The notes under the pieces are model-generated. The model did no database searches, was not told where the DNA came from, and saw nothing but the letters and a program-made list of their open reading frames with translations. Below, piece after piece: positions 1 to 64,000 of a stretch of DNA of 64,000 bases (the stretch's first letter is position 1; the number at the start of each line of letters is the position of its first letter). The stretch comes from Acholoe squamosa (Eukaryota; Annelida; Polychaeta; Phyllodocida; Polynoidae). The stretch lies in the NCBI GenBank assembly GCA_949317995.1, contig OX439036.1, positions 28,838,354 to 28,902,353 on the forward strand, read 5' to 3'. A program made the translations under genes and the position numbers.

Positions 1-3000
1 ACATATAATTACACTAGGCTGTATAGAACACACGGACACTGTTGCATTTTATCTTGTACTCTTTGGGATATTTTGCCTTTGTTGATGTTTATATCATATA
101 TCCTCTGGTCTAAAATTGTAAAAGAATGATTTTGTTCTATACACCCTCCTGTAGTTATGATCCTTGCAATTCTGAGGTAGGTACGACAAATGCAACAGAT
201 CCAAAATCGCAGAGTTACTTGATGCATTTTTCGCCATGTGGGATTCGACCTTAAAAGGCATGTCATTACCTTTTAGTGGTGGCACATCTAATGTGGAAAA
301 GTTGATATAATCACCATGAAACCCGTCCACAGCTTTGAACACGCTGTAAAATCTAATAGAGGTATATAGCTGGTAGTTGTACACACGTGTATATCTAATA
401 CCGAGACTGAGCGAGGTCTCTAATTATTTTACTTTCAATTACTTAATGAAATTGATTATCAAAAAAACATAAGACAATGCTTCATCCTAAAGAATTACGG
501 TATCATATACAATGTGCAGTCACACCCGTGATGCTTATAGTTAGCAACCTCCAAGTTTACTATTTAGGAAAAGGTCTTTCCCACCACCCAAGTACCTAAC
601 GAGGCACAGGAAATCCAACCAAACCTTTCACCATGGCGGCATTATTGGTAACCCGACCACAGAAAAAAATAGGGCATGGCCTCAGCTAAACGTGAATGGT
701 TTAACTCATATTACTACGCCGGCAGCGGCAAGGAACACGTTCACGGGTGTAATGAGGTTTGGACAAGCCCAAATAAAAAAGTAAACCAGTTCTCATCTCG
801 CACCTTCTCTTAATTAGGTTCCCAGTGAACCCGTTCAGCTTAAACAGCCGTTCTTGCAGAAGACGCCCATCACATAGTCCAACATGTTAAGTAGGGAAGT
901 CTTTGTCCCCTTTGAATAATCTAGGAAAATTGTATCCATAAGCATCAACTTCCACAATGGGTGGTAAAGGCTGATGCAGTGGGCTCTAACCCTCTATTTG
1001 AAATTACAATATTCTTGAAATATCCGGAAGAGAGTTTTTGAAAAATAAGAAATAAACCAGGGATCTTTCTTTTAATCACCTTACTATGAATTAAATAGAT
1101 AAATCAATAACCGAAGAGTCAGTAGTAGGGGGTCCCGATTGCACCCTTATCTTATCTCTTATCTGCGATCTTCTCAAACTCTTCACGTATGACCATATAG
1201 CGAGCAACATTTTTCTGGATGTCCCGTCTGCCTGTCGCCACAGGTTCCTTAGTATTAAGATGAGAGAAAACTTCGCTCATTAATAAATCAATCCTAAGTT
1301 AAAGGAAATCTTTTTTATCCATCTAGGGATCTCCAGCACCAACTAATACACCCCTCTTAGCATGGTATAATTGTAGTCTTGTAACATGACCATTTACCAC
1401 AAGGGGGTATACTACCAGTAGCGGGCTTCCCTAGCCCACTTAAAAGGGTCTATTTCTTCTCTTTCCTATCCCCTCCGGATGTGTGTGGTGCACATATGCG
1501 CAGGCACTGACACATTCCCCTGTGAAATTGTGTAATGTAGTTCTTGCCATGAATATGACCTTAAATGGCGTTAAACATCTATTACTCACTCACTACCAGT
1601 AGCAAGCCTGTGCCTCCTGAGTAGCGTGGGGCAGGACTAGACTAGGCATAATTGTAGCTTTGCCAAAACAGGAGATGCTTGACCGCCTTTTGGCTGGGAT
1701 CTAGGCAGGTCACGTGACCGCTAATCGTCATTGGTGGCCCTTTGATGTAGTCCAGTGGTCATCTAGAGGTCATTGAAATGCTGTAAAAGGGTTATTTGGT
1801 ATATAGGCGACATAAATCTGATACCCGCCTGGCTGGGTTGTATTCGTCTCTGGAGGCCACATCCTCGTTATTCACCAGTCCCTGTGGCAGAAGCCATTCA
1901 ATGTGATGCGGCCCATGCAATGCACCCTCCAATATTCCCCACTATGCCCTCCACTCCCTGCACCCCCGGCATCAGGCCAGGAAGTACCCCATGTTTCCTG
2001 GAGCCTGGTGTAAATGGGGGCCGTCCATAAGTCACTTAGGGTCATGTGTCTTTTACGCTGGTTACTCAGTGACTGGATCACTGCCAGACATCCATCTGTA
2101 GACCACGAAGGCACCAGCGCCCTTCACCATGTGGCAGGGCGGACCCTGGAATACATATACCAGGTACCTTTATAACAATATAGTGGGTGAGATGCTTGAA
2201 GATTGTGATAGGAGAAAAGGAGAAGCAGAGACTGATTGCTGGATGAGATATAGCAAAGGAAATCCAGGTGGAAGTCTAAAATAGTGTAAGGCACAAAATT
2301 AAACAAAGAAAATGACAATTATCTATCCATTTTGAACTGTACCAGCGTCTGTCGGACAACACGCGTCGTGTACATGTATAGGGATATCTATAGCTGTGTT
2401 GCCGGTTATTCAATCTCTTAGACATTGGTTTCATATTGATGGGAATAATTATCTCAGTATAATTGTAGATGAGATTGTGCTTGAGATAATTTCTAAATGC
2501 ACTACGATCACACACGGCGCTGCTATCCATATGGAAAATTGTGTAAGGCTTGGAGGGTGCTAGAACCTGTACCACAGGTAGATGAGTGGCCCACACTAGC
2601 TAGTTTGAGATAGCTATGTGCATTTTTAAAGACCTCTTCTTTGGCTGAAAAAAATACACAGTAGTTTTCCATGTTAGCCTTCCAGATAGATATTACAAGA
2701 GATCCCTTGTATACTTCTGATTTTTTCACCCTTAGCTTTCGGATGTAGTTTAGTGTGCCCCGGGGAGTGTCTGAATGTGTGACATTAATTTGAGGTGAGA
2801 TTGTCACATTCTGACCGGCTTATTAGTTCGATAACAGTGAGTTATTTCTGTCCTTGGCCGGGTTGAATCAATGCCTAATGAGCTGCTCTGGAATCCCTCA
2901 GAGAATGTGCGAATTTCTCCTAATAAAGGGGGGTGTGGGGCCTCGCCATGAAACATTAGTTTTGTAAAGAAAGACTAACATCTTTAACCAGTGTAGTGTG

Positions 3001-4309
3001 CTGTCTTTTTCCTCTGATAATCATTTTAGTTTTCAAGTTTGGTTACTCAGTGTGAAGTTTTAATTGATCGTTCCACTTAATGCTCATGCTTACATGGCTA
3101 ATTAGTTTGTTTACCACTCTCAGCCACACTGGTTATTGGCAGTGACTTGAAGATTTACTTCTTTTTTATTCAAGAAACTTTAAAACGGCTTTGTTTTATG
3201 ATTATCTATCAATATCCACCACAGTAACCTTTTGCTTGACTTAGCATTTATGTTCTTGATGTCATATGGTTCCTTTGCATACTACTCATAATAGGAAAAC
3301 AGCAAAGTTTGAAACCCATGCATAGAGATATCATCTAGGGAATTCAATGTCCTAAGATATTATGAATATAAATCTTTCGATGTAATCCTACATAACCAGT
3401 GGTTTCTACTCAAACAAAGGCATAACTCTCTCTGTGAGTGGTGGTCGACTCAAGGTGAAATGGTTGTCATCTCAAGGTGAAATTGGCATGCCTGGGAAAA
3501 TGACTCCTAAACTGAAAGTATTTAACATTTCTGAACATTTGTTTATGTCATCATTTACTTATGATATATATCTATGTCTAGAATCAATATTTGGTATATG
3601 TGAACAATCTCAATGTTCAGAATCTGCAACCAAAGTTAAGGATTTCTGGAGACATGGCCAGTTGGCTATGATAAAAACCAGTCAAACATGGGTACTTTGG
3701 TGTATTGTTATACAATGATAACTACTCAACATATCATAGGTGGCCAGTCCATGGGAAACTATAACACCTCTATTTCAGGAATGTTAGAGGTACAGCCCCA
3801 TACGGTAGATGTAAAAGTGAGAAAAACAAGGTGGCAGGTGGTCAACTCAAGGTATGTGGTCGTCTTTAGGTTAACCTACCCTATAGGTAGGTATAGTTGA
3901 AAGTAGAGTTGTAGGTCTAAACTAAAAGTTATCAACGATATTTTGGGGGTTCATAAAGTGTCATCTACAGTGGGGAGTGGGGCTGCTGCACAAATATTTC
4001 TACAGAAAGACTAAATAAGTTAATACCATGAGAGTCTGTGCATGTCAAATTAATCTTCTTTCCCTACACTGCACTTAATCAGTTTCTTTTCCCTACACAT
4101 TCTGATGAATTTACACCAACACCTCTAATAAAAATAGACTACTAAACATGATATGGGGGAGTTCTATTTTCATGCTTCAACATTTCAGTTTCCTCGTAGT
4201 GATTTAAGATAAATACATCAGAATTAAATTGAAATGGGATGGAGTGAGGCAGGAGTATCAGTAATCTCCGCCATAGTTTAGTCCAACGATACGCTCCATG
4301 CCAAGAGAC
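1..4309. other. intergenic stretch without a recognisable gene
   Basis: Short open frames occur on both strands, but none exceeds about 106 codons, none has a recognised domain, and overlapping frames compete everywhere. Base composition is AT-rich and ordinary. The only notable content is a SINE-like tail near 1485-1605 and a short 19-base direct repeat near 3450-3485 built on CTCAAGGTGAAAT. I see no promoter, exon or RNA gene that I can defend. Confidence 0.6.
1485..1605 (+). repeat. possible SINE 3' part
   Basis: The stretch ends in CCTTAAATGGCGTTAAAC followed by ATTACTCACTCACTAC. A GGCGTTAAAC-type 3' end with a short simple-repeat tail recalls SINE and LINE tails of several marine invertebrates. 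That resemblance is from memory. No clear pol III A and B boxes were found upstream and there is no second copy in the window, so the call is weak. Confidence 0.25.
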
Positions 4310-5321
4310 CACTGCCCAAGTTATTACTACTAATAGGGGGGGGGAGGTTAAGACAAAAATCTTCTTGCAACCAAATGAAAAGATGGTATTCATCATGAGA
4401 AACAAGAATCTGGCAATCACTTTTGAATTTGAGATGCATTTACCCCCCTGTACGCCCCCTCCGAAGATAATAAGTTGGGAAATATTAAATTCATTCATGT
4501 TAAATTCACAGTTTTGCACATGCATTTTTGGACACAATTTTATATTCAGATGGTGTATAAAAATAGGCAACACTAAATTGACCTATTTTGAGATTTTTTG
4601 CAAAAACTCTAATTTTTCTGAGTTTTTATCCAAAAAAAATGTGATTAATATCAAACTTTTTCTTTTGATCTGATAACCTTTTCCCAGTTTTGGGCTCAAC
4701 CTAAATAGATAATATGAGGCAGCAGTAAGAACACATATGGTCAGATAGGCCCTCCATAAAATCTGCAAAAAGAATATGGCAGGGGTAAGCTCACTGGGCA
4801 AAGGTATTTTATTCTACATCTTAGAGTTTATCCATGGACATGCTATGCTCTAATGATGTCCCTGCTCATTGAAAGTCCACTCACATTGGGTACAGCCCAC
4901 TTGCCCCCTATATTCATATCTGATATAACCATATCCACCCACCTTCCTTCACACCATCATAGAGGTTAACTCAGAATCTGAGTATTATTCCTTTCTTTCT
5001 GGAGTGGGGGATTATATCAAGGATATTATGCTTTAGTTCTGACTCTCAGAATATAACACTGGGTTGTGGTCTATCACATGTGCTATGTACCTACAATCAG
5101 GCACTGCAGTGCTGAACCATGTTATTGCTTTCATTGATATTGAAGATTGTCTATGGTAAAGTTCATTTCATCTAGTCCTCCCCAATAATGATGGCATTGT
5201 CACTGAAGGTACAAGACATATTACAGGATAGAATAAAGTGAATGTTGAATATACACCAAACACATGTGTCAAGCCTTTTCAACTTGTCCAAATCAAATAA
5301 ACATAAAGTTTTATCTTTTAA

Positions 5322-5536
5322 CCCATTGAGGGCTAGCATCGACTATAGTCGACACCATGGCAGGCCTAGCATCGACTATAGTCGACACCATGGTAGGCCT
5401 AGCGTCGACTATAGTCGATGCCCATTATATAGGATTTGTATAGGAATTGAAAATAGGCTCGTCCTCTAGGAACTATACTTTTTTCAGAGGCCGTCCCCAT
5501 GGCCAGGGCAACCAATTTTGCTCTGCCCTCAAAGGG
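5322..5536. mobile_element. piggyBac-type MITE flanked by TTAA
   Basis: The 215-base element begins CCCATTGAGGGC and ends GCCCTCAAAGGG. These are inverted repeats with one mismatch, and each is bordered by TTAA (5318-5321 and 5537-5540). TTAA target duplication and termini starting with CCC are hallmarks of the piggyBac superfamily. There is no coding capacity, so it must have been mobilised in trans. It sits in the loop of the larger inverted repeat and appears younger than it. Confidence 0.75.
5334..5432 (+). repeat. 33-bp tandem repeat, three units, each with a palindrome
   Basis: Three consecutive 33-base units start at 5334, 5367 and 5400. Each carries the self-complementary core TCGACTATAGTCGA. 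The first two units differ at one base and the third diverges in its second half. The array lies inside the piggyBac-type MITE. Internal minisatellites of this kind are common in MITEs and may arise by replication slippage at the hairpin. Confidence 0.8.
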
Positions 5537-6335
5537 TTAAGGATCTACAATAAGGGGCTTTCAGTCTACCAGTGAGATGCATTATTGTACATGGTACATG
5601 CTGATATATAAGCCCCATTTCCCATCCATAAGAAAAGAAATAAGTCTTCAGAATCTGACTTTAGCTCTGTGATGAAGTGAAGGGGGATAGATGGATATGT
5701 CTATATAATATATAAATGTAGGGGGCAAGGGGACTATAATTATCATGAGTTAGCTTTCCATTGCTTTTTCAGAGAAACAGAGACAGCATCAGACCATAGG
5801 CAAGCACGTGGATAAAAGTTCTGATGCTCTCGAATAGATGTAGACAAAAATACAGTTGCTGAGGGAGCTCAATCTCAACATTTAATTTTTACATAATTAT
5901 TTTATTGAGTGTCTATCTGACTATATAATTTATATTTGCTGCATCATTTTATCTATATAGGTTCAGCCCAACCATGGGGACAGGTTATTAGATCATAAGA
6001 AAAGGTTAGAGGTATAATATAAATTATTTCTTATAAAACGAGCTGAAAACAAGGGCTTTGGCCAAGGCATCCATATTGGATTGTCGAAAAATTTAAAAAA
6101 TGGGTTAGTTCAATGTGACATTTCTTTATGTTCCATCTCAAAGCGAAATTGAGTCCAAAGAAGCATATATGAATGAAATATGAATTTAAAATATCTTCAG
6201 AGGGGGCATACGGGGAGGGGGGATACAGATTCTTGTTTCTCATGTTGAAAAGTATCTTTTTAGTTCGTTTGTGGGTACCGTGTGGTCCTTTTGGCTAAAT
6301 AACCTCCCCACCTATTACTGATGCCTGGCAGTACG

Positions 6336-9300
6336 ACAGTGTGAAGCCATTTTAATTAGCTGTCTTTGGTAAAAACATTACACTGCTTCCATACATGATG
6401 TATGTCTGATTATGGTCGAACCGGTCTCGCATTTATCAGAATCTATAGTCCAAGAACAGCTCTCACACAGTCTTTCAAGAAGATCGAATTGCAAATAAAA
6501 ATGGTTTTATTTCGCAGTAATATCTCAGTTGCTTTCGGCAAACTAATTATGCAGTGACAGATCTACAAGTTGATCGTAGAAAAATGAGTGAATCAAAATA
6601 GAGTAACGGCAAGGCGGTGATTTCCGTGGGTAATTCAGCCAGATGATTTCTCCAATGACATGCCGATAGGGAAACAGACGGGAACGTGGTAGAATTTCCT
6701 TGCAAAAGTTCTGAAACCATTTGGTACACCAAAACGTTGACTTACTTAAAGGCAAAGGATGACATGATGACCTTCACTGGAGATTTATGGAGCAGCTCGA
6801 AGCAACCAGTGAGCTGCTTGGTGAGATGATAAGTGGTGACGTTCTGTAGGCTCAGATAGTGACTAAAGCCTACATTTGTTCCTCCCCATTACCTCCAGGC
6901 CTTACCAGGAATGAAGCAATAGGATGAGACAGGCTGGTCTCACGGGGGGGGGGGGGTCAGGAGACCCTCTGGAGGGACCTCCAGGGTGGTTTAATGGGAC
7001 TTAGATTTGCAGCCAGGTCAGATAGAGGCAATAAGAAACAGGACGGGAGTACTCTTTTCTTAGTCTATACATGCAAAGTCTAGTTGCCCTGGGCCCCAGT
7101 TCCCCCCTCCCTAAGCCCCTACCTCCACCGCTGGTTCTAGCAACATCATGTACGGACTTGTGTTTCTCCCGTCAATAGCAGTTTTAATTAGCATGTCACA
7201 TTGTATGGATAGTCTCATTAATCAACTGGAGGAGTATGAGTCTCCTCGCGATGCTAGAGCACTGTGGTAACTATATGACACCTATTGACACACTTGTTGG
7301 TGGTAGTCCCCTGACGGCTCGTGGATGTATCTGGGACTAACACCAACGTCATCAATGAGTGTCATATACCCCCTATATATTTTACGTCGATATCACTACA
7401 AATCAGTCAGACACTTAGTGGAATTAAAATAATTAGAACTTCTACTCTACTATAGTATAATTCATGTCCTGCACTTCAGACCATCCATTGTTCCAAAACC
7501 CGAAAACATTGCAGATAGAAATATGTTAATAAGTCAAAGTGTTTACCTCAGCAGCAGGTGCACCTTCATTGTCTTTACCACTATTACCAATTTATTCTTG
7601 CCCCAATCTATATCCCTAGATATATGGTTACGGCTAGGAAGCAGATGGCCGACCTCAGTTGTACTCTTGCTGATAATAGACAACAAAAAGGTTCTAATAG
7701 TCCATGCCATATCAGCAATAACAATTGCAAGTGGGTCTCTAATAAAGCACATTAGGTCTCATTCTCTCAAAGCTCATTTAAATATTTAAAATAAAGTAAA
7801 CCTGTAGCATGTATAGTATATGAGATATATATATACTCATCATCACTGATGAAAAGATGTTTACAGGAGTGACCGACTTAAGGTAATTTTACCCTATAAC
7901 AGGACCTTTCTACCAGGTTTTCCCCAACACATCGTGCTGCTCCTCTCTCTCCGACCTCTGTATCTCCCACATGAACCCTACATGTCCTCATCCGACCGAC
8001 CCCCCCCATGTCCCCTCAATAGGTATACACAATCACCCCTGCACAGCCCACGTCAGTCAGAGACGGGGGCACAACACGCCCACCAACAGTCACCTATCTG
8101 ACCCCAGAGTCAGTAGGTGAACTGCTATGCAGCCATTGAAGAAGTCAATTCTATTGGCGCTCGATCCTATCTCAGCATTCCTCCTGCTTTTAAGTGACCA
8201 CCCTGGACATAGGCCTAGTAGTATATAGGACTAGGCTGGTCTCTAGATAAACATCTACAAAGTTGGACCATTGAAACATCCTGTAACTTTGAAACTACCT
8301 ATATCAGAGTTTAAATCAGTATTTAAAATCATGAATCGGCCGTCTCGTCTAGGGATAGAACTCCGAGTTTCCCTGGATTGTAGGGGGTGGCCAATTCGTA
8401 GTGGGCAGTCTCAATTCGTAGCGTTTGAGAAATACCTAGCTGAACACCATGATAAAGGAACATACTGGAAATTGCAATACAGTCAGCACTCGCTCCCTTT
8501 GATCTACTAACTGTTTTTTTTTATAATTATGGTTAACTGTCTGAGAATGCAAATCTTAAGAGGTTTTAGGTCCAAATATACAGGAAAATGTAAATCTCCT
8601 CTCTAAGGTAGTTAAGGATCCTAGATTGTAATGGGTCGAGTAAGTTAGGGTCGAGTGGAATCACCTCTATTCAACACTATGCACTTATAGCCTTACATTT
8701 CGATTTTAGAATTAAGATGCTTTCCTCAAAGTATGATTCTTTCTTCTCTTTGCTTTTGACTCTGCTTGAACCCTTTTGTTTTAATTTCACGTGAAATGAT
8801 GCATACTGAACATTTAACAGGAGGGAAATAAGAATTCCGATCTTTCTGCCTGGGGAGGATTTGACAGATTAGAGCAGAGAACCTTGCGGATCAATACTCA
8901 GTCTGTTTTTGTTTTTTTTTTGGTAAACTGTGTGTGAAAATCAGCTCACACTGCCTGCAGGGTATACAGGAAATAAGCCGCCTCCCTCTCCCTGACAAGA
9001 CTTCCACGTACACATACACATTCCATAGTGTTAACCTGGGCTCGGTGAGCTGGGTGTGAGCTGATGTATGCGTCTAGCCTACATATATCGGCTTACCGTG
9101 AACTGCCCTTTATTCTGTGACTGGAGCAGTGAGCAGAAGAAATGCACTGTGGTCAAAGAGGGTTTATGTGCGTACAACCGATGAATGAACTCTATGCTAG
9201 AATCAATTCTTACTTCATTCTATGCCTACATGGGTATCTAATGTCAATTCTGCAAGCCTAAAATACTTTCAATTGAGGAAATACTCGAATAGTAACAATA

Positions 9301-10858
9301 CATCAAAACCTTTAACAACTTGCCATGTAATCTTAAACTTAATTCAATTTGTCATAGTTTCACATAGTATAAGATACGGTCATCTAATGTCAAAGTTTGC
9401 AACCCCTAGTTTTTTCTTGAACAAGCTCTCAACCTGCAGTCCAGTTTCGACCTATCCGGAGCCCAAGTACCCTTTATCAGTAGTGTTCAGAAGAGTGTTC
9501 GTCCTGTTTGCCTCTGGCTTGAAACCAGTGTAGATCCTGTTAAATCTTTGTGTCTCATTAGACTGCTGCTGGAAGACAGGGAGTTATCCAGATACGTATA
9601 AGTCCACAGTATATTATATTATGTATCCAGGTCGCATTGTGCAGGCACCCAGTAAATATTGCAGAAAGAACAGACAGTGTTGAATTGCTGATAACACGCT
9701 GTCATATAATAGATTTTGTAATTCAATTGTTATCTTACGTATTCCATACGTGACACACGCGAAACCCTTGGTTGTGGAAATAAAGTAAAGTGGCATCTGC
9801 AGAGGAGGGAAGGAGGGCAGGGAGAAATCATGAAGATATCGTAATAGATTATATGGACAGAAAGATCAACACAAGGAAAGAGGAATGGTACCAAATAAAA
9901 AAAAGTAAATAGGAAATTGTGGCCAGACTTGAAAATTAACCTTTCAAATTTTGAATTTGTAGTTTACTCACTGTGTAATTTCTCCCCAACCTATACACTA
10001 TGTTAAATCAGCCATTATACCCAATTAGATTCTGTTGTCCCATATGGGGAGGCACTCTTAGTCTCAGTGGCAAGAGCGTCTGGGACTTGCCCATATGGAA
10101 GCCAAATCAAATGATGGATGTTCTTGCTGGCCGAGGGTGGCTGGCCAGTCCGCCTGACATGGAAATACCCCAGCGGAGTCCTGGGTATACGTCAGGAAGC
10201 CAACTTGGATCTGTCTGGCCAATCAATATATGGACTTAAACACAGTATTATTAATCTGCCTTCTGACTTGAAGGTAGTGGTAGGGGTAATATCAGGGACA
10301 TGGATGTGTTTGAGACAATCTATTCACTTATAGCAGTAATGGCTGCCTCCTTATTAAGTTATATTTACAAAGCTATATTTTCAAAGCGTCAGATATGGAA
10401 ATCTGTAATACATGTTTATATGAAACTTGCCATTATACTTTTGGGACCTCAGTACAGACTTGGTCATACAACAAAGGTAAAAAGGCATGGCGTTTCACCT
10501 TCCTGTAGACACAGGGGGAGGGGGTAAAGGAGTAACATTATGGCTTTAGTTAACAGAATTGTGTTATAATCACAAGCCCTATATTTATGTTTACATATAT
10601 CGGCAATGTCCCAGCCCCCTAAGAGCAGCATGGGAGAGCTTTTGTAAGTCCAGATTACCATCTTTTGAAGTTGGCTAACATGCAATGTCATAGTATTGCT
10701 ATATGATATAGTCTATGGCAGGGCATAGCAGAATAATATTCCTACAAAATTTCAGAATGTAACAATCCCTCTTTCATAGAGATGACACACAAAACCTAAT
10801 TAGTGATAGTAGTCCCAGATATGATCTCCTATGACCAATGACCCGAAGTCTCCCTTAT
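6336..10858. other. intergenic stretch without a recognisable gene
   Basis: Open frames are short and unremarkable. A run of 14 G residues at about 6937-6950 is followed by GGTCAGGAGACC-type GC-rich sequence. A small foldback lies at 7272-7368. Around 10045-10075 the string TAGTCTCAGTGGCAAGAGCG resembles a pol III A box, but no B box follows, so I do not call a SINE. No exon is supported. Confidence 0.55.
7272..7368. repeat. 97-bp imperfect foldback
   Basis: The segment starts TATATGACAC and ends GTGTCATATA. Inward, TTGTTGGTGGTAGTCCC pairs with GGGACTAACACCAAC. Arms are about 39 bases with several mismatches around a 20-base loop. It is probably a small MITE. No convincing target duplication was found. 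Confidence 0.6.
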
Positions 10859-11527
10859 ACCAATAGTCCAAACATAACCCAATGAAAATCGGGGATGTTT
10901 TGTCGGGGACTTCTTAATTATTGCCAGGCAGTTTACATCTGAAAATATCAAATAATTTCATATTATCTCTCCTTTAATTATTGGCCATTTTTGTCAGATT
11001 CTTTTAGTCAGATAATCATTATCTGCAAGTAATATTCACATTTCACAGTCCACAGGATAGTTTCTACCCTCTTTGTCTGCTGATCATGCATTAACTGTCC
11101 TATCATTGGCTGATAGAAGCTCTGTGGACTATGGGTATAATACCCATAGTCCACAGACACAGGCCGACAGAGGGAGGAGATAATCAAAGTCGGGGATGTT
11201 TTGTCGGAAGATTCTTAATTATTGTCGGGCAGTTTACATCTGAAAATATCAAATAATTTGATATTAATTCTCCTTGCATTATCTGCTATTTTTGTCGGAA
11301 TCTTTTAGTCAGATAATCATTATGTGTAACAGCTATTACATTTCAAAGTCCACAGGAAATTCTTTCCCCCCTTTTTCTGCCGATTATGCATTATCTGACC
11401 TAGGATCAGCTGACAATGGTCCTGTGGATTATGGGTATTATACCCATAGTCCACTGGGCCTCTTCGGCCGACTTTTGTGTAGGGAATGTATGGCCAGAGT
11501 TGGCCGAAGAGGCCCAGTGGACTATGG
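10859..11527. mobile_element. tandem cluster of three related MITEs
   Basis: Two units of about 280 bases (10859-11135 and 11143-11435) are clear direct repeats, sharing GGGGATGTTTTGTCGG and CAGTTTACATCTGAAAATAT. A third, 85-base unit (11443-11527) follows. Units end in CTGTGGACTATGGG-like and begin in CCCATAGTCCAC-like termini, so each junction is a palindrome. At 11121-11157 the arms TCTGTGGACTATGGGTAT are perfect over 18 bases with one central base. The third unit is itself a hairpin with 26-base perfect arms (11444-11469, 11502-11527). The 7-base spacers TATAATA and TATTATA between units may be target duplications. No protein is encoded. Confidence 0.75.
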
Positions 11528-14500
11528 ATCTTAGCAGTTACTTCTGATAATCTTCTACAGTTACTTCTGATAGTGGCTCAGTCACATCCTCAGTGGTCGC
11601 TTCAAGAGCCATTTAATACATCATTATTTAATATATGCAATGACAACAACCACAATGCTTAATGCCTAACCCATCTTTAAGCCTGCTCTGGAGGGCTCTC
11701 AACAATGGTAATCAATACTGTTGAGAAATGCCCTACTCTATGCTACTGTTGATGTGCCTTTAGACAGAAGTGATTATCTTGATGAAATTCACATCACATA
11801 GGGAACTGTATGTAAATTGGAAATCGAAACGTCTGATATCAACCACAGGATAGCCTCAGGGTAGTAAAACTACAAACACTTCTGTGATGTTAGCTCTCTC
11901 TCTCTCCCTCTCCCTCCATCTCCCTCCCTTTCCCTCCTCTCTGTCTCTCTGTCTCTCTGTCTCTCTCTCTCTCTCACTCTCTCTCTCTCTCTCAACGTTT
12001 GAGATTTTCAGCACCAGCTTGCTTCAAACCGGAAGTTACATTAGTGGTGATGGCCTTTTGACAATTTCCGGTCCTCAGTATAGGGTGAGAGGGTCCCCCC
12101 TAATGCCCAGATCTCATCATTCACGTACTCTATGAGTGTGCCATATTGAGTTAGGACCACTTTTTCCTCTACTTCTGCCCGAGTACATCACTTTTTATCT
12201 GCTCAGACTTGTGTCCCATCTACTTAAAGTGCAAATGCCGGCACTGATGTAAATGTAATAGCATCCTTTCCACATCTGCTTTCAAGTAATCACAGGGCAT
12301 ACTGTGGCTTGTCTGTTTTCCTCAGGCATGTTTTGTTCTTGCTCTTTTATGGTATCAATTGATCCTTTAAATATAGATGAACAAATGCCGTAATGGGATT
12401 GATACTTTTTTCATCCATGTCAGTTATTCTTTATCTGGTTCACAAGGTGATCCTGGCTTCTGTGCTGTTGGAGATATTGATGCACCGAATCTGGCCACTG
12501 CTGGCCATTAAAATGTTGTTGTTTTTTTTCATACTACATGCAAAATATCCCTCAAACAATTGCCTAAATAGTAACCTTAAATCAAGATCTCGACACAGAA
12601 GCGGCGTACTTTATATTCATTACAAAGTTTTACTTTGAGTAACGGTATATGTACCTTCAGTTATCATCGAACGCATTAATAGTATCAGATACATGTATAA
12701 TGATCCTTTACTCTCTATGTAGGATGCTATAGATATGGACATTAACCCATAATACTTATTGATAACATTGAATTATTGCTAGCAATAATTCATACTTAAC
12801 CATGTCTGTATAATTTTTACAGATGCACCATGGACGAAATGTCATACAGGGAACAGTTCATCCCTGAATTACTAGCATCCTGGCTCATCGATTACCTTCT
12901 ATCAATATTACATTATGGGTGGACGGTTTACAAAGCAACTTACTACCCTCCTACCTATATCCACCACCCCTCAACATTAGCATCAACCACAGCCACCACT
13001 GTAAACTTAGTTTTGCCTAAGAAGTACTTCCCCTGCAGCAGTCACTTTCTTTTCAGTCTTGATTTTTATTATGTTGCGCAGAAGTACTCATGTCAGTCAG
13101 TTACAAGTAGCTGTCAATGAAGTTAATAGTTACGCAAAGAGCACTAAGAAGAGAGTAATTCAGTTAGGTACCTGCGTGTGCAATAGGCCTACACAAAATT
13201 TTTAAACAAGGCAGGTGGCTTTTCAGTCTGATATGCAGTGAGTACAAGTTGAACCCTCAAGTAGAGGATGACTTTATAATATGAGAGGGTACCTACTTAT
13301 TGCTGTCATTAGCTTATGTGCAACAGCCATCCTGGTGTACTAGGATATAGAGGGAAGAGAGAAAGACCAATTTTCATGCAGAAATACCGCCTCTGTGGGG
13401 TGTTTCAGAAGCCGGACATGATAAGGAACATTAAATATCTGTTTCTAAAACTGTTAGATTCTAAACTTACAACTGCAACCATTATCATCTCTCACCAGTC
13501 ATATAGTTATAGACACAGTAAGGTAATGGTAATGCTTTAGAAACACATGCAGGTATAAGCCTACAATCACTATTAAAACTGTTATCATATCTCCTTATGA
13601 CCGGTTGTAAACATTACTTGCTTCTGAAACACCCCACTGGGAAGCCAATCAGGTGTGACTAAGCAAAGAAGCGTTTCGACCACTATTCGCAACACATCTG
13701 ATTCACAGGGAAGTTACTTCCTTCACCATATAGGGTGGTGAGTGCCCTATGAGGGTGGAGTAGAGCATGGAAGTGGGAAGTGAGGTACCATGAAAATCAC
13801 TTCTCAACCTTTTGGAAACAGCCTCCAGCACCAGCACAACCCTCCTCCACCCCTATAGCAGCAGACACCTGTTAATGGTTGCTGTTGGCGAATTGAATTG
13901 ACCCCAGCTGCATGCCCTTGGCAACAAGCTATCGACAAGTATGGTCAGTATGCAGGAGAATGGCTTAATTCTGATGCTACCCTTTTTTACCAATACAGTC
14001 ATTAATTATGCATTCAAACTATCCTCACATCGCTGGCCACAACCCAGCTTATTGATTCATACATATGCATCAAATATCACGAGGTGTCGCTTGCTTGTTT
14101 GCTGAAGCATATAATTGATGGATATTTGAGTCCCTTATTAAACTAGGACCTTCGATACCCTAATCATTGGATATTATATTGGTCCACAACCAACGGGCAT
14201 GTATGAATAACCATGAGCAAAAAGGCAGAGTTCAATCTCAAGCGAGGATAGCTGGTTTAAGCATGACATGGATGATATAAACTTTTTTTTATGAGCATAT
14301 AATATTTAGGTAATCTACATTCTCTGAACATTTAAATTTCAGAACACACAAATTTAAGATATATATGAGATATACAGTCATACAGTATGGATCTCTTCCC
14401 TTTTCATGATATTTATTGTTTTTCCTTTGTGCTTGTTTAAAGAAATGTCTTACCGCGCGTGACTCTTTAACTTTATCAGAATGAGATCATTTTTGGTAGG

Positions 14501-16396
14501 CACATACCTACATATATCCTTAGTGTCCACAGAATGTTTGGGGGGATTCTGATCAAAATTTCCCATTTTATGACCATTTTAAATTTTGGCATATTTACAT
14601 CCAGATTTTTCTCATCATTCTTTTGCACCTTAGAATTATAGCACTTACAATACCAACACAATGCTATAGAAGTTGTAGGCTATTCACAGTGACCGAGGGC
14701 ATATAATGAAGCAATTTTATGCCAAGTATGTGTACATTTTACCCATCATGCAGTGCTTTGAATATGGATTTTTGTCAGTTTTTTCAATACTTTTTATTTC
14801 AAATGGCCAAAACTCCAAAATTAGGCATGTGACCCCATTTGAAAAGTAATTTGATCTAAAGGCAAATATTTTTATTATCTGAAAAATATTTTTAAAAGTT
14901 TAAGAAAAATCTAGTGGTTGAAAATATGAATTTTATTTGTTTTTGTTATGAATTAATATAAAATTTAACCTTCTCCTTTCTGAAAAATGAGAAATTCACC
15001 CAGAATGCCATGTTATGGAGTTAAAATCGAAAATTCTTAATAAATAAGGATATTAGACCATTTACCATGCGAGGTTTCATATCTCTATATTGAATAGTTA
15101 AGACAGAAAAAAATGGTCAAATCTGATACATATTTTCTCTAATTTCTAGGTGAAGATTAAAATACTTTTATTTTTCAAAAATCTGTAGAAAAAAAAGTAA
15201 TGTGGGACCCCCTACTTTTCTTTTCATATTCTTATTCTAGATGATTTTTTGTACCTCTGGGAGAAAAATGGACAAAATCTAGGATCTTTGATTCAATGGT
15301 AGCGACCCATCTTAAAGGCCATCCTCTCTGAACCATGATTGCTTATAAATGCTATGCTTATTGTGCCTAATGTGCCTTGGAAAACTCCCGAGCCAAAATG
15401 GCTCACTGCTGTCCGGCAGTTTTTTGGGGTTTTTTTTGTGTTTGTTCCTTTGTTTTTGTTTTTTTCATGTTCCCATTCCTGAGGCTGAGCAATTTAGCAC
15501 ATTGCCACTAGTTTTGCAGTTTACGTTCAATATAGTTCAATGATAAATGGGTTAAAGTTAAGCTCTCGGGCATCAGTATGCAATCCCATTTTCCCATAAA
15601 GTGGGCAATTGATGTTAGCACACTAAATGGAATGTGTATGCCAAGAGTGGTCTGATATCCATTGGCATAAATTAACCCAGAATGAGTTTTACATGAACTA
15701 GGGTGGAGGGAGGGAGTGAGGGGGTGCTCATATCTTATGGAGGCATTGAAAAAACACATGCTGTATTTCAGTCATGACCTTTCCACGGTAAACCTTTTGT
15801 CCATTGGCTGGGAGGTAGGCAATTGAATATGTATTTTGAAACATTAGGAGGGCATTTTCACGATGACGCTACTCAGCATAATTTTGGCGCCTGCCCACAC
15901 TGTAATCCCAGACCAGGTAGATTTGCAGTGCAATCAGGTTGGGTTTTTTTCTGAAACTAGGAACCAAGGCAAGTTAACTCCACTTGATTAACCTGGTGAG
16001 AAATGTACACAGAGTATATGGTGGCCATATTGAATTTGTGGGCAATAAAAATTATAGGTAATTAAAGAAATCTGCAAATATGCATATCCTGCTTCTAATC
16101 AACTTAGAAACACAATCTTAGACTCAAAATCAACAAACAATTGGCCAAGAAATCTATTTAAACTATTTCTGAAAAGGGTGAAGCAGCCATTTTGAATTAT
16201 TGAATGTTGTTGCTAAAAAACTTTCATGGGGTTCATCCTCTAAAGGTAAAAACCAATGTAAAGAAACTACTAAATAAATATGATATATATATATATACTG
16301 ATAACATTAGTGCATGCACTGGTGATACCCTTAAAATATTTCTGATGAGATACAGGCTGCAACAGGAGTTGTCACTGAAAATACCGGAGATAGCTA
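11528..16396. other. intergenic stretch with a CT tract and one small MITE
   Basis: A polypyrimidine tract rich in CT and CTGT lies at about 11897-11994; open frames there are artefacts of the repeat. A MITE lies at 13395-13637. From about 14480 to 15300 the sequence is strongly AT-rich, with no frame of interest. No exon with both splice sites and a recognisable protein segment was found. Confidence 0.55.
13395..13637. mobile_element. 243-bp MITE with perfect 18-bp inverted ends
   Basis: The left end GTGGGGTGTTTCAGAAGC (13395-13412) has an exact reverse complement at 13620-13637. Allowing one mismatch, the ends extend outward to CNGTGGGGTG, which resembles hAT-type CAGTGG termini. An 8-base target duplication is not evident, so the superfamily is uncertain. 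There is no coding potential. Confidence 0.7.
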
Positions 16397-16997
16397 TACG
16401 AGTGATACATAAGGTCAGGGGAGGCTGTACGAGTGATAAGTAGGGTGTTCAAAATAGTGGTAACGGACGTATTGCCCTCCTATCTCTCAGCATAGGGGTT
16501 ATATTTTACCCTTTAGTCATTCCTTAGGTTATCATTATAAAAGTGTCCCCTTTTAGAATAGGGTAATTCATCATATATATAAATGTGTTCTGTACTCAAA
16601 GATAAACGTTTTTGACCTTTTTTTTCTAGTGCTCCTTTTTTGGCCAATTGGTGTACATCTCAGATTTTTACCCTTCTACAGCTTCCCCTCACCCTACATA
16701 TCACTCATACAGACTCCCCACACTCTACATATCACTTGTACAGCTTCTCTGCATCCTACATGTAACTTGTAGAGCCTCTTTGTACTCTACCTATGACTCG
16801 TACAGGCTCCCCTCACCATACATATCACTCATACAGCCTCCCTCACCCTACTTGTATGGCCTCCCCACACCCTACATATCCCTTGTTTGGCCTCTGCACA
16901 CCCTACGTATCATTTGTACAGTCTCCCCACACCCTACGTATCACTTGTACTGTCTCCCCTCATCCTACCTATCCCTCGCACAGCCTCCTGTCACCTA
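16397..16997. repeat. 31-bp minisatellite in two opposed blocks
   Basis: From 16677 to 16997 about ten units of exactly 31 bases follow one another, with a consensus near TACAGCCTCCCC then ACACCCTACATATCACTTG; one unit is shortened to 23 bases. At 16397-16447 about one and a half units occur in the opposite orientation (TACGAGTGATACATAAG and GGGGAGGCTGTACGAGTG). The two blocks flank about 230 bases of unique AT-rich DNA. The frames of up to 127 codons over the array are repeat translations, not genes. The inverted layout recalls foldback transposons, whose termini are built of short tandem repeats. Confidence 0.85.
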
Positions 16998-17962
16998 TGA
17001 AGAGAACACAGTGATGCTACTTTTATATTAGAAAAGACACAGGGAAACATTTGTTTTATAAGTTTGTACATTTCATGTATGATAAGAGAAGAAAGCATAC
17101 ATATCTTTTGATTGTTCCCCATTTACACTATGTGTGCTTCTGAAAGAACAACATGTATGTAGCCTTGTGATCCTGTACTGGGTTCTAAGTGTATAGCAAC
17201 TCAGTATCATAGTTCACATGTAGAAGTAGGTCAGAGGTCAGCTAGGTTGAGTTGAAGATAAAAGAAGTCAGCCACCTCTGAGACCCTCATACAAGAGCCA
17301 CAGGGGAAGGGATTAATGGACCTGTTGATAGGGCTGGGGGGGCAGTGGTTTAATGGGCAACACATGTCCACTAGGTTCTTCCTTGGACTGTCAAGCCGCA
17401 CAGTCACATCCAACCCCAGGAAAGAGCCATCATCCCCCTGTCAACTTCCCGAGGGTCCCTCCAAATTCCCCCTCTATCAGGCATTTTCTTTGGACCTTCT
17501 GCACTTTGGGCCTAGCCCTCAACTGGCTTTCATCCCTTCTACCTTGGCATTGATGTCTATCATTTCCTTCTCCGGTGGGACCACCGTTTTTTTTTTGTTT
17601 GAATTTACTTTATTGGCTCAAACATCAATTTACTCAGCGATAACAAATTATCCAATGTCAGTACATCGATCATGAAATCATATAATCTACAATGATATAG
17701 CAGTAAACAATTAATATAAATGAAACTGTATATTCTATACCATAAATGTAAGTAGCCAAAGGTTTGCAAAATATATAATACTCGACATATGTAATAAAGT
17801 TGTTTGGTAAGGTTCATCAAGAATACATATTGGTTAATTAGAGTTCATAAGAAACAATGTACCACAACTTTCAACAAAGAGCCAAAGAAGGAAGAGAACC
17901 TCATCCCCACTATTACTAGTGTATGGGTTGATACTTCTGGTTCTATCTTTCTTCATAAGAAA
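16998..17962. other. intergenic stretch without a recognisable gene
   Basis: Overlapping open frames of 60-119 codons lie at 17231-17675 on both strands and share no recognisable domain. A T-run near 17587 precedes AT-rich sequence. Nothing else is supported. Confidence 0.5.
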
Positions 17963-18681
17963 TTATTGAAACATTAGACACGAGGTCAATTGGAAATATA
18001 TAGAATAGGGATATGGTTCCACTGAACGCACCACTGAATGTACCACCGAACGTACTTCAGCCTCGCTCGGACCCTTTTTCAACCCTTCCACCTGTGGCAC
18101 ATCATGCATCAACCCAAGAAAATTGCCCATGCCTCTTTCTGGTTGCCTATCATCCTCTGCTCTAGTACTCTGGTATGTTTCATCTATCCTTTCAGTCTCA
18201 CCTGCCACCGGCCACTTCTCGTCGTTCCTGGTGGCACCACTAATAAGTTCTCCTCTCCTCCCCTGTGCTAATCTCTCTCCCAATGCTCTTCTCTCCTCCG
18301 TTGCTAACCTTAAATCACTATCAGCCATTTTAAATCGTGTGAGTTCATGAAAGTAAAGAACACCGCTGTCACTAGTGTAATGATCATAAATAGACTGAAC
18401 TCAGTGATTAAAGTTATTCCAACAAGATCAGTGTGGTTGTTTTATTTCTGTTTGGCCTTGTTACTAACAGGAAGTATCACTTGTCATAAATTCTTGTAAT
18501 TGCTTCAATGCCCTTGTACAAGATGCCTGCCCTTTCAGGCTGTTGCCGATTGGGACCACCGAACCCCGGAGCCAAAGGTACATCTGCCACCTGCAAGTCT
18601 TGGATTGCATCTGACGCTTTCGACCACTGAGTCGCCTTTTATGCTGTGATGTCACATAAGGTGGTGCCCCCTGGTGACACA
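17963..18681 (-). mobile_element. 5' end of a fossil LTR retrotransposon (LTR, primer site, gag-like start)
   Basis: Read on the minus strand, the parts come in the order expected for an LTR element. A candidate 306-base LTR (18681-18376) starts TGTGTCACC and ends TCATTACA. Inside it are a TATA-like GCATAAAAGG (about 18645-18634) and an AATAAA signal (18446-18441). Directly after it comes AGTGACAGCGGTG, which resembles a tRNA primer-binding site. A 121-codon frame (18328-17963) follows, hydrophilic and rich in Arg and Glu, as N-terminal gag proteins often are. No second LTR, protease, reverse transcriptase or integrase is present, so this is a broken remnant. The family (Ty3-like or other) cannot be settled and its age cannot be estimated from one LTR. 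Confidence 0.45.
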
Positions 18682-19338
18682 GAAGTTAACTATCGCTCCC
18701 AGGCCAGGTCGGTGGCTCCCACCGGACCGCCCTTACTGTTCACATATTTATTACAATATGGCCGCCATATACCCTGTGTAGATTTTCTGTGAGGTTGGCC
18801 AAGTGGAATCAACTTGCCATGGGTCTTAGTTATTGAAAAAAACACCAACTTTTTACAGCAGACCCAACACCCTAGACCCCCATTTTGGGCTTTTGGCTCC
18901 TGTGTTACAACCTGCCCAGCAGAGAGGAAGGTCAATAAAGTACACAGGGTTGTTTGTGAGGACATACCTATGAATACTTGGAATCAACAGACCAGAACAT
19001 AGCTTTGGGCTATATTAGTCTAACAGTACATACTACTTTTGAGCTATAGCACATTGTCTTGTATGCCTGAACAGAAGTTGTTATGTTTCTCAACAGAAGA
19101 GACTACTGTAGGGAGTAGGGCAGCAGTATGTGGTGTAGGGACACAGCAATATGCCCTGCCCATTTACAATTCGGTCTCAGAGTGCAGAGAAATCAGAACG
19201 ACTTTCATTATATTGGTCAACTTATTATGGATAATAGCCTATAATAAACCACTATTTTCTATGAAACCGCAATACCCATGACCCGTAATGAATTTTATAA
19301 TTGTGATAATACATCGAAAACATTTATTATAATATAAC
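18682..19338. other. intergenic stretch without a recognisable gene
   Basis: Short frames on both strands (for example 18690-18965 minus) have no recognisable domain. I see no repeat structure here. Confidence 0.5.
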
Positions 19339-19641
19339 CATGGGCGTGTACTAGTTGGGTCTGTGTAGTTGTTATCTATATACTAAGGAGAGGGTGTGAC
19401 ACTCTAGGACTGATGCCGCCCTCTGGCAGCTCTATTCCTATGCATAGCCATTGGTGACAGAGGTGAAGGGGGACTTTGCCAAAGTCCCCCCTCACCTCTG
19501 TCACCCATGGCTCTATGTATAGGAAATAGTTCAAAGGGTATCTGCCAGAGGGCAGCAAATGCCCTTGAGTGGCCAACCCTCTCTTAGTATATATGGATAA
19601 CACCTACACAGACTCAACTTGGTCACTAGTACACGCCCATG
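19339..19641. mobile_element. 303-bp near-perfect foldback MITE
   Basis: The whole segment is one inverted repeat. It opens CATGGGCGTGTACTAGT and closes ACTAGTACACGCCCATG. The axis is near 19487, where GGGGGACTTTGCC meets its complement. The arms are about 150 bases with scattered mismatches. TATAAC stands just before the left end and again two bases beyond the right end, a possible target duplication. No protein is encoded. High arm identity suggests that it is young or is kept similar by gene conversion. Confidence 0.8.
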
Positions 19642-20066
19642 AGTATAACACTATCTTTTGTCATTGAGCAATTGAAAGGAACAGTCCATACGAATCGAAA
19701 GCTTATAAGAGCAACCCATAGATGTCAGCACGATAGTCAATGTGTTGGTATAGAGGCGCTTTTAAAGCTGTCCTTAAATTCAGGGCACGGCGGCGCAGAT
19801 CAATCTTGTGCTATTGGTGCAGTTTCCGACGTTAAATGCATATTTAAAGAGATCAATATGAGGTGGTGACAATACAAGATGATGATAGATCCCCTATAGG
19901 TAATGCTGATGCAAATATTGCCCAGACAGAAAATAAAACGGTCTACTCTATTTTTGCAGAAGTTTCACCATTGTTTATAGACTTGGACAGTATGATAGAT
20001 TAGTCGTATGTGTGTCTGGGTTCTCTGGCGGCAAAGGGAATTGAGATAGTATAACATTAATTAGGG

Positions 20067-20216
20067 ATGGCTGCGAAAACTGCGGTAGTATTGAAGACAA
20101 AGAATGTATCCAAAGTCCCCGTGAAAGGAAAGGCAGCAGCAAAGGAGCAAGTGCATCTCTTCAATTCAAAAGGAATGTTTAAACCGCTGCAGCAACATTA
20201 TATTTTGATTTCTTAA
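20067..20216 (+). CDS. possible 49-residue lysine-rich small protein
   Basis: An ATG at 20067 opens a 49-residue frame that starts MAAKTAVVLKTKNVSKVPVK and ends at TAA (20214-20216). It is rich in Lys, Ala and Val, with no membrane segment or signal peptide. A TTTTTGCAG acceptor-like site lies upstream near 19950-19960. The frame ends 100 bases before the SV2-like start and could be an independent short protein, an upstream open frame in the same transcript, or chance. I recognise no family. Confidence 0.25.
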   Translation: MAAKTAVVLKTKNVSKVPVKGKAAAKEQVHLFNSKGMFKPLQQHYILIS

Positions 20217-20241
20217 TTTGACCACCGTTTCCTTTTTCCAG

Positions 20242-20319
20242 GTGTCAGTCGTGTGAGACGCCTAACCAGCAGCCGCCATTTTCCGGATATGACAGAAGTT
20301 CCCGCCTAAACCGTCCATC
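20242..20319 (+). promoter_or_regulatory. 5' UTR segment of the SV2-like gene with an acceptor or promoter motifs
   Basis: A good splice acceptor (TTTCCTTTTTCCAG) ends at 20241, so the coding exon probably begins at 20242 and a non-coding exon lies further upstream. The leader also carries GCCGCCATTTTCCGG (about 20272-20286). It combines a YY1-type GCCGCCAT core with an ETS-type TTCCGG, motifs typical of animal core promoters just downstream of transcription starts. The two readings (acceptor, or start site here) cannot be separated from sequence alone. Confidence 0.4.
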
Positions 20320-20710
20320 ATGTCAGGAGACTATTCAGAAAGTGTAGCCCTCTTCTCCAAGCCTCAGAGTACTTACACAGGGGAGCCGGGAGAGGGTGCA
20401 GACGACACCGGAAAGCAAAATGGACATGCGTACGGACAACTTCCGGACGGAAAGGGCCACCCCAAAGGCCCTAGGCAGGAACCGGAATGGTTGCCACCGG
20501 AAGAAGAAAGTCCAAGCTTTGACGAGATCATGGGTTCGATCCACGAAAAGGCCATAAGTGTGGTTGGGTTTGGTCGCATGCAGTGGATGTTGTATGTTGT
20601 GCTAGGACTAGGGATCATGGGGGATGACATCGAACTCGTCTTAACTGCCTATGTCCTTCCTGGAGCAGAGAGGGAACTCTGTATGGACGAACAGATGAAA
20701 GGATGGCTAG
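20320..20710 (+). CDS. SV2-like synaptic vesicle glycoprotein, first coding exon
   Basis: This exon encodes the first 130 residues of a major facilitator superfamily protein of the SV2 (synaptic vesicle glycoprotein 2) group. Residues 1-85 are a polar cytosolic N-terminus rich in Gly, Pro and Glu. The segment FGRMQWMLYVVLGLGIMGDD (about 88-107) matches the start of SV2 membrane helix 1. The following YVLPGAERELCMDEQMKGWL corresponds to the SV2 stretch VLPSAEKDMCLSDSNKGML (recalled, not aligned). The ATG is the first in the exon and has no competing upstream in-frame start. The exon ends in phase 1 at CTAG|GTGAGT, a strong donor at 20711. SV2 proteins sit in secretory vesicle membranes and modulate regulated exocytosis; that function is by family only. 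The N-terminus is shorter than the roughly 170 residues before helix 1 in vertebrate SV2A. The remaining helices were not found within the window. Confidence 0.85.
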
Positions 20711-22758
20711 GTGAGTCTACTTTTCTATAAACGGATAGGTCCCATACAAGTCTTTTACTATTACCATTTTAGCCCTCTGTGGTATTTGTAATCCACATTT
20801 CCTACCATCAACCATTACCTTTCTTATCATTCTCCTATCGGGCTGATATTTCTTCAATTTTCAACTCGGAGTTCTTTCACTTCACATTGTTTATGTGTAC
20901 TGCACTCAAAAGTGCCCCCCAACCCTGATATAACACTGCAATCAAAAACATGTTATATCCTTCTTGTATGGACACGCCCAGTAAAATGATTATGTCCGTT
21001 GGCTTGTTGCCCTCTCCATAGCTGCACTGTTGAGTCCATAGACCTTATAAACTGCTCTAATCAGAATAAACTGGCTGTATGTAAAGCTCAGTGTCCAACC
21101 ATTACAATTACAGTCGTATGGTATCGAATCACAAATGAATGAATGAATTTCAAAACTTAAAATGGATTCCCATGTAGCCCATACCTGTTTTGGTTCCTTT
21201 TGTATTTGACCGTGAGCAGTTTTCAAAAAGCTTTTTTCCAATTCATCTACATCATTAGCACATTTTGGTCTAAGCCATAAGCAGTCTGGTAATGCAACCG
21301 TATTTAGCCTAGTTTATTATGGTGGATCAATATCAGTATGTCCTCAAGTGAGTAGGCCTACACGCTTCAAGGTGGAAGACGGCCCTCTTGATGGAATATT
21401 TCTCACCAGTTAACTCTCCGAAAAACATAGGCCTATATCATGTGTAGCAGGTATTTGTTTCAGAAAATGTACGAAGGCATTACTATGGAAACTTGCTTTG
21501 TTTATTATACAACTAAATATAATATTCACTTGAATGTGATAAAGATGTTAACAACGGGCTTCGTCAGTCTACATCCTCAGTTAGTAGAATCTATTACACG
21601 GCCGAATTGGGGAAGTGATCTGTGTAGTACAGTTATTTAAAAGGGTGCTTCCGAATCAAAACGAAAGCAGAATGGGCGTTTTTGAACATGGATTGTGGTC
21701 ATGCATGCACACGTACCCCGCTGTCTACTAAATAAAATGTAAGTAGTATAGCTAAAGAGGGTTTAGCAGTAGGCGCATTCAAGATCAGAACAAAGTATAA
21801 AGACTGAATTTTGTGTCCTCAGGAAGTCATTTCTCAAACACTACGTCTAGGCCACCCTCCATTTGTACCTGCCCTCTTACGATCGGTAAGTCTTGGGTAT
21901 ACAGGCAGGCAATCGACGCTAATATAGAGTCACCCACTGCCCCTCACTACAGATGGACTACTACGTATGGGGTGTCCATTTTGTAATGGGTAATCTAGAT
22001 TCCTAGTATTTGGGAAATGGCCAGCAGACGTCCAAGTGTGTAAACACTAAGACGTGCAGAAAAGGGCTGTATCAGGACGATTAAACAGAATGTAAGTAGC
22101 ATGTGGAAACTGGCGTTCACCTCAGTAGGCGAACCAGTAAGTACTCTGTAAGTAGTATACAGAAAGAAAGCTTTGCATCAATACTTAAACCTAAATAACA
22201 TAGTGTAAGCTGGTAAGGATATATATTGAAATGGGGCTTGTGTCAGGGGGCGACCACAGTAATTGCAATATACGGGAAGAGGTTTCTCAATCAGTATATA
22301 ACCCCATTCATCAGAATACATGCAGTATGTTGTACAGAGAGTAAACTGTAAGTACTATAAACACGAGGAGAGCTTTACAAAGGTACATAAACCGTTACAG
22401 AGAAGGTATGGAGTTAGGAAAGTGTGGTTTTGTATCCGTAGGGTCTATGATAAGTGACTAAACTGTTTAAACAGAATTTTAAGGTTTTCGCTCCCACTAA
22501 TTTTTCCTTATTTCCTGTACCATAGTATCTAATTGTTGGTGAGTAACAACCAAACGGTGATGCCATGAGCAGGGTTGTAGTTTGACTGTGCGAGCGGAGC
22601 CATCTGGTGGTGCAAGTCTAAATCAATGTGATCCTCCCTAGTTCCTCAGTCGCTCACAAGGTGGTAGGTGTGCGCATCAACCTAGCTTCGAGACACCTGC
22701 CTTCCTGTTTCATGATATTCCATCACTCCCCTGCCAGAATATTTCTTATTCCTATTTG

Positions 22759-22810
<52 letters not shown>

Positions 22811-22852
22811 CCTCTCTAGTCATCTCTTGGTCGCTCTCTCTCCCTCTCTCTC

Positions 22853-22906
<54 letters not shown>

Positions 22907-22975
22907 CTCTTTGGAACACAGGAACATCATGCACATACATCTCTCCTAGACACGCCTGTCTATACAATTATCACA
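20711..22975 (+). other. start of the SV2-like intron, no exon seen
   Basis: The sequence after the donor shows no frame resembling the expected SV2 second helix (a conserved Gly-rich helix followed by the DRLGRR-type loop). Short degenerate motifs such as AATGTAAGTAGTATA recur near 21735, 22088, 22150 and 22347. A long CT microsatellite lies near 22760-22912. Confidence 0.5.
22760..22912 (+). repeat. (CT)n microsatellite
   Basis: About 150 bases consist almost wholly of CT repeats, in two blocks separated by a short mixed pyrimidine stretch. The 71-76 codon frames across it on both strands are Leu-Ser or Arg-Glu repeat artefacts. Confidence 0.95.
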
Positions 22976-23135
22976 CATGGGCGTAGGAAAAGGGGAGGGG
23001 CCAGGGGGGCCTGGGGCCCCCCAATAATGAAGAGGTTCCCTATATAAGCCTATATAAATATATAGCGGGCTTCCCCCCAACCGAGACCCCTGGGCCGCCC
23101 CCCCCCCGAATAAAAATTTGCTTCCTATGCCCCTG
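22976..23135. mobile_element. 160-bp hAT-like MITE
   Basis: The left end CATGGGCGTAGGAA and the right end TTCCTATGCCCCTG are inverted repeats, differing at two positions. Termini of the type CAGGGGCG are typical of hAT elements. The interior is GC-rich, with palindromic GGGGGGCCTGGGGCCCCCC. The same termini recur at 32655-32967, which supports a family. No clear 8-base target duplication remains. Confidence 0.65.
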
Positions 23136-23187
23136 CAATACGCCCACATAATCTCAGTTCTTATGGTTTATTGACTCAGGTTTTATC

Positions 23188-23264
23188 ATATGTGACATGA
23201 TCTGCAAAAATGGGGCTTAGTGCAGGGAGTCCTAAGACCCCTTTTCCCATTACATGTCACATAT
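23188..23264. repeat. 77-bp foldback next to the tyrosine-recombinase element
   Basis: ATATGTGACATG at 23188-23199 pairs with CATGTCACATAT at 23253-23264. Inside, AAAAATGGGGCTTAG pairs imperfectly with CTAAGACCCCTTTT. It lies about 95 bases outside the split-repeat element and is probably a separate small foldback. Confidence 0.55.
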
Positions 23265-23358
23265 TACTTATTGACGATCCTGTTGAAGGGGATTTCTTAT
23301 AGAATAGCATGTAGTTGCGTGATACAAGTGGCAGCTCACCTACAGATTATTCACTATA

Positions 23359-24615
23359 TTTGACGCTCCTTATATCAACCTATGATAAATGAGAAGACAA
23401 GTGTTTGGCCTAATGTACGTGAGAGGCTGGGACAATGCCCTATTTATTACACCTTAACTTACATACAAAAAAAAAGCCCCAGAATTCCCAACATGGAAGT
23501 AGGGCGGTTGGGTAGTAACTACCAACACACACAATGACAGGTAAGCAGGTTAGAGTGAGACTCATGTAGGTGTGAGGTACTGGAGGGGGCACCAACCCAC
23601 ACAGGGGAGGTGCTGTAAGGTTATGATGGTCCCTTCCAAATACACATATAATACCGGTATTATATTAACCATTTGACGTTCCTTACATCAACCTATAATA
23701 AATGAGAAGACAAGTGTATTAAGTTTGGACTAATGTACGTGAGAGGCTGGGCCAATGCCAAAACCCCCAATCTTAGCCAGTCACTCAGACCCATCTGGAC
23801 CATCCCAGACTGAGCCTAGTTCATTTGCCACTCTAAGGTCAAAGGCAATATGCTATTCCAATGGCTCTTGAATGTAAAGTTGGACACAGTCTGATTTCCA
23901 ATCACCCCTCAATTTCAGTTCCTCTATCGTAGCTCCAACTGAGCGGAGAAAAGAAGTACCTCCTCTATGGAGACGATGTGAAGAATAGTCTCTCTCATTC
24001 AGACCTGCTCTGTTTGCAATATACTTCAACGTATCCATGTATGTGTCATAAGTGAGCGGCTCATTTTGACCCACAAGAAAGGCAGGGGATTCTCTTGGAG
24101 CAGGGAGTCCAGTGCACGGCACACAGCCTTGTATCCTTTAGCCTTGCCACTGGGATCCTCAGGATCCAATCCCCATACTGGATTGTCTTTGAGCCCTCTA
24201 CATTGATAATCATACCCACTGAGTCATTACAATGTCCTTTCTTTTTAGGACCACTGGTGACAAGGTCACGTTCTGTTTTCCTAACAGTCCTCTGAATGAA
24301 GTCAATATGGCGGCCCTGAATGCTACATGCCCTTCTGTCAGACTCAGATAATTGAACATTGTTGCCAAGGTTTGGGGCAACAATGGGGATGCCCGCTTCA
24401 CCGCCCCAAAAAAAATCAAGTCCCAGAACTCCCAACATGGAGGTAGGGCGGTTGGGTAGTAACTACCAACACATACAATGACAGGTAAGCAGGTGAGACT
24501 GACACACAGGTAGGTGTGAGGTATTGGAGGGGGCACCAACCCACATAGGGGAGGTGCTGTAGGGTTATGACGGTCCCTTACAAATACACATATAATACCG
24601 GTATCATATTAACCA
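23359..24615 (-). mobile_element. fossil tyrosine-recombinase (DIRS-order, Ngaro/PAT-like) element with split direct repeats
   Basis: Read on the minus strand the parts run A1 (24615-24421), recombinase remains (about 24410-23853), B1 (23759-23672), A2 (23671-23477), B2 (23439-23359). A1 and A2 are direct repeats of about 190 bases sharing GGGCGGTTGGGTAGTAACTA. B1 and B2 are direct repeats of about 85 bases sharing ATGTACGTGAGAGGCTGGG. The order A1-ORF-B1-A2-B2 is the split direct repeat layout known from Ngaro and PAT-like members of the DIRS order. The recombinase part shows the SSHRLHRGG box and GDWKSD near the C-terminus, as in the tyrosine recombinases common in marine invertebrates. No gag or reverse transcriptase is present. 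The element is broken, with several breaks. The repeat copies differ by roughly 7-10 percent by eye, so it is not recent. A Crypton would lack these repeats. Confidence 0.7.
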
Positions 24616-25205
24616 TAAGACTGCATTACTATCATTCGGAAGTGTCCTGAACGCGAGATCACTTAACATTACACAGTAACAAAACCAGATTAACTCTAAA
24701 CTTTAATACTGTATAGTGGTACTGTGAGTCCATATATCAATGATGAAACACCTCAATGGTCAAACTAGAATGCCACTTTGACAACGATAAGCACACATGC
24801 GTTTTTTGTTATGTTTTATCCTGTGTATTATAGGCCTACACAGTTACTGACATTCACCCACTGAGATAAAATATAGGTCTATGGGCTCTTGGTAAGCCTT
24901 CCCTGAAACAATCTATAATATCATTATATCATTGTGAAACATAGTTAATGTCGAAGGGGAATAACACCGAAGCAAGTACTTCTCCTAAAGAATTTAATAT
25001 GCACTTCATACAGACAGGACATCACAAACACCAATGTGTTTAATGGCCATAGAATAAAATGCCTCAGTTGCCCATCCAATTATCACTACATCCATGATGC
25101 AAATGATATTATCATAGTCCTCCATTTTATATTGTAATCCAAAAAATCACTTAGGAGAGAATCCGTCAGATTCCGAATCAACCAAACGGTGTTCACATAT
25201 TATTA
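24616..25205. other. 3' flank of the TMEM26-like gene, nothing recognised
   Basis: AT-rich sequence downstream of the minus-strand stop codon. It presumably holds the 3' UTR of that gene; no clear polyadenylation signal was singled out. Confidence 0.45.
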
Positions 25206-25778
25206 TTAAACATATTCTTCCATCTCGTGTTCATTTGGTTCAAAATCCTCAAAGTCTATATCCTGTACGTTAAGACTGAGATAGGTACTGCCAACACAGA
25301 GCGATATCTTCCTGCAAATAATACTGAATATGACAGATATACATACCATCTCCTTCACCACAAAGATAAAGAAGAACCCTCCTGTGGCCATATCAATGGC
25401 AGACTGTGTCCTGTGCACTAAAAATAATCTCAGAATTAGAAAGGGTATGTCCAGGAGAGCTGTGCCAATGTAGGAGGCAGTCTTAATGTATTTATTAGTG
25501 ATCTGATTGCCAATGTAGACAGGAGGGATGGAGACGGTCAAACAGCCCAGACAGATGACCAGAGTGGTTATGTAGATAAAGCTCTGTACTGCCACTCCCC
25601 AGAGTGAAGGCTGAGCACGTACAAAGGTTTTCATCATAAAGGCCACATCTAGTGCCTGGAGGAAGAAGTAGAGGTTGCTATGGAGAAATGGTTGCCATGA
25701 CATTTTCCAGCGGAACCGGAACATACGCAGTAGGACGGGAAGTAGTATAGCACACTGTAGCATGGACACCCATTGTAC
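25206..25778 (-). CDS. TMEM26-like gene, coding exon 3 (terminal)
   Basis: It encodes residues 228-417 and the stop codon. It carries four hydrophobic segments and the family-like motifs WVSMLQ and DIPFLILRL, followed by the acidic tail DIDFEDFEPNEHEMEEYV. The frame is open over all 190 codons and enters directly from a canonical acceptor ending at 25779. Confidence 0.9.
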   Translation of the reverse strand, partial: VQWVSMLQCAILLPVLLRMFRFRWKMSWQPFLHSNLYFFLQALDVAFMMKTFVRAQPSLWGVAVQSFIYITTLVICLGCLTVSIPPVYIGNQITNKYIKTASYIGTALLDIPFLILRLFLVHRTQSAIDMATGGFFFIFVVKEMVCISVIFSIICRKISLCVGSTYLSLNVQDIDFEDFEPNEHEMEEYV

Positions 25779-28700
25779 CTGTAAAGAATGGATTTAAAGT
25801 CAATTTAAGTAGAGGGATTGATAGGAAAAACATTAATTAGGTAATTGAAACTACAATCTGGTTTTTAGATTAATTTCTCCAGGTAGCTCGTATTACAGAA
25901 AAGCTGGGGTCTGGCTTCATCATTATGTTAGCCAAATGGTATTTCCTTACTGTGGGTTTTCACTCTGCTCAAAACAGAAGACTTAGATTTATGCATTATG
26001 CAAGTCATATTATAGACCCCTATGATAGTGTTGGCTATCCTTCCCTATCGTCAAGTCGCCATACTGTTCAAAATAGGTATACTAATGAACAAGCTAGACA
26101 AAGTTATACAGTCGATACATTAACTTAGTACCATGTTAAGATAATGCATTTTATTCAGGCCTTTAAGTTAATCAGTGTTGAGCCATTATAAACCTATATA
26201 ATATGATGTTGAAAATTTGAGTCTTGAGGCAAAATTTAAGAATCTGTTCAAATATTGTGGCAACCTTTTTTTTTCTTTTTTTAAGGTTTACTTCATTTTT
26301 CATCTTGGGGAAGTGATTCTTCGGAATCTACACTCCAAAAATGACTTAGTTGGGCATTTCCCCAAAATCCACTCAGAAATGCTCCTAGAATTAACAAATG
26401 TCCAATTTGATATCAGTCTATCATACAAAGTATCAGTGCTGGATACTCAGGCTACCATCTCACTGGCATTTACTCAATTAACACTTACTAGGAGGCCCTC
26501 CAGCATTGTCTCGGTGCGGCGATCCAGGAGACGGCCCTCCTCCCATGTGGACGAGTTGGCGTGTATCCAGGGGCTGAGCAGGTCTACACAGTTTACCCCT
26601 GACACCAGCCCCACACCCACACTCCAGGGCACCACGTCAGGCTCCTCCCCGGTCTGTCGCGCCCAGGAGGCTTCCTGAGCGTCCACCTGGGCTTCCAGGG
26701 CGTGTGGATTACTGGAGGAGTTGGTCGTGGTGAGTACCTGGAGACAATGGTGCATGGAGGCAGCTCGTGATAGCCCACGGATAAGCAGGAACGGGGTGAA
26801 GCCTAAGGTCACCAGGCTTGGATCAACCATGAGATGTACGAATCTAGAAAGAGAAAATTCTTTGTTAGTGACACATATGGGTTTGGCATGTTGTGTGATG
26901 CAGAGTACTATTGCTATAAACTTAAACTGAACGGACTGGTCATTTAAAGTCAATCAGCCACTCTTTGGAGAGTATGATAGCACTGATGTGTACAAGCAAA
27001 TTTCCTAAATTGATTATAATGCCACAGGTACACACAATAGCGAGGTGATAACTTGTCCAATTAACCCTGCCCTACGTGTGTAACCAAACGTTATACAGCA
27101 GTTGATGGAAAGGGGGGGGGGGCATACACCTTTGTATACATCAAGACTACCAATAGAAAGACAATGACATAATTATATGATGATGATATTTCTATCATCC
27201 CATAATGGTAGCTGAGCAGCTGCTCAAAAGACATACAACATAGCTCAGGAGTTAAATAACAATCCCGGGTCCACAATGGTGACTGGCCAATAAGAATATG
27301 CATACCTAAGGGCTTCATTTTATCACAAAATGTCATATGGGAATCTGTCATCTAATCTCTGATGTGTGTAAGCAAATTTCCTAAATTGAATGTAGTGCTA
27401 CACCGTTAAGTAATGGTGTACTGTAGTTACTTAGGAATTAGACAAAAGCTAGGTTACTCCCAGAACAAAGGTCAAGAAATAGCTGGTAAAGCTTCCATGT
27501 CTGGGGTCATGCACTTTGGCCTGAGGTCTCATGCACTCTGACCTAGGGGTGGCATGGTTGAGCCACCCTATTGGACAAGTGTGACCTCTTGCTATTGGTG
27601 ACCTCTCCCTGTGGTCTGACCTGGACAGGTTTATGCACTTTGACCTGGGGTTGGCACAATGAAGCCACATGAATTGGACAAGTGTGACCTCTTGCTACTG
27701 GTGAACTTTCTAGCAAAGTGACCTTGCTAGTCAGGAGCACTTGTCGGGTCGACTCGGAGGGCGTGACCATAGGGTCATGGAGGTGGAGACTAGTATATAA
27801 AAGCAGAAGGTTGGGCTGAACAGGCAAGAGATTACCATTACTCTTCACTGTGAGGACCTACCTATACTTAGGCTGCAGCACACCTTGGAGGTTTCTTGTA
27901 TTAACTTGAACATTCAAAAGATTGACACTTTTATTGTTGGACTTGTATCATCACTTACATTCAATATTTGTGGATCATTGTGAAAGTGGATTTGAAGATG
28001 TCTACTACAATAAACAATGGAACTTAACTGACAGCTTCGAGTGTTGTAAGGTCATTGGGAGATGAACGCCCCCTTGCCCTTCCTCTACCACTACTCATAG
28101 TGCTGAACTCTAACACATATCCCCATAATACGATTGAGCTGGCTTCCCATCCTACATTCGTTCAATACTGTTTGATCATAATGCCAAAAGTACACAAAAG
28201 AGCAAGATGAAAATTTTACCAATTAACGTGTGTGGTCACGTCTTGCTAGGTACCATTTCCTCTCATTCTAGACATGCACGTTGCCCTACCCTTTGTGATC
28301 TTACCCTCTCTAATGTACATACAATCTCAGTCCAAATTGTAAATGGGCTATAAAGACCACTGTACTGGGTACAGGGCAACCCACATCGAGGCATTGGATT
28401 TGTATTGACAGCAACTACTATTGTTTTCCAAAAATAGGAGCAATCTACTGTAAAAAGCTTGCCAAAGTCTAACAGTGTATATATACAAATTACCCTTTAC
28501 AAATCCTTCCCTACACTGCAAAAATAGTGTTTAGATTTTAAACATGTTAAGCCCTTAATATGTATACAGCAAGACTACCAATAGAAAGACAATGACATAT
28601 ATGATAAGGATATCTCTATTATCCCATAATGGTTTCCAAGCAGCTGCTCAAAAGACATACAATATAGCTCAGGAGTTAAATTACAGTCCTGGGTCCACAA

Positions 28701-29287
28701 TGGTATTATGAAGACAGCATTCACTATTATGGTGACTGGCCAATCAGAATATGCATACCTAAGGGCCTCATTATATCACATAATGTCATATGGGAATCTG
28801 TCATCTAATAATCCGTGTGCCAGTCATATGAATCATATGAGTTAATGTAATATGTTATGGCTCGGATAATTGCTGTCCCAGAGACACCCAATTCACATAT
28901 TGAGGTAAATGGGAAAATGAGCCGGTAACCACAGGGGATAAGGAAGCAGGGGCTCCTAACGTCATATTGAACAACTGGACATGTTACAACTGTAGTTTGG
29001 TATATCATTATAAAGAAAACCGGGGCAGAAATAATACTGCAAATCTGAATCATTAATGTCTACAGGTAGGCTCTCATTCAAGAGGTCTAGAAAAAAAAAC
29101 ATTTGATCGTGTTATGTGGGACATCAGTCCAGAAGGCTGTAGTTCATGGTTATAGAGAATTATTAGACATTATGAGAGATGCAAAATCATACATGTACTA
29201 CTCAGAATATTCAATTATTTGTTGAACCTACTCCAAAATAACCTTCCTCCCACTTTTCCTCCCAACCTGTCCCAGCCTAATCTCTAA

Positions 29288-29337
<50 letters not shown>

Positions 29338-29530
29338 AATGTATAGCTTTTTTTACTTCGATCCTTTCCCCCTCTAACTGTAGCCGTCCTCACTTCATTA
29401 CGCACTGCTCACTGCATAAAGAATGGAGCAGACAGGTACACATGCAAATCACACCCAAGGTGACGACAGCAGGGTAGAACAGTACATCTTACTGTGCCCT
29501 CTATATTACCTGGCCCACCCCCCCCCCTTG

Positions 29531-29561
<31 letters not shown>

Positions 29562-32500
29562 CTAACTACTATACATCAACCCAAAGGGTGTGTTCCCGCA
29601 TTGTAGTGGCTTTGGTTAAATTCTCCGTCATCTTATGACCTTGGTCAAGTTGTCTATAGATATTTGGAAATCGTTTTAACTGTTGGATATATTTCATTGT
29701 ACTGTTCTTCAAGTACCGATACGCCTACTCGTAATAGTATTTTAACAGATGAATTCTAAGGGACAACCCAGTAGTATGATGGTGTGTACAATTATCAATG
29801 CAATAACCGAGATGTTGACTCTGTTTACAATTCCCAATGGCCCTTTTTTCTGTTTTAATCAAATAAGTTAACCACACGTCCAAAATGCAATAGAAAACGG
29901 CCCCAGTCTGTCCATGAAAAAGAACCACACACTTGGGGTATCAATGTAGTATCACGTGTCCTGGCAGCGAAGCCCCTCCGTCCCATTACCCAGTCCCTGC
30001 TGTAGTGTTCAGTATCGTAAACGTGACAGATAATTTCCCGTGTCGCGGTCCCCCAATCCTATGTAGTCGCACAGAATTCCCATGAATGTTGCATCAGTCC
30101 ATTGGCTGTGAAATCCGATGTTTGCAGCCACCGAAGTAGCCATCATCAATAGTTCCTGCAGTCTTATATAAATGGTTGGACCACGCCGGGAAGTATTTAT
30201 GGGTGTATTGGACTGACATGTAAAAATGACATTTGCTCTGTGTTCCTCTACATGACTTAACTAGAGACGGTGAAATTCTGACCAAGGAGAGGAGGGGGCT
30301 GGCTTCATTGTGCTAACTAACAGAACATTATCTTTACAAATGAGTGGTGGTTGGATGGGTAACACATAATTATATGCGGATGGAACCAGTCTGAATCTAG
30401 ATCTTTTGGCCACTAGCTTGTCTGGAGCTGGTTCTGGCGACACACACTGATAAGAACCGATAAGATGGAACCAGCATGTCCCTGGAAGTGAGTGTTAACC
30501 AGGAAGAAGGTACCCATCATGGTATGTCTTATCAGTGGGTTTTAGCTCAACCAGCGAAATTCAAGATGGTGGCTCCACTAGGTCTCCATACTGAGTCCTA
30601 TATAACACCTGCTGACTTCCATAAACATGGATATGATTTTCCTAATTCCTATAGATATAAATTTGTTTAGCAGTATTATTGCTCAACAAATTTAAAGGTC
30701 AATTCGGTAAAATTAGAGGAAAGGGCATAGTGCCTAGTCATCAGTACCAGAACAGATAAGCCTATAGCTGGGCATGCGAGGATTGAACGAGTTCTTGACC
30801 TTTGATTCAAAGGCTTATGGAACCCAATGCCCTTGCCAAATCCGCTTTATCCGCCATGGGAAATACAGAAAAATGGTGTTCTTTCGGTTTGAATACTTCA
30901 CTAACTAGCAGAACTGACGATCAGCATTTTACCTCCATGGCTAACCTTTGCCTTTCAGACGGTGGTTGGAATGGGAAAGCCATAGGGGACCTTACACTGA
31001 GCCGTAGGTATATTGTGATAAAACATTGGCAGGAGAGCATTTCTTAAGGTACTGCGATAGCACACACCACTACGACTGTAAATTGTAATGTTATTCCTAC
31101 GGCGATTTTGGTACGACTTGAAGGGAGCAGTCGTAGTAAGTTAAGAAATACCCCACTAGCTCCATTGCCTACTGACTGAGAATTGGATATATCTATATGA
31201 AAGCGTTGTGCATCCAAATTACAAAATGATGTAATATTCAGACGCTTTTATCTGGTCCAAAATAGAACCAAGCATGGGGTACACTTCTCACACTAGGCCT
31301 ACATCATTTCGAAGCATATATGGCGACGTTATTTATCTAATGTGTACATAAATTGCTACTACTACATGTACTTGTAACAGTGGGATCACTGTTAGACCTG
31401 GTCCGTATGGTGAGTAGTATAGTCAAATGGGACTTTGGAGTGAGAGCAATGTTTGTGAGGCAGCGAGATATCGAGCGGTCCCGGTGGCCAAGTCTCATGT
31501 CTCTCTGTGAGATTTATAACGGCCGTAACTGTCCCGAACGTCTATATCCGTTAATGCACAGGGACAGGAGACGAATGAGAATGAAACTCTCATAACAATA
31601 GTTCAACTTGACAATAAAAGAAATCCATGATAAGAGTCTAGATGAAACCAGCATAATCCTTTTGATGTTCCACTTTAGATCATTTCATGGGAGAGTGATT
31701 AAAGTGGCTTGTCGTTATGATGGCTGACTATGGAGCCTAATACTTAAAGAGACTGTAGAAGTCAGCCTGTAGTTCACTTGCAACGAGCGTATTCTTCCAA
31801 TGAAGTTCAGTATAAGAAAATACAATAATAAACTTACGATACAATAGTGGCAGTGAAGTGGCATAGGGAATGGACAAATTTAATGAATAATTGAGATCTA
31901 AATTCGTTATCTCTGATTAGATAGCAATAGAGCTGGCCCCTCGTGTCTGATTATTGCTGCACGTAAGTAGATTAAAATCTGAAGGGCACAGAATGACTAT
32001 TAGTAGCGCAGAGTCGACTCGGTCCTCAACAATCCCAAGAGAACACAAGCAACACTAACCCTTCTAGCTACATTCCAATGGAAAGGAATGTCTTGTAACA
32101 AGACCTCGACTGCAGTTCACTATATATTTGACACTGCCTGAAGTAAATGCATAACATATTCATATGTATGTATAATATTATGTGAGTATGACGAGTTTAT
32201 ATACCCACCCAACACATTGACCAAAACCCTAGATCACCATTAAGAACGGGAATGATGATACTAAAACCTATAGCACTTTACACTGGGTTTAATTGTCGTG
32301 GACAGCGAGGTACGTGCTAAAGCCCGAGAAGCTCCGAGTAGATAGAAGCATCTGACGAGCAGCTCACCCAGCCAGGGCATGCCCACTCAAATGACGGACG
32401 TAATGACCTGCATGGTCCGATTCCTACCTGGGGCTAACACAATTATTCCATTGGGGCCTGTGCCTAATGGACCTCACTCACTCTGTCCAGACTGTGAGAG

Positions 32501-35500
32501 CTAAGTCAATGTTAAGTTATCCCTGTGTTTTGGAGTTTTCTTTAGTTTTAATTGCCCTGTAAACACCCTGGCCACGTGCGTGGATTCTATGATACTACCG
32601 GTAGGAGAAATTTGCAAAAGGGGACATGTCTACAAATTATAGATGATACATGTACAGGGGCGTAGGAAAAGGGGGGCCAGGGGGGCAAAATCATAAATTA
32701 GGTGGGGCCTGAATATGTCTGCCCCCCACCCCCCAAAAACAATGTACAAGAAGCTTAACCTTTGCATCTCAAATTATATTGTTGTAGTAATTGGATAGGG
32801 AAAATAGGGGCCTGGGCCTCAAATCAGAGCTAGAATTCATCAAAAATTAATTTTCTATACAAATGTTATATAAGTATGTATAGGTGCTATTGTGCTTGGC
32901 CTGACAATTCAAGGTGGTTGAGGTGGGCCCCGCTGCCCCCCCCCCCATGAAGATTTGTATGCCTCTGAATATATCTGCACAGTATCAAAGTAAAGTAAAG
33001 TTTTTTTTTCAATATGGCGGAAAGCTAAAGAGTGACCTGTAGGTTATTTCTTAACACAGTACGACTGCTCCCTTCAGGTCGTACCGAAATAGCCTCAGGA
33101 ATAACACTGGCATTTGCACCCGTAGTGTTGTGAGTGATACCTTAAGAAATGCCCCCCCCCCCCGACTGACTTCGGATGTGGTTGCCACATTTGCTTCGTA
33201 CAACGTAATGGTGGTCTGCAACAAATTGCAGTAGGTGTGATATTGTCATTGTGTGAATGAAAGGTTGGGTTGTCCAAGGAAGGCCTACAGGGTGTTTTAC
33301 CTCACCCATATACCTAAGTAACCTATGCTTTTCCTTGCCGATAAAAACCCACTCACTAAGCATACAAGCAATGCCCATTATTAGATTTGGCTGGCTGACA
33401 CAGGCTATATATCAAATCGTACCTTTCGATACCAAGCTGTCAAAGTGCAAGTGTGAAAGTTCTCTGATAGTCCCCCTGGTTTAACCTTTTGAAGCACGTT
33501 ATAAACCGCTTGTTGCCTGGGAACGGCACGTGCCTGTGGTGTAGATGTGGCAACAAAGACAGAAATACGACCCTGGACTATTAGTAGGCGATGTTGAGGT
33601 ATCCCCACGTGCTCAAAGGACAAATATCCGCTAACTAATTAGTGGATTAAAATAAACGTTGTCCCCAAAGTATCTAAAGCAACTGCTTGCTGGACATCCT
33701 AAACTGATCAGAGCATAAATGAAGACCCCTATATATAATGTTCGTTTATCTTCACAATCAGAGTCACGATAACAAGTGTATCATTTAACATTTAAGTCAG
33801 AGTAATTCTAATAAATTCTAAAGTGTATGGCTGAAATACAGACAGTTATCACTGGTATTGTCTACAGTGACTACTATTAATCCACCAATCATTGACTTCA
33901 CTATCACCCCGTGTGTGTTCATAGAGAACTAGTTGTCCAATGATTGATACACATGATCATAACATTTACTATTACTGTGCAACCTAAACCCAGAATATAT
34001 AAGCCCCATCCGCATATAAGGCACACCCTGACTTTTGGCGAACGCTGTAAGTCGTACATGGAGCCTGAAAGGTTTGTCATATCTCACTTTACGCTGTATT
34101 TGTAAAACCCGACTTGTAAGCCGCACTCTGATTAAGACACAACAATGCGTTTGAAATGGTCCACTATTATAAGCTGCAGCTGATAAGAGCTGTCTTATGG
34201 TAAGTATAATTCACAGCACACATAACATCAGCATAACTATAGTCTGTGCATTGTATAACTTACCGGATTATAACAATGTATGTCTCAAATTGCCTTCAAA
34301 TGAATGTTCAACATTTTACTATAGATATACTACCCTCTCGGAAGACAATTCTACAGCTTCGTGACCAATAAGCCATACCTCGCTTTCCATTGCCTAAGCT
34401 TCGGCAATTTTGGCACGCATGCGAAAATCGTGACATCCCCCCTGTTCCTGTATGCATCGACTTCCGGTATAACGCTAATGCCTTCTGGGCTTAATTTTCA
34501 CTGGTTGCTGCCAGACTAAGTAGCGATAGCCCTTCTCCAATGGTTCTTGAGTGACAGCACGTGACTTCCGGTCCTCCCAAGTACCACCTGGGGGCAGCAT
34601 TGGGCACGAACAGCTTAGTACTTAAAGTAGCCACCGGCAGATGGCAGTTTGGTACCTGAGAGCTGCTCATGAATGCTGATTCAAAGGCCACTTCCTGTAC
34701 AGAGAAGTTCCCATTGCATGAAGGCACCAGAAATGTCGGTCGCCCCGTTCTATGGCAGAATCGCTGTTGTCCACCTCATGCCCCAAAAAGACAAAGTTCC
34801 AGAGAAGAATACTTCTCCCAGATCTTGTTATGCATGCATTGATTAGCCTCCATTTTACCTCATGACCTTCCCTACATGTTCCAAAACGCTATGCCATATT
34901 CCACATGGCTTTCCGGTTCACACAAAATCCCGGTCTCCGTACAGAAGCACTGCAATTTCAATCACCCAATGCAGGAGGGTGTTGCTCCTATTGTAAAAAG
35001 AGCTGTGGGTATGTGCCCTCTTTTCCAAACAAGTCGTGCACTGCTTTACCATTCAACTTGCACTCACCACAATAGTCTGAAAAGTCACCTGCCTTGTTTA
35101 AAATAGAGAGAGCTGCACTACCAGGTACCTACTCATGTCACACGCTCTATAGTTTATTATACTGACTGACTTCTCCCAACTAGGTACCTACTCAAATCCC
35201 CCTTTTTTAGCACCATACTTGAATGACCACTTGTGAGCAACAAAAGGGACAAGTTATAGTGACATGAAAAGAAAGGACTGGAAATGAGGGCCTTTTTATC
35301 CAGCTATTCCTTTTACTATAGGATCAACACCCTCCAGATGGAATGATTGTGAAATGCTATGCACTGTGCGTCATGAAAATCATATTTTTAAAGGACACGA
35401 CTATATCTGACCTTTGTACTGAGTTTATTTGTTGTCAAAGGTGTTCCTTTTCATTTTACCACCTTTGCTCTCCAAGAGTATAGTAACGAGACGCTCAGAG

Positions 35501-38500
35501 ATATATTCTCTGTCAGAGAAGTGAACAGTGGCAGAATAATTAAAGTCCCCTAAACCTCGGGAATGCTAGCTGGATTCGCAGTAGCACAAGCACTTAAATC
35601 CGTATATAGATGGTAAATCCACAAACTCATCTCACCTCATTCATCACACTGTATCACCAGTAGAATTGCTCAGCAGTACCTGGCAAACACTGTTATTTAC
35701 ATGAATTATCAATTATGGTATATTTGGCAAGTAATAAGTGTAGTATACATATTTATGTGTAATGACCATGTTCGATTTCTAAGGTCAATTCCTAATTCAT
35801 ACACTGAGAAAATTCTTCCTGACAAAGTGACATGTATACCCATGTCAACTTGATTTGACACAGAGAGCACAGGTCATTGGGACATGTGCACATATGTCAC
35901 CATGACAACTGTAGCACACAGAAATCCTCATATGATTTGACATGCCTTAAAATGCCATGTCATCTGTGAGTTGACCAGGGTCACGGCCATGTCGAAGGCA
36001 CTTGACATGTGATGGTTTGACATACATAATTGTTCTAGGATATTCCACTAGATGGAGCAAGGACTAATCACTACCAAGAAGTACTACCAACACTTGAGAC
36101 ATTTGATGTATCTGTGTCATTTTGTTTTCATGAAGAATAGATCACTAAGGTCTGTAAATACTATCAATGAATGGTAGTGAATTCTATTTCGTTGTTAAAT
36201 CTGCATTTGTTATTGAATATCAAAATAGACACCCACCATCCTGAATACTCCAACTGAAGTGGTTAGACACCTTATGTGTGGGTTAGTGAAAATACCAAAG
36301 GACTGTATTCTAACCCACAATCTATAATCTCAGTATCTACAGTACAGGGAGACATATGGCATTGCCATGCACCTCCATGCCCTTGTCTTATGGACTGCAT
36401 AGAGGTCCTCAGTCAAGTAGGAGTTCTGTAGATAGGAAAAAGTGCCTTAGTGTTGCAGGCCTGTGGGACTATGATATCCCCTGCCTTCTATTATAGGCTT
36501 CCTTTGATTGAACCATTGGTACATAGTTATTGACTGCTCTTGACCCTTACATAATTGTCTCACAGTATTACCTAGCACTCAGGTGAATGGATCAGAAATA
36601 TGTGACGTGTCTTCATTACGCATGTCAAATGGAGTTGACGAACCAAATATGAGAGGGTCAACCTCATTTGACATGCCTTCATACATGTCATCTGGGAGAC
36701 AAATTGTGACCTGTGCAGTATGCGTCAAAGCGATCAGTGTTCTTTTCTCTGTGTATCTTTTCATCTAAACACAGCATAGCCACAGTGCATATCTAATGCG
36801 AGAACGTAATGTAACAAATATCATGAAAATGAATGTTATATTATTTGCATTCAACTACACCCCTTAAAGCTGCTTCTGGTGGTTGCCTCTACCTACCATG
36901 CAGATAAAGGTATCCTTTGGGGCTTCTCAGTAATCCAACTCGTGTGATGAATTAGAATGAAGCCAAGGCACCATGTTGTATTTATAGGAAGAAATAGAAA
37001 ATGCTATTCTTAGATATCATGCGTTCAAACGAATGTCAAAGCCCTTGGGTTCTCTTTTCCATGGAAAGCAGTACAAACATCAGATTTATCCGCGCCCTTC
37101 ATGTTGATTGTCTAAAACGATTTTTAAATATTTAAAACGTGCACGTTCTCACCTTGCCAAAAATATTGTCATCTTATCAAAAAGTAAAAACGTGCATGGA
37201 TGCTTGATCCTCAAAGAGTGCATGTTTGCTATAATGTATGCATTATACTGGGGGTTGTTTGGCAATGCAGTCCAAACAAGTTAGACCGTGCTCCCACAGA
37301 TCAATGATCTCTGAAAGTTTTTAATCAGGTTCTTCCTCGTTTTCTTTTGGTAAGACCCTCCAGAGTGGAAAGACGAAGGGAAACGGAAAGGGATGAAGTG
37401 TAAAGGAAATCGGATCAAAACTTTAACGTGACAATTAAGCTACGATCGTCAGAGTATAAAAAAAGATCAGTATTGTGCAAATAGTGTAGGTGGACAGAGG
37501 CAGAAAGTAGGAAATGGGGAAGGAATACTGGATAGGTAAAATAGCCGAAGATGGCAAGCAGGTCCGTTTTATCATCATGAATTCCTATGTGAAAAAAGGA
37601 AGAAAAAAATCATAGACCATAGACCAGGGGGTTATTTCAATTTATGCTCGCGTCGCAGATTTTGCCTACTAATTGAACAATCCACTATGTCTTCATGGGG
37701 AAGAACTTTTCTAAAGCAGACCTTCATCAGCCACAGCCATGCAAGCGCTAAAAAAGTGCCATCGGCAGCATGATAGAGAGGCTCACTACAATTCAAAAGA
37801 ATCTATTTGAATAACACCCAGTGCTTATAAACCGAGTCAGAGATACGGGTATAGCAGTGTCGCCGAGGCAGAAGGAAAAGATACAGCTTTTCTCCAGCGA
37901 GTAGCACATTGGATTTAAATGTTTCAGAACTCCATACCACCCAGCCTTTCTGGATGAAAAATACTGCTTGGCTGGAGGGCCTATGAAGAGGGGCGTTTTT
38001 AAGGGTCCGGCTGCTGTCACAAACCCTTCTCCTCTAGGGTATATCTCTCTCCTCCAGGCGGGAGAGCCACCTGACCTGGTCACCTCCTTCCCCGTGGTCT
38101 CCAGTGGGCGAAGAACAAGTAGGGACCTGTAATCCGCCGTCGGTTCATGGCGCGACGTGTGAGACGTGCATAGAATCCTTACATAGAAACATAGATCTAC
38201 CCCCCCCCCCACCTTCCCCACCTCTGGTAGAGTCATTTCTGCAGAAGTGCCATAAGCAAACTCTATCTGCTACTGAGTGTCACATTGCAGAAAAGGTAAC
38301 GCTTTTTGTATTCAAAATAATCATGCTAGACTCATATAAGTATCATAAGAAAAATGATGTGCTTAGATTATAAATATTCTTTTTCTGATTTTAATGATTC
38401 TATGCAATATTTCTCAATGGGAAATTCGGTGTTTAGGAATTTTCTTGTGAATGGATTTAGGCTGAGGGCCAATTTCATTCAGGGAATCAGTATGCCTTAG

Positions 38501-41500
38501 TCTACCGGGGCTAATCATATTGTCCAACTACATCATCCATATTGTATTGAATAAATATTACACCACATTCAGAGATTCACTGATAAAATAATACAAGAGA
38601 GAGGATTTTGCTTAATGGATTCTTGGAACTCACATAATAGGTCGAGCGATTCTTGTGCAAATGCAATTGCATACAATTATTTCTACTGAAAAATCCTATT
38701 AAATGGATTGTCTGTGCAGGGAATCTGATACCTTAATGTAATCTAAGACAGAGTCGTGTCTGATAAGATGGATTCTACTCGTATTATTGAACAGGCAGAT
38801 GCTTTTCGGACACAGTGGAAATTCTGTACGGGATCGTCTATGAACACCTTTTGCATTTCTTATCTTTACCTTTTAAGCTGTTCTGTTTGGATAAATGATC
38901 GAGTGGGAAAAAAATTAACACGAGATACTGGGTACATTTGTAGAAATTTTGGAAAATGTCTTGACCTGAAAAGGTGAGGCTCCACTACGCGATTTTTGCT
39001 GAAAATCGGAGCTGTTCTCACAAAAGGTGAGGCTCCACTATGCAATTTTTGCTGAAAATCGGAGCTATTCTCACAAAAGCAGACACAAACACAGATTGTA
39101 GAGTGGTATTTGTTATTATTTCAATGTGTAAATAGAAGATTGAGAGAGCTTTTTGTTTATGTGGGGAAGGCTTTGTGTACAATCTCAGGCACATTTTTGT
39201 AGCCAAAAGATGTTTTGTTTACTAAATCAAGTTGACCTTATGTAAATATTGCAGACTTTCACACTGATGACTCTCTGCAACTCAATATCAGACAGGTTTG
39301 ATTTTTACAGTACAAGACCCTGCGATCTGTGTGACTGCTGTGTTGTTATTTATATTTTGCTGTGTTGATGTTTATATATTGAACTCCCACCCAATCACAG
39401 AGTCTATGCAGGTACAGGTTAGTTGGTAAATATGGCACACAAGGAGAGAGATCACCCATAAAATAACCCCTGAAATCTCATGTTTACAATTTTGAATCTC
39501 ATGTTTACAATATAGGAATGTCAACACCCTATACCTTAGGCACTATAGGGATAAAATTAGGTGAGACTGTACAAAAGAATCGCGTAATGGAGCCTCACCT
39601 AAAAACGGTAGGGATGAAAAGAGAACCTAAATGATGATAAAATGTGAATGAGAGGCGAAATTTGATAAGCAACAAGTAGGATCATATAAAAGGCTAAATA
39701 AAACTAGAAAGAAGAGTAAAACAGAGGAAGAACGATGGTATAAGCACTCTTGTGAAGAAGAGTGACTCCACAGCTATTACTTTATTTTAGGACTCTTACC
39801 CCTGTGCCTAGTGAGTACTTGTTGGAATAGTGTAGGACGGCTGAGGCTAAGATCGATGCGATCTTAGTGCTGGCTAGGAAATGTGAACACAGTCTGATCT
39901 TAAGATCGCTTAATAGGATAAGGTAGAATAATTCCTAAGATCGCTGGGGTTGTGATCCCAGGATGTTTTGAATTAACCTCCTGCTTAATATATAGCCTAT
40001 AGATACTGATGGTGAGGTAGTGGATGGTGGTATGTGGCGGAAGCAGCAATACCACATACTGAGTGAGGTTCGTTAGTGGTATTATGTGCGTGCAACGTTT
40101 CATCAGTCCACACCTAAGCCTTTTAATCTCTACACAGGCCAGTGTAGCTATGGAGAGCAGAGACTGGGAGGTCCCTAATGAGTGGTGATATACTGTGTGC
40201 CCACCATATATATAGGAAATGGCGTCTGTTATCGGACTGAATCAGTACTATGTTTATCCAAGTAATCATGCTCTGTGTGCATATTGTATTTATTTTCTGC
40301 TCGTCGTTAAGCTCTGTAATCCTTCCTATAATAAGATGATGAGGTTACAAGTAAGTCACACAAAAATCATGTGTTTCAGGTCACAGAAATTTAAGTCAGG
40401 TTGCATGTTCCTTCAAATATAGATCTAGGCCACTCTCACGACTCACCGATAGTTGCCGTAACTTCACTAGTCACCTCATATCACCAATTATGACTATACC
40501 AATAAGTTTGGTCTCCTTCGAAAATTGAAAACAGAAGCTAGGGTCGGCTTTTACAAACTAAGCTTTGGCAGTCATGTATATACCTTTCTATTTGTAAAGG
40601 CCCTTAGACTTTTAAATCCTAGTCTTCTAACTGTAGTGAAAATGCACATTTCGGTCAATATCTTATGTTAATATGAAATACATTAAAGCTACCAGCTCAC
40701 ACCCTGCGAGATATCCATCACTATTTTCCAAATTTTAGTCATCACTATTTTCCAAATGTTAGTCAGTAACTGCTCCTCACTCAAAATAACTAGTACACTA
40801 GAGCTTGTACCAATGAGACTGGGCATTAATTCGAGAGGATTACTCCAGAGCTAATACTAAGCATCAATATTAAGTTTTGAAATGATGAAAAAGTCTATAG
40901 CACTAGCAGATCAACAAAGACGTACAGAAATGCAATGCTGAGATATCTTTCATTGTGATGAAATCAATGCCCCTTCTGCAAATGAACTTCAAGAAATGGT
41001 TTTCTTTCCTCTAGTAGTATATTTGTTCTGTAAGGGGATTCCACATTCTCCATCTAGGCACACGTCTCTTCATTATATGGAATCTACAATAGTTCCGTGT
41101 ATCTATACTTCTTCCACTCAATATCTATACGCCAATCGCCTAAAGTACATCTGTAATATGCCCCAACTGGAGACTCCCCGTCCATTTGTAGAGTCGCTAT
41201 GTCTGCGTTCCATACGAGGAATAGCACCAACAAACTGATAAGAACAGTACTGTGAACCCCCTCCCCACCCATCTATAACATTCACAATGAGACGGATAGT
41301 CCACTCTAGCAAACAGTCAAAGAGTAGTCGGTTTCCAAGCTTTAATATCTTCTCACTTGTATATTGCAGTAGAAGCAGTGGTCTATTGGATGGAAATTCT
41401 CTTAGATATATCGGACATTTCCCCTCTGGTTGTGTAGATCTATATGAGGATATGTGAGAGCATCAGAGCTACAGATGATGATATGATGGGATACACAGTC

Positions 41501-41531
41501 ATGCAGATATCTCCCTCTCTGTCTCTTCTGC

Positions 41532-41585
<54 letters not shown>

Positions 41586-41627
41586 TCTCTCTCTCCCTCT
41601 CTCTCTGTCTCTCTGTCTCTCTCTGTC

Positions 41628-41660
<33 letters not shown>

Positions 41661-42220
41661 GTCTCTGTCTCTGTCTCTGTCTCTTCCTCCTCCTCCCCCT
41701 TCCTCTGCATCTTTATCTCTCTTTCTTCCTCTCTCGTGCAAACAGTCCAAAAAAAAAAGGTTATTTACTTGTATGACCTCATCACCCACTGTGCGATCCC
41801 CCTACGCTATTCCCTTTATACCCAAATTCCTCAAGCCCCATTTCATTATTGATATGACGATGCCATTGCTAATCTACATGAATGCCACACCTACCCTGCT
41901 CCAGGCGGCACGTTTTTACACGTGCACATGATGATAGTAGCTCCAACCAGTAGAACGAAGAAGAGGGCTATCTCCACCAGCACCCAGAGTCCGAAGACGA
42001 TGTACTTCTCCTCCTCCGGCAGCTCAGGCTCTATGTCAAGGAACTGGGACGACGAGGGCACCGTCACCATGGAGAAGGTGGCCACGTTGAGCAGTAGCCA
42101 GCCGAGGAAGAGGAGGAGGTAACTGAGACAGCCGCCCATTGCTGATACGTGTTTGGTGTTGTTGTCCACCAGCAGGCTAGGGTCCAGCTCGGGCGGCCCG
42201 CCCCCACTCTCACCGTCCAT
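25206..42220 (-). CDS. TMEM26/TMEM236-like multi-pass membrane protein (three coding exons)
   Basis: Three minus-strand exons (42220-41895, 26843-26489, 25778-25206; 1254 coding bases) give a complete 417-residue protein. Exon 1 ends in phase 2 (GG|GTAGGT) and exon 2 starts with the one base needed (CTTTCTAG|A). Exon 2 ends in phase 0 (CTA|GTAAGT) and exon 3 starts in phase 0 (TTTACAG|GTA). Hydrophobic segments lie at about 31-52, 73-98, 228-247, 285-312, 327-349 and 358-382. The loop between has NSS sites at about 150 and 205 that could be glycosylated if lumenal. The C-terminus is acidic. WVSMLQ (about 230-235) and LLDIPFLILRL (about 335-345) recall the WSMLQ and QDGPFLVVRL motifs I remember in TMEM26, and similar stretches in TMEM236. 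No molecular function is assigned. Intron 1 is about 15 kb, intron 2 is 710 bases. Confidence 0.8.
25779..26488 (-). other. intron 2 of the TMEM26-like gene
   Basis: 710 bases between GTAAGT and TTTACAG. Short frames on the plus strand here are not supported. No repeat structure is evident. Confidence 0.8.
26489..26843 (-). CDS. TMEM26-like gene, coding exon 2
   Basis: It completes codon 109 and encodes residues 110-227. There is a moderately hydrophobic stretch near 117-131, then a long polar loop with two NSS sequons, then VPWSVGVGLVSGVNCVDLL, which may be a membrane or re-entrant segment. The acceptor (TTTTCTCTTTCTAG) and donor (GTAAGT) are both strong. GC content is higher than in the flanks, as expected of coding sequence here. 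Confidence 0.85.
26984..28810. repeat. local segmental duplication interrupted by an LTR-like insertion
   Basis: A 225-250 base block at 27135-27356 recurs at 28561-28810 in the same orientation, sharing AAGACTACCAATAGAAAGAC and TGTCATATGGGAATCTGTCA. A shorter block, AAGCAAATTTCCTAAATTGA, near 26994 recurs near 27369. A related piece with ATAATGCCAAAAGTACAC sits near 28174. The pattern fits a tandem duplication whose second copy was split by the insertion at about 27405-28125. The second copy also carries about 29 extra bases near 28706. All of it lies in intron 1 of the TMEM26-like gene. Confidence 0.75.
27405..28125 (+). mobile_element. probable solo LTR (fossil)
   Basis: This roughly 700-base insertion has LTR-like regulatory order. 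Direct repeats 103 bases apart (ATTGGACAAGTGTGACCTCT at 27570 and 27673) look like U3 repeats. A TATA box, TATATAAAAG, lies at 27794-27803, and AATAAA at 28009-28014. No coding frame is present. The exact ends and a 5-base target duplication were not found, so the boundaries are approximate. It is a broken remnant of an LTR retroelement of unknown family, lying antisense to the host gene in its intron. Confidence 0.4.
28811..31037 (-). other. intron 1 sequence with simple repeats
   Basis: Contains a (CT)n tract at 29291-29335 and a (CA)n tract at 29531-29560. The latter follows a run of C. The remaining frames are short and unrecognised. Confidence 0.6.
31038..31155 (+). mobile_element. 115-bp MITE, copy 1
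   Basis: It begins GCATTTCTTAAGGTA and ends TTAAGAAATACCCC. The interior holds TGTTATTCCTACGGCGATTT and AAGGGAGCAGTCGTA. A diverged inverted copy lies at 33043-33152. The ends ATTTCTTAA and TTAAGAAAT are inverted repeats. The superfamily is not determined. Confidence 0.7.
31156..32654 (-). other. intron 1 sequence, nothing recognised
   Basis: An 80-codon plus-strand frame at 31353-31595 has no recognised domain and no ATG-associated context. I see no other structure. Confidence 0.5.
32655..32967. mobile_element. 313-bp hAT-like MITE
   Basis: It begins CAGGGGCGTAGGAAAAGGGG and ends in the complement of CAGAGGCATAC. The left 30 bases closely match the left end of the element at 22976, so the two belong to one family. 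CAGGGGCG termini suggest hAT. Flanking 8-mers do not match, so the target duplication has decayed or the ends are slightly off. Confidence 0.65.
33043..33152 (-). mobile_element. 115-bp MITE, copy 2 (inverted)
   Basis: Minus-strand copy of the element at 31038-31155, sharing TTAAGAAAT termini and the core GACTGCTCCCTTCAGGTCGT. A C-run (about 33152-33163) directly abuts its end. The two copies face each other across 1.9 kb. Confidence 0.7.
33153..38971 (-). other. intron 1 sequence with minor repeats
   Basis: Around 33990-34270 several degenerate TATAAGCC and TAAGCCGCAC motifs recall the ends of a common animal DNA transposon family (weak). From 35830 to 36030 the motif TGACATG or CATGTCA recurs many times. 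A hairpin with nearly perfect 20-base arms (GCATGTCAAATGGAGTTGAC) spans 36620-36676. A 147-codon minus frame at 37793-38236 is unrecognised and not called. Confidence 0.5.
38972..39600. mobile_element. 570-bp MITE, copy 1, with duplicated left end
   Basis: Termini are AGGTGAGGCTCCACTACGCG on the left and an inverted match, differing at one base, ending AGCCTCACCT on the right. The first 53 bases are tandemly repeated (38972-39024 and again from 39025), so the element appears to have two left ends. AAA flanks both sides, possibly a 3-base target duplication. An internal tandem (AATCTCATGTTTACAAT) lies near 39475-39510. It is more than 90 percent identical by eye to the copy at 42719, so amplification is fairly recent. 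Confidence 0.85.
39601..41528 (-). other. intron 1 sequence, nothing recognised
   Basis: A 25-base tandem pair built on CATCACTATTTTCCAAAT lies near 40729-40765. No other feature is supported. Confidence 0.5.
41529..41685 (+). repeat. (CT)n/(CTGTCT)n microsatellite near exon 1
   Basis: CT repeats pass into CTCTGT and CTGTCT variants over about 155 bases, starting roughly 210 bases downstream of exon 1 of the TMEM26-like gene. Frames over it on both strands are artefacts. Confidence 0.95.
41895..42220 (-). CDS. TMEM26-like gene, coding exon 1
   Basis: It encodes residues 1-108 and two bases of codon 109: an acidic N-terminal tail, then helices 1 and 2 separated by an acidic loop (SSSQFLDIEPELPEEEK). 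The ATG lies seven bases inside the exon, whose acceptor (TTCCTGTATTAACAG) ends at 42228. At least one upstream non-coding exon is therefore expected. The donor at 41894 (GTAGGT) must be used, since an in-frame stop follows at once. Confidence 0.85.
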
Positions 42221-42520
42221 CCGGACTCTGTTAATACAGGAAAAAAGGAGGAGATAATTTGATTTAGATGTTAACCTAAGTGAAAAGGAGATTGAATTAT
42301 TAGGCCAACAAAAATGAAATAAAGAGTGTGCTTCTGTTACAAAAAAAAATCTTGGATCAAATTAAATGACTGAACCCAAGCAAGGATACATTGGGCCAAT
42401 GTTGGCTTATATTGGCCAATGTCGGCTTATATTGGGCCAAGCATGGACAAGCTGATTGGGAAGATGATGAGATTCCAAGAAGTGACCGGTTATAATCGTA
42501 TTCGGATCCACTCAACTTTA

Positions 42521-43302
42521 GGGCCTTTCTCCACTAGGCGACAAATAGCCACAACGACCATCGGTACCGTATATGAGCATGTGAGTGGGGTTGAGGTACC
42601 TCAAAAGGGGACCTCTCAATACCCAGATCGGTACCAAATCGTCTGAAAAAAAAATCAAACAATGTGAATATCGTGACAGATACCTGCATCGATCACGATG
42701 ATCGTATAAGGTGAGGCTCCACTACGCGATTTTTGCCAAAAATCGGAGCTATTCTCACAAAAGCAGACACAAACACAGATTATAGAGTGGTATTTGTTAT
42801 TATTTCAAGGTGTAAATAGAAGATTGAGAGGGCTTTTTGTTTATGTGGGGAAGGTTTTGTTTACAATCTCAGGCACATTTTTGTTGCCAAAAGATGTTTT
42901 TGTTTACTAAATCAAGTTGACCTATTGTAAATATTGCAGACTTTCACACTGATGACTCTCTGCAACTCAATATCAGACAGGTTTGATTTTTACAGTACAA
43001 GACCCTGCGATCTGTGTGACTGCTGTGTTGTTATTCATATTTTGCTGTGTTGATGTTTATACATTGAACTCCCACCCAATCACAGCGTCTGTGCAGGTGC
43101 AGCTTAGTTGGTAAATATGGCACATAAGGAGAGAGATCACCCATAATATAACCCCTGAAATCTCATGTTTACAATTTTGAATCTCATGTTTACAATATAG
43201 GAATGTCAACACCCTATACCTTAGGCACTAAAGGGATAAAATTAGGTGAGAATGTACCAACAAATCGCATAGTGGAGCCTCACCTATAGTGGAGACAGGC
43301 CC
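42521..43302. mobile_element. Harbinger-type MITE carrying a nested MITE
   Basis: The outer ends GGGCCTTTCTCCACTA (42521) and its inverted partner TAGTGGAGACAGGCCC (to 43302) are flanked by TTA on both sides (42518-42520 and 43303-43305). TTA/TAA target duplications and GGGCC-type ends are typical of PIF/Harbinger elements. Removing the nested element leaves an outer element of about 215 bases without coding capacity. Confidence 0.75.
42719..43285. mobile_element. 570-bp MITE, copy 2, nested
   Basis: Second copy of the AGGTGAGGCTCCACTA family, with the single normal left end. It lies inside the GGGCCT element, with ATA on both sides. The ends and 3-base flanks are compatible with a second Harbinger-like family. 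Its internal sequence matches the 38972-39600 copy along its length. Confidence 0.85.
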
Positions 43303-43305
43303 TTA

Positions 43306-44640
43306 GTTTTTATAATTCATAGAATCTTGGACATGCTGTGTGTGGAAGGAAATAAGAAGAGCAACATGTTTGTGGAAAGGGTACGTAACCTTCTATCCGT
43401 AACAAATTTCAAAGCTTTTAGATGCGATGAATGAGAAGCGGAATAAAGTAGATCTTATTCGCTCTGCCTCTCAATCCCTCTTCCCTGGCCCTCTTCTCCC
43501 TACCTTCTTCCCCAGAACCCTAATTCATACACCTCTTGACACCGATTTCCATTAGCACCTCCTCACCAATCTGTTCACTGATATTCACCCACATCCTCTC
43601 CTGCAATCTTTGTGTCTTAACTTGTGTGATCCTGTTTTCTACTCACTGCCTTCCTCCTGTCCCTTTTATGCTCCATCCATTTCGCCCCACCTGTTTTCTG
43701 CAGCCGTAGTCGAGTTAACCATCTGATGAAGTCCTAATGAGGCCGTTACCAGGGCAGCAGATTCTGCACTGCTAGGTCCTCCCCACATTCATCCCCACTC
43801 ACCCAGCACCCATCACCATCATGCGGCCTTCCCAGCCCCCGCCCTCAGCAACCTACAGTCCTACTCCCTAGGTGATCTATTCAAAGAACTAGCGTCTGCA
43901 ATGCCTACATTTCATACCATGTCCCTTAGTAAATGATTCTCCCCAGACCATTGCCATTTGTCAACGTTCTTGACAGTGCAAACTAGTCAGGTGCATGAAT
44001 GTTAGGATATGGCCTTAATTAAGGCGAATATATTTGATTTCGAAGGCCGCCAATTGGGTTTCTACTGTATAATGTAATCATAGGTCACGTGGGGTAACTA
44101 TACTAATCCATTATAATTGATGCCTTACCATCGTATGCCGTCATAAAACCAGTTAGGACACAGTCAGCAAGGAAATTAGCTCTGCTCAGCATATATGGAG
44201 AGTTTAGGTTTTGCTTACAAGTAAACTGTACGTGTAGTAAGTAACCCCATGCGTTAGTATCACGCATGCATGTTGCCCCACAATTTGTAATTTCAGCCTC
44301 TATAACGGAATCTTCTACATTTTGTCATAGACGTTGCAAGTAAGCAAAGTGTATGGCAACATACCATTCACAATCCTGAGCAGTTCCCTCCTTCATCATT
44401 GGCAAGGCAGCAAGTTCAAGTCCGTCCATGCCAAGGAAACTACATGGTGAATATCTCACTGTGGCTTAACATAATCATACAAACTGAAATGACAAGGTGT
44501 GAATGAGAAAATGCAAAAGCTTTGACTTCAGCTTTCATGCTGCAATTAACCGAGATTCCCAATTGGCTCTTATTATCAATGTGTGCATGATATTATTTAG
44601 AGGATATATCAGCTTTATTGATGCACGAGTTGACTTTAGA
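43306..44640. other. upstream flank of the TMEM26-like gene, no gene recognised
   Basis: A pyrimidine-rich stretch at about 43460-43860 has no coding frame of interest. No promoter or non-coding exon could be pinned down, although the acceptor at 42228 implies one somewhere upstream. Confidence 0.5.
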
Positions 44641-46060
44641 CATGGATACATTGTATCAAGTGCCTATAGTCAAGGAGTGCATTGATAAAGCTTATATATG
44701 CTCTTTATACCATGGTGCCAACCCTAAATTTTAATTATTTATCTTAAATAAAGAAGAAATTAGAGTTGAGGTGACAGCGACGAGGAGGAAGCTCCGCCAT
44801 ATTGGATTTCTGTTTATCAATATACCATCCGGTACGCCGAGAATAACATTCAATTTCCACCATTTATAGAGCATTTCTGTCCTCCACAGGTTAATGAAAT
44901 AAATAGATAGAACTAAACGACCGTGGTGTATGAGGTGGCCGATCCACCACGAGGGGAGACTCCCCCCTAGGGGTGGATCAGCCACCGAGGACACCAGGGG
45001 AGTTTAGTTCTATATTTATTTTATGTTTTTAGAGGTTTAAATAAGGAAAAATTATCAAAATCCAGTACCGTAGTTCCCCGTAAAAGCGCCGGTCTGCCAT
45101 TTTGAATGTTTACATGCACCCAGAACGAGGCTGCAGTGGTGGATCGGCCGCTGTGGTGGATCGGCACACGTTATGCCACTGGGGGTGTGCGGAACGGCCG
45201 CGCAATGCTATCTCTACGGGACGAAGTTATTCACATAAAATAAAGACTAGACCTTCTATTTAGTGTTTCCACGGTACAATAGATGATTTGAAGCCTATAT
45301 TTTCTCAAAATGGACATAATCCTATCGCTACCCGTTCGGTTTCCAAGAAGATGATTAGTTCTATCAGTACACACCAGACGGTGGGACAGGGGAGGTTGAC
45401 AGTAAGGCGGAGACGTGTAGCCCACTGTCCACTATGGTAAAGCATACGAGTCAACTCGCTGTCATCGTATGTTTCGGTTTAGTGTCGACTTCTGTTCATT
45501 CTAGCCATGGTTAATTGCATGATGGATACATTGTATCAAGTGCCTATGATCAAGGAGTGCATTGATAAAGCTTATATATGCTCTTTATACCATGGTGCCA
45601 ACCCTAAATTTTAATTATTTATCTTAAATAAAGAAGAAATTAGAGTTGAGGCGACAGGGACAAGGAGGAAGCTCCGCCATATTGGATTTCTGTTTATCAA
45701 CATACCATCCGGTATGCCTAGAATTACATTCAATTTCCACCATTTATAGAGCATTTCTGTCCTCCACAGGTTAATGAAACAAAGACTAGACCTTCTATTT
45801 AGTGTTTCCACGGTAAAATAGATGATTTAAAGCCTATATTTTCTCAAAATGGCCATAATCCTATCGCTACCTGTTCAGTTTCCGAGAAGACGATTAGTTC
45901 TATCAGTACACACCAGACAGTGGGACAGGGCAGGTTGACAGTAAGGCGGAGACGCGTAGCCCGCTGTCCACTATGGTAAAGGATACGAGTCAACTCGCTG
46001 TCATCTTATGTTTCGGTTTAGGGTCAACTACTGTTCATTCTAGCCATGGTTAATTGCATG
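44641..46060. repeat. 540-bp tandem duplication split by an insertion
   Basis: The order is A1 (44641-44899), insertion (44900-45241), B1 (45242-45521), A2 (45522-45780), B2 (45781-46060). A2-B2 is continuous and A1/A2 and B1/B2 are about 95 percent identical, so an AB unit of about 540 bases was duplicated head to tail and the first copy was later interrupted. Shared frames on the minus strand (44731-44994, 45611-45811) arise from the duplication. They end in the same LISSLFKINN and are not convincing genes. Confidence 0.85.
44900..45241. mobile_element. 340-bp insertion with hairpin and GGTGGATCGGCC motifs
   Basis: It interrupts unit A-B, with TAAA on both sides as a possible target duplication. 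The first 120 bases form a hairpin whose outer arms are ATAGAACTAAAC and GTTTAGTTCTAT. Inside, GGTGGCCGATCCACC faces GGTGGATCAGCCACC. Two more GGTGGATCGGC motifs lie near 45138 and 45155. No protein is encoded. The superfamily is unknown. Confidence 0.6.
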
Positions 46061-48618
46061 AGTTTTATCCTTAATCTTGAACGTAAAAATATGCAAATGA
46101 CCCATAACCATGTTATAATTTGTAATAAGACCCCCTCAAGCCTCAGGACAATCTCATTCCATTTTCCACTAAGTGCATAATTACGACAGTTTATTCGTTC
46201 CTCCAATTTCTGATGCGATTCTAATGAGAGGACCTGATGGGCTTGCAATTAATTGAGCAAGTAATTCCTCTTAGATTGGGCTTATCTGCCCGCCAATAGT
46301 ATGGAAAAAACAGGAGTCCTATAGTCTAATACCCATGGCGTCAACATCTAAGCTTTCTGCAGAGGCTGTTCAATCATTTTCTATTACCAATCGACTAGGG
46401 AGACTTTAATCCGATTTAGCACTGATTTGTGAATATTTAACACTGGAGAGATCGTGTTGTAGTGAGATCTAAGGAATATCTGGATATCTTCAGGGCAAGC
46501 ATGCTTAGTGGCATTTAGATTAATTTACATGTAGAATAGTACCATAGGTATACACTGAACGTTGATTTTGCAGTTAACTGAGGCAGATTTAAACACGTAT
46601 AGAATCGACGGCTAAATAAAGGTAGCCCGGGCCTCCATCTCTTTGAGAACGGAGTGGACGTTGATAACAATACCCCCATCACCGTTTCCCTATACAATCC
46701 GCCAATCAGAACCTCATTTTACCTCTCCTCACAAGTTGTCCCATTAGATCTGGAAGGTCTTACAAACATTTGAATCCTTCACCCTGAATACCTTCCCCAC
46801 TCCTCACCTGCTCGTCGTCCCCTAATTTCCCTCAAACAGCTTAAGTACTTTCCTTGGTTCCCCCTCACCCACCATGCCTCCCCAATACACCCCTCTCTCT
46901 CCCTTTCCGCCCATGTCAGCCTGCTGGATAAAGGAGAAGATGGGTTCCCTCCTCAAAAGAACAAAACTACAAACTGTTGTCGTTTGCACCTTTGTCGCAT
47001 TGCCAACCAGGACAGCATCTTAATGGTGCTTCTTTTGAAGGTCGTCATCCCCAGCCTCCAGCGAGAATTACAATGACAGGATTAACTAAGTCATGCCATC
47101 AGCGCCATTTAATCTACACCAAATTTAATCATTTCATGGTACCATTTTTTGTAAGGAATGGCTTCCCGCAGGCACCAGAAGTAAGTGTAACACGCCTCAT
47201 TATCCTTTTTTCCTCATTGTTCTCAGACCACGTTAAAGTTGTATCATGGGAGAGGATTGATAATAATGGGGACGTTCAAAGGAAGACAAAGACCACAATC
47301 TATGTCATTTGCGTAAACAATATAAACCCTGCTCCTTCCAAATAGCAAATAATTCTAAGGCTGTAAAATGCTGCAAATTGATCATTTCATTCTAGCAATG
47401 GAAATAAAAGCCCGTGTCGCATGCCATCAGACAGGGATATATATGTTGCCCTCTTGCCTTCGTAGAAAGGGACTAGAAAAAGGGCAATACGAGAAGAATA
47501 TATGAACCAATGGTCTGTAACAATTCCCATAACGAGTCTCCATGGTATTCTATCAGCTCTAGGATTACATGAAACAGATGCAGGAGATGAGATCGGGATG
47601 ACAAAGACTGACCTTTTTGAGTGAAACTGAGCCGTGAAGATAAGGTAGCAGGCACCTGCTGCTCTTGTCGCTTACGCCAGAGGGATCAGGTCCTAGTGAG
47701 ACCCCCTGTTTTGTCCTCACATATAATCTCACCTTGTAGCATCAATCAAAGTAGGCCTTAGCTGGACTCTGATGTAAATATAGTGTTACAGGGGAGGGAG
47801 AATAGTGGGTTCTCCCTAGTGGTACAGCTCTACCTCAGTAAATCTATGAGCTGCTCAGTAAAGTGCCTCCCGGACGGTGCCTGTAGGGAGCTGCTCATCT
47901 CAGAATGGCTCGGCGTTTCTTGCGGCTAGCACACTGGGGTAGTTGAACAAGGCTATCTGCTACCTCCAGTTCCTACTCCTACTTTTTGTACAACCTACAT
48001 TGTCAGCTGTGCTACCACTTAGTCCTCTGTGTATCAACTGCTCCTCCGAGCTCGTGGTGGAGCAGCACCTGCTACCGCACTCTAAGCAGTTCATGAGCAG
48101 CTCCCACTCTTTGGCCGCATCTTCCTCCTCTGCTCCTGTTGCTGATGTCGCAGCAGCTCAAGCCTCACCTACTGCGCCCCTCCTGCCGTGCAGCCCACCT
48201 ACTGAGCTGCTCGCGGTTCCCAGTGCTGGGCTTACTATGGATAACCAGAAGTTCATGGTGGGGATGCATGCATACAGGCGCACGTGGTAGCAGGCTTCCC
48301 AGCACAACAGTTTTGTCCTCTCTAAAACACCTCTGTCAGCCCTTTACCTAAGCGCTCACTATTTGACTGGTACGAATGCCCCATGAATTGCTCAGCTTAA
48401 TGCGAGCAATGTACCACACTATCAATTTGCTACTCTTTCTCAATCAATAGGCAATCCATGGGGAGGGTGGTTATTGTTTGCCGCTATGGCCCATTTCTAA
48501 GCATGTGCATATCAAATTGACACCTGACTGCAATCTACTCTTTCAAAAAGCATTTAGGAGTAGAGGACCTCAAAACAATGCTGAATTATTCTGTAGGTTG
48601 TGCCTCTGCTAGTGGATG

Positions 48619-48693
<75 letters not shown>

Positions 48694-49914
48694 GGGGGGA
48701 TATGACGCCTCTATTTTATGTATGGCTGTTTAATAGAACTTGAAAAAAAACACTTCCCTCTTCAATGTTGACACTTCAAGTTATGTGCAATATACCAATG
48801 AGGAATGTGTTCTGTAGAATCTTCAGTACATATACTAGCTTGTGCATGTTAGTCAATCCATCATGTTTGTGCAATGTGAATAACATGTCCAAAGGAAGCC
48901 CATGTGAAAAGGAAATTTGACAAATTGCTGGACATTCTGACCATGACCTTTGCACATACAAGAGCAAGTAATCGGGCTAGGTCATTTTCTGTTGTTGAGA
49001 AGATGAACAGACCTGGGGAGGAGGTAGAACGTCTGGAGGACGGTACAGATAATCTCGTTTCCTTGGTAACGGTCTTCATTAAATGTCAGCAGACCATTAC
49101 AAGAAGAGAGGATAAAGGGATTTCAATTAAATGATGGCGTACTTGGGAAGTGCATCCGTGGGCAGCTTTGCATTGGAGGCTAATGGAAACAGCCCTCTTA
49201 TTTCAGTGTTAAACCACATCTTTGGAACCGTGCCAGGCATGTATCTTGATCTAGAAATGGGGTATTGTAAACACTCATAGTCTATAGCTGGAAATATTTC
49301 ACCCATGCATTATAAAGGTATACTCGTTAATAGATATGTGTCGATATTTTGTTGGAAAAAAAATCAAATGTTTCCATCAAAACTAACAAGATAAAAAGGT
49401 GAATCAAGTTCTATGGGATATGATAGTAGGGAACTGAGCATGATAGATGGTACCGGTTTGACCCTGAAGTCAAGAGGTCTCGCTATAACAAGCAAGATAG
49501 GTAGCAGTTTGGGGTTGGTATCAGCATAACGCTCTTCTGATGTATTTCCTGGGGCAATCATGAATCAATGCTTGTACCATACCACAGCATATTATGTGCT
49601 CACGTTCTCATTTCATACTTGACGTTCTGTCAGATGAGGGAGGTAATCTCTTGGGCGATTTTCCACAAAGCAGATTAAGATATTGGATGGGAGGATTACA
49701 TGTAATCAATGGATGGCAAAGGGGGCTATTTAAGACCTGGGATGTTGTGTCAGTATATACAGCCATATATAGGCTTAACTATCGATGGCGTGGGAAGTAC
49801 ATGGCTCAATATCTGGACCTGTGTCTCCCTTTCCACCCACGCTAAGTAGTTTTTCCCCTGGCCAAAGATGGCTCGTCGCCGCTCACCACCATCTTGCCCC
49901 ACCCATCTCACTAT
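46061..49914. other. intergenic stretch without a supported gene
   Basis: Frames at 46977-47345, 47943-48290 and 48904-49134 (plus strand) are the longest, but none has a recognised domain and the last two lack an ATG at their stated start. The motif AGCTGCTC recurs between 47840 and 48090 and again in the 52.3-kb region. A (TA)n tract lies at 48620-48690. Confidence 0.5.
48620..48690. repeat. (TA)n microsatellite
   Basis: About 70 bases of uninterrupted AT dinucleotide, followed by a run of G. Likely highly variable in length. Confidence 0.97.
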
Positions 49915-51030
49915 CTGGATGCATCAGAGGCTTTTGACAGAGTGAATCATGCAAAGTTTTTTGGTAAGCTAGTGTAGCATGGTGTCCCTGGATTCATTGT
50001 TAGTATACTTCTCTACTGGTATAGCTTTCAGAAAGTGTCAGTTAGATGAGGCGGTGCTATTTCTGCAGATTTCACAGTTTGTAATGGTGTAAGGCAGGGT
50101 GGGATACTCTCTCCTCACCTGTTTAACTTATACATGGATGACCTGTCTAATAAGCTAAATGTTTGAAATACTGGCTGTTAGACTGGATCAAATGTTGTTA
50201 ATCATTTATTGTATGCTGATGACCTTGTAATATTCACCCCATCTAGCCTCAGGATAGCTAGGCTGTTAGAGATTTGTGGCCAATATGGTAAAGATAATGA
50301 TACTAATTATAACCCACTGAAAAATGCATTGATGATTGTACGCTCCACTGTAGACAAACAGATGCAGGTCCCAGTGTTCTCTCTAAATGGTTCTATACTC
50401 AAAGATTGTCATAAGGTAAAATATCTGGGACATGTTATCTCTGATACAATGAGAGATGATAGTGATATTCAGCGACAAGGGAGGATGATATATGCACAGG
50501 GTAATATGCTCATATGAAAGTTCCATATGTGCAGTATAGAAGTAAAGATTCAATTATTCAGTGCTTATTGCACACCTTTGTATACGGCCCAGTTATGGTC
50601 CATTTATAATAAGGGTTCTATGCGAAAGTTGACAGTTGCATATAATGATGCTTTGCATATGCTTCTTGGTATGCCCAGGCACACTAGTGCTGGGGAGACC
50701 TTTGCTGTCTGCGGTTTACTGACTTGTGGTGCAACTATAAGAAGATTTATATATAGTTTTATAAGCCGTTTAAAAATGTCAGAAAATAAGCTGATAAAAA
50801 GCTTAGTGGACCCAGCAACGGGTGATTACCAATGCACATCCTGTATCTGGAGATGTTGGTATCAAGAGGTATACCTTTTAAGAATTTCTGTTCTCCATCT
50901 GCATATGAGATGATGGACAGGCAAAGAGTGATGGGGAGAAGGAAGGAAGGACAGAATGAAAGAAACAAAGAAAGAAAGAAAAATTTATATTTAAGAAAAG
51001 AAAGAAAGACAGAGAGCCGAAAGCACATTA
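49915..51030 (+). mobile_element. 5'-truncated LINE with decayed reverse transcriptase
   Basis: Translation from 49915 gives LDASEAFDRVNH, then VRQGGILSPHLFNLYMDDL (about 50087-50143), then the catalytic YADDL (about 50213-50227). KYLGHVISD and YAQGNMLI follow further on. These are reverse transcriptase motifs of the jockey/CR1-like LINE superfamilies. The reading frame is broken by stops near 49976, 50047, 50164 and 50179, and by a TGA at 50515. Two open pieces, 50209-50514 and 50527-50910, remain. The endonuclease and the N-terminal part are missing, as in 5'-truncated copies. The 3' side ends in GA-rich repeats (GAAGGAAGGA, AAAGAAAGAAAG) to about 51015, perhaps a degenerate tail. It is inactive. 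Confidence 0.85.
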
Positions 51031-54000
51031 ACTATTAAACAGGAGACAGCAATATGATATTGGAAGGGATTCCTCTGCCAACACATTGCTGAGGCTCAGC
51101 GGCAGTATCATAGTAATATCCTAATCCAGAAAATGCGGTCATATTCTGTCTATGGTACTTCCTGTTTATTCTGTATGGTGTTATCAAAGGAGACATTCAG
51201 AGTAATCTGTATCTGTGTAATATCAGTCACATTACTAGGTCTGCCTCTCAGGACGCTGGCACTCCTATAAAGCCCCTTCACAGAGATCCAAGACATACCT
51301 CGGAGGCAGGCTTATTTTATACGAGCCGGGATATATATAGTACACAGGACCTTTGAGAGAAAGAGCAAAGCGGACGGGGGTACTCGTCAATACACCCTAG
51401 GGTATAATGTGTTGTAGTCTCATCATCATAGATTCCCAACCATGCTACAACCGCACCTCCCACCCATCGGATTTCTGGGAAGTCCTATCAGATTTATGCA
51501 TAGACCTGTCCAGCTCCCCAATAGTAAAGCATGGGATCTAGAGAATTGAATTATAATATCATGGTAATAATAAAGCTCCTTTCTGGACATGTGAAATGTT
51601 TCAAATATAATCGATGGACTGCACATCTTATAATGATAGATCCTTCATAAAACAAGTACACGTCTATGTCATGCATGCTGCTAATGATTTCATATTAATC
51701 CTCTCATTGTGTATCAATCTAACATGATTTGTGCCTATTCTCATTCCTTCCCTGTGGGTTTCTGCTTACCAAACCGTTAATATCCATAGCAGTGTTCCTT
51801 CCGCTTGCAGATGTATCCGTTTGACTGTGCTTTGAAGTAGTTCTATTAGGTTTAGTTTCTTTATGTGACACATTAATCATTCCATCCGTCCATGCCTCAA
51901 TTCTCCTGACCTTACTCTGTTCCTGGGTTCCCATTTAATGGCCGTTACGGCCACAGACAGAGACCCTGTGCACTAATACAAAGTAATAGTGCCTGCAGCT
52001 AATGGCCAACTCCAGGGTAGTGGCTCCCAGCCAACCACTGGGCAAACTACAGACTCAGGTCAGATCGGTGCCATATCGGCTGCATGAGGCGGCTCAATAT
52101 GCCCCAAAACCTATAGGGGAGGCTAGAAAATAGAATTAGTTAACTGTTGTAGTCACCCTACCCACTGCTCGTAAAGCTAATGGCTGCAAGGCTCGGTAGA
52201 TGGCCCTGAGAGCATGTTTGCTAAAGGCCTCAGCAGTTGCCGACTCGCCGACCCTGCCCGAGCCTCTCCAACCCTCCCCAGCCTCCCTCAGTGGCAGTGC
52301 CATGCACCTCAACCCCACCACCATGAGCTACTCCCGAGCTGAAGCAGATCGGTTGAGTGAGCAGCTCACTCTCTGAGTAAAATCACTAAAACATCTACGA
52401 GCTGCTCCTCTCTAGCTGTGCTAATAGTTTAATGTAAATGCAACCCACTGCTGCTCGTGTGGGTTCTCGTCTAATCTAACCCAGTGCATTCAAAGTTCAT
52501 ATACGTTTAAGGTATGAGTATCGATATAACCATGATAGGAGACGCTACCACACCAATGTGCATACATGATGAGGTTTAACCACACTGTGAGAGACTGCAT
52601 TGATGGCTTGCCTCCGTCTTATCTCTCTGCTCTGAAGTGAAGGAAAGAGATGTAAAAAGACAAAAGATAAAAATTATAGTCAGCAGTGAAAGATCTCCTC
52701 GTTTGTGTATGTTCTAGACTCGGCCCTTAATGGCTTGACATAATTTTCTCCATAATTTTCTCCATAATTTTCTCCATGTGATGTCCGCTTAGCATTGTGA
52801 TCAGGTTTTTTTCCTGTTCTCTATCCCCATGTTGCCTAATTCATGATCCACTTTCTTTCTTTTTTTATCTGAAATAAAATATCACTTTTATCTTAATACT
52901 TTCATCCACTCTTCCCGAACTCAAGCCTCTGACCTCCATCTCCTGTAATGATTAGTTATTTGACGGCCTTTATTACATGGTTGCAGCACCACTGAAGATC
53001 CCTAGAGCCTCAATCCTCTCTGAAAGTTGACCTGTGGCACTTGAACATGTCATTACAGCTGGCTGGAGTTATGTAATACACTTCTCTTACTTGCTCTAAG
53101 TGTTCAGGATTACCCTTTCTATACGTGACTGGAATCTATGTGACCTATGCTTTAAGGCTTCACCAAGGTGAATGTTACTAGCGTGCTCCAGGTATTTACG
53201 ACCACAGGAGAGGTGGTCTTCTTCTGATCTTCCCAACCTGAAAGACGCGTGCTTCCTGATGGAGAGCCGCGTATGATTTGATGGCCAATGCTTGACCCTT
53301 GACACACAGGACCTCTCTACCCCGCCTCCGGGTGGAGACTGAGACCATTAGTCCCTCTTGACCAGGGCTCCAGTGTGTGCCCGGGGTCCGTCTTATGTCG
53401 GCCGCTGTTAGAAGGGGTTTGATCTTCAAGTGGTCTCATCCTGTGACACTGGCTCAACCGTTAATCATGACACACTAGTACCCAATAGCCTAAGTACATC
53501 CCAGTAGCAGAACCTAGAGGGAACGACTTACAGCCAACTGGTGTAATATAAAGAATATTAGAGGTACTACATTTTTGTAGAAGCCTGTTCCGTGACCTTC
53601 AACGCCAAAATGAACTCAATGTTGAATAAGGGAGCGTTCATTATTTATGGCAGGGGGACGACAATCTGGCATAATGAATACTTAAAAAAACTGACCCCCC
53701 CTTTAGAATGGGTTTAAAAAAAACTGAACCCCTTCGGAATGGGTTTGAAAAAAAAAATTATCACCCCCTTTAGGAATGGGTTGAAAGAAAAAATTACCCC
53801 CACGTAGAATAGATTGAAAGAAAATGACTCCCACCACTTTTAACTATGATTGTTTAACAAAGTCTATATAACCTCATCCACATCAGGCCATTCATTATAA
53901 TAGGTGGTGTTTAATAGCAGCTTTTGAACCTTTTTATTTATGTGTCATGATGGGATGGTAGTGGCCCAGCTTTTGTTTAATCTTTTGAGCAATCGAATTG

Positions 54001-56519
54001 TGAATGCCCTGCTGTTGTTTGATTTACCTCTTGGAAAAATATCAATTTGAAGGCTCCTCCCTTAAAAAGGGGCTAGCATGGGCTACTACTGATGCAGCTA
54101 AAATAGGTATGTCTTAGCTAAATATACCATGTGACCTACTCCTGACCAATGGAAGAATTGTTCTGATTGAGGCACTTCCTTGTGGTTTCTTTTTCAAAAT
54201 TTGTGTATACAGAAACAAACTTTTGTAGCTTATCTTTCTCTTTAGATTTCATTGTAATCTCGTTTTTCTTATATTAATTTAATGGGTATTATGGACATAA
54301 TCAATCTTGTCAGGGTTGATTTCATCAAGGGGTGAAAATAAGGATAAAACTGGGAATTCTGATCGCGAGCTGTGGTGATTTTAGCATGTAACATTTGTTA
54401 CTGCTGAGAATTTTGTTGGTGCCCTGCACACTCTAGTGATGTGTATGGGGTGGCACCACAAAGTCCTGTTTGTGGCATGCCCATCCAAGCCCCCCCCCCC
54501 TTAAAAAAGTATTGTAATGCAGTGAAGCAGTCCAGATTTTTACAATAAAGCATGAGATGGCACTATAGTCAAACACATGTTACAAGGAATCTCTGTAAAG
54601 AGTAATCCTCATTATGAAGTCCTCATCCTAAAGTAGCCTAGGAACCATTGTTAATCAGGTTCAAGCATTAAGATGGTCATCTCATGGAATTATTTCTGAA
54701 AGGATAAGGGGGCGTGAGCAGGGAGTTTGATGTATAGGACTTCAGGTAGTGGTGGGCGTGGGAAGACTTCACTGAATTGTGTGATAGTATAGAAGGCAAA
54801 TGCTGTATCTTACTTATGTGCAGAAGAGTTATATTAGCAGTTAGGGAAGCGAAGAATAATGGGAATGCAATGTAGTAATAGCACTGTATGTAGGTAGAGG
54901 TACCGTTAGGATTCAGGATATTGTCTCATTTTACCACTATGGTATTAATATTTGATCAGTTGATTTATTAGCAAAGCCTTACTTCACCCCTAAATATGCT
55001 ACTTTATAATCTCTTCATACGTCAAGCTATTGACAATGGACCGTTCATCCTTTTCACACCCAAGTGCAGTCTGCTGTGGACAGTGCCACGGCCTATATGG
55101 CTGTAATGGAACCATCAACCATGTGTCCACTAACTTTATAAGATAATGTCCCAAGTAAATGTTCGAGTCACGCAAGTCCCAAATGACTTCCCATAAATGC
55201 CTATTTGCGCAGAAAGGTCATGTCCCTTTCGCGGCGTTCCTTTCCAGTTTTCCTCTTTGGCTTTTTGTGTGTTGCATAGTAGACCCTGTGGCAAATGGGC
55301 CGTGCACTTTTATATAGGTATGATGGCTTATTAATAATGCCATATGTGAGTAATCAATACATTGTCATTAGATTTTACTATTCAGACACACAAAAAGGAA
55401 ATATTCTGTACTTCTTAGGCTCCATGGGCAGTCTTACAGACATGTGCCAATCTCTGTGTTTACGGAGATAATATTATGGCAAAAGACATTACCGATATCG
55501 GAATAGAAGCAGGTTGTATATTTAGGATAAAGCATACTATTGGAGAGTACGCTGGGTTACTGGTATAGTCCTAGCTGCGTGGAAGTGAGATTGAAATAGG
55601 ACTAAAGGCAGGGACAGGGCTAGGGGGTTAAATATGTTTCGACCCCCCCCCCCACACACACACACACAAAGAAAAAAGAAAATAATGCCAAGCCTTCATA
55701 ATGTGAATTTAAGCACCGGAATCCGAAATCCCACATCCAAATTAGATCAATATGGAAATATGCCTAACAAGAGTGCCGTTTGACGTGTATTATGTCGAGG
55801 CTATATTCCCTTGATATAGATAACCAGTTTATAATATCCAACATAAATGACATTTCAAATGGGTTGATACATCGACCATTCTAGTATGTCGTTTGTTGAT
55901 GCCACCTCATCTTCTTGATAGTGATTGAGATGGTGTAAATGTGAAATACAGTAGCAATCCAATTAAGTGAAAGGATGCATGAGCATTTAAATCTGCGAAA
56001 TAGCTATCTAAGGTACACAAGAAGCCCTTCTATCATATAGGCTGCTGTGAAGCGGATATTCATCATTTGGATGTAGGCCATGGATACTGATATATACATC
56101 GCCTGCTTTGAAATGAATCGTTTTGGATGGCTCTTAAGCATTTTCTTTCTCTTCTCACATCCCGTTACTGTCAGAAGCCCATAACTAATGGTAACGATGT
56201 GCCTTTGAACAAGCAAGCACTAATCAGTCTAAAGCAAGCAATTTAGGGATAACTTTTATTTCTATTGTTAATTAGGGATTTAAACCTTTGGATACTTATC
56301 ATGCTTTGGGTTTAGCTTGATAAACATATCCCATCAGGAATCACGGTATTAATTCCGTGATTCGGATTGCAGATCGGGATTCATATTCTCTTTCGTGTGA
56401 AACTGCTGAACAAGGAACCCTACTGAAACAGGTGAACATGCTCTTATATGATACATGTTAGATTCTACAGATATCTGCTGGCGGGACACACATTTGGCGG
56501 CCCTTTGTTGAACAAGTAA
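51031..56519. other. intergenic stretch with short tandem repeats
   Basis: A 15-base repeat (CATAATTTTCTC) occurs three times near 52740-52780. A 35-40 base repeat occurs four times at about 53683-53835, with unit core CCCCCTTTAGAATGGGTTT followed by an A-run. C-runs lie near 54490 and 55645, the latter followed by (CA)n. A pair of overlapping minus frames at 53096-53429 is unrecognised. No gene is supported. Confidence 0.5.
53683..53835. repeat. degenerate 35-40 bp tandem repeat
   Basis: Four units alternate a C-run with TTTAGAATGGGTT and an A-run. The A-runs and spacing vary, so the array is decaying. Confidence 0.75.
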
Positions 56520-56559
56520 TCAATGCCTAACATGTGACTTGTCACATGTTAGGCATTGA
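56520..56559. repeat. perfect 19-bp palindrome
   Basis: TCAATGCCTAACATGTGAC (56520-56538) and its exact reverse complement (56541-56559) are separated by TT. With one mismatch the arms extend five bases further (AGTAA/CTACT). It could be a minimal foldback or a protein-binding palindrome. No gene adjoins it. Confidence 0.85.
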
Positions 56560-56919
56560 CTACTTATTTTATTACACGATTAATACATCAGAATGCATCA
56601 AAATGCATAGTGCATTTATTGAAAAGACAAAAAAGTAGGGACCTGGCCTGGACGGGAAAGCCTGCACCTGGGTTTCGGAGCGCGACTTTCTGTCCACTCC
56701 ACCCTCGGCAGAGGCGTCTGCAAGGTTGTCGTGGTATGGTAAAGGTGTGATTGCCTCTATAATTACAATGCCATTCTCACCTTGCACACGTGACAAGCTG
56801 GAGACACTCCTAACCAGGTAGAACCTATGACATTGTACATTTTTGTATATATCAGGCAAACAGCACCCAAAATCACAGAAATCGTGTAATATTTCATCCT
56901 AACAGGGGTACCACCCAGT

Positions 56920-57450
56920 AAACACACTTACGTTTATTAACGTTCAGGGAACATAATTTTAGGGGTCAAATAATATAATTTCTGTACGTTCTCTAAACGT
57001 AAAAATGTAAGGTTTTTTTAAGGTAACTGAACATAATGTAACGTAGATTTACGTCCACAGAACGTTCTCTGAATGTGATATTTACGTTATATATATATGT
57101 AATATTTTTACATATCTTAAATTTACAAAAATTTTACACCCATTGGGTAGATATCTAGTGAACATCATTGAATGTTTATATACGTAAAAGGATTGATGTG
57201 CATCTACATAACCTTAGAGATGTAAAGAAATGTTTCTTTTACGTCATATGTATGTTCTAATGATGTATTATTTTTACATTACATTTCACTGGAATTTTTA
57301 CGTTCATTTACATCATTGCCTGATAGGTTTTTAACTGATGTCTACAGCACAGGAACGTTTTTTTACATCTTTACACATGATATCATCCTAGGAATTTGAT
57401 GTTTATTTACATCATGTTCTGATGAGATTTCAATCATGGCATTACATCCA
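56920..57450. repeat. ACGT-rich degenerate repeat region
   Basis: TTTACGTT, ACGTTCTCT and ATTTACATC motifs recur in both orientations through about 500 bases, for example near 56935, 56988, 57052, 57066 and 57300. Both strands share the motif, giving many weak inverted pairs. It resembles an old MITE built of short internal repeats. No clean ends were found. Confidence 0.45.
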
Positions 57451-60009
57451 CTCATAATGAATTCTAATGGAAATTGGAAATTATGGTAATAGCTATCGTT
57501 CAACAAAATTTATCCCCATTGTATTTAAAAGAACATGCTACATATATATCTGAACAGAATCATCCCTTTTCATTTGAGATAGCCCATTTCTATGAATAAC
57601 AAGGACAACGCAACACATGATTAACAGTACAAATTATTTTATTAGCAGTATTTATTGTATGTATTTTTAAGCCAAACTTTCTACTTTATGCAAAGGATAA
57701 GAAAAATCCTGCTATTTCTGCTGTTCCTAAAAACACAAAGTAAAGTGCTTACAATGAAGTATAAAGGGATAATCATTATCAAAATATATATGATATCAGC
57801 TTTAAAAAGAAGATTATCTTAGGGACCATCCCTTAATTATGTAGGAGTATTTTCAGCTGAAATTCCAGGTATTTTGAGGTTATCAACCATCAGTAGTCAT
57901 AAATACTATCTCTCTAATTTATGTATTGATATGATTGATATAAAAAATACTATATAAAATAGTTTCTGAAATGGGTCCAAATATAATGTATGTAAGAGGG
58001 GGAAGCCCCAATGCATACATGGTGAAACAGATGGGTGGAGGTAAAATCTTCGGCAAAATGTGCATATGCACTTAATGGATGGTCCCTCAGTTGGCACTGC
58101 AGATTAGGTACTTGCATAATTGGTCATGTCTGGAACAGGCCTTTTGGTAAAAGGAGTCCTTCATGGTGCATGCTTCGGACAGCTGCACCAGGATTTGCCT
58201 TCCTATGGCATGAACATTATTAAACCTTTTGCCAAAAAAAACCTATTTACATGGATGGTTTATTCAATGTTTTAGACGGCAAATAGAGAATTACATGTCT
58301 TTCTGTGCATAAACTCTGTGTACTGATTTAGATGTTTAGCAGTATACATGACTCTACTTCAATTACTTGTTTAAGTGCAGGGGTTCTACAATTAGGAAAG
58401 ATACTGTGAGGGTTAGGACCCTTCTGAAACCTAAATTTCCTCTTCAAAATGATTTCAGGTCCTGTATAATCATACAAAGAAGCAGGTATTTGTGAGCAGA
58501 TAGGTTAAAGTGACCATGAGTCATCCACTTGGACCCACATTTCAGTTATGAATACATACACTTGTAGACAGAGAATCGTTTGGAAAGTTAGGGAACTATT
58601 GCAAGCCTACATCAGAGGTCTGTTGCCACCTTGTAGCTTTTCTAATCTTCTTTATCATTATTTGAGAAGGGAGTAGGGGCAAGCTAGGTATTAATAGCTC
58701 CAGTATTTCTGTATTGCAGTAGTGGCTTGGTATGCATAGCTGTTGGACTTCATCTGTTTGGTAGCTTTTGTTTGAGCTTCTGATTAATGTTCATTGCAGC
58801 CTTTCAATACAGCTTCAATATAACCATCTATGACAGGCTTGCACTCATTAGCAAATTCCAGTCAGTAGTTATTGACATTTGTCTCACTGCTTTTCTATTA
58901 AAATGATGCCTAGGCACAACACTGTCCATTTTTATATTCACCTACATTCATCTGAGAGATAGGTGATTTATAGGGTACTGCTATACATTTATTTCATCAA
59001 GCCAATCCTAGAGAAGGTACTATTAGCAGTATAGAAAAGAGGTCAGGTCTTCACAGGCAGGGTTTGGTCAGTGGTGGCAGTAGAAATATATATCAGAAGG
59101 TGGCAGGTGTTAAGCAGCCTGCAATGCATTTGGTCGAAAATCATAGAAGGTTTGCAAATGACGAATTTGGAGGTATTCCAGCCCCTACTCTTTGAATTTG
59201 AGTTTCCCCCTCTATTTCTTTGGCTCAAAGTGTCAGGCTGGATGAGATCTTCATGTTACATATGGGTTTTGATGGTCCCATATGCATATTTTGGGCTCCA
59301 GGGGGGAAATTGTCTGGGCGAAATTGTGTCTGGGAGAATGACATTTGAATTACAAGCCATGTTGCGGGCTTAATTTTCTACAGAAACATTTTTCATACCT
59401 CCATGAGAATCTCAGGTCCAGAATATTTTGACCTGTAGATTAGGAAAATAACATTATCATTTATGTCAGATGTGACCTTGCTTTTGTAAAAGAAGCATAC
59501 TTATAAGAATTCTTTTTCTGGGCACATGTCTGGGCGAATGACATGTAAGGCCCCATATGCACACTTTCTATGATTTGTGACCATTTATCAAAGTGTATAT
59601 ATATATACATTTTGATTACTCTGAGGACAACATTGTAGTTATATTAAGCCAATTCATATGGCCATGCTTAAGATATTGACCCGAAAATCTGGCTGGCCAT
59701 AATCTGCCAATAAATATGGATGATTTCTAGGTACTTTGATTCAATAGCTGTAGCCCGAAAGGGCTTAATTCAAATACACATAATCAATTTTACTGCACCT
59801 TTGGCGTTAGTCAATTCATGTGTGATCCTTTGAATAAATCTCATCCTCACCACCTGGACAACCTGCGATTTGCATTTTGAGTGGTTACTAGATTAAATAT
59901 AAAAGAGAATAGAATAAATGTACTGTCATGAATAATACAAAATAGGCAAGTGCTTATTCCATTTACCAACATGAAAAGTTGAGAAAGGAAACTAAATGTA
60001 GTTTAAGTG
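57451..60009. other. AT-rich stretch without a recognisable gene
   Basis: Several frames of 60-100 codons (59071-59373 plus is the longest) lack a recognised domain. No structured repeat was seen. Confidence 0.5.
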
Positions 60010-60530
60010 GCTGCAGAAAAAAAAAGGTCAGAGATTTGGTTAAATTGAGTTAATGTGGGACAATCAGTTCAAATAATCCCAAGACATATGGACTAAGTTG
60101 GCCCAAGATGGAAAAACCTTGGGCCGAATAGTCAGATTGACTTAAGTTGGGCAACTTTGGTCAAATCAGTTCAATATCAGACAAAATAGGTTGTATTGGG
60201 TCAAGTAGAGCTGTTTAGACCTAATCTACCCATTTTAGACCTACCTGACATCTCTCTGGCTAATTTGACCCATCTTTGGCCAATTCAACCCTTTTGCAGA
60301 GGATTCGACCCAATATACCCATTTTGGTTAATACCACTCAATTTGGGCCATCCTGGGTTAATTTACACACACTGGGTAAATTATACTGCTTTTGACCCAA
60401 TTTATCCAAATTGGGTCTACCAGGCTCATTTTGCCCTATCTCTGGCCATTTGACCTATCTTGGCCAAATTTGACCTATTTTGACCAAGAATCACCAGTTT
60501 TGACCCAATTTGTATTCCTTTTTGATAAAG
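60010..60530. repeat. irregular repeat that flips orientation
   Basis: From about 60030 to 60205 the plus strand carries TTGGGCC and TTGGGTCAA-like motifs. From about 60225 to 60515 it carries the complementary TTTGACCCA and TTGGCCAA motifs, spaced at roughly 20 bases. The direction switches near 60215. The 85- and 72-codon frames over it are repeat translations. Confidence 0.65.
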
Positions 60531-62774
60531 ATAGTTTTCTTTTTACAAAGCTATATAAAGTGGTTGGATGGTTTAACATTATCTGCAGTACTACACTTAG
60601 CAGCCATTGATACAGATAATGGTTGTACAAGGGTTAATACACCTACAGAGTTCACCTAAACTGGACACACAACATGACATGGGCTCACCCTGGTAGAAGT
60701 ATGCAACTACAATGGGAGGGCTATTTTAAACACAGTGACCACACAAGTATAGGGTTCTAATTATATCTTCAGGTGTATATATACCATGATACTCAATGGA
60801 AAGGAATGGAGAATTGCGATAATGTACTGTCAACGGACGGTTACATGTGGTGAAGTGAATGTACACGGAATCCAGGGAAGTTCATTTGATCCTTTTATTG
60901 CATAGCTGACATGAGTGTTTCATAAAGGTGGTAACAATGATAACACTCGCCAAGATCTAAGCTCTGCCTCCGATCCTATAGCTCAACCTGTCATAGGTTC
61001 GAGGTATAGGTGTAAGGTGTAAGTTGGGAGAGATGATTGGGAGCTGCTAAAGCTGCCTTTTATATAAAGGGCTTGAGCAGCTCGCAGTATTGTGGAATAT
61101 TCTATACACGTGGCTCAATGAAATAGAGATACGTGTCATAGGGCGAGGTTGCCACCTGTGGGTTAATCATATTGATGAGGATTGAGAGGAGATTGTGAAA
61201 TATTCTCTCATTCCAAATAAGGCACCACAGGTGGATCCCACATCCTCCAGCGGGGCTGTGTGTGTGTAGATATGATTGGAATGTTATTACATCCGTCTAC
61301 ATTATGTCACAGAGTCTAATGGAGGAAGTGAATTCGTGATAACTTATGGATCCTGGTTCCTGTTGGGGAATACAGGAGATTGTTGAGTATGGATCGTGAG
61401 CAGAGCTTGGGTTTTATATGGCGAAGAAATTAGTAAATATGAAAAATAATAATAATACCCAGAATGGTCCATTGACAGTACAGTGGAAATAATGATCCAG
61501 TGAATGGCATTATTCCCTGTGGATAAATGTAATAGGGATTGTGATAGAAGTACTATTCAAAAAGATTGTTCAATATTGCAGCCAACAGGGCATACTGGTA
61601 GCAGAGATACCAACCTGAGATATAACCACACAAGTCATGAAATACTAGCTAAATACCTTTTAATATATGTTTGTGACAGCCTTTGTTAACAATGCACCAT
61701 TAAAATGCAGAACTTAACATACAATGATGAGGGAATGGTGAAAAAGAGCAGATATATACTTACACTGTAGTGGTTGGTATAGCAATCTGGTATATGCAGG
61801 ACACTGTTAGGTGTGGGCAGTGTTGTCCAGACAGGTAGTATTAGTGCTGGGAGTGGTCATTATGTATGGGGCTGGTGGGGGTGTGTTTCAATTTGCTTGA
61901 CATCTATCTCATACTGTGACTGTAAGTTACATTTACCCACATTGCATATCTACATCAGCCAGGACTAGCACAGTTTGTCAACTATACAGGGTTTGTCAGG
62001 TAAACAGTGATGGAGTTTTAAAACTGCTGGTTGCATATAGGCACTGAACAGGGACCTATCTCATTTAGGGGTTGCCACATTTGAGGAAGTTAGATGCAGA
62101 ACCTGCCATATTTATCAAGGAGGGTGAAAAAGGCCAACTATCAAGTCACAGCTTTGAAGAGGTGTCATTGAGGTGTCTTTGAAGAGGGGTGACTCCCTTT
62201 CTCTTTTATATAGTTTTCCAAAACACTGTTCCAAAAGTTGTACCCTTATCAGTGAGCAGAATTCAGCAAAACCACTACCCTTATCACAGGCAAACTTGTG
62301 CACAATCCTGATACACTCATTGCAATATGTATCTCTTTGTTATGATTGATTTTTATACTCCTTTACAGATAGATAGATCTAATAGCCACAGCCAAATTGC
62401 TGCAGCCTCCCCATGTCACAAAATGGCTTGTCCTGTAAGTCAATACCTGAGGTTATTTGCCTGCACCCAATGTACTAAATTTAGCTGACCAACTTTGCAC
62501 CTCAATCACCTCTGTCACTAGAGGGAGGCCAAGGGCCAAGTCAGAATGATTGAGCTCTTGGGTACCCCCTTAGCAATAAACAACTATCATGTACGATGCT
62601 TATCCTTATGTTATAGGTGTGGCTTTGGTAACACACAGGTACCTATCATTGGTGGGGGAGTTTTTCATGTCATCTGCAGAATCCTAAGTGCTCAGTACAT
62701 TTTTATCATGTCCACAAGAGTCCTCAAATCCCTCAAATAATTACATGGCTTTGAATATTTACATGATTCCACTG
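60531..62774. other. intergenic stretch without a recognisable gene
   Basis: Only short unrecognised frames. Locally repeated words such as GAGCTGC and GAGCAGCTC near 61040-61085 resemble motifs at 47.9 and 52.3 kb. Confidence 0.5.
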
Positions 62775-64000
62775 TAATCAGTGGCAGTGTGCAAGTGACT
62801 TAGGGGATCTTGCAGCTGTGTGCCAGTGAACTAGGAGAGCCAGCAACAGTGTGCAAATCACCTAGAGGGTATGATCACAATGTGTTAGTGACCTAGGGGA
62901 TCTAGCAGCAGTGTGCCAATGACCTACGGGGTACGGCAATAGTATGTGAATGAACTAGGTGGGCCGGCAACAGTGGGGTGTGACCTTGGGGGTATGGTGA
63001 CAGTGTGCCTGTGACATAGGGGATCTGGCAGTAGTGTGTGAGTGACATATGGGGGTATGGTGGCAGTCTTCCAGACATTATAGGGGTTACAGCGGTGGTC
63101 TGCTAGACATATACTGGTTATGACGGCAGACTGCGACTCCTGTAGTAGGTACTGTAGCAGTTTGCAAGAAATATAGAGCAGTAAGACATATCAAGGTTAC
63201 TGCAGCAGTCTGCGAGACATAATACTATAGGATTTATGGTGACAGTCTTCGAGACATATACAGGTTACAATGGCAGTCCGCGAGTCAACTGATGGGTATT
63301 GCGGCAGTCTGCGAGACATAAAGGGGGTTACAGTAGCAGTCTGTGAGACAAATAGGGGTTTTGGTGGCAGTTTATGAGTCCTCTAGGAGGTATTGCTGCA
63401 CTTTGCAAGACATATATGGGTTACGGCAGTCTTCAATCCTCTCATGGGTACTGCAGAAGTCTTGTAGAAATATTTGAGTTATGGCAGAGGTCAGCGAGTC
63501 CTCTAATGGGTACTGTGACAGTCTGCCAGACATATGTATGGGTTACAGCAGCAGTCTGTAAGACATGTATGGGTTATGGTGGCAGACTGTGAGTCCTCTA
63601 ATGGGTACTACAGCAGTCTATGAGACATATAAGAGTTGCGGCACCAGTGTGTGAGACCTCTAATGGGTACTGTGGCAGTCTGCGAGAAATATAGGGGTTA
63701 CATTGGCAGTCTTCAATCCTCTAATGGGTACTGTTGCAGTCTGCGAGACATATACGGGTTACAACGGAGGTCTGCATGTTCTCTTATGGGTGCTGTGGCA
63801 GTTTACAAGTCCCCCTATATATACATAATCATGTCTCGCTGACTGCCACTGTAACCCCTATGTGTTGGACAGACTGCTGCAGTACCTCTAGAGGATTTGT
63901 AAACTGCCACCATAACCACTATATATCTTCCATGCTGACACTATAACCCCTATATGTCTCCTAAACTGCTGTAACCACTTTATGTCTCGCAGACTGCCAC
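62775..64000. repeat. 31-bp satellite array with an orientation switch, running off the window
   Basis: The array starts with clean 31-base units such as CAGTGTGCAAGTGAC followed by TTAGGGGATCTTGCAG. It passes through GGCAGTCTGCGAGACATATA plus GGGGTTAC variants, with units of 30-32 bases. Near 63815-63840 the array flips. Beyond it the plus strand carries GACTGCCACTGTAACCCC and TATGTGTTGGACA units, the reverse complement. More than 35 units are present and the right end is not reached. The frames at 63374-63946 are repeat translations. Confidence 0.9.

Follow-up and report, generated by a model that had tools for sequence, protein, structure and literature searches.

The locus

The window, by which we mean the whole stretch of Acholoe squamosa DNA that was analysed (64,000 nucleotides), carries on its minus strand a unit of 1259 bp with split direct repeats (23358-24616). 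Its order is A1, the relic of a tyrosine recombinase (YR) gene, B1, A2 and B2. A sequence-only reading of the same DNA had given this order and strand, which we confirm; the span that it noted, 23359-24615, is one base shorter at each end. The parts of the unit are as follows.

24411..24616, minus strand: A1, left terminal repeat of 206 bp, which ceases to match A2 in a T-run just below 24411
24404..24410, minus strand: deletion junction, where the T-run at the A1 end is joined inside the YR gene, at about residue 135-137 of 348
23856..24403, minus strand: YR relic, catalytic part, placed by alignment with the intact YR ORFs of two other loci, L014 and L017
23671..23759, minus strand: B1, internal copy of the right repeat, with a 2-base overlap (AT) with A2
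23467..23672, minus strand: A2, internal copy of the left repeat, containing a 20-bp palindrome at 23646-23665
23440..23466, minus strand: A2-B2 spacer, 27 bp, with AATAAA at 23448-23443
23358..23439, minus strand: B2, right terminal repeat

A1 and A2 differ at 17 of 206 aligned bases (blastn E ~1e-82), and B1 and B2 at 5 of 82 aligned bases plus one 7-bp gap (blastn E ~1e-27). There are no extra copies of A or B within the 64-kb window (E 1e-3). Reverse transcriptase (RT) and gag are both missing, A1 being joined straight to the YR relic, and the earlier description of a 1.26-kb unit devoid of the two genes holds good. On the left the boundary of the unit falls between ..GTCTT and AT, on the right between AT and ATAGTG. 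When the flank ends were compared nothing common was found, that is, no target-site duplication. A possible likeness of the target flanks to the ends of the element itself was unconvincing and was dropped: of 11,386 AT sites, 3.8% reached the left score, 40.9% the right score and 6.9% the sum of the two.

The palindrome of the A repeat starts at base 8; it is perfect in A2 (23646-23665) and has one mismatch in A1 (24590-24609). Palindromes are also present at base 7-8 of A in L014 (18 bp) and L017 (16 bp), with a centre that differs from that of the window copy. The symmetry seems to have been conserved though the sequence changed, and it could mark a candidate binding or promoter site.

Several other features of the window may be recorded here. 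A hairpin with 33-nt arms, perhaps a small MITE, lies at 23188-23264, near the right end of the element. Two copies of another element, 39024-39601 and 42708-43286, are 95% identical over 579 bp and have inverted ends (GGTGAGGCTCCA ... TGGAGCCTCACC); this element looks like a MITE. An ORF on the plus strand, 20293-20727, resembles the N-terminal part of synaptic vesicle glycoprotein 2A (PDB, E 7e-13) and is perhaps a first coding exon. A different retroelement has left an RT remnant at 50182-50514 (RVT_1 E 3.4e-6, narrowly below the cut-off). Rfam at the gathering threshold and ARAGORN gave no match on the window.

The recombinase relic

The relic corresponds to about residues 135-344 of the intact YR (348 aa). 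It lies in two reading frames, three counting a short middle piece. The first piece and the last are in one frame, the middle piece is in another and the short piece in the third, so that the frame changes two or three times. Its identity is firm because it can be aligned with YR ORFs that are intact elsewhere in this genome, which bears out the earlier recognition of a tyrosine recombinase remnant; the profile matches alone are weak. A tblastn comparison of the L014 YR with the window covers residues 135-344 at 52.8% identity over 212 columns, and the three pieces are 60-65% identical to the intact L014 ORF. The 94-aa C-terminal piece gave a single match in each of two libraries, Pfam PF00589 at E 0.26 and an archaeal XerA-type recombinase of NCBIfam at E 0.012, and none in PHROGs. 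The pieces joined by X gave a PHROG integrase at E 0.11 and no match in Pfam or NCBIfam.

With the catalytic residues named as we take them to be from general knowledge of tyrosine recombinases, Arg I (LLRKQ in the intact YRs) has become Gly in the window copy (codon at 24281) and Arg II (HSLRRGG in the intact YRs) has become His (codon at 23969), while the active-site Tyr is retained (codon at 23876). The protein is expected to be inactive in its present form. His in place of Arg II is common to the window copy, L010, L012 and L013. One might read this as the mark of a dead lineage mobilised in trans, a reading that we did not use, as repeated CpG decay of the Arg codon explains the pattern equally.

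Searches beyond this genome added little. No YR relatives were found in viral contigs or in GTDB genome contigs; one exact piece of A was absent from both sets and one piece of B from the viral contigs. A tblastn search against phages gave matches at chance level only (best E 1), and a PDB sequence search gave nothing useful. The predicted single-sequence fold of the 94-aa piece has a mean pLDDT of 55, too low for use.

Complete relatives in the same genome

The genome search covered the source assembly, 1.481 Gb in 63 contigs. Complete elements occupy four loci (L014, L015, L017 and L018). They measure 4496-4517 bp and have the order A1-gag-RT/RNase H-YR-B1-A2-B2. All their ORFs are open (a gag-like one, one of 851 aa and a YR of 348 aa, stop to stop), and their repeats are 98-100% (A1/A2) and 99-100% (B1/B2) identical. 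The ORFs of two of these relatives, L014 and L017, were scanned for domains: they give RVT_1 at E ~1e-15, PF00589 (YR) at E ~8e-4 and RVT_3 (RNase H-like) at E 0.017 and 0.036, both below its cut-off, and no methyltransferase (MT) family at E <= 0.1. The gag-like ORF was judged by eye from a zinc-knuckle-like motif, no Pfam family reaching the cut-off.

The details of the ends agree with those of the window copy. L014-L018 share with it AT at the B1/A2 junction, T before A1 and A after B2. Read by eye, their flanks are T before the first AT and A after the last, an insertion without target-site duplication. The homology of A1 and A2 stops in or just after the T-run in these elements as well. 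The A2-B2 spacer is present at the same place in L014-L018 and also in solo A-B units; its AATAAA is found in the window copy, L015, L016 and L018, and in a one-base variant in L014 and L017.

With the L017 element as query there are at least six full-length copies, itself included, at a rounded 100%, plus copies at about 81%; as 33 of 180 candidates were scored, these counts are lower bounds. Since the full-length copies are nearly identical to one another and their repeats nearly identical within each copy, they point to very recent activity of a Ngaro-type group in the Acholoe squamosa genome.

When the whole window unit was the query, there were at least 41 matches including itself (40 of 85 candidates scored). 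Among the matches listed, the longest relatives in the YR part have 65-68% DNA identity (e.g. C2:51797693, C16:46238292 and C11:23305058). Had the unit a longer relative with the same repeats, as the sequence-only reading envisaged, the parent would be identified. This expectation was answered in part: elements with the same layout and complete coding are there, and none found in the genome search carries the window's own A and B repeats together with a complete coding region. The complete elements of about 4.5 kb are therefore relatives and not the direct parent of the window copy. Six loci whose A repeat is 83-91% like that of the window (L007, L008 and L029-L032) have no B and no YR within the 3.2-3.5 kb examined at each.

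Seven units consisting of A, spacer and B only were read (308-361 bp; L003, L004 and L020-L024). Six of them have a full or almost full A part and L024 a cut one, and AATAAA stands near the spacer place in four of the seven. Their flanks vary, with A before L023 and G after L004 and L021. Such units may derive from recombination between A1 and A2. L023 and L024 lie 14 kb apart with both flanks common as far as read, and so are one insertion duplicated together with its surroundings.

What kind of element it is

Let us consider simpler origins of the layout. An order A-B-A-B could by itself arise from plain tandem duplication of an A-YR-B segment followed by loss of the second YR, with no retrotransposition. 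However, nothing between A1 and B1 matches the A2-B2 spacer, intact elements elsewhere show the same order together with RT and YR, and solo A-spacer-B units occur at other loci; we give this origin almost no credence. The same is true of a Crypton, a DNA transposon with a YR only. The window copy does have a YR and no RT, but Cryptons, in the account consulted in part, are devoid of long direct repeats (PMC3212892), which the window copy has, and its relatives here have RT as well as split direct repeats.

Among retrotransposons of the DIRS order, split direct repeats that follow a forward YR in an element without MT indicate Ngaro (or VIPER), according to published criteria (PMC4157794). VIPER and TATE are split-repeat elements of kinetoplastids and make up a clade of their own; the SV2-like exon in the window is taken as the sign of an animal host. 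The window copy has the split direct repeats A1...B1-A2-B2, a forward YR and the internal repeats downstream of YR. RT/RNase H and a gag-like ORF, without MT, are found in L014 and L017, that is, in relatives rather than in the direct parent; the window copy itself has neither gene and is filed as a deleted copy. We would accordingly assign its parent to the Ngaro type, by the repeats and domains rather than by a tree. Other classes were considered and set aside. The echinoderm form of PAT-like elements (Pat1, split direct repeats plus MT) shares the repeats, and no MT match was seen in L014 and L017. In nematode Pat1 and in Kangaroo the internal repeats lie between MT and YR, or YR is inverted, while here the repeats come after YR and YR is forward. 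DIRS1-like elements have inverted terminal repeats and an internal complementary region; the terminal repeats here are direct.

We conclude, with a probability of roughly 85%, that the unit is one old, decayed and internally deleted copy of a Ngaro-type (DIRS order) retrotransposon, a figure that includes the case in which the deletion came late. Of the sequence-only reading, the suggestion of replication-linked split direct repeats of the Ngaro or PAT kind is upheld by the same layout in L014, L015, L017 and L018, and that of a fossil with lost parts by complete relatives of about 4.5 kb with RT and a gag-like ORF. The recurrence of the order A1-B1-A2-B2 in intact relatives also disposes of the fear that the layout is a coincidence.

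The deletion and its junction

Compared with L014, about 3.2 kb are gone from the window copy between the A1 end and the middle of the YR gene. The alternative first offered for the locus was a short non-autonomous family, spreading as a unit of 1.26 kb with this very junction. All four repeats are kept in the window copy, which speaks for it, and short derivatives of split-repeat elements do exist, SIRE of Trypanosoma cruzi being the example in the part of the literature consulted (PMC6681497). The junction itself speaks against it. A query of 131 bases spanning the A1-YR junction gave nine matches (9 of 9 candidates scored). A2 of the window copy is one of them, and A1 of the window copy alone reads through the junction; within the sensitivity of the search, no second copy of this junction was found in 1.48 Gb. 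Likewise, none of the 40 other matches to the whole unit crosses from A1 into YR (40 of 85 candidates scored). The check proposed beforehand, many copies with one junction as opposed to unique copies of varied length, came out as unique junctions and varied lengths, which leaves the family idea unsupported and, in our judgement, very improbable.

The left junctions of ten internally deleted copies were read (the window copy, L010, L016 and L033-L039). In seven (the window copy, L010, L016, L033, L036, L037 and L039) the break falls no more than about 16 bases from the 3' end of A1. The A end is the same in L035 and is followed there by filler of about 50 bases, which is in part A-rich and may have been copied from a poly(A) tail; if L035 is counted the figure is 8 of 10. 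The left break of L034 is at position 251, about 60 bases beyond the A1 end, and that of L038, the youngest deleted copy, at 726. The right breaks, in coordinates of L017, are at 1893 (L033), 1969 (L034), 2181 (L035), 2040 (L036), 2793 (L037), 2860 (L038) and 2195 (L039). In L016, which is 2940 bp long, 99.2-99.5% identical to L014 where aligned and 100% identical between A1 and A2, a short common TGT marks the junction of A1 with the RT region. A1 is joined to the RT region in L010 also; there A2 matches only in its first part and B2 was not found.

The ten copies are a non-random sample: the window copy was given, L010 and L016 came from the search with the whole unit, and L033-L039 were first found with a query that left out the gag region. 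L033-L038 recur in the full-length survey with L017 and L039 does not. In that survey (33 of 180 candidates scored) at least six copies, L033-L038, have A1 and B2 and miss more than 300 inner bases; four of the six break at 190, the A1 end, and the right break differs in every copy. Excluded from the six were copies with no 3' part listed (such as C12:74865939, C16:34532456, C2:115230193 and C16:15266223), those without an A1 row (C7:2149768, which begins at 613, and C11:14938827, at 410) and those with small gaps or inserts (such as C13:55611041, C14:68301302, C7:51005003 and C3:48358600). L040-L042 stand outside the ten; A1 was not seen there within the 600-790 bases that precede the first inner match. 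By a rough estimate, if breaks were scattered over the 1.7 kb or more that separate A1 from the right breaks, far fewer than 1 in 100 would fall within ten bases of a given point.

It is conceivable that the insertion at this site was a full-length Ngaro-type element, the middle of which disappeared afterwards in an ordinary chromosomal deletion. Such a late event needs no help in trans. The repeats differ at 22 of 288 aligned bases, which corresponds to about 3.8% change per copy since insertion; at this level one would expect about two indels in 550 bp, and two or three frame changes are observed, so that the damage to the YR fits decay after insertion. L038, moreover, is a recent deletion that starts away from A1. 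On the other hand, it is not evident why a chromosomal deletion should begin at the A1 end, yet 7 of 10 deleted copies do, and L016 was already deleted while its A1 and A2 are still 100% identical, though this does not date the deletion itself. On balance we regard a chromosomal origin of the deletion as unlikely, while granting it far more weight than the other alternatives.

The recurrent left break at the A1 end suggests template switching during reverse transcription. In the model for split-repeat elements, the RNA is missing the extreme ends, and these are restored via the internal junction. Goodwin and Poulter (2004) and Poulter and Butler (2015) are said to have set out this replication model, which to our knowledge rests mainly on repeat anatomy. 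Applied to the present elements, the RNA would not contain the extreme ends of A1 and B2, and the internal B1-A2 junction would supply both in reverse transcription; an AATAAA just before B2 would fit an RNA with its end inside B2. Annealing of the repeats during reverse transcription belongs to the portion of the model given in PMC6681497. The product would be a circle with B joined to A, which the recombinase would insert at a short AT match without target-site duplication; for DIRS1, insertion of a circle at a 3-bp match, again with no duplication, is mentioned in the part of PMC3266345 that we draw on. If synthesis stopped, or the RNA was broken, inside the YR gene, the new strand might switch to the T-run at the end of the A repeat. 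The A repeat would then be copied in full, the product would keep A1, B1, A2 and B2, and it could be inserted with the enzymes of an intact relative. The circle, the template switch, the help in trans and the timing of the deletion are what we infer here.

A more general proposal can be made tentatively, and we would put it at somewhat less than an even chance: Ngaro-type elements in this genome may shorten repeatedly, reverse transcription stopping at a variable inner point and restarting at the 3' end of A, with a copy that can be mobilised by borrowed enzymes as the outcome. Against the A1 end as the sole site of the break stand L038 (726), L034 (251) and the copies that start at 613 and 410. 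If correct, this would be a Ngaro counterpart of the 5' truncation of LINEs, with the difference that a still mobilisable unit is left. The window copy alone is one more degraded copy of a Ngaro-type element, and its value lies in the relatives to which it led. The element is of an ordinary kind, and it is the left break common to the deleted copies that might interest a specialist. Such copies bear on reverse transcription in split-repeat elements and offer a test of the model that needs sequences only. In the portions of the DIRS-order literature at hand, none of them retrieved by a search on exactly this point, we met no description of left breaks clustered at the A1 end.

Comparison with known systems

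The closest likeness is to Ngaro elements, which have the arrangement A1-[ORFs]-B1A2B2, with YR on the coding strand just before B1 and no target-site duplication. The window copy differs from a complete Ngaro in that gag, RT/RNase H and the initial ~135 residues of YR are gone, and in its length of about 1.26 kb.

Isolated A-B units and shortened Ngaro copies are found beside full-length ones in Cafeteria burkhardae, as described in the section of that genome report on which we rely (PMC8547959). The deletions are on the 5' side there, as in the window copy; according to the same section they are of about 2 kb and cover ORF1, whereas in the window copy everything from the A1 end into YR is gone.

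SIRE, the short form of VIPER in Trypanosoma cruzi, is another short derivative of a split-repeat YR element, and in the excerpts available it corresponds to A2-B2 (PMC6681497, PMC12278014). As described there it has no YR part; the window unit in contrast keeps four repeats and a YR relic, and is the sole unit found with its junction. The solo A-B units of the present genome are what would correspond to SIRE of T. cruzi, as far as it is characterised in the parts of PMC6681497 used here.

Finally, the Ngaro relics of amphioxus resemble the elements described here in being Ngaro-like elements of an animal genome with split direct repeats; the amphioxus element has three ORFs in the passages on it that we cite, and is compared by description rather than by sequence (PMC2632668).
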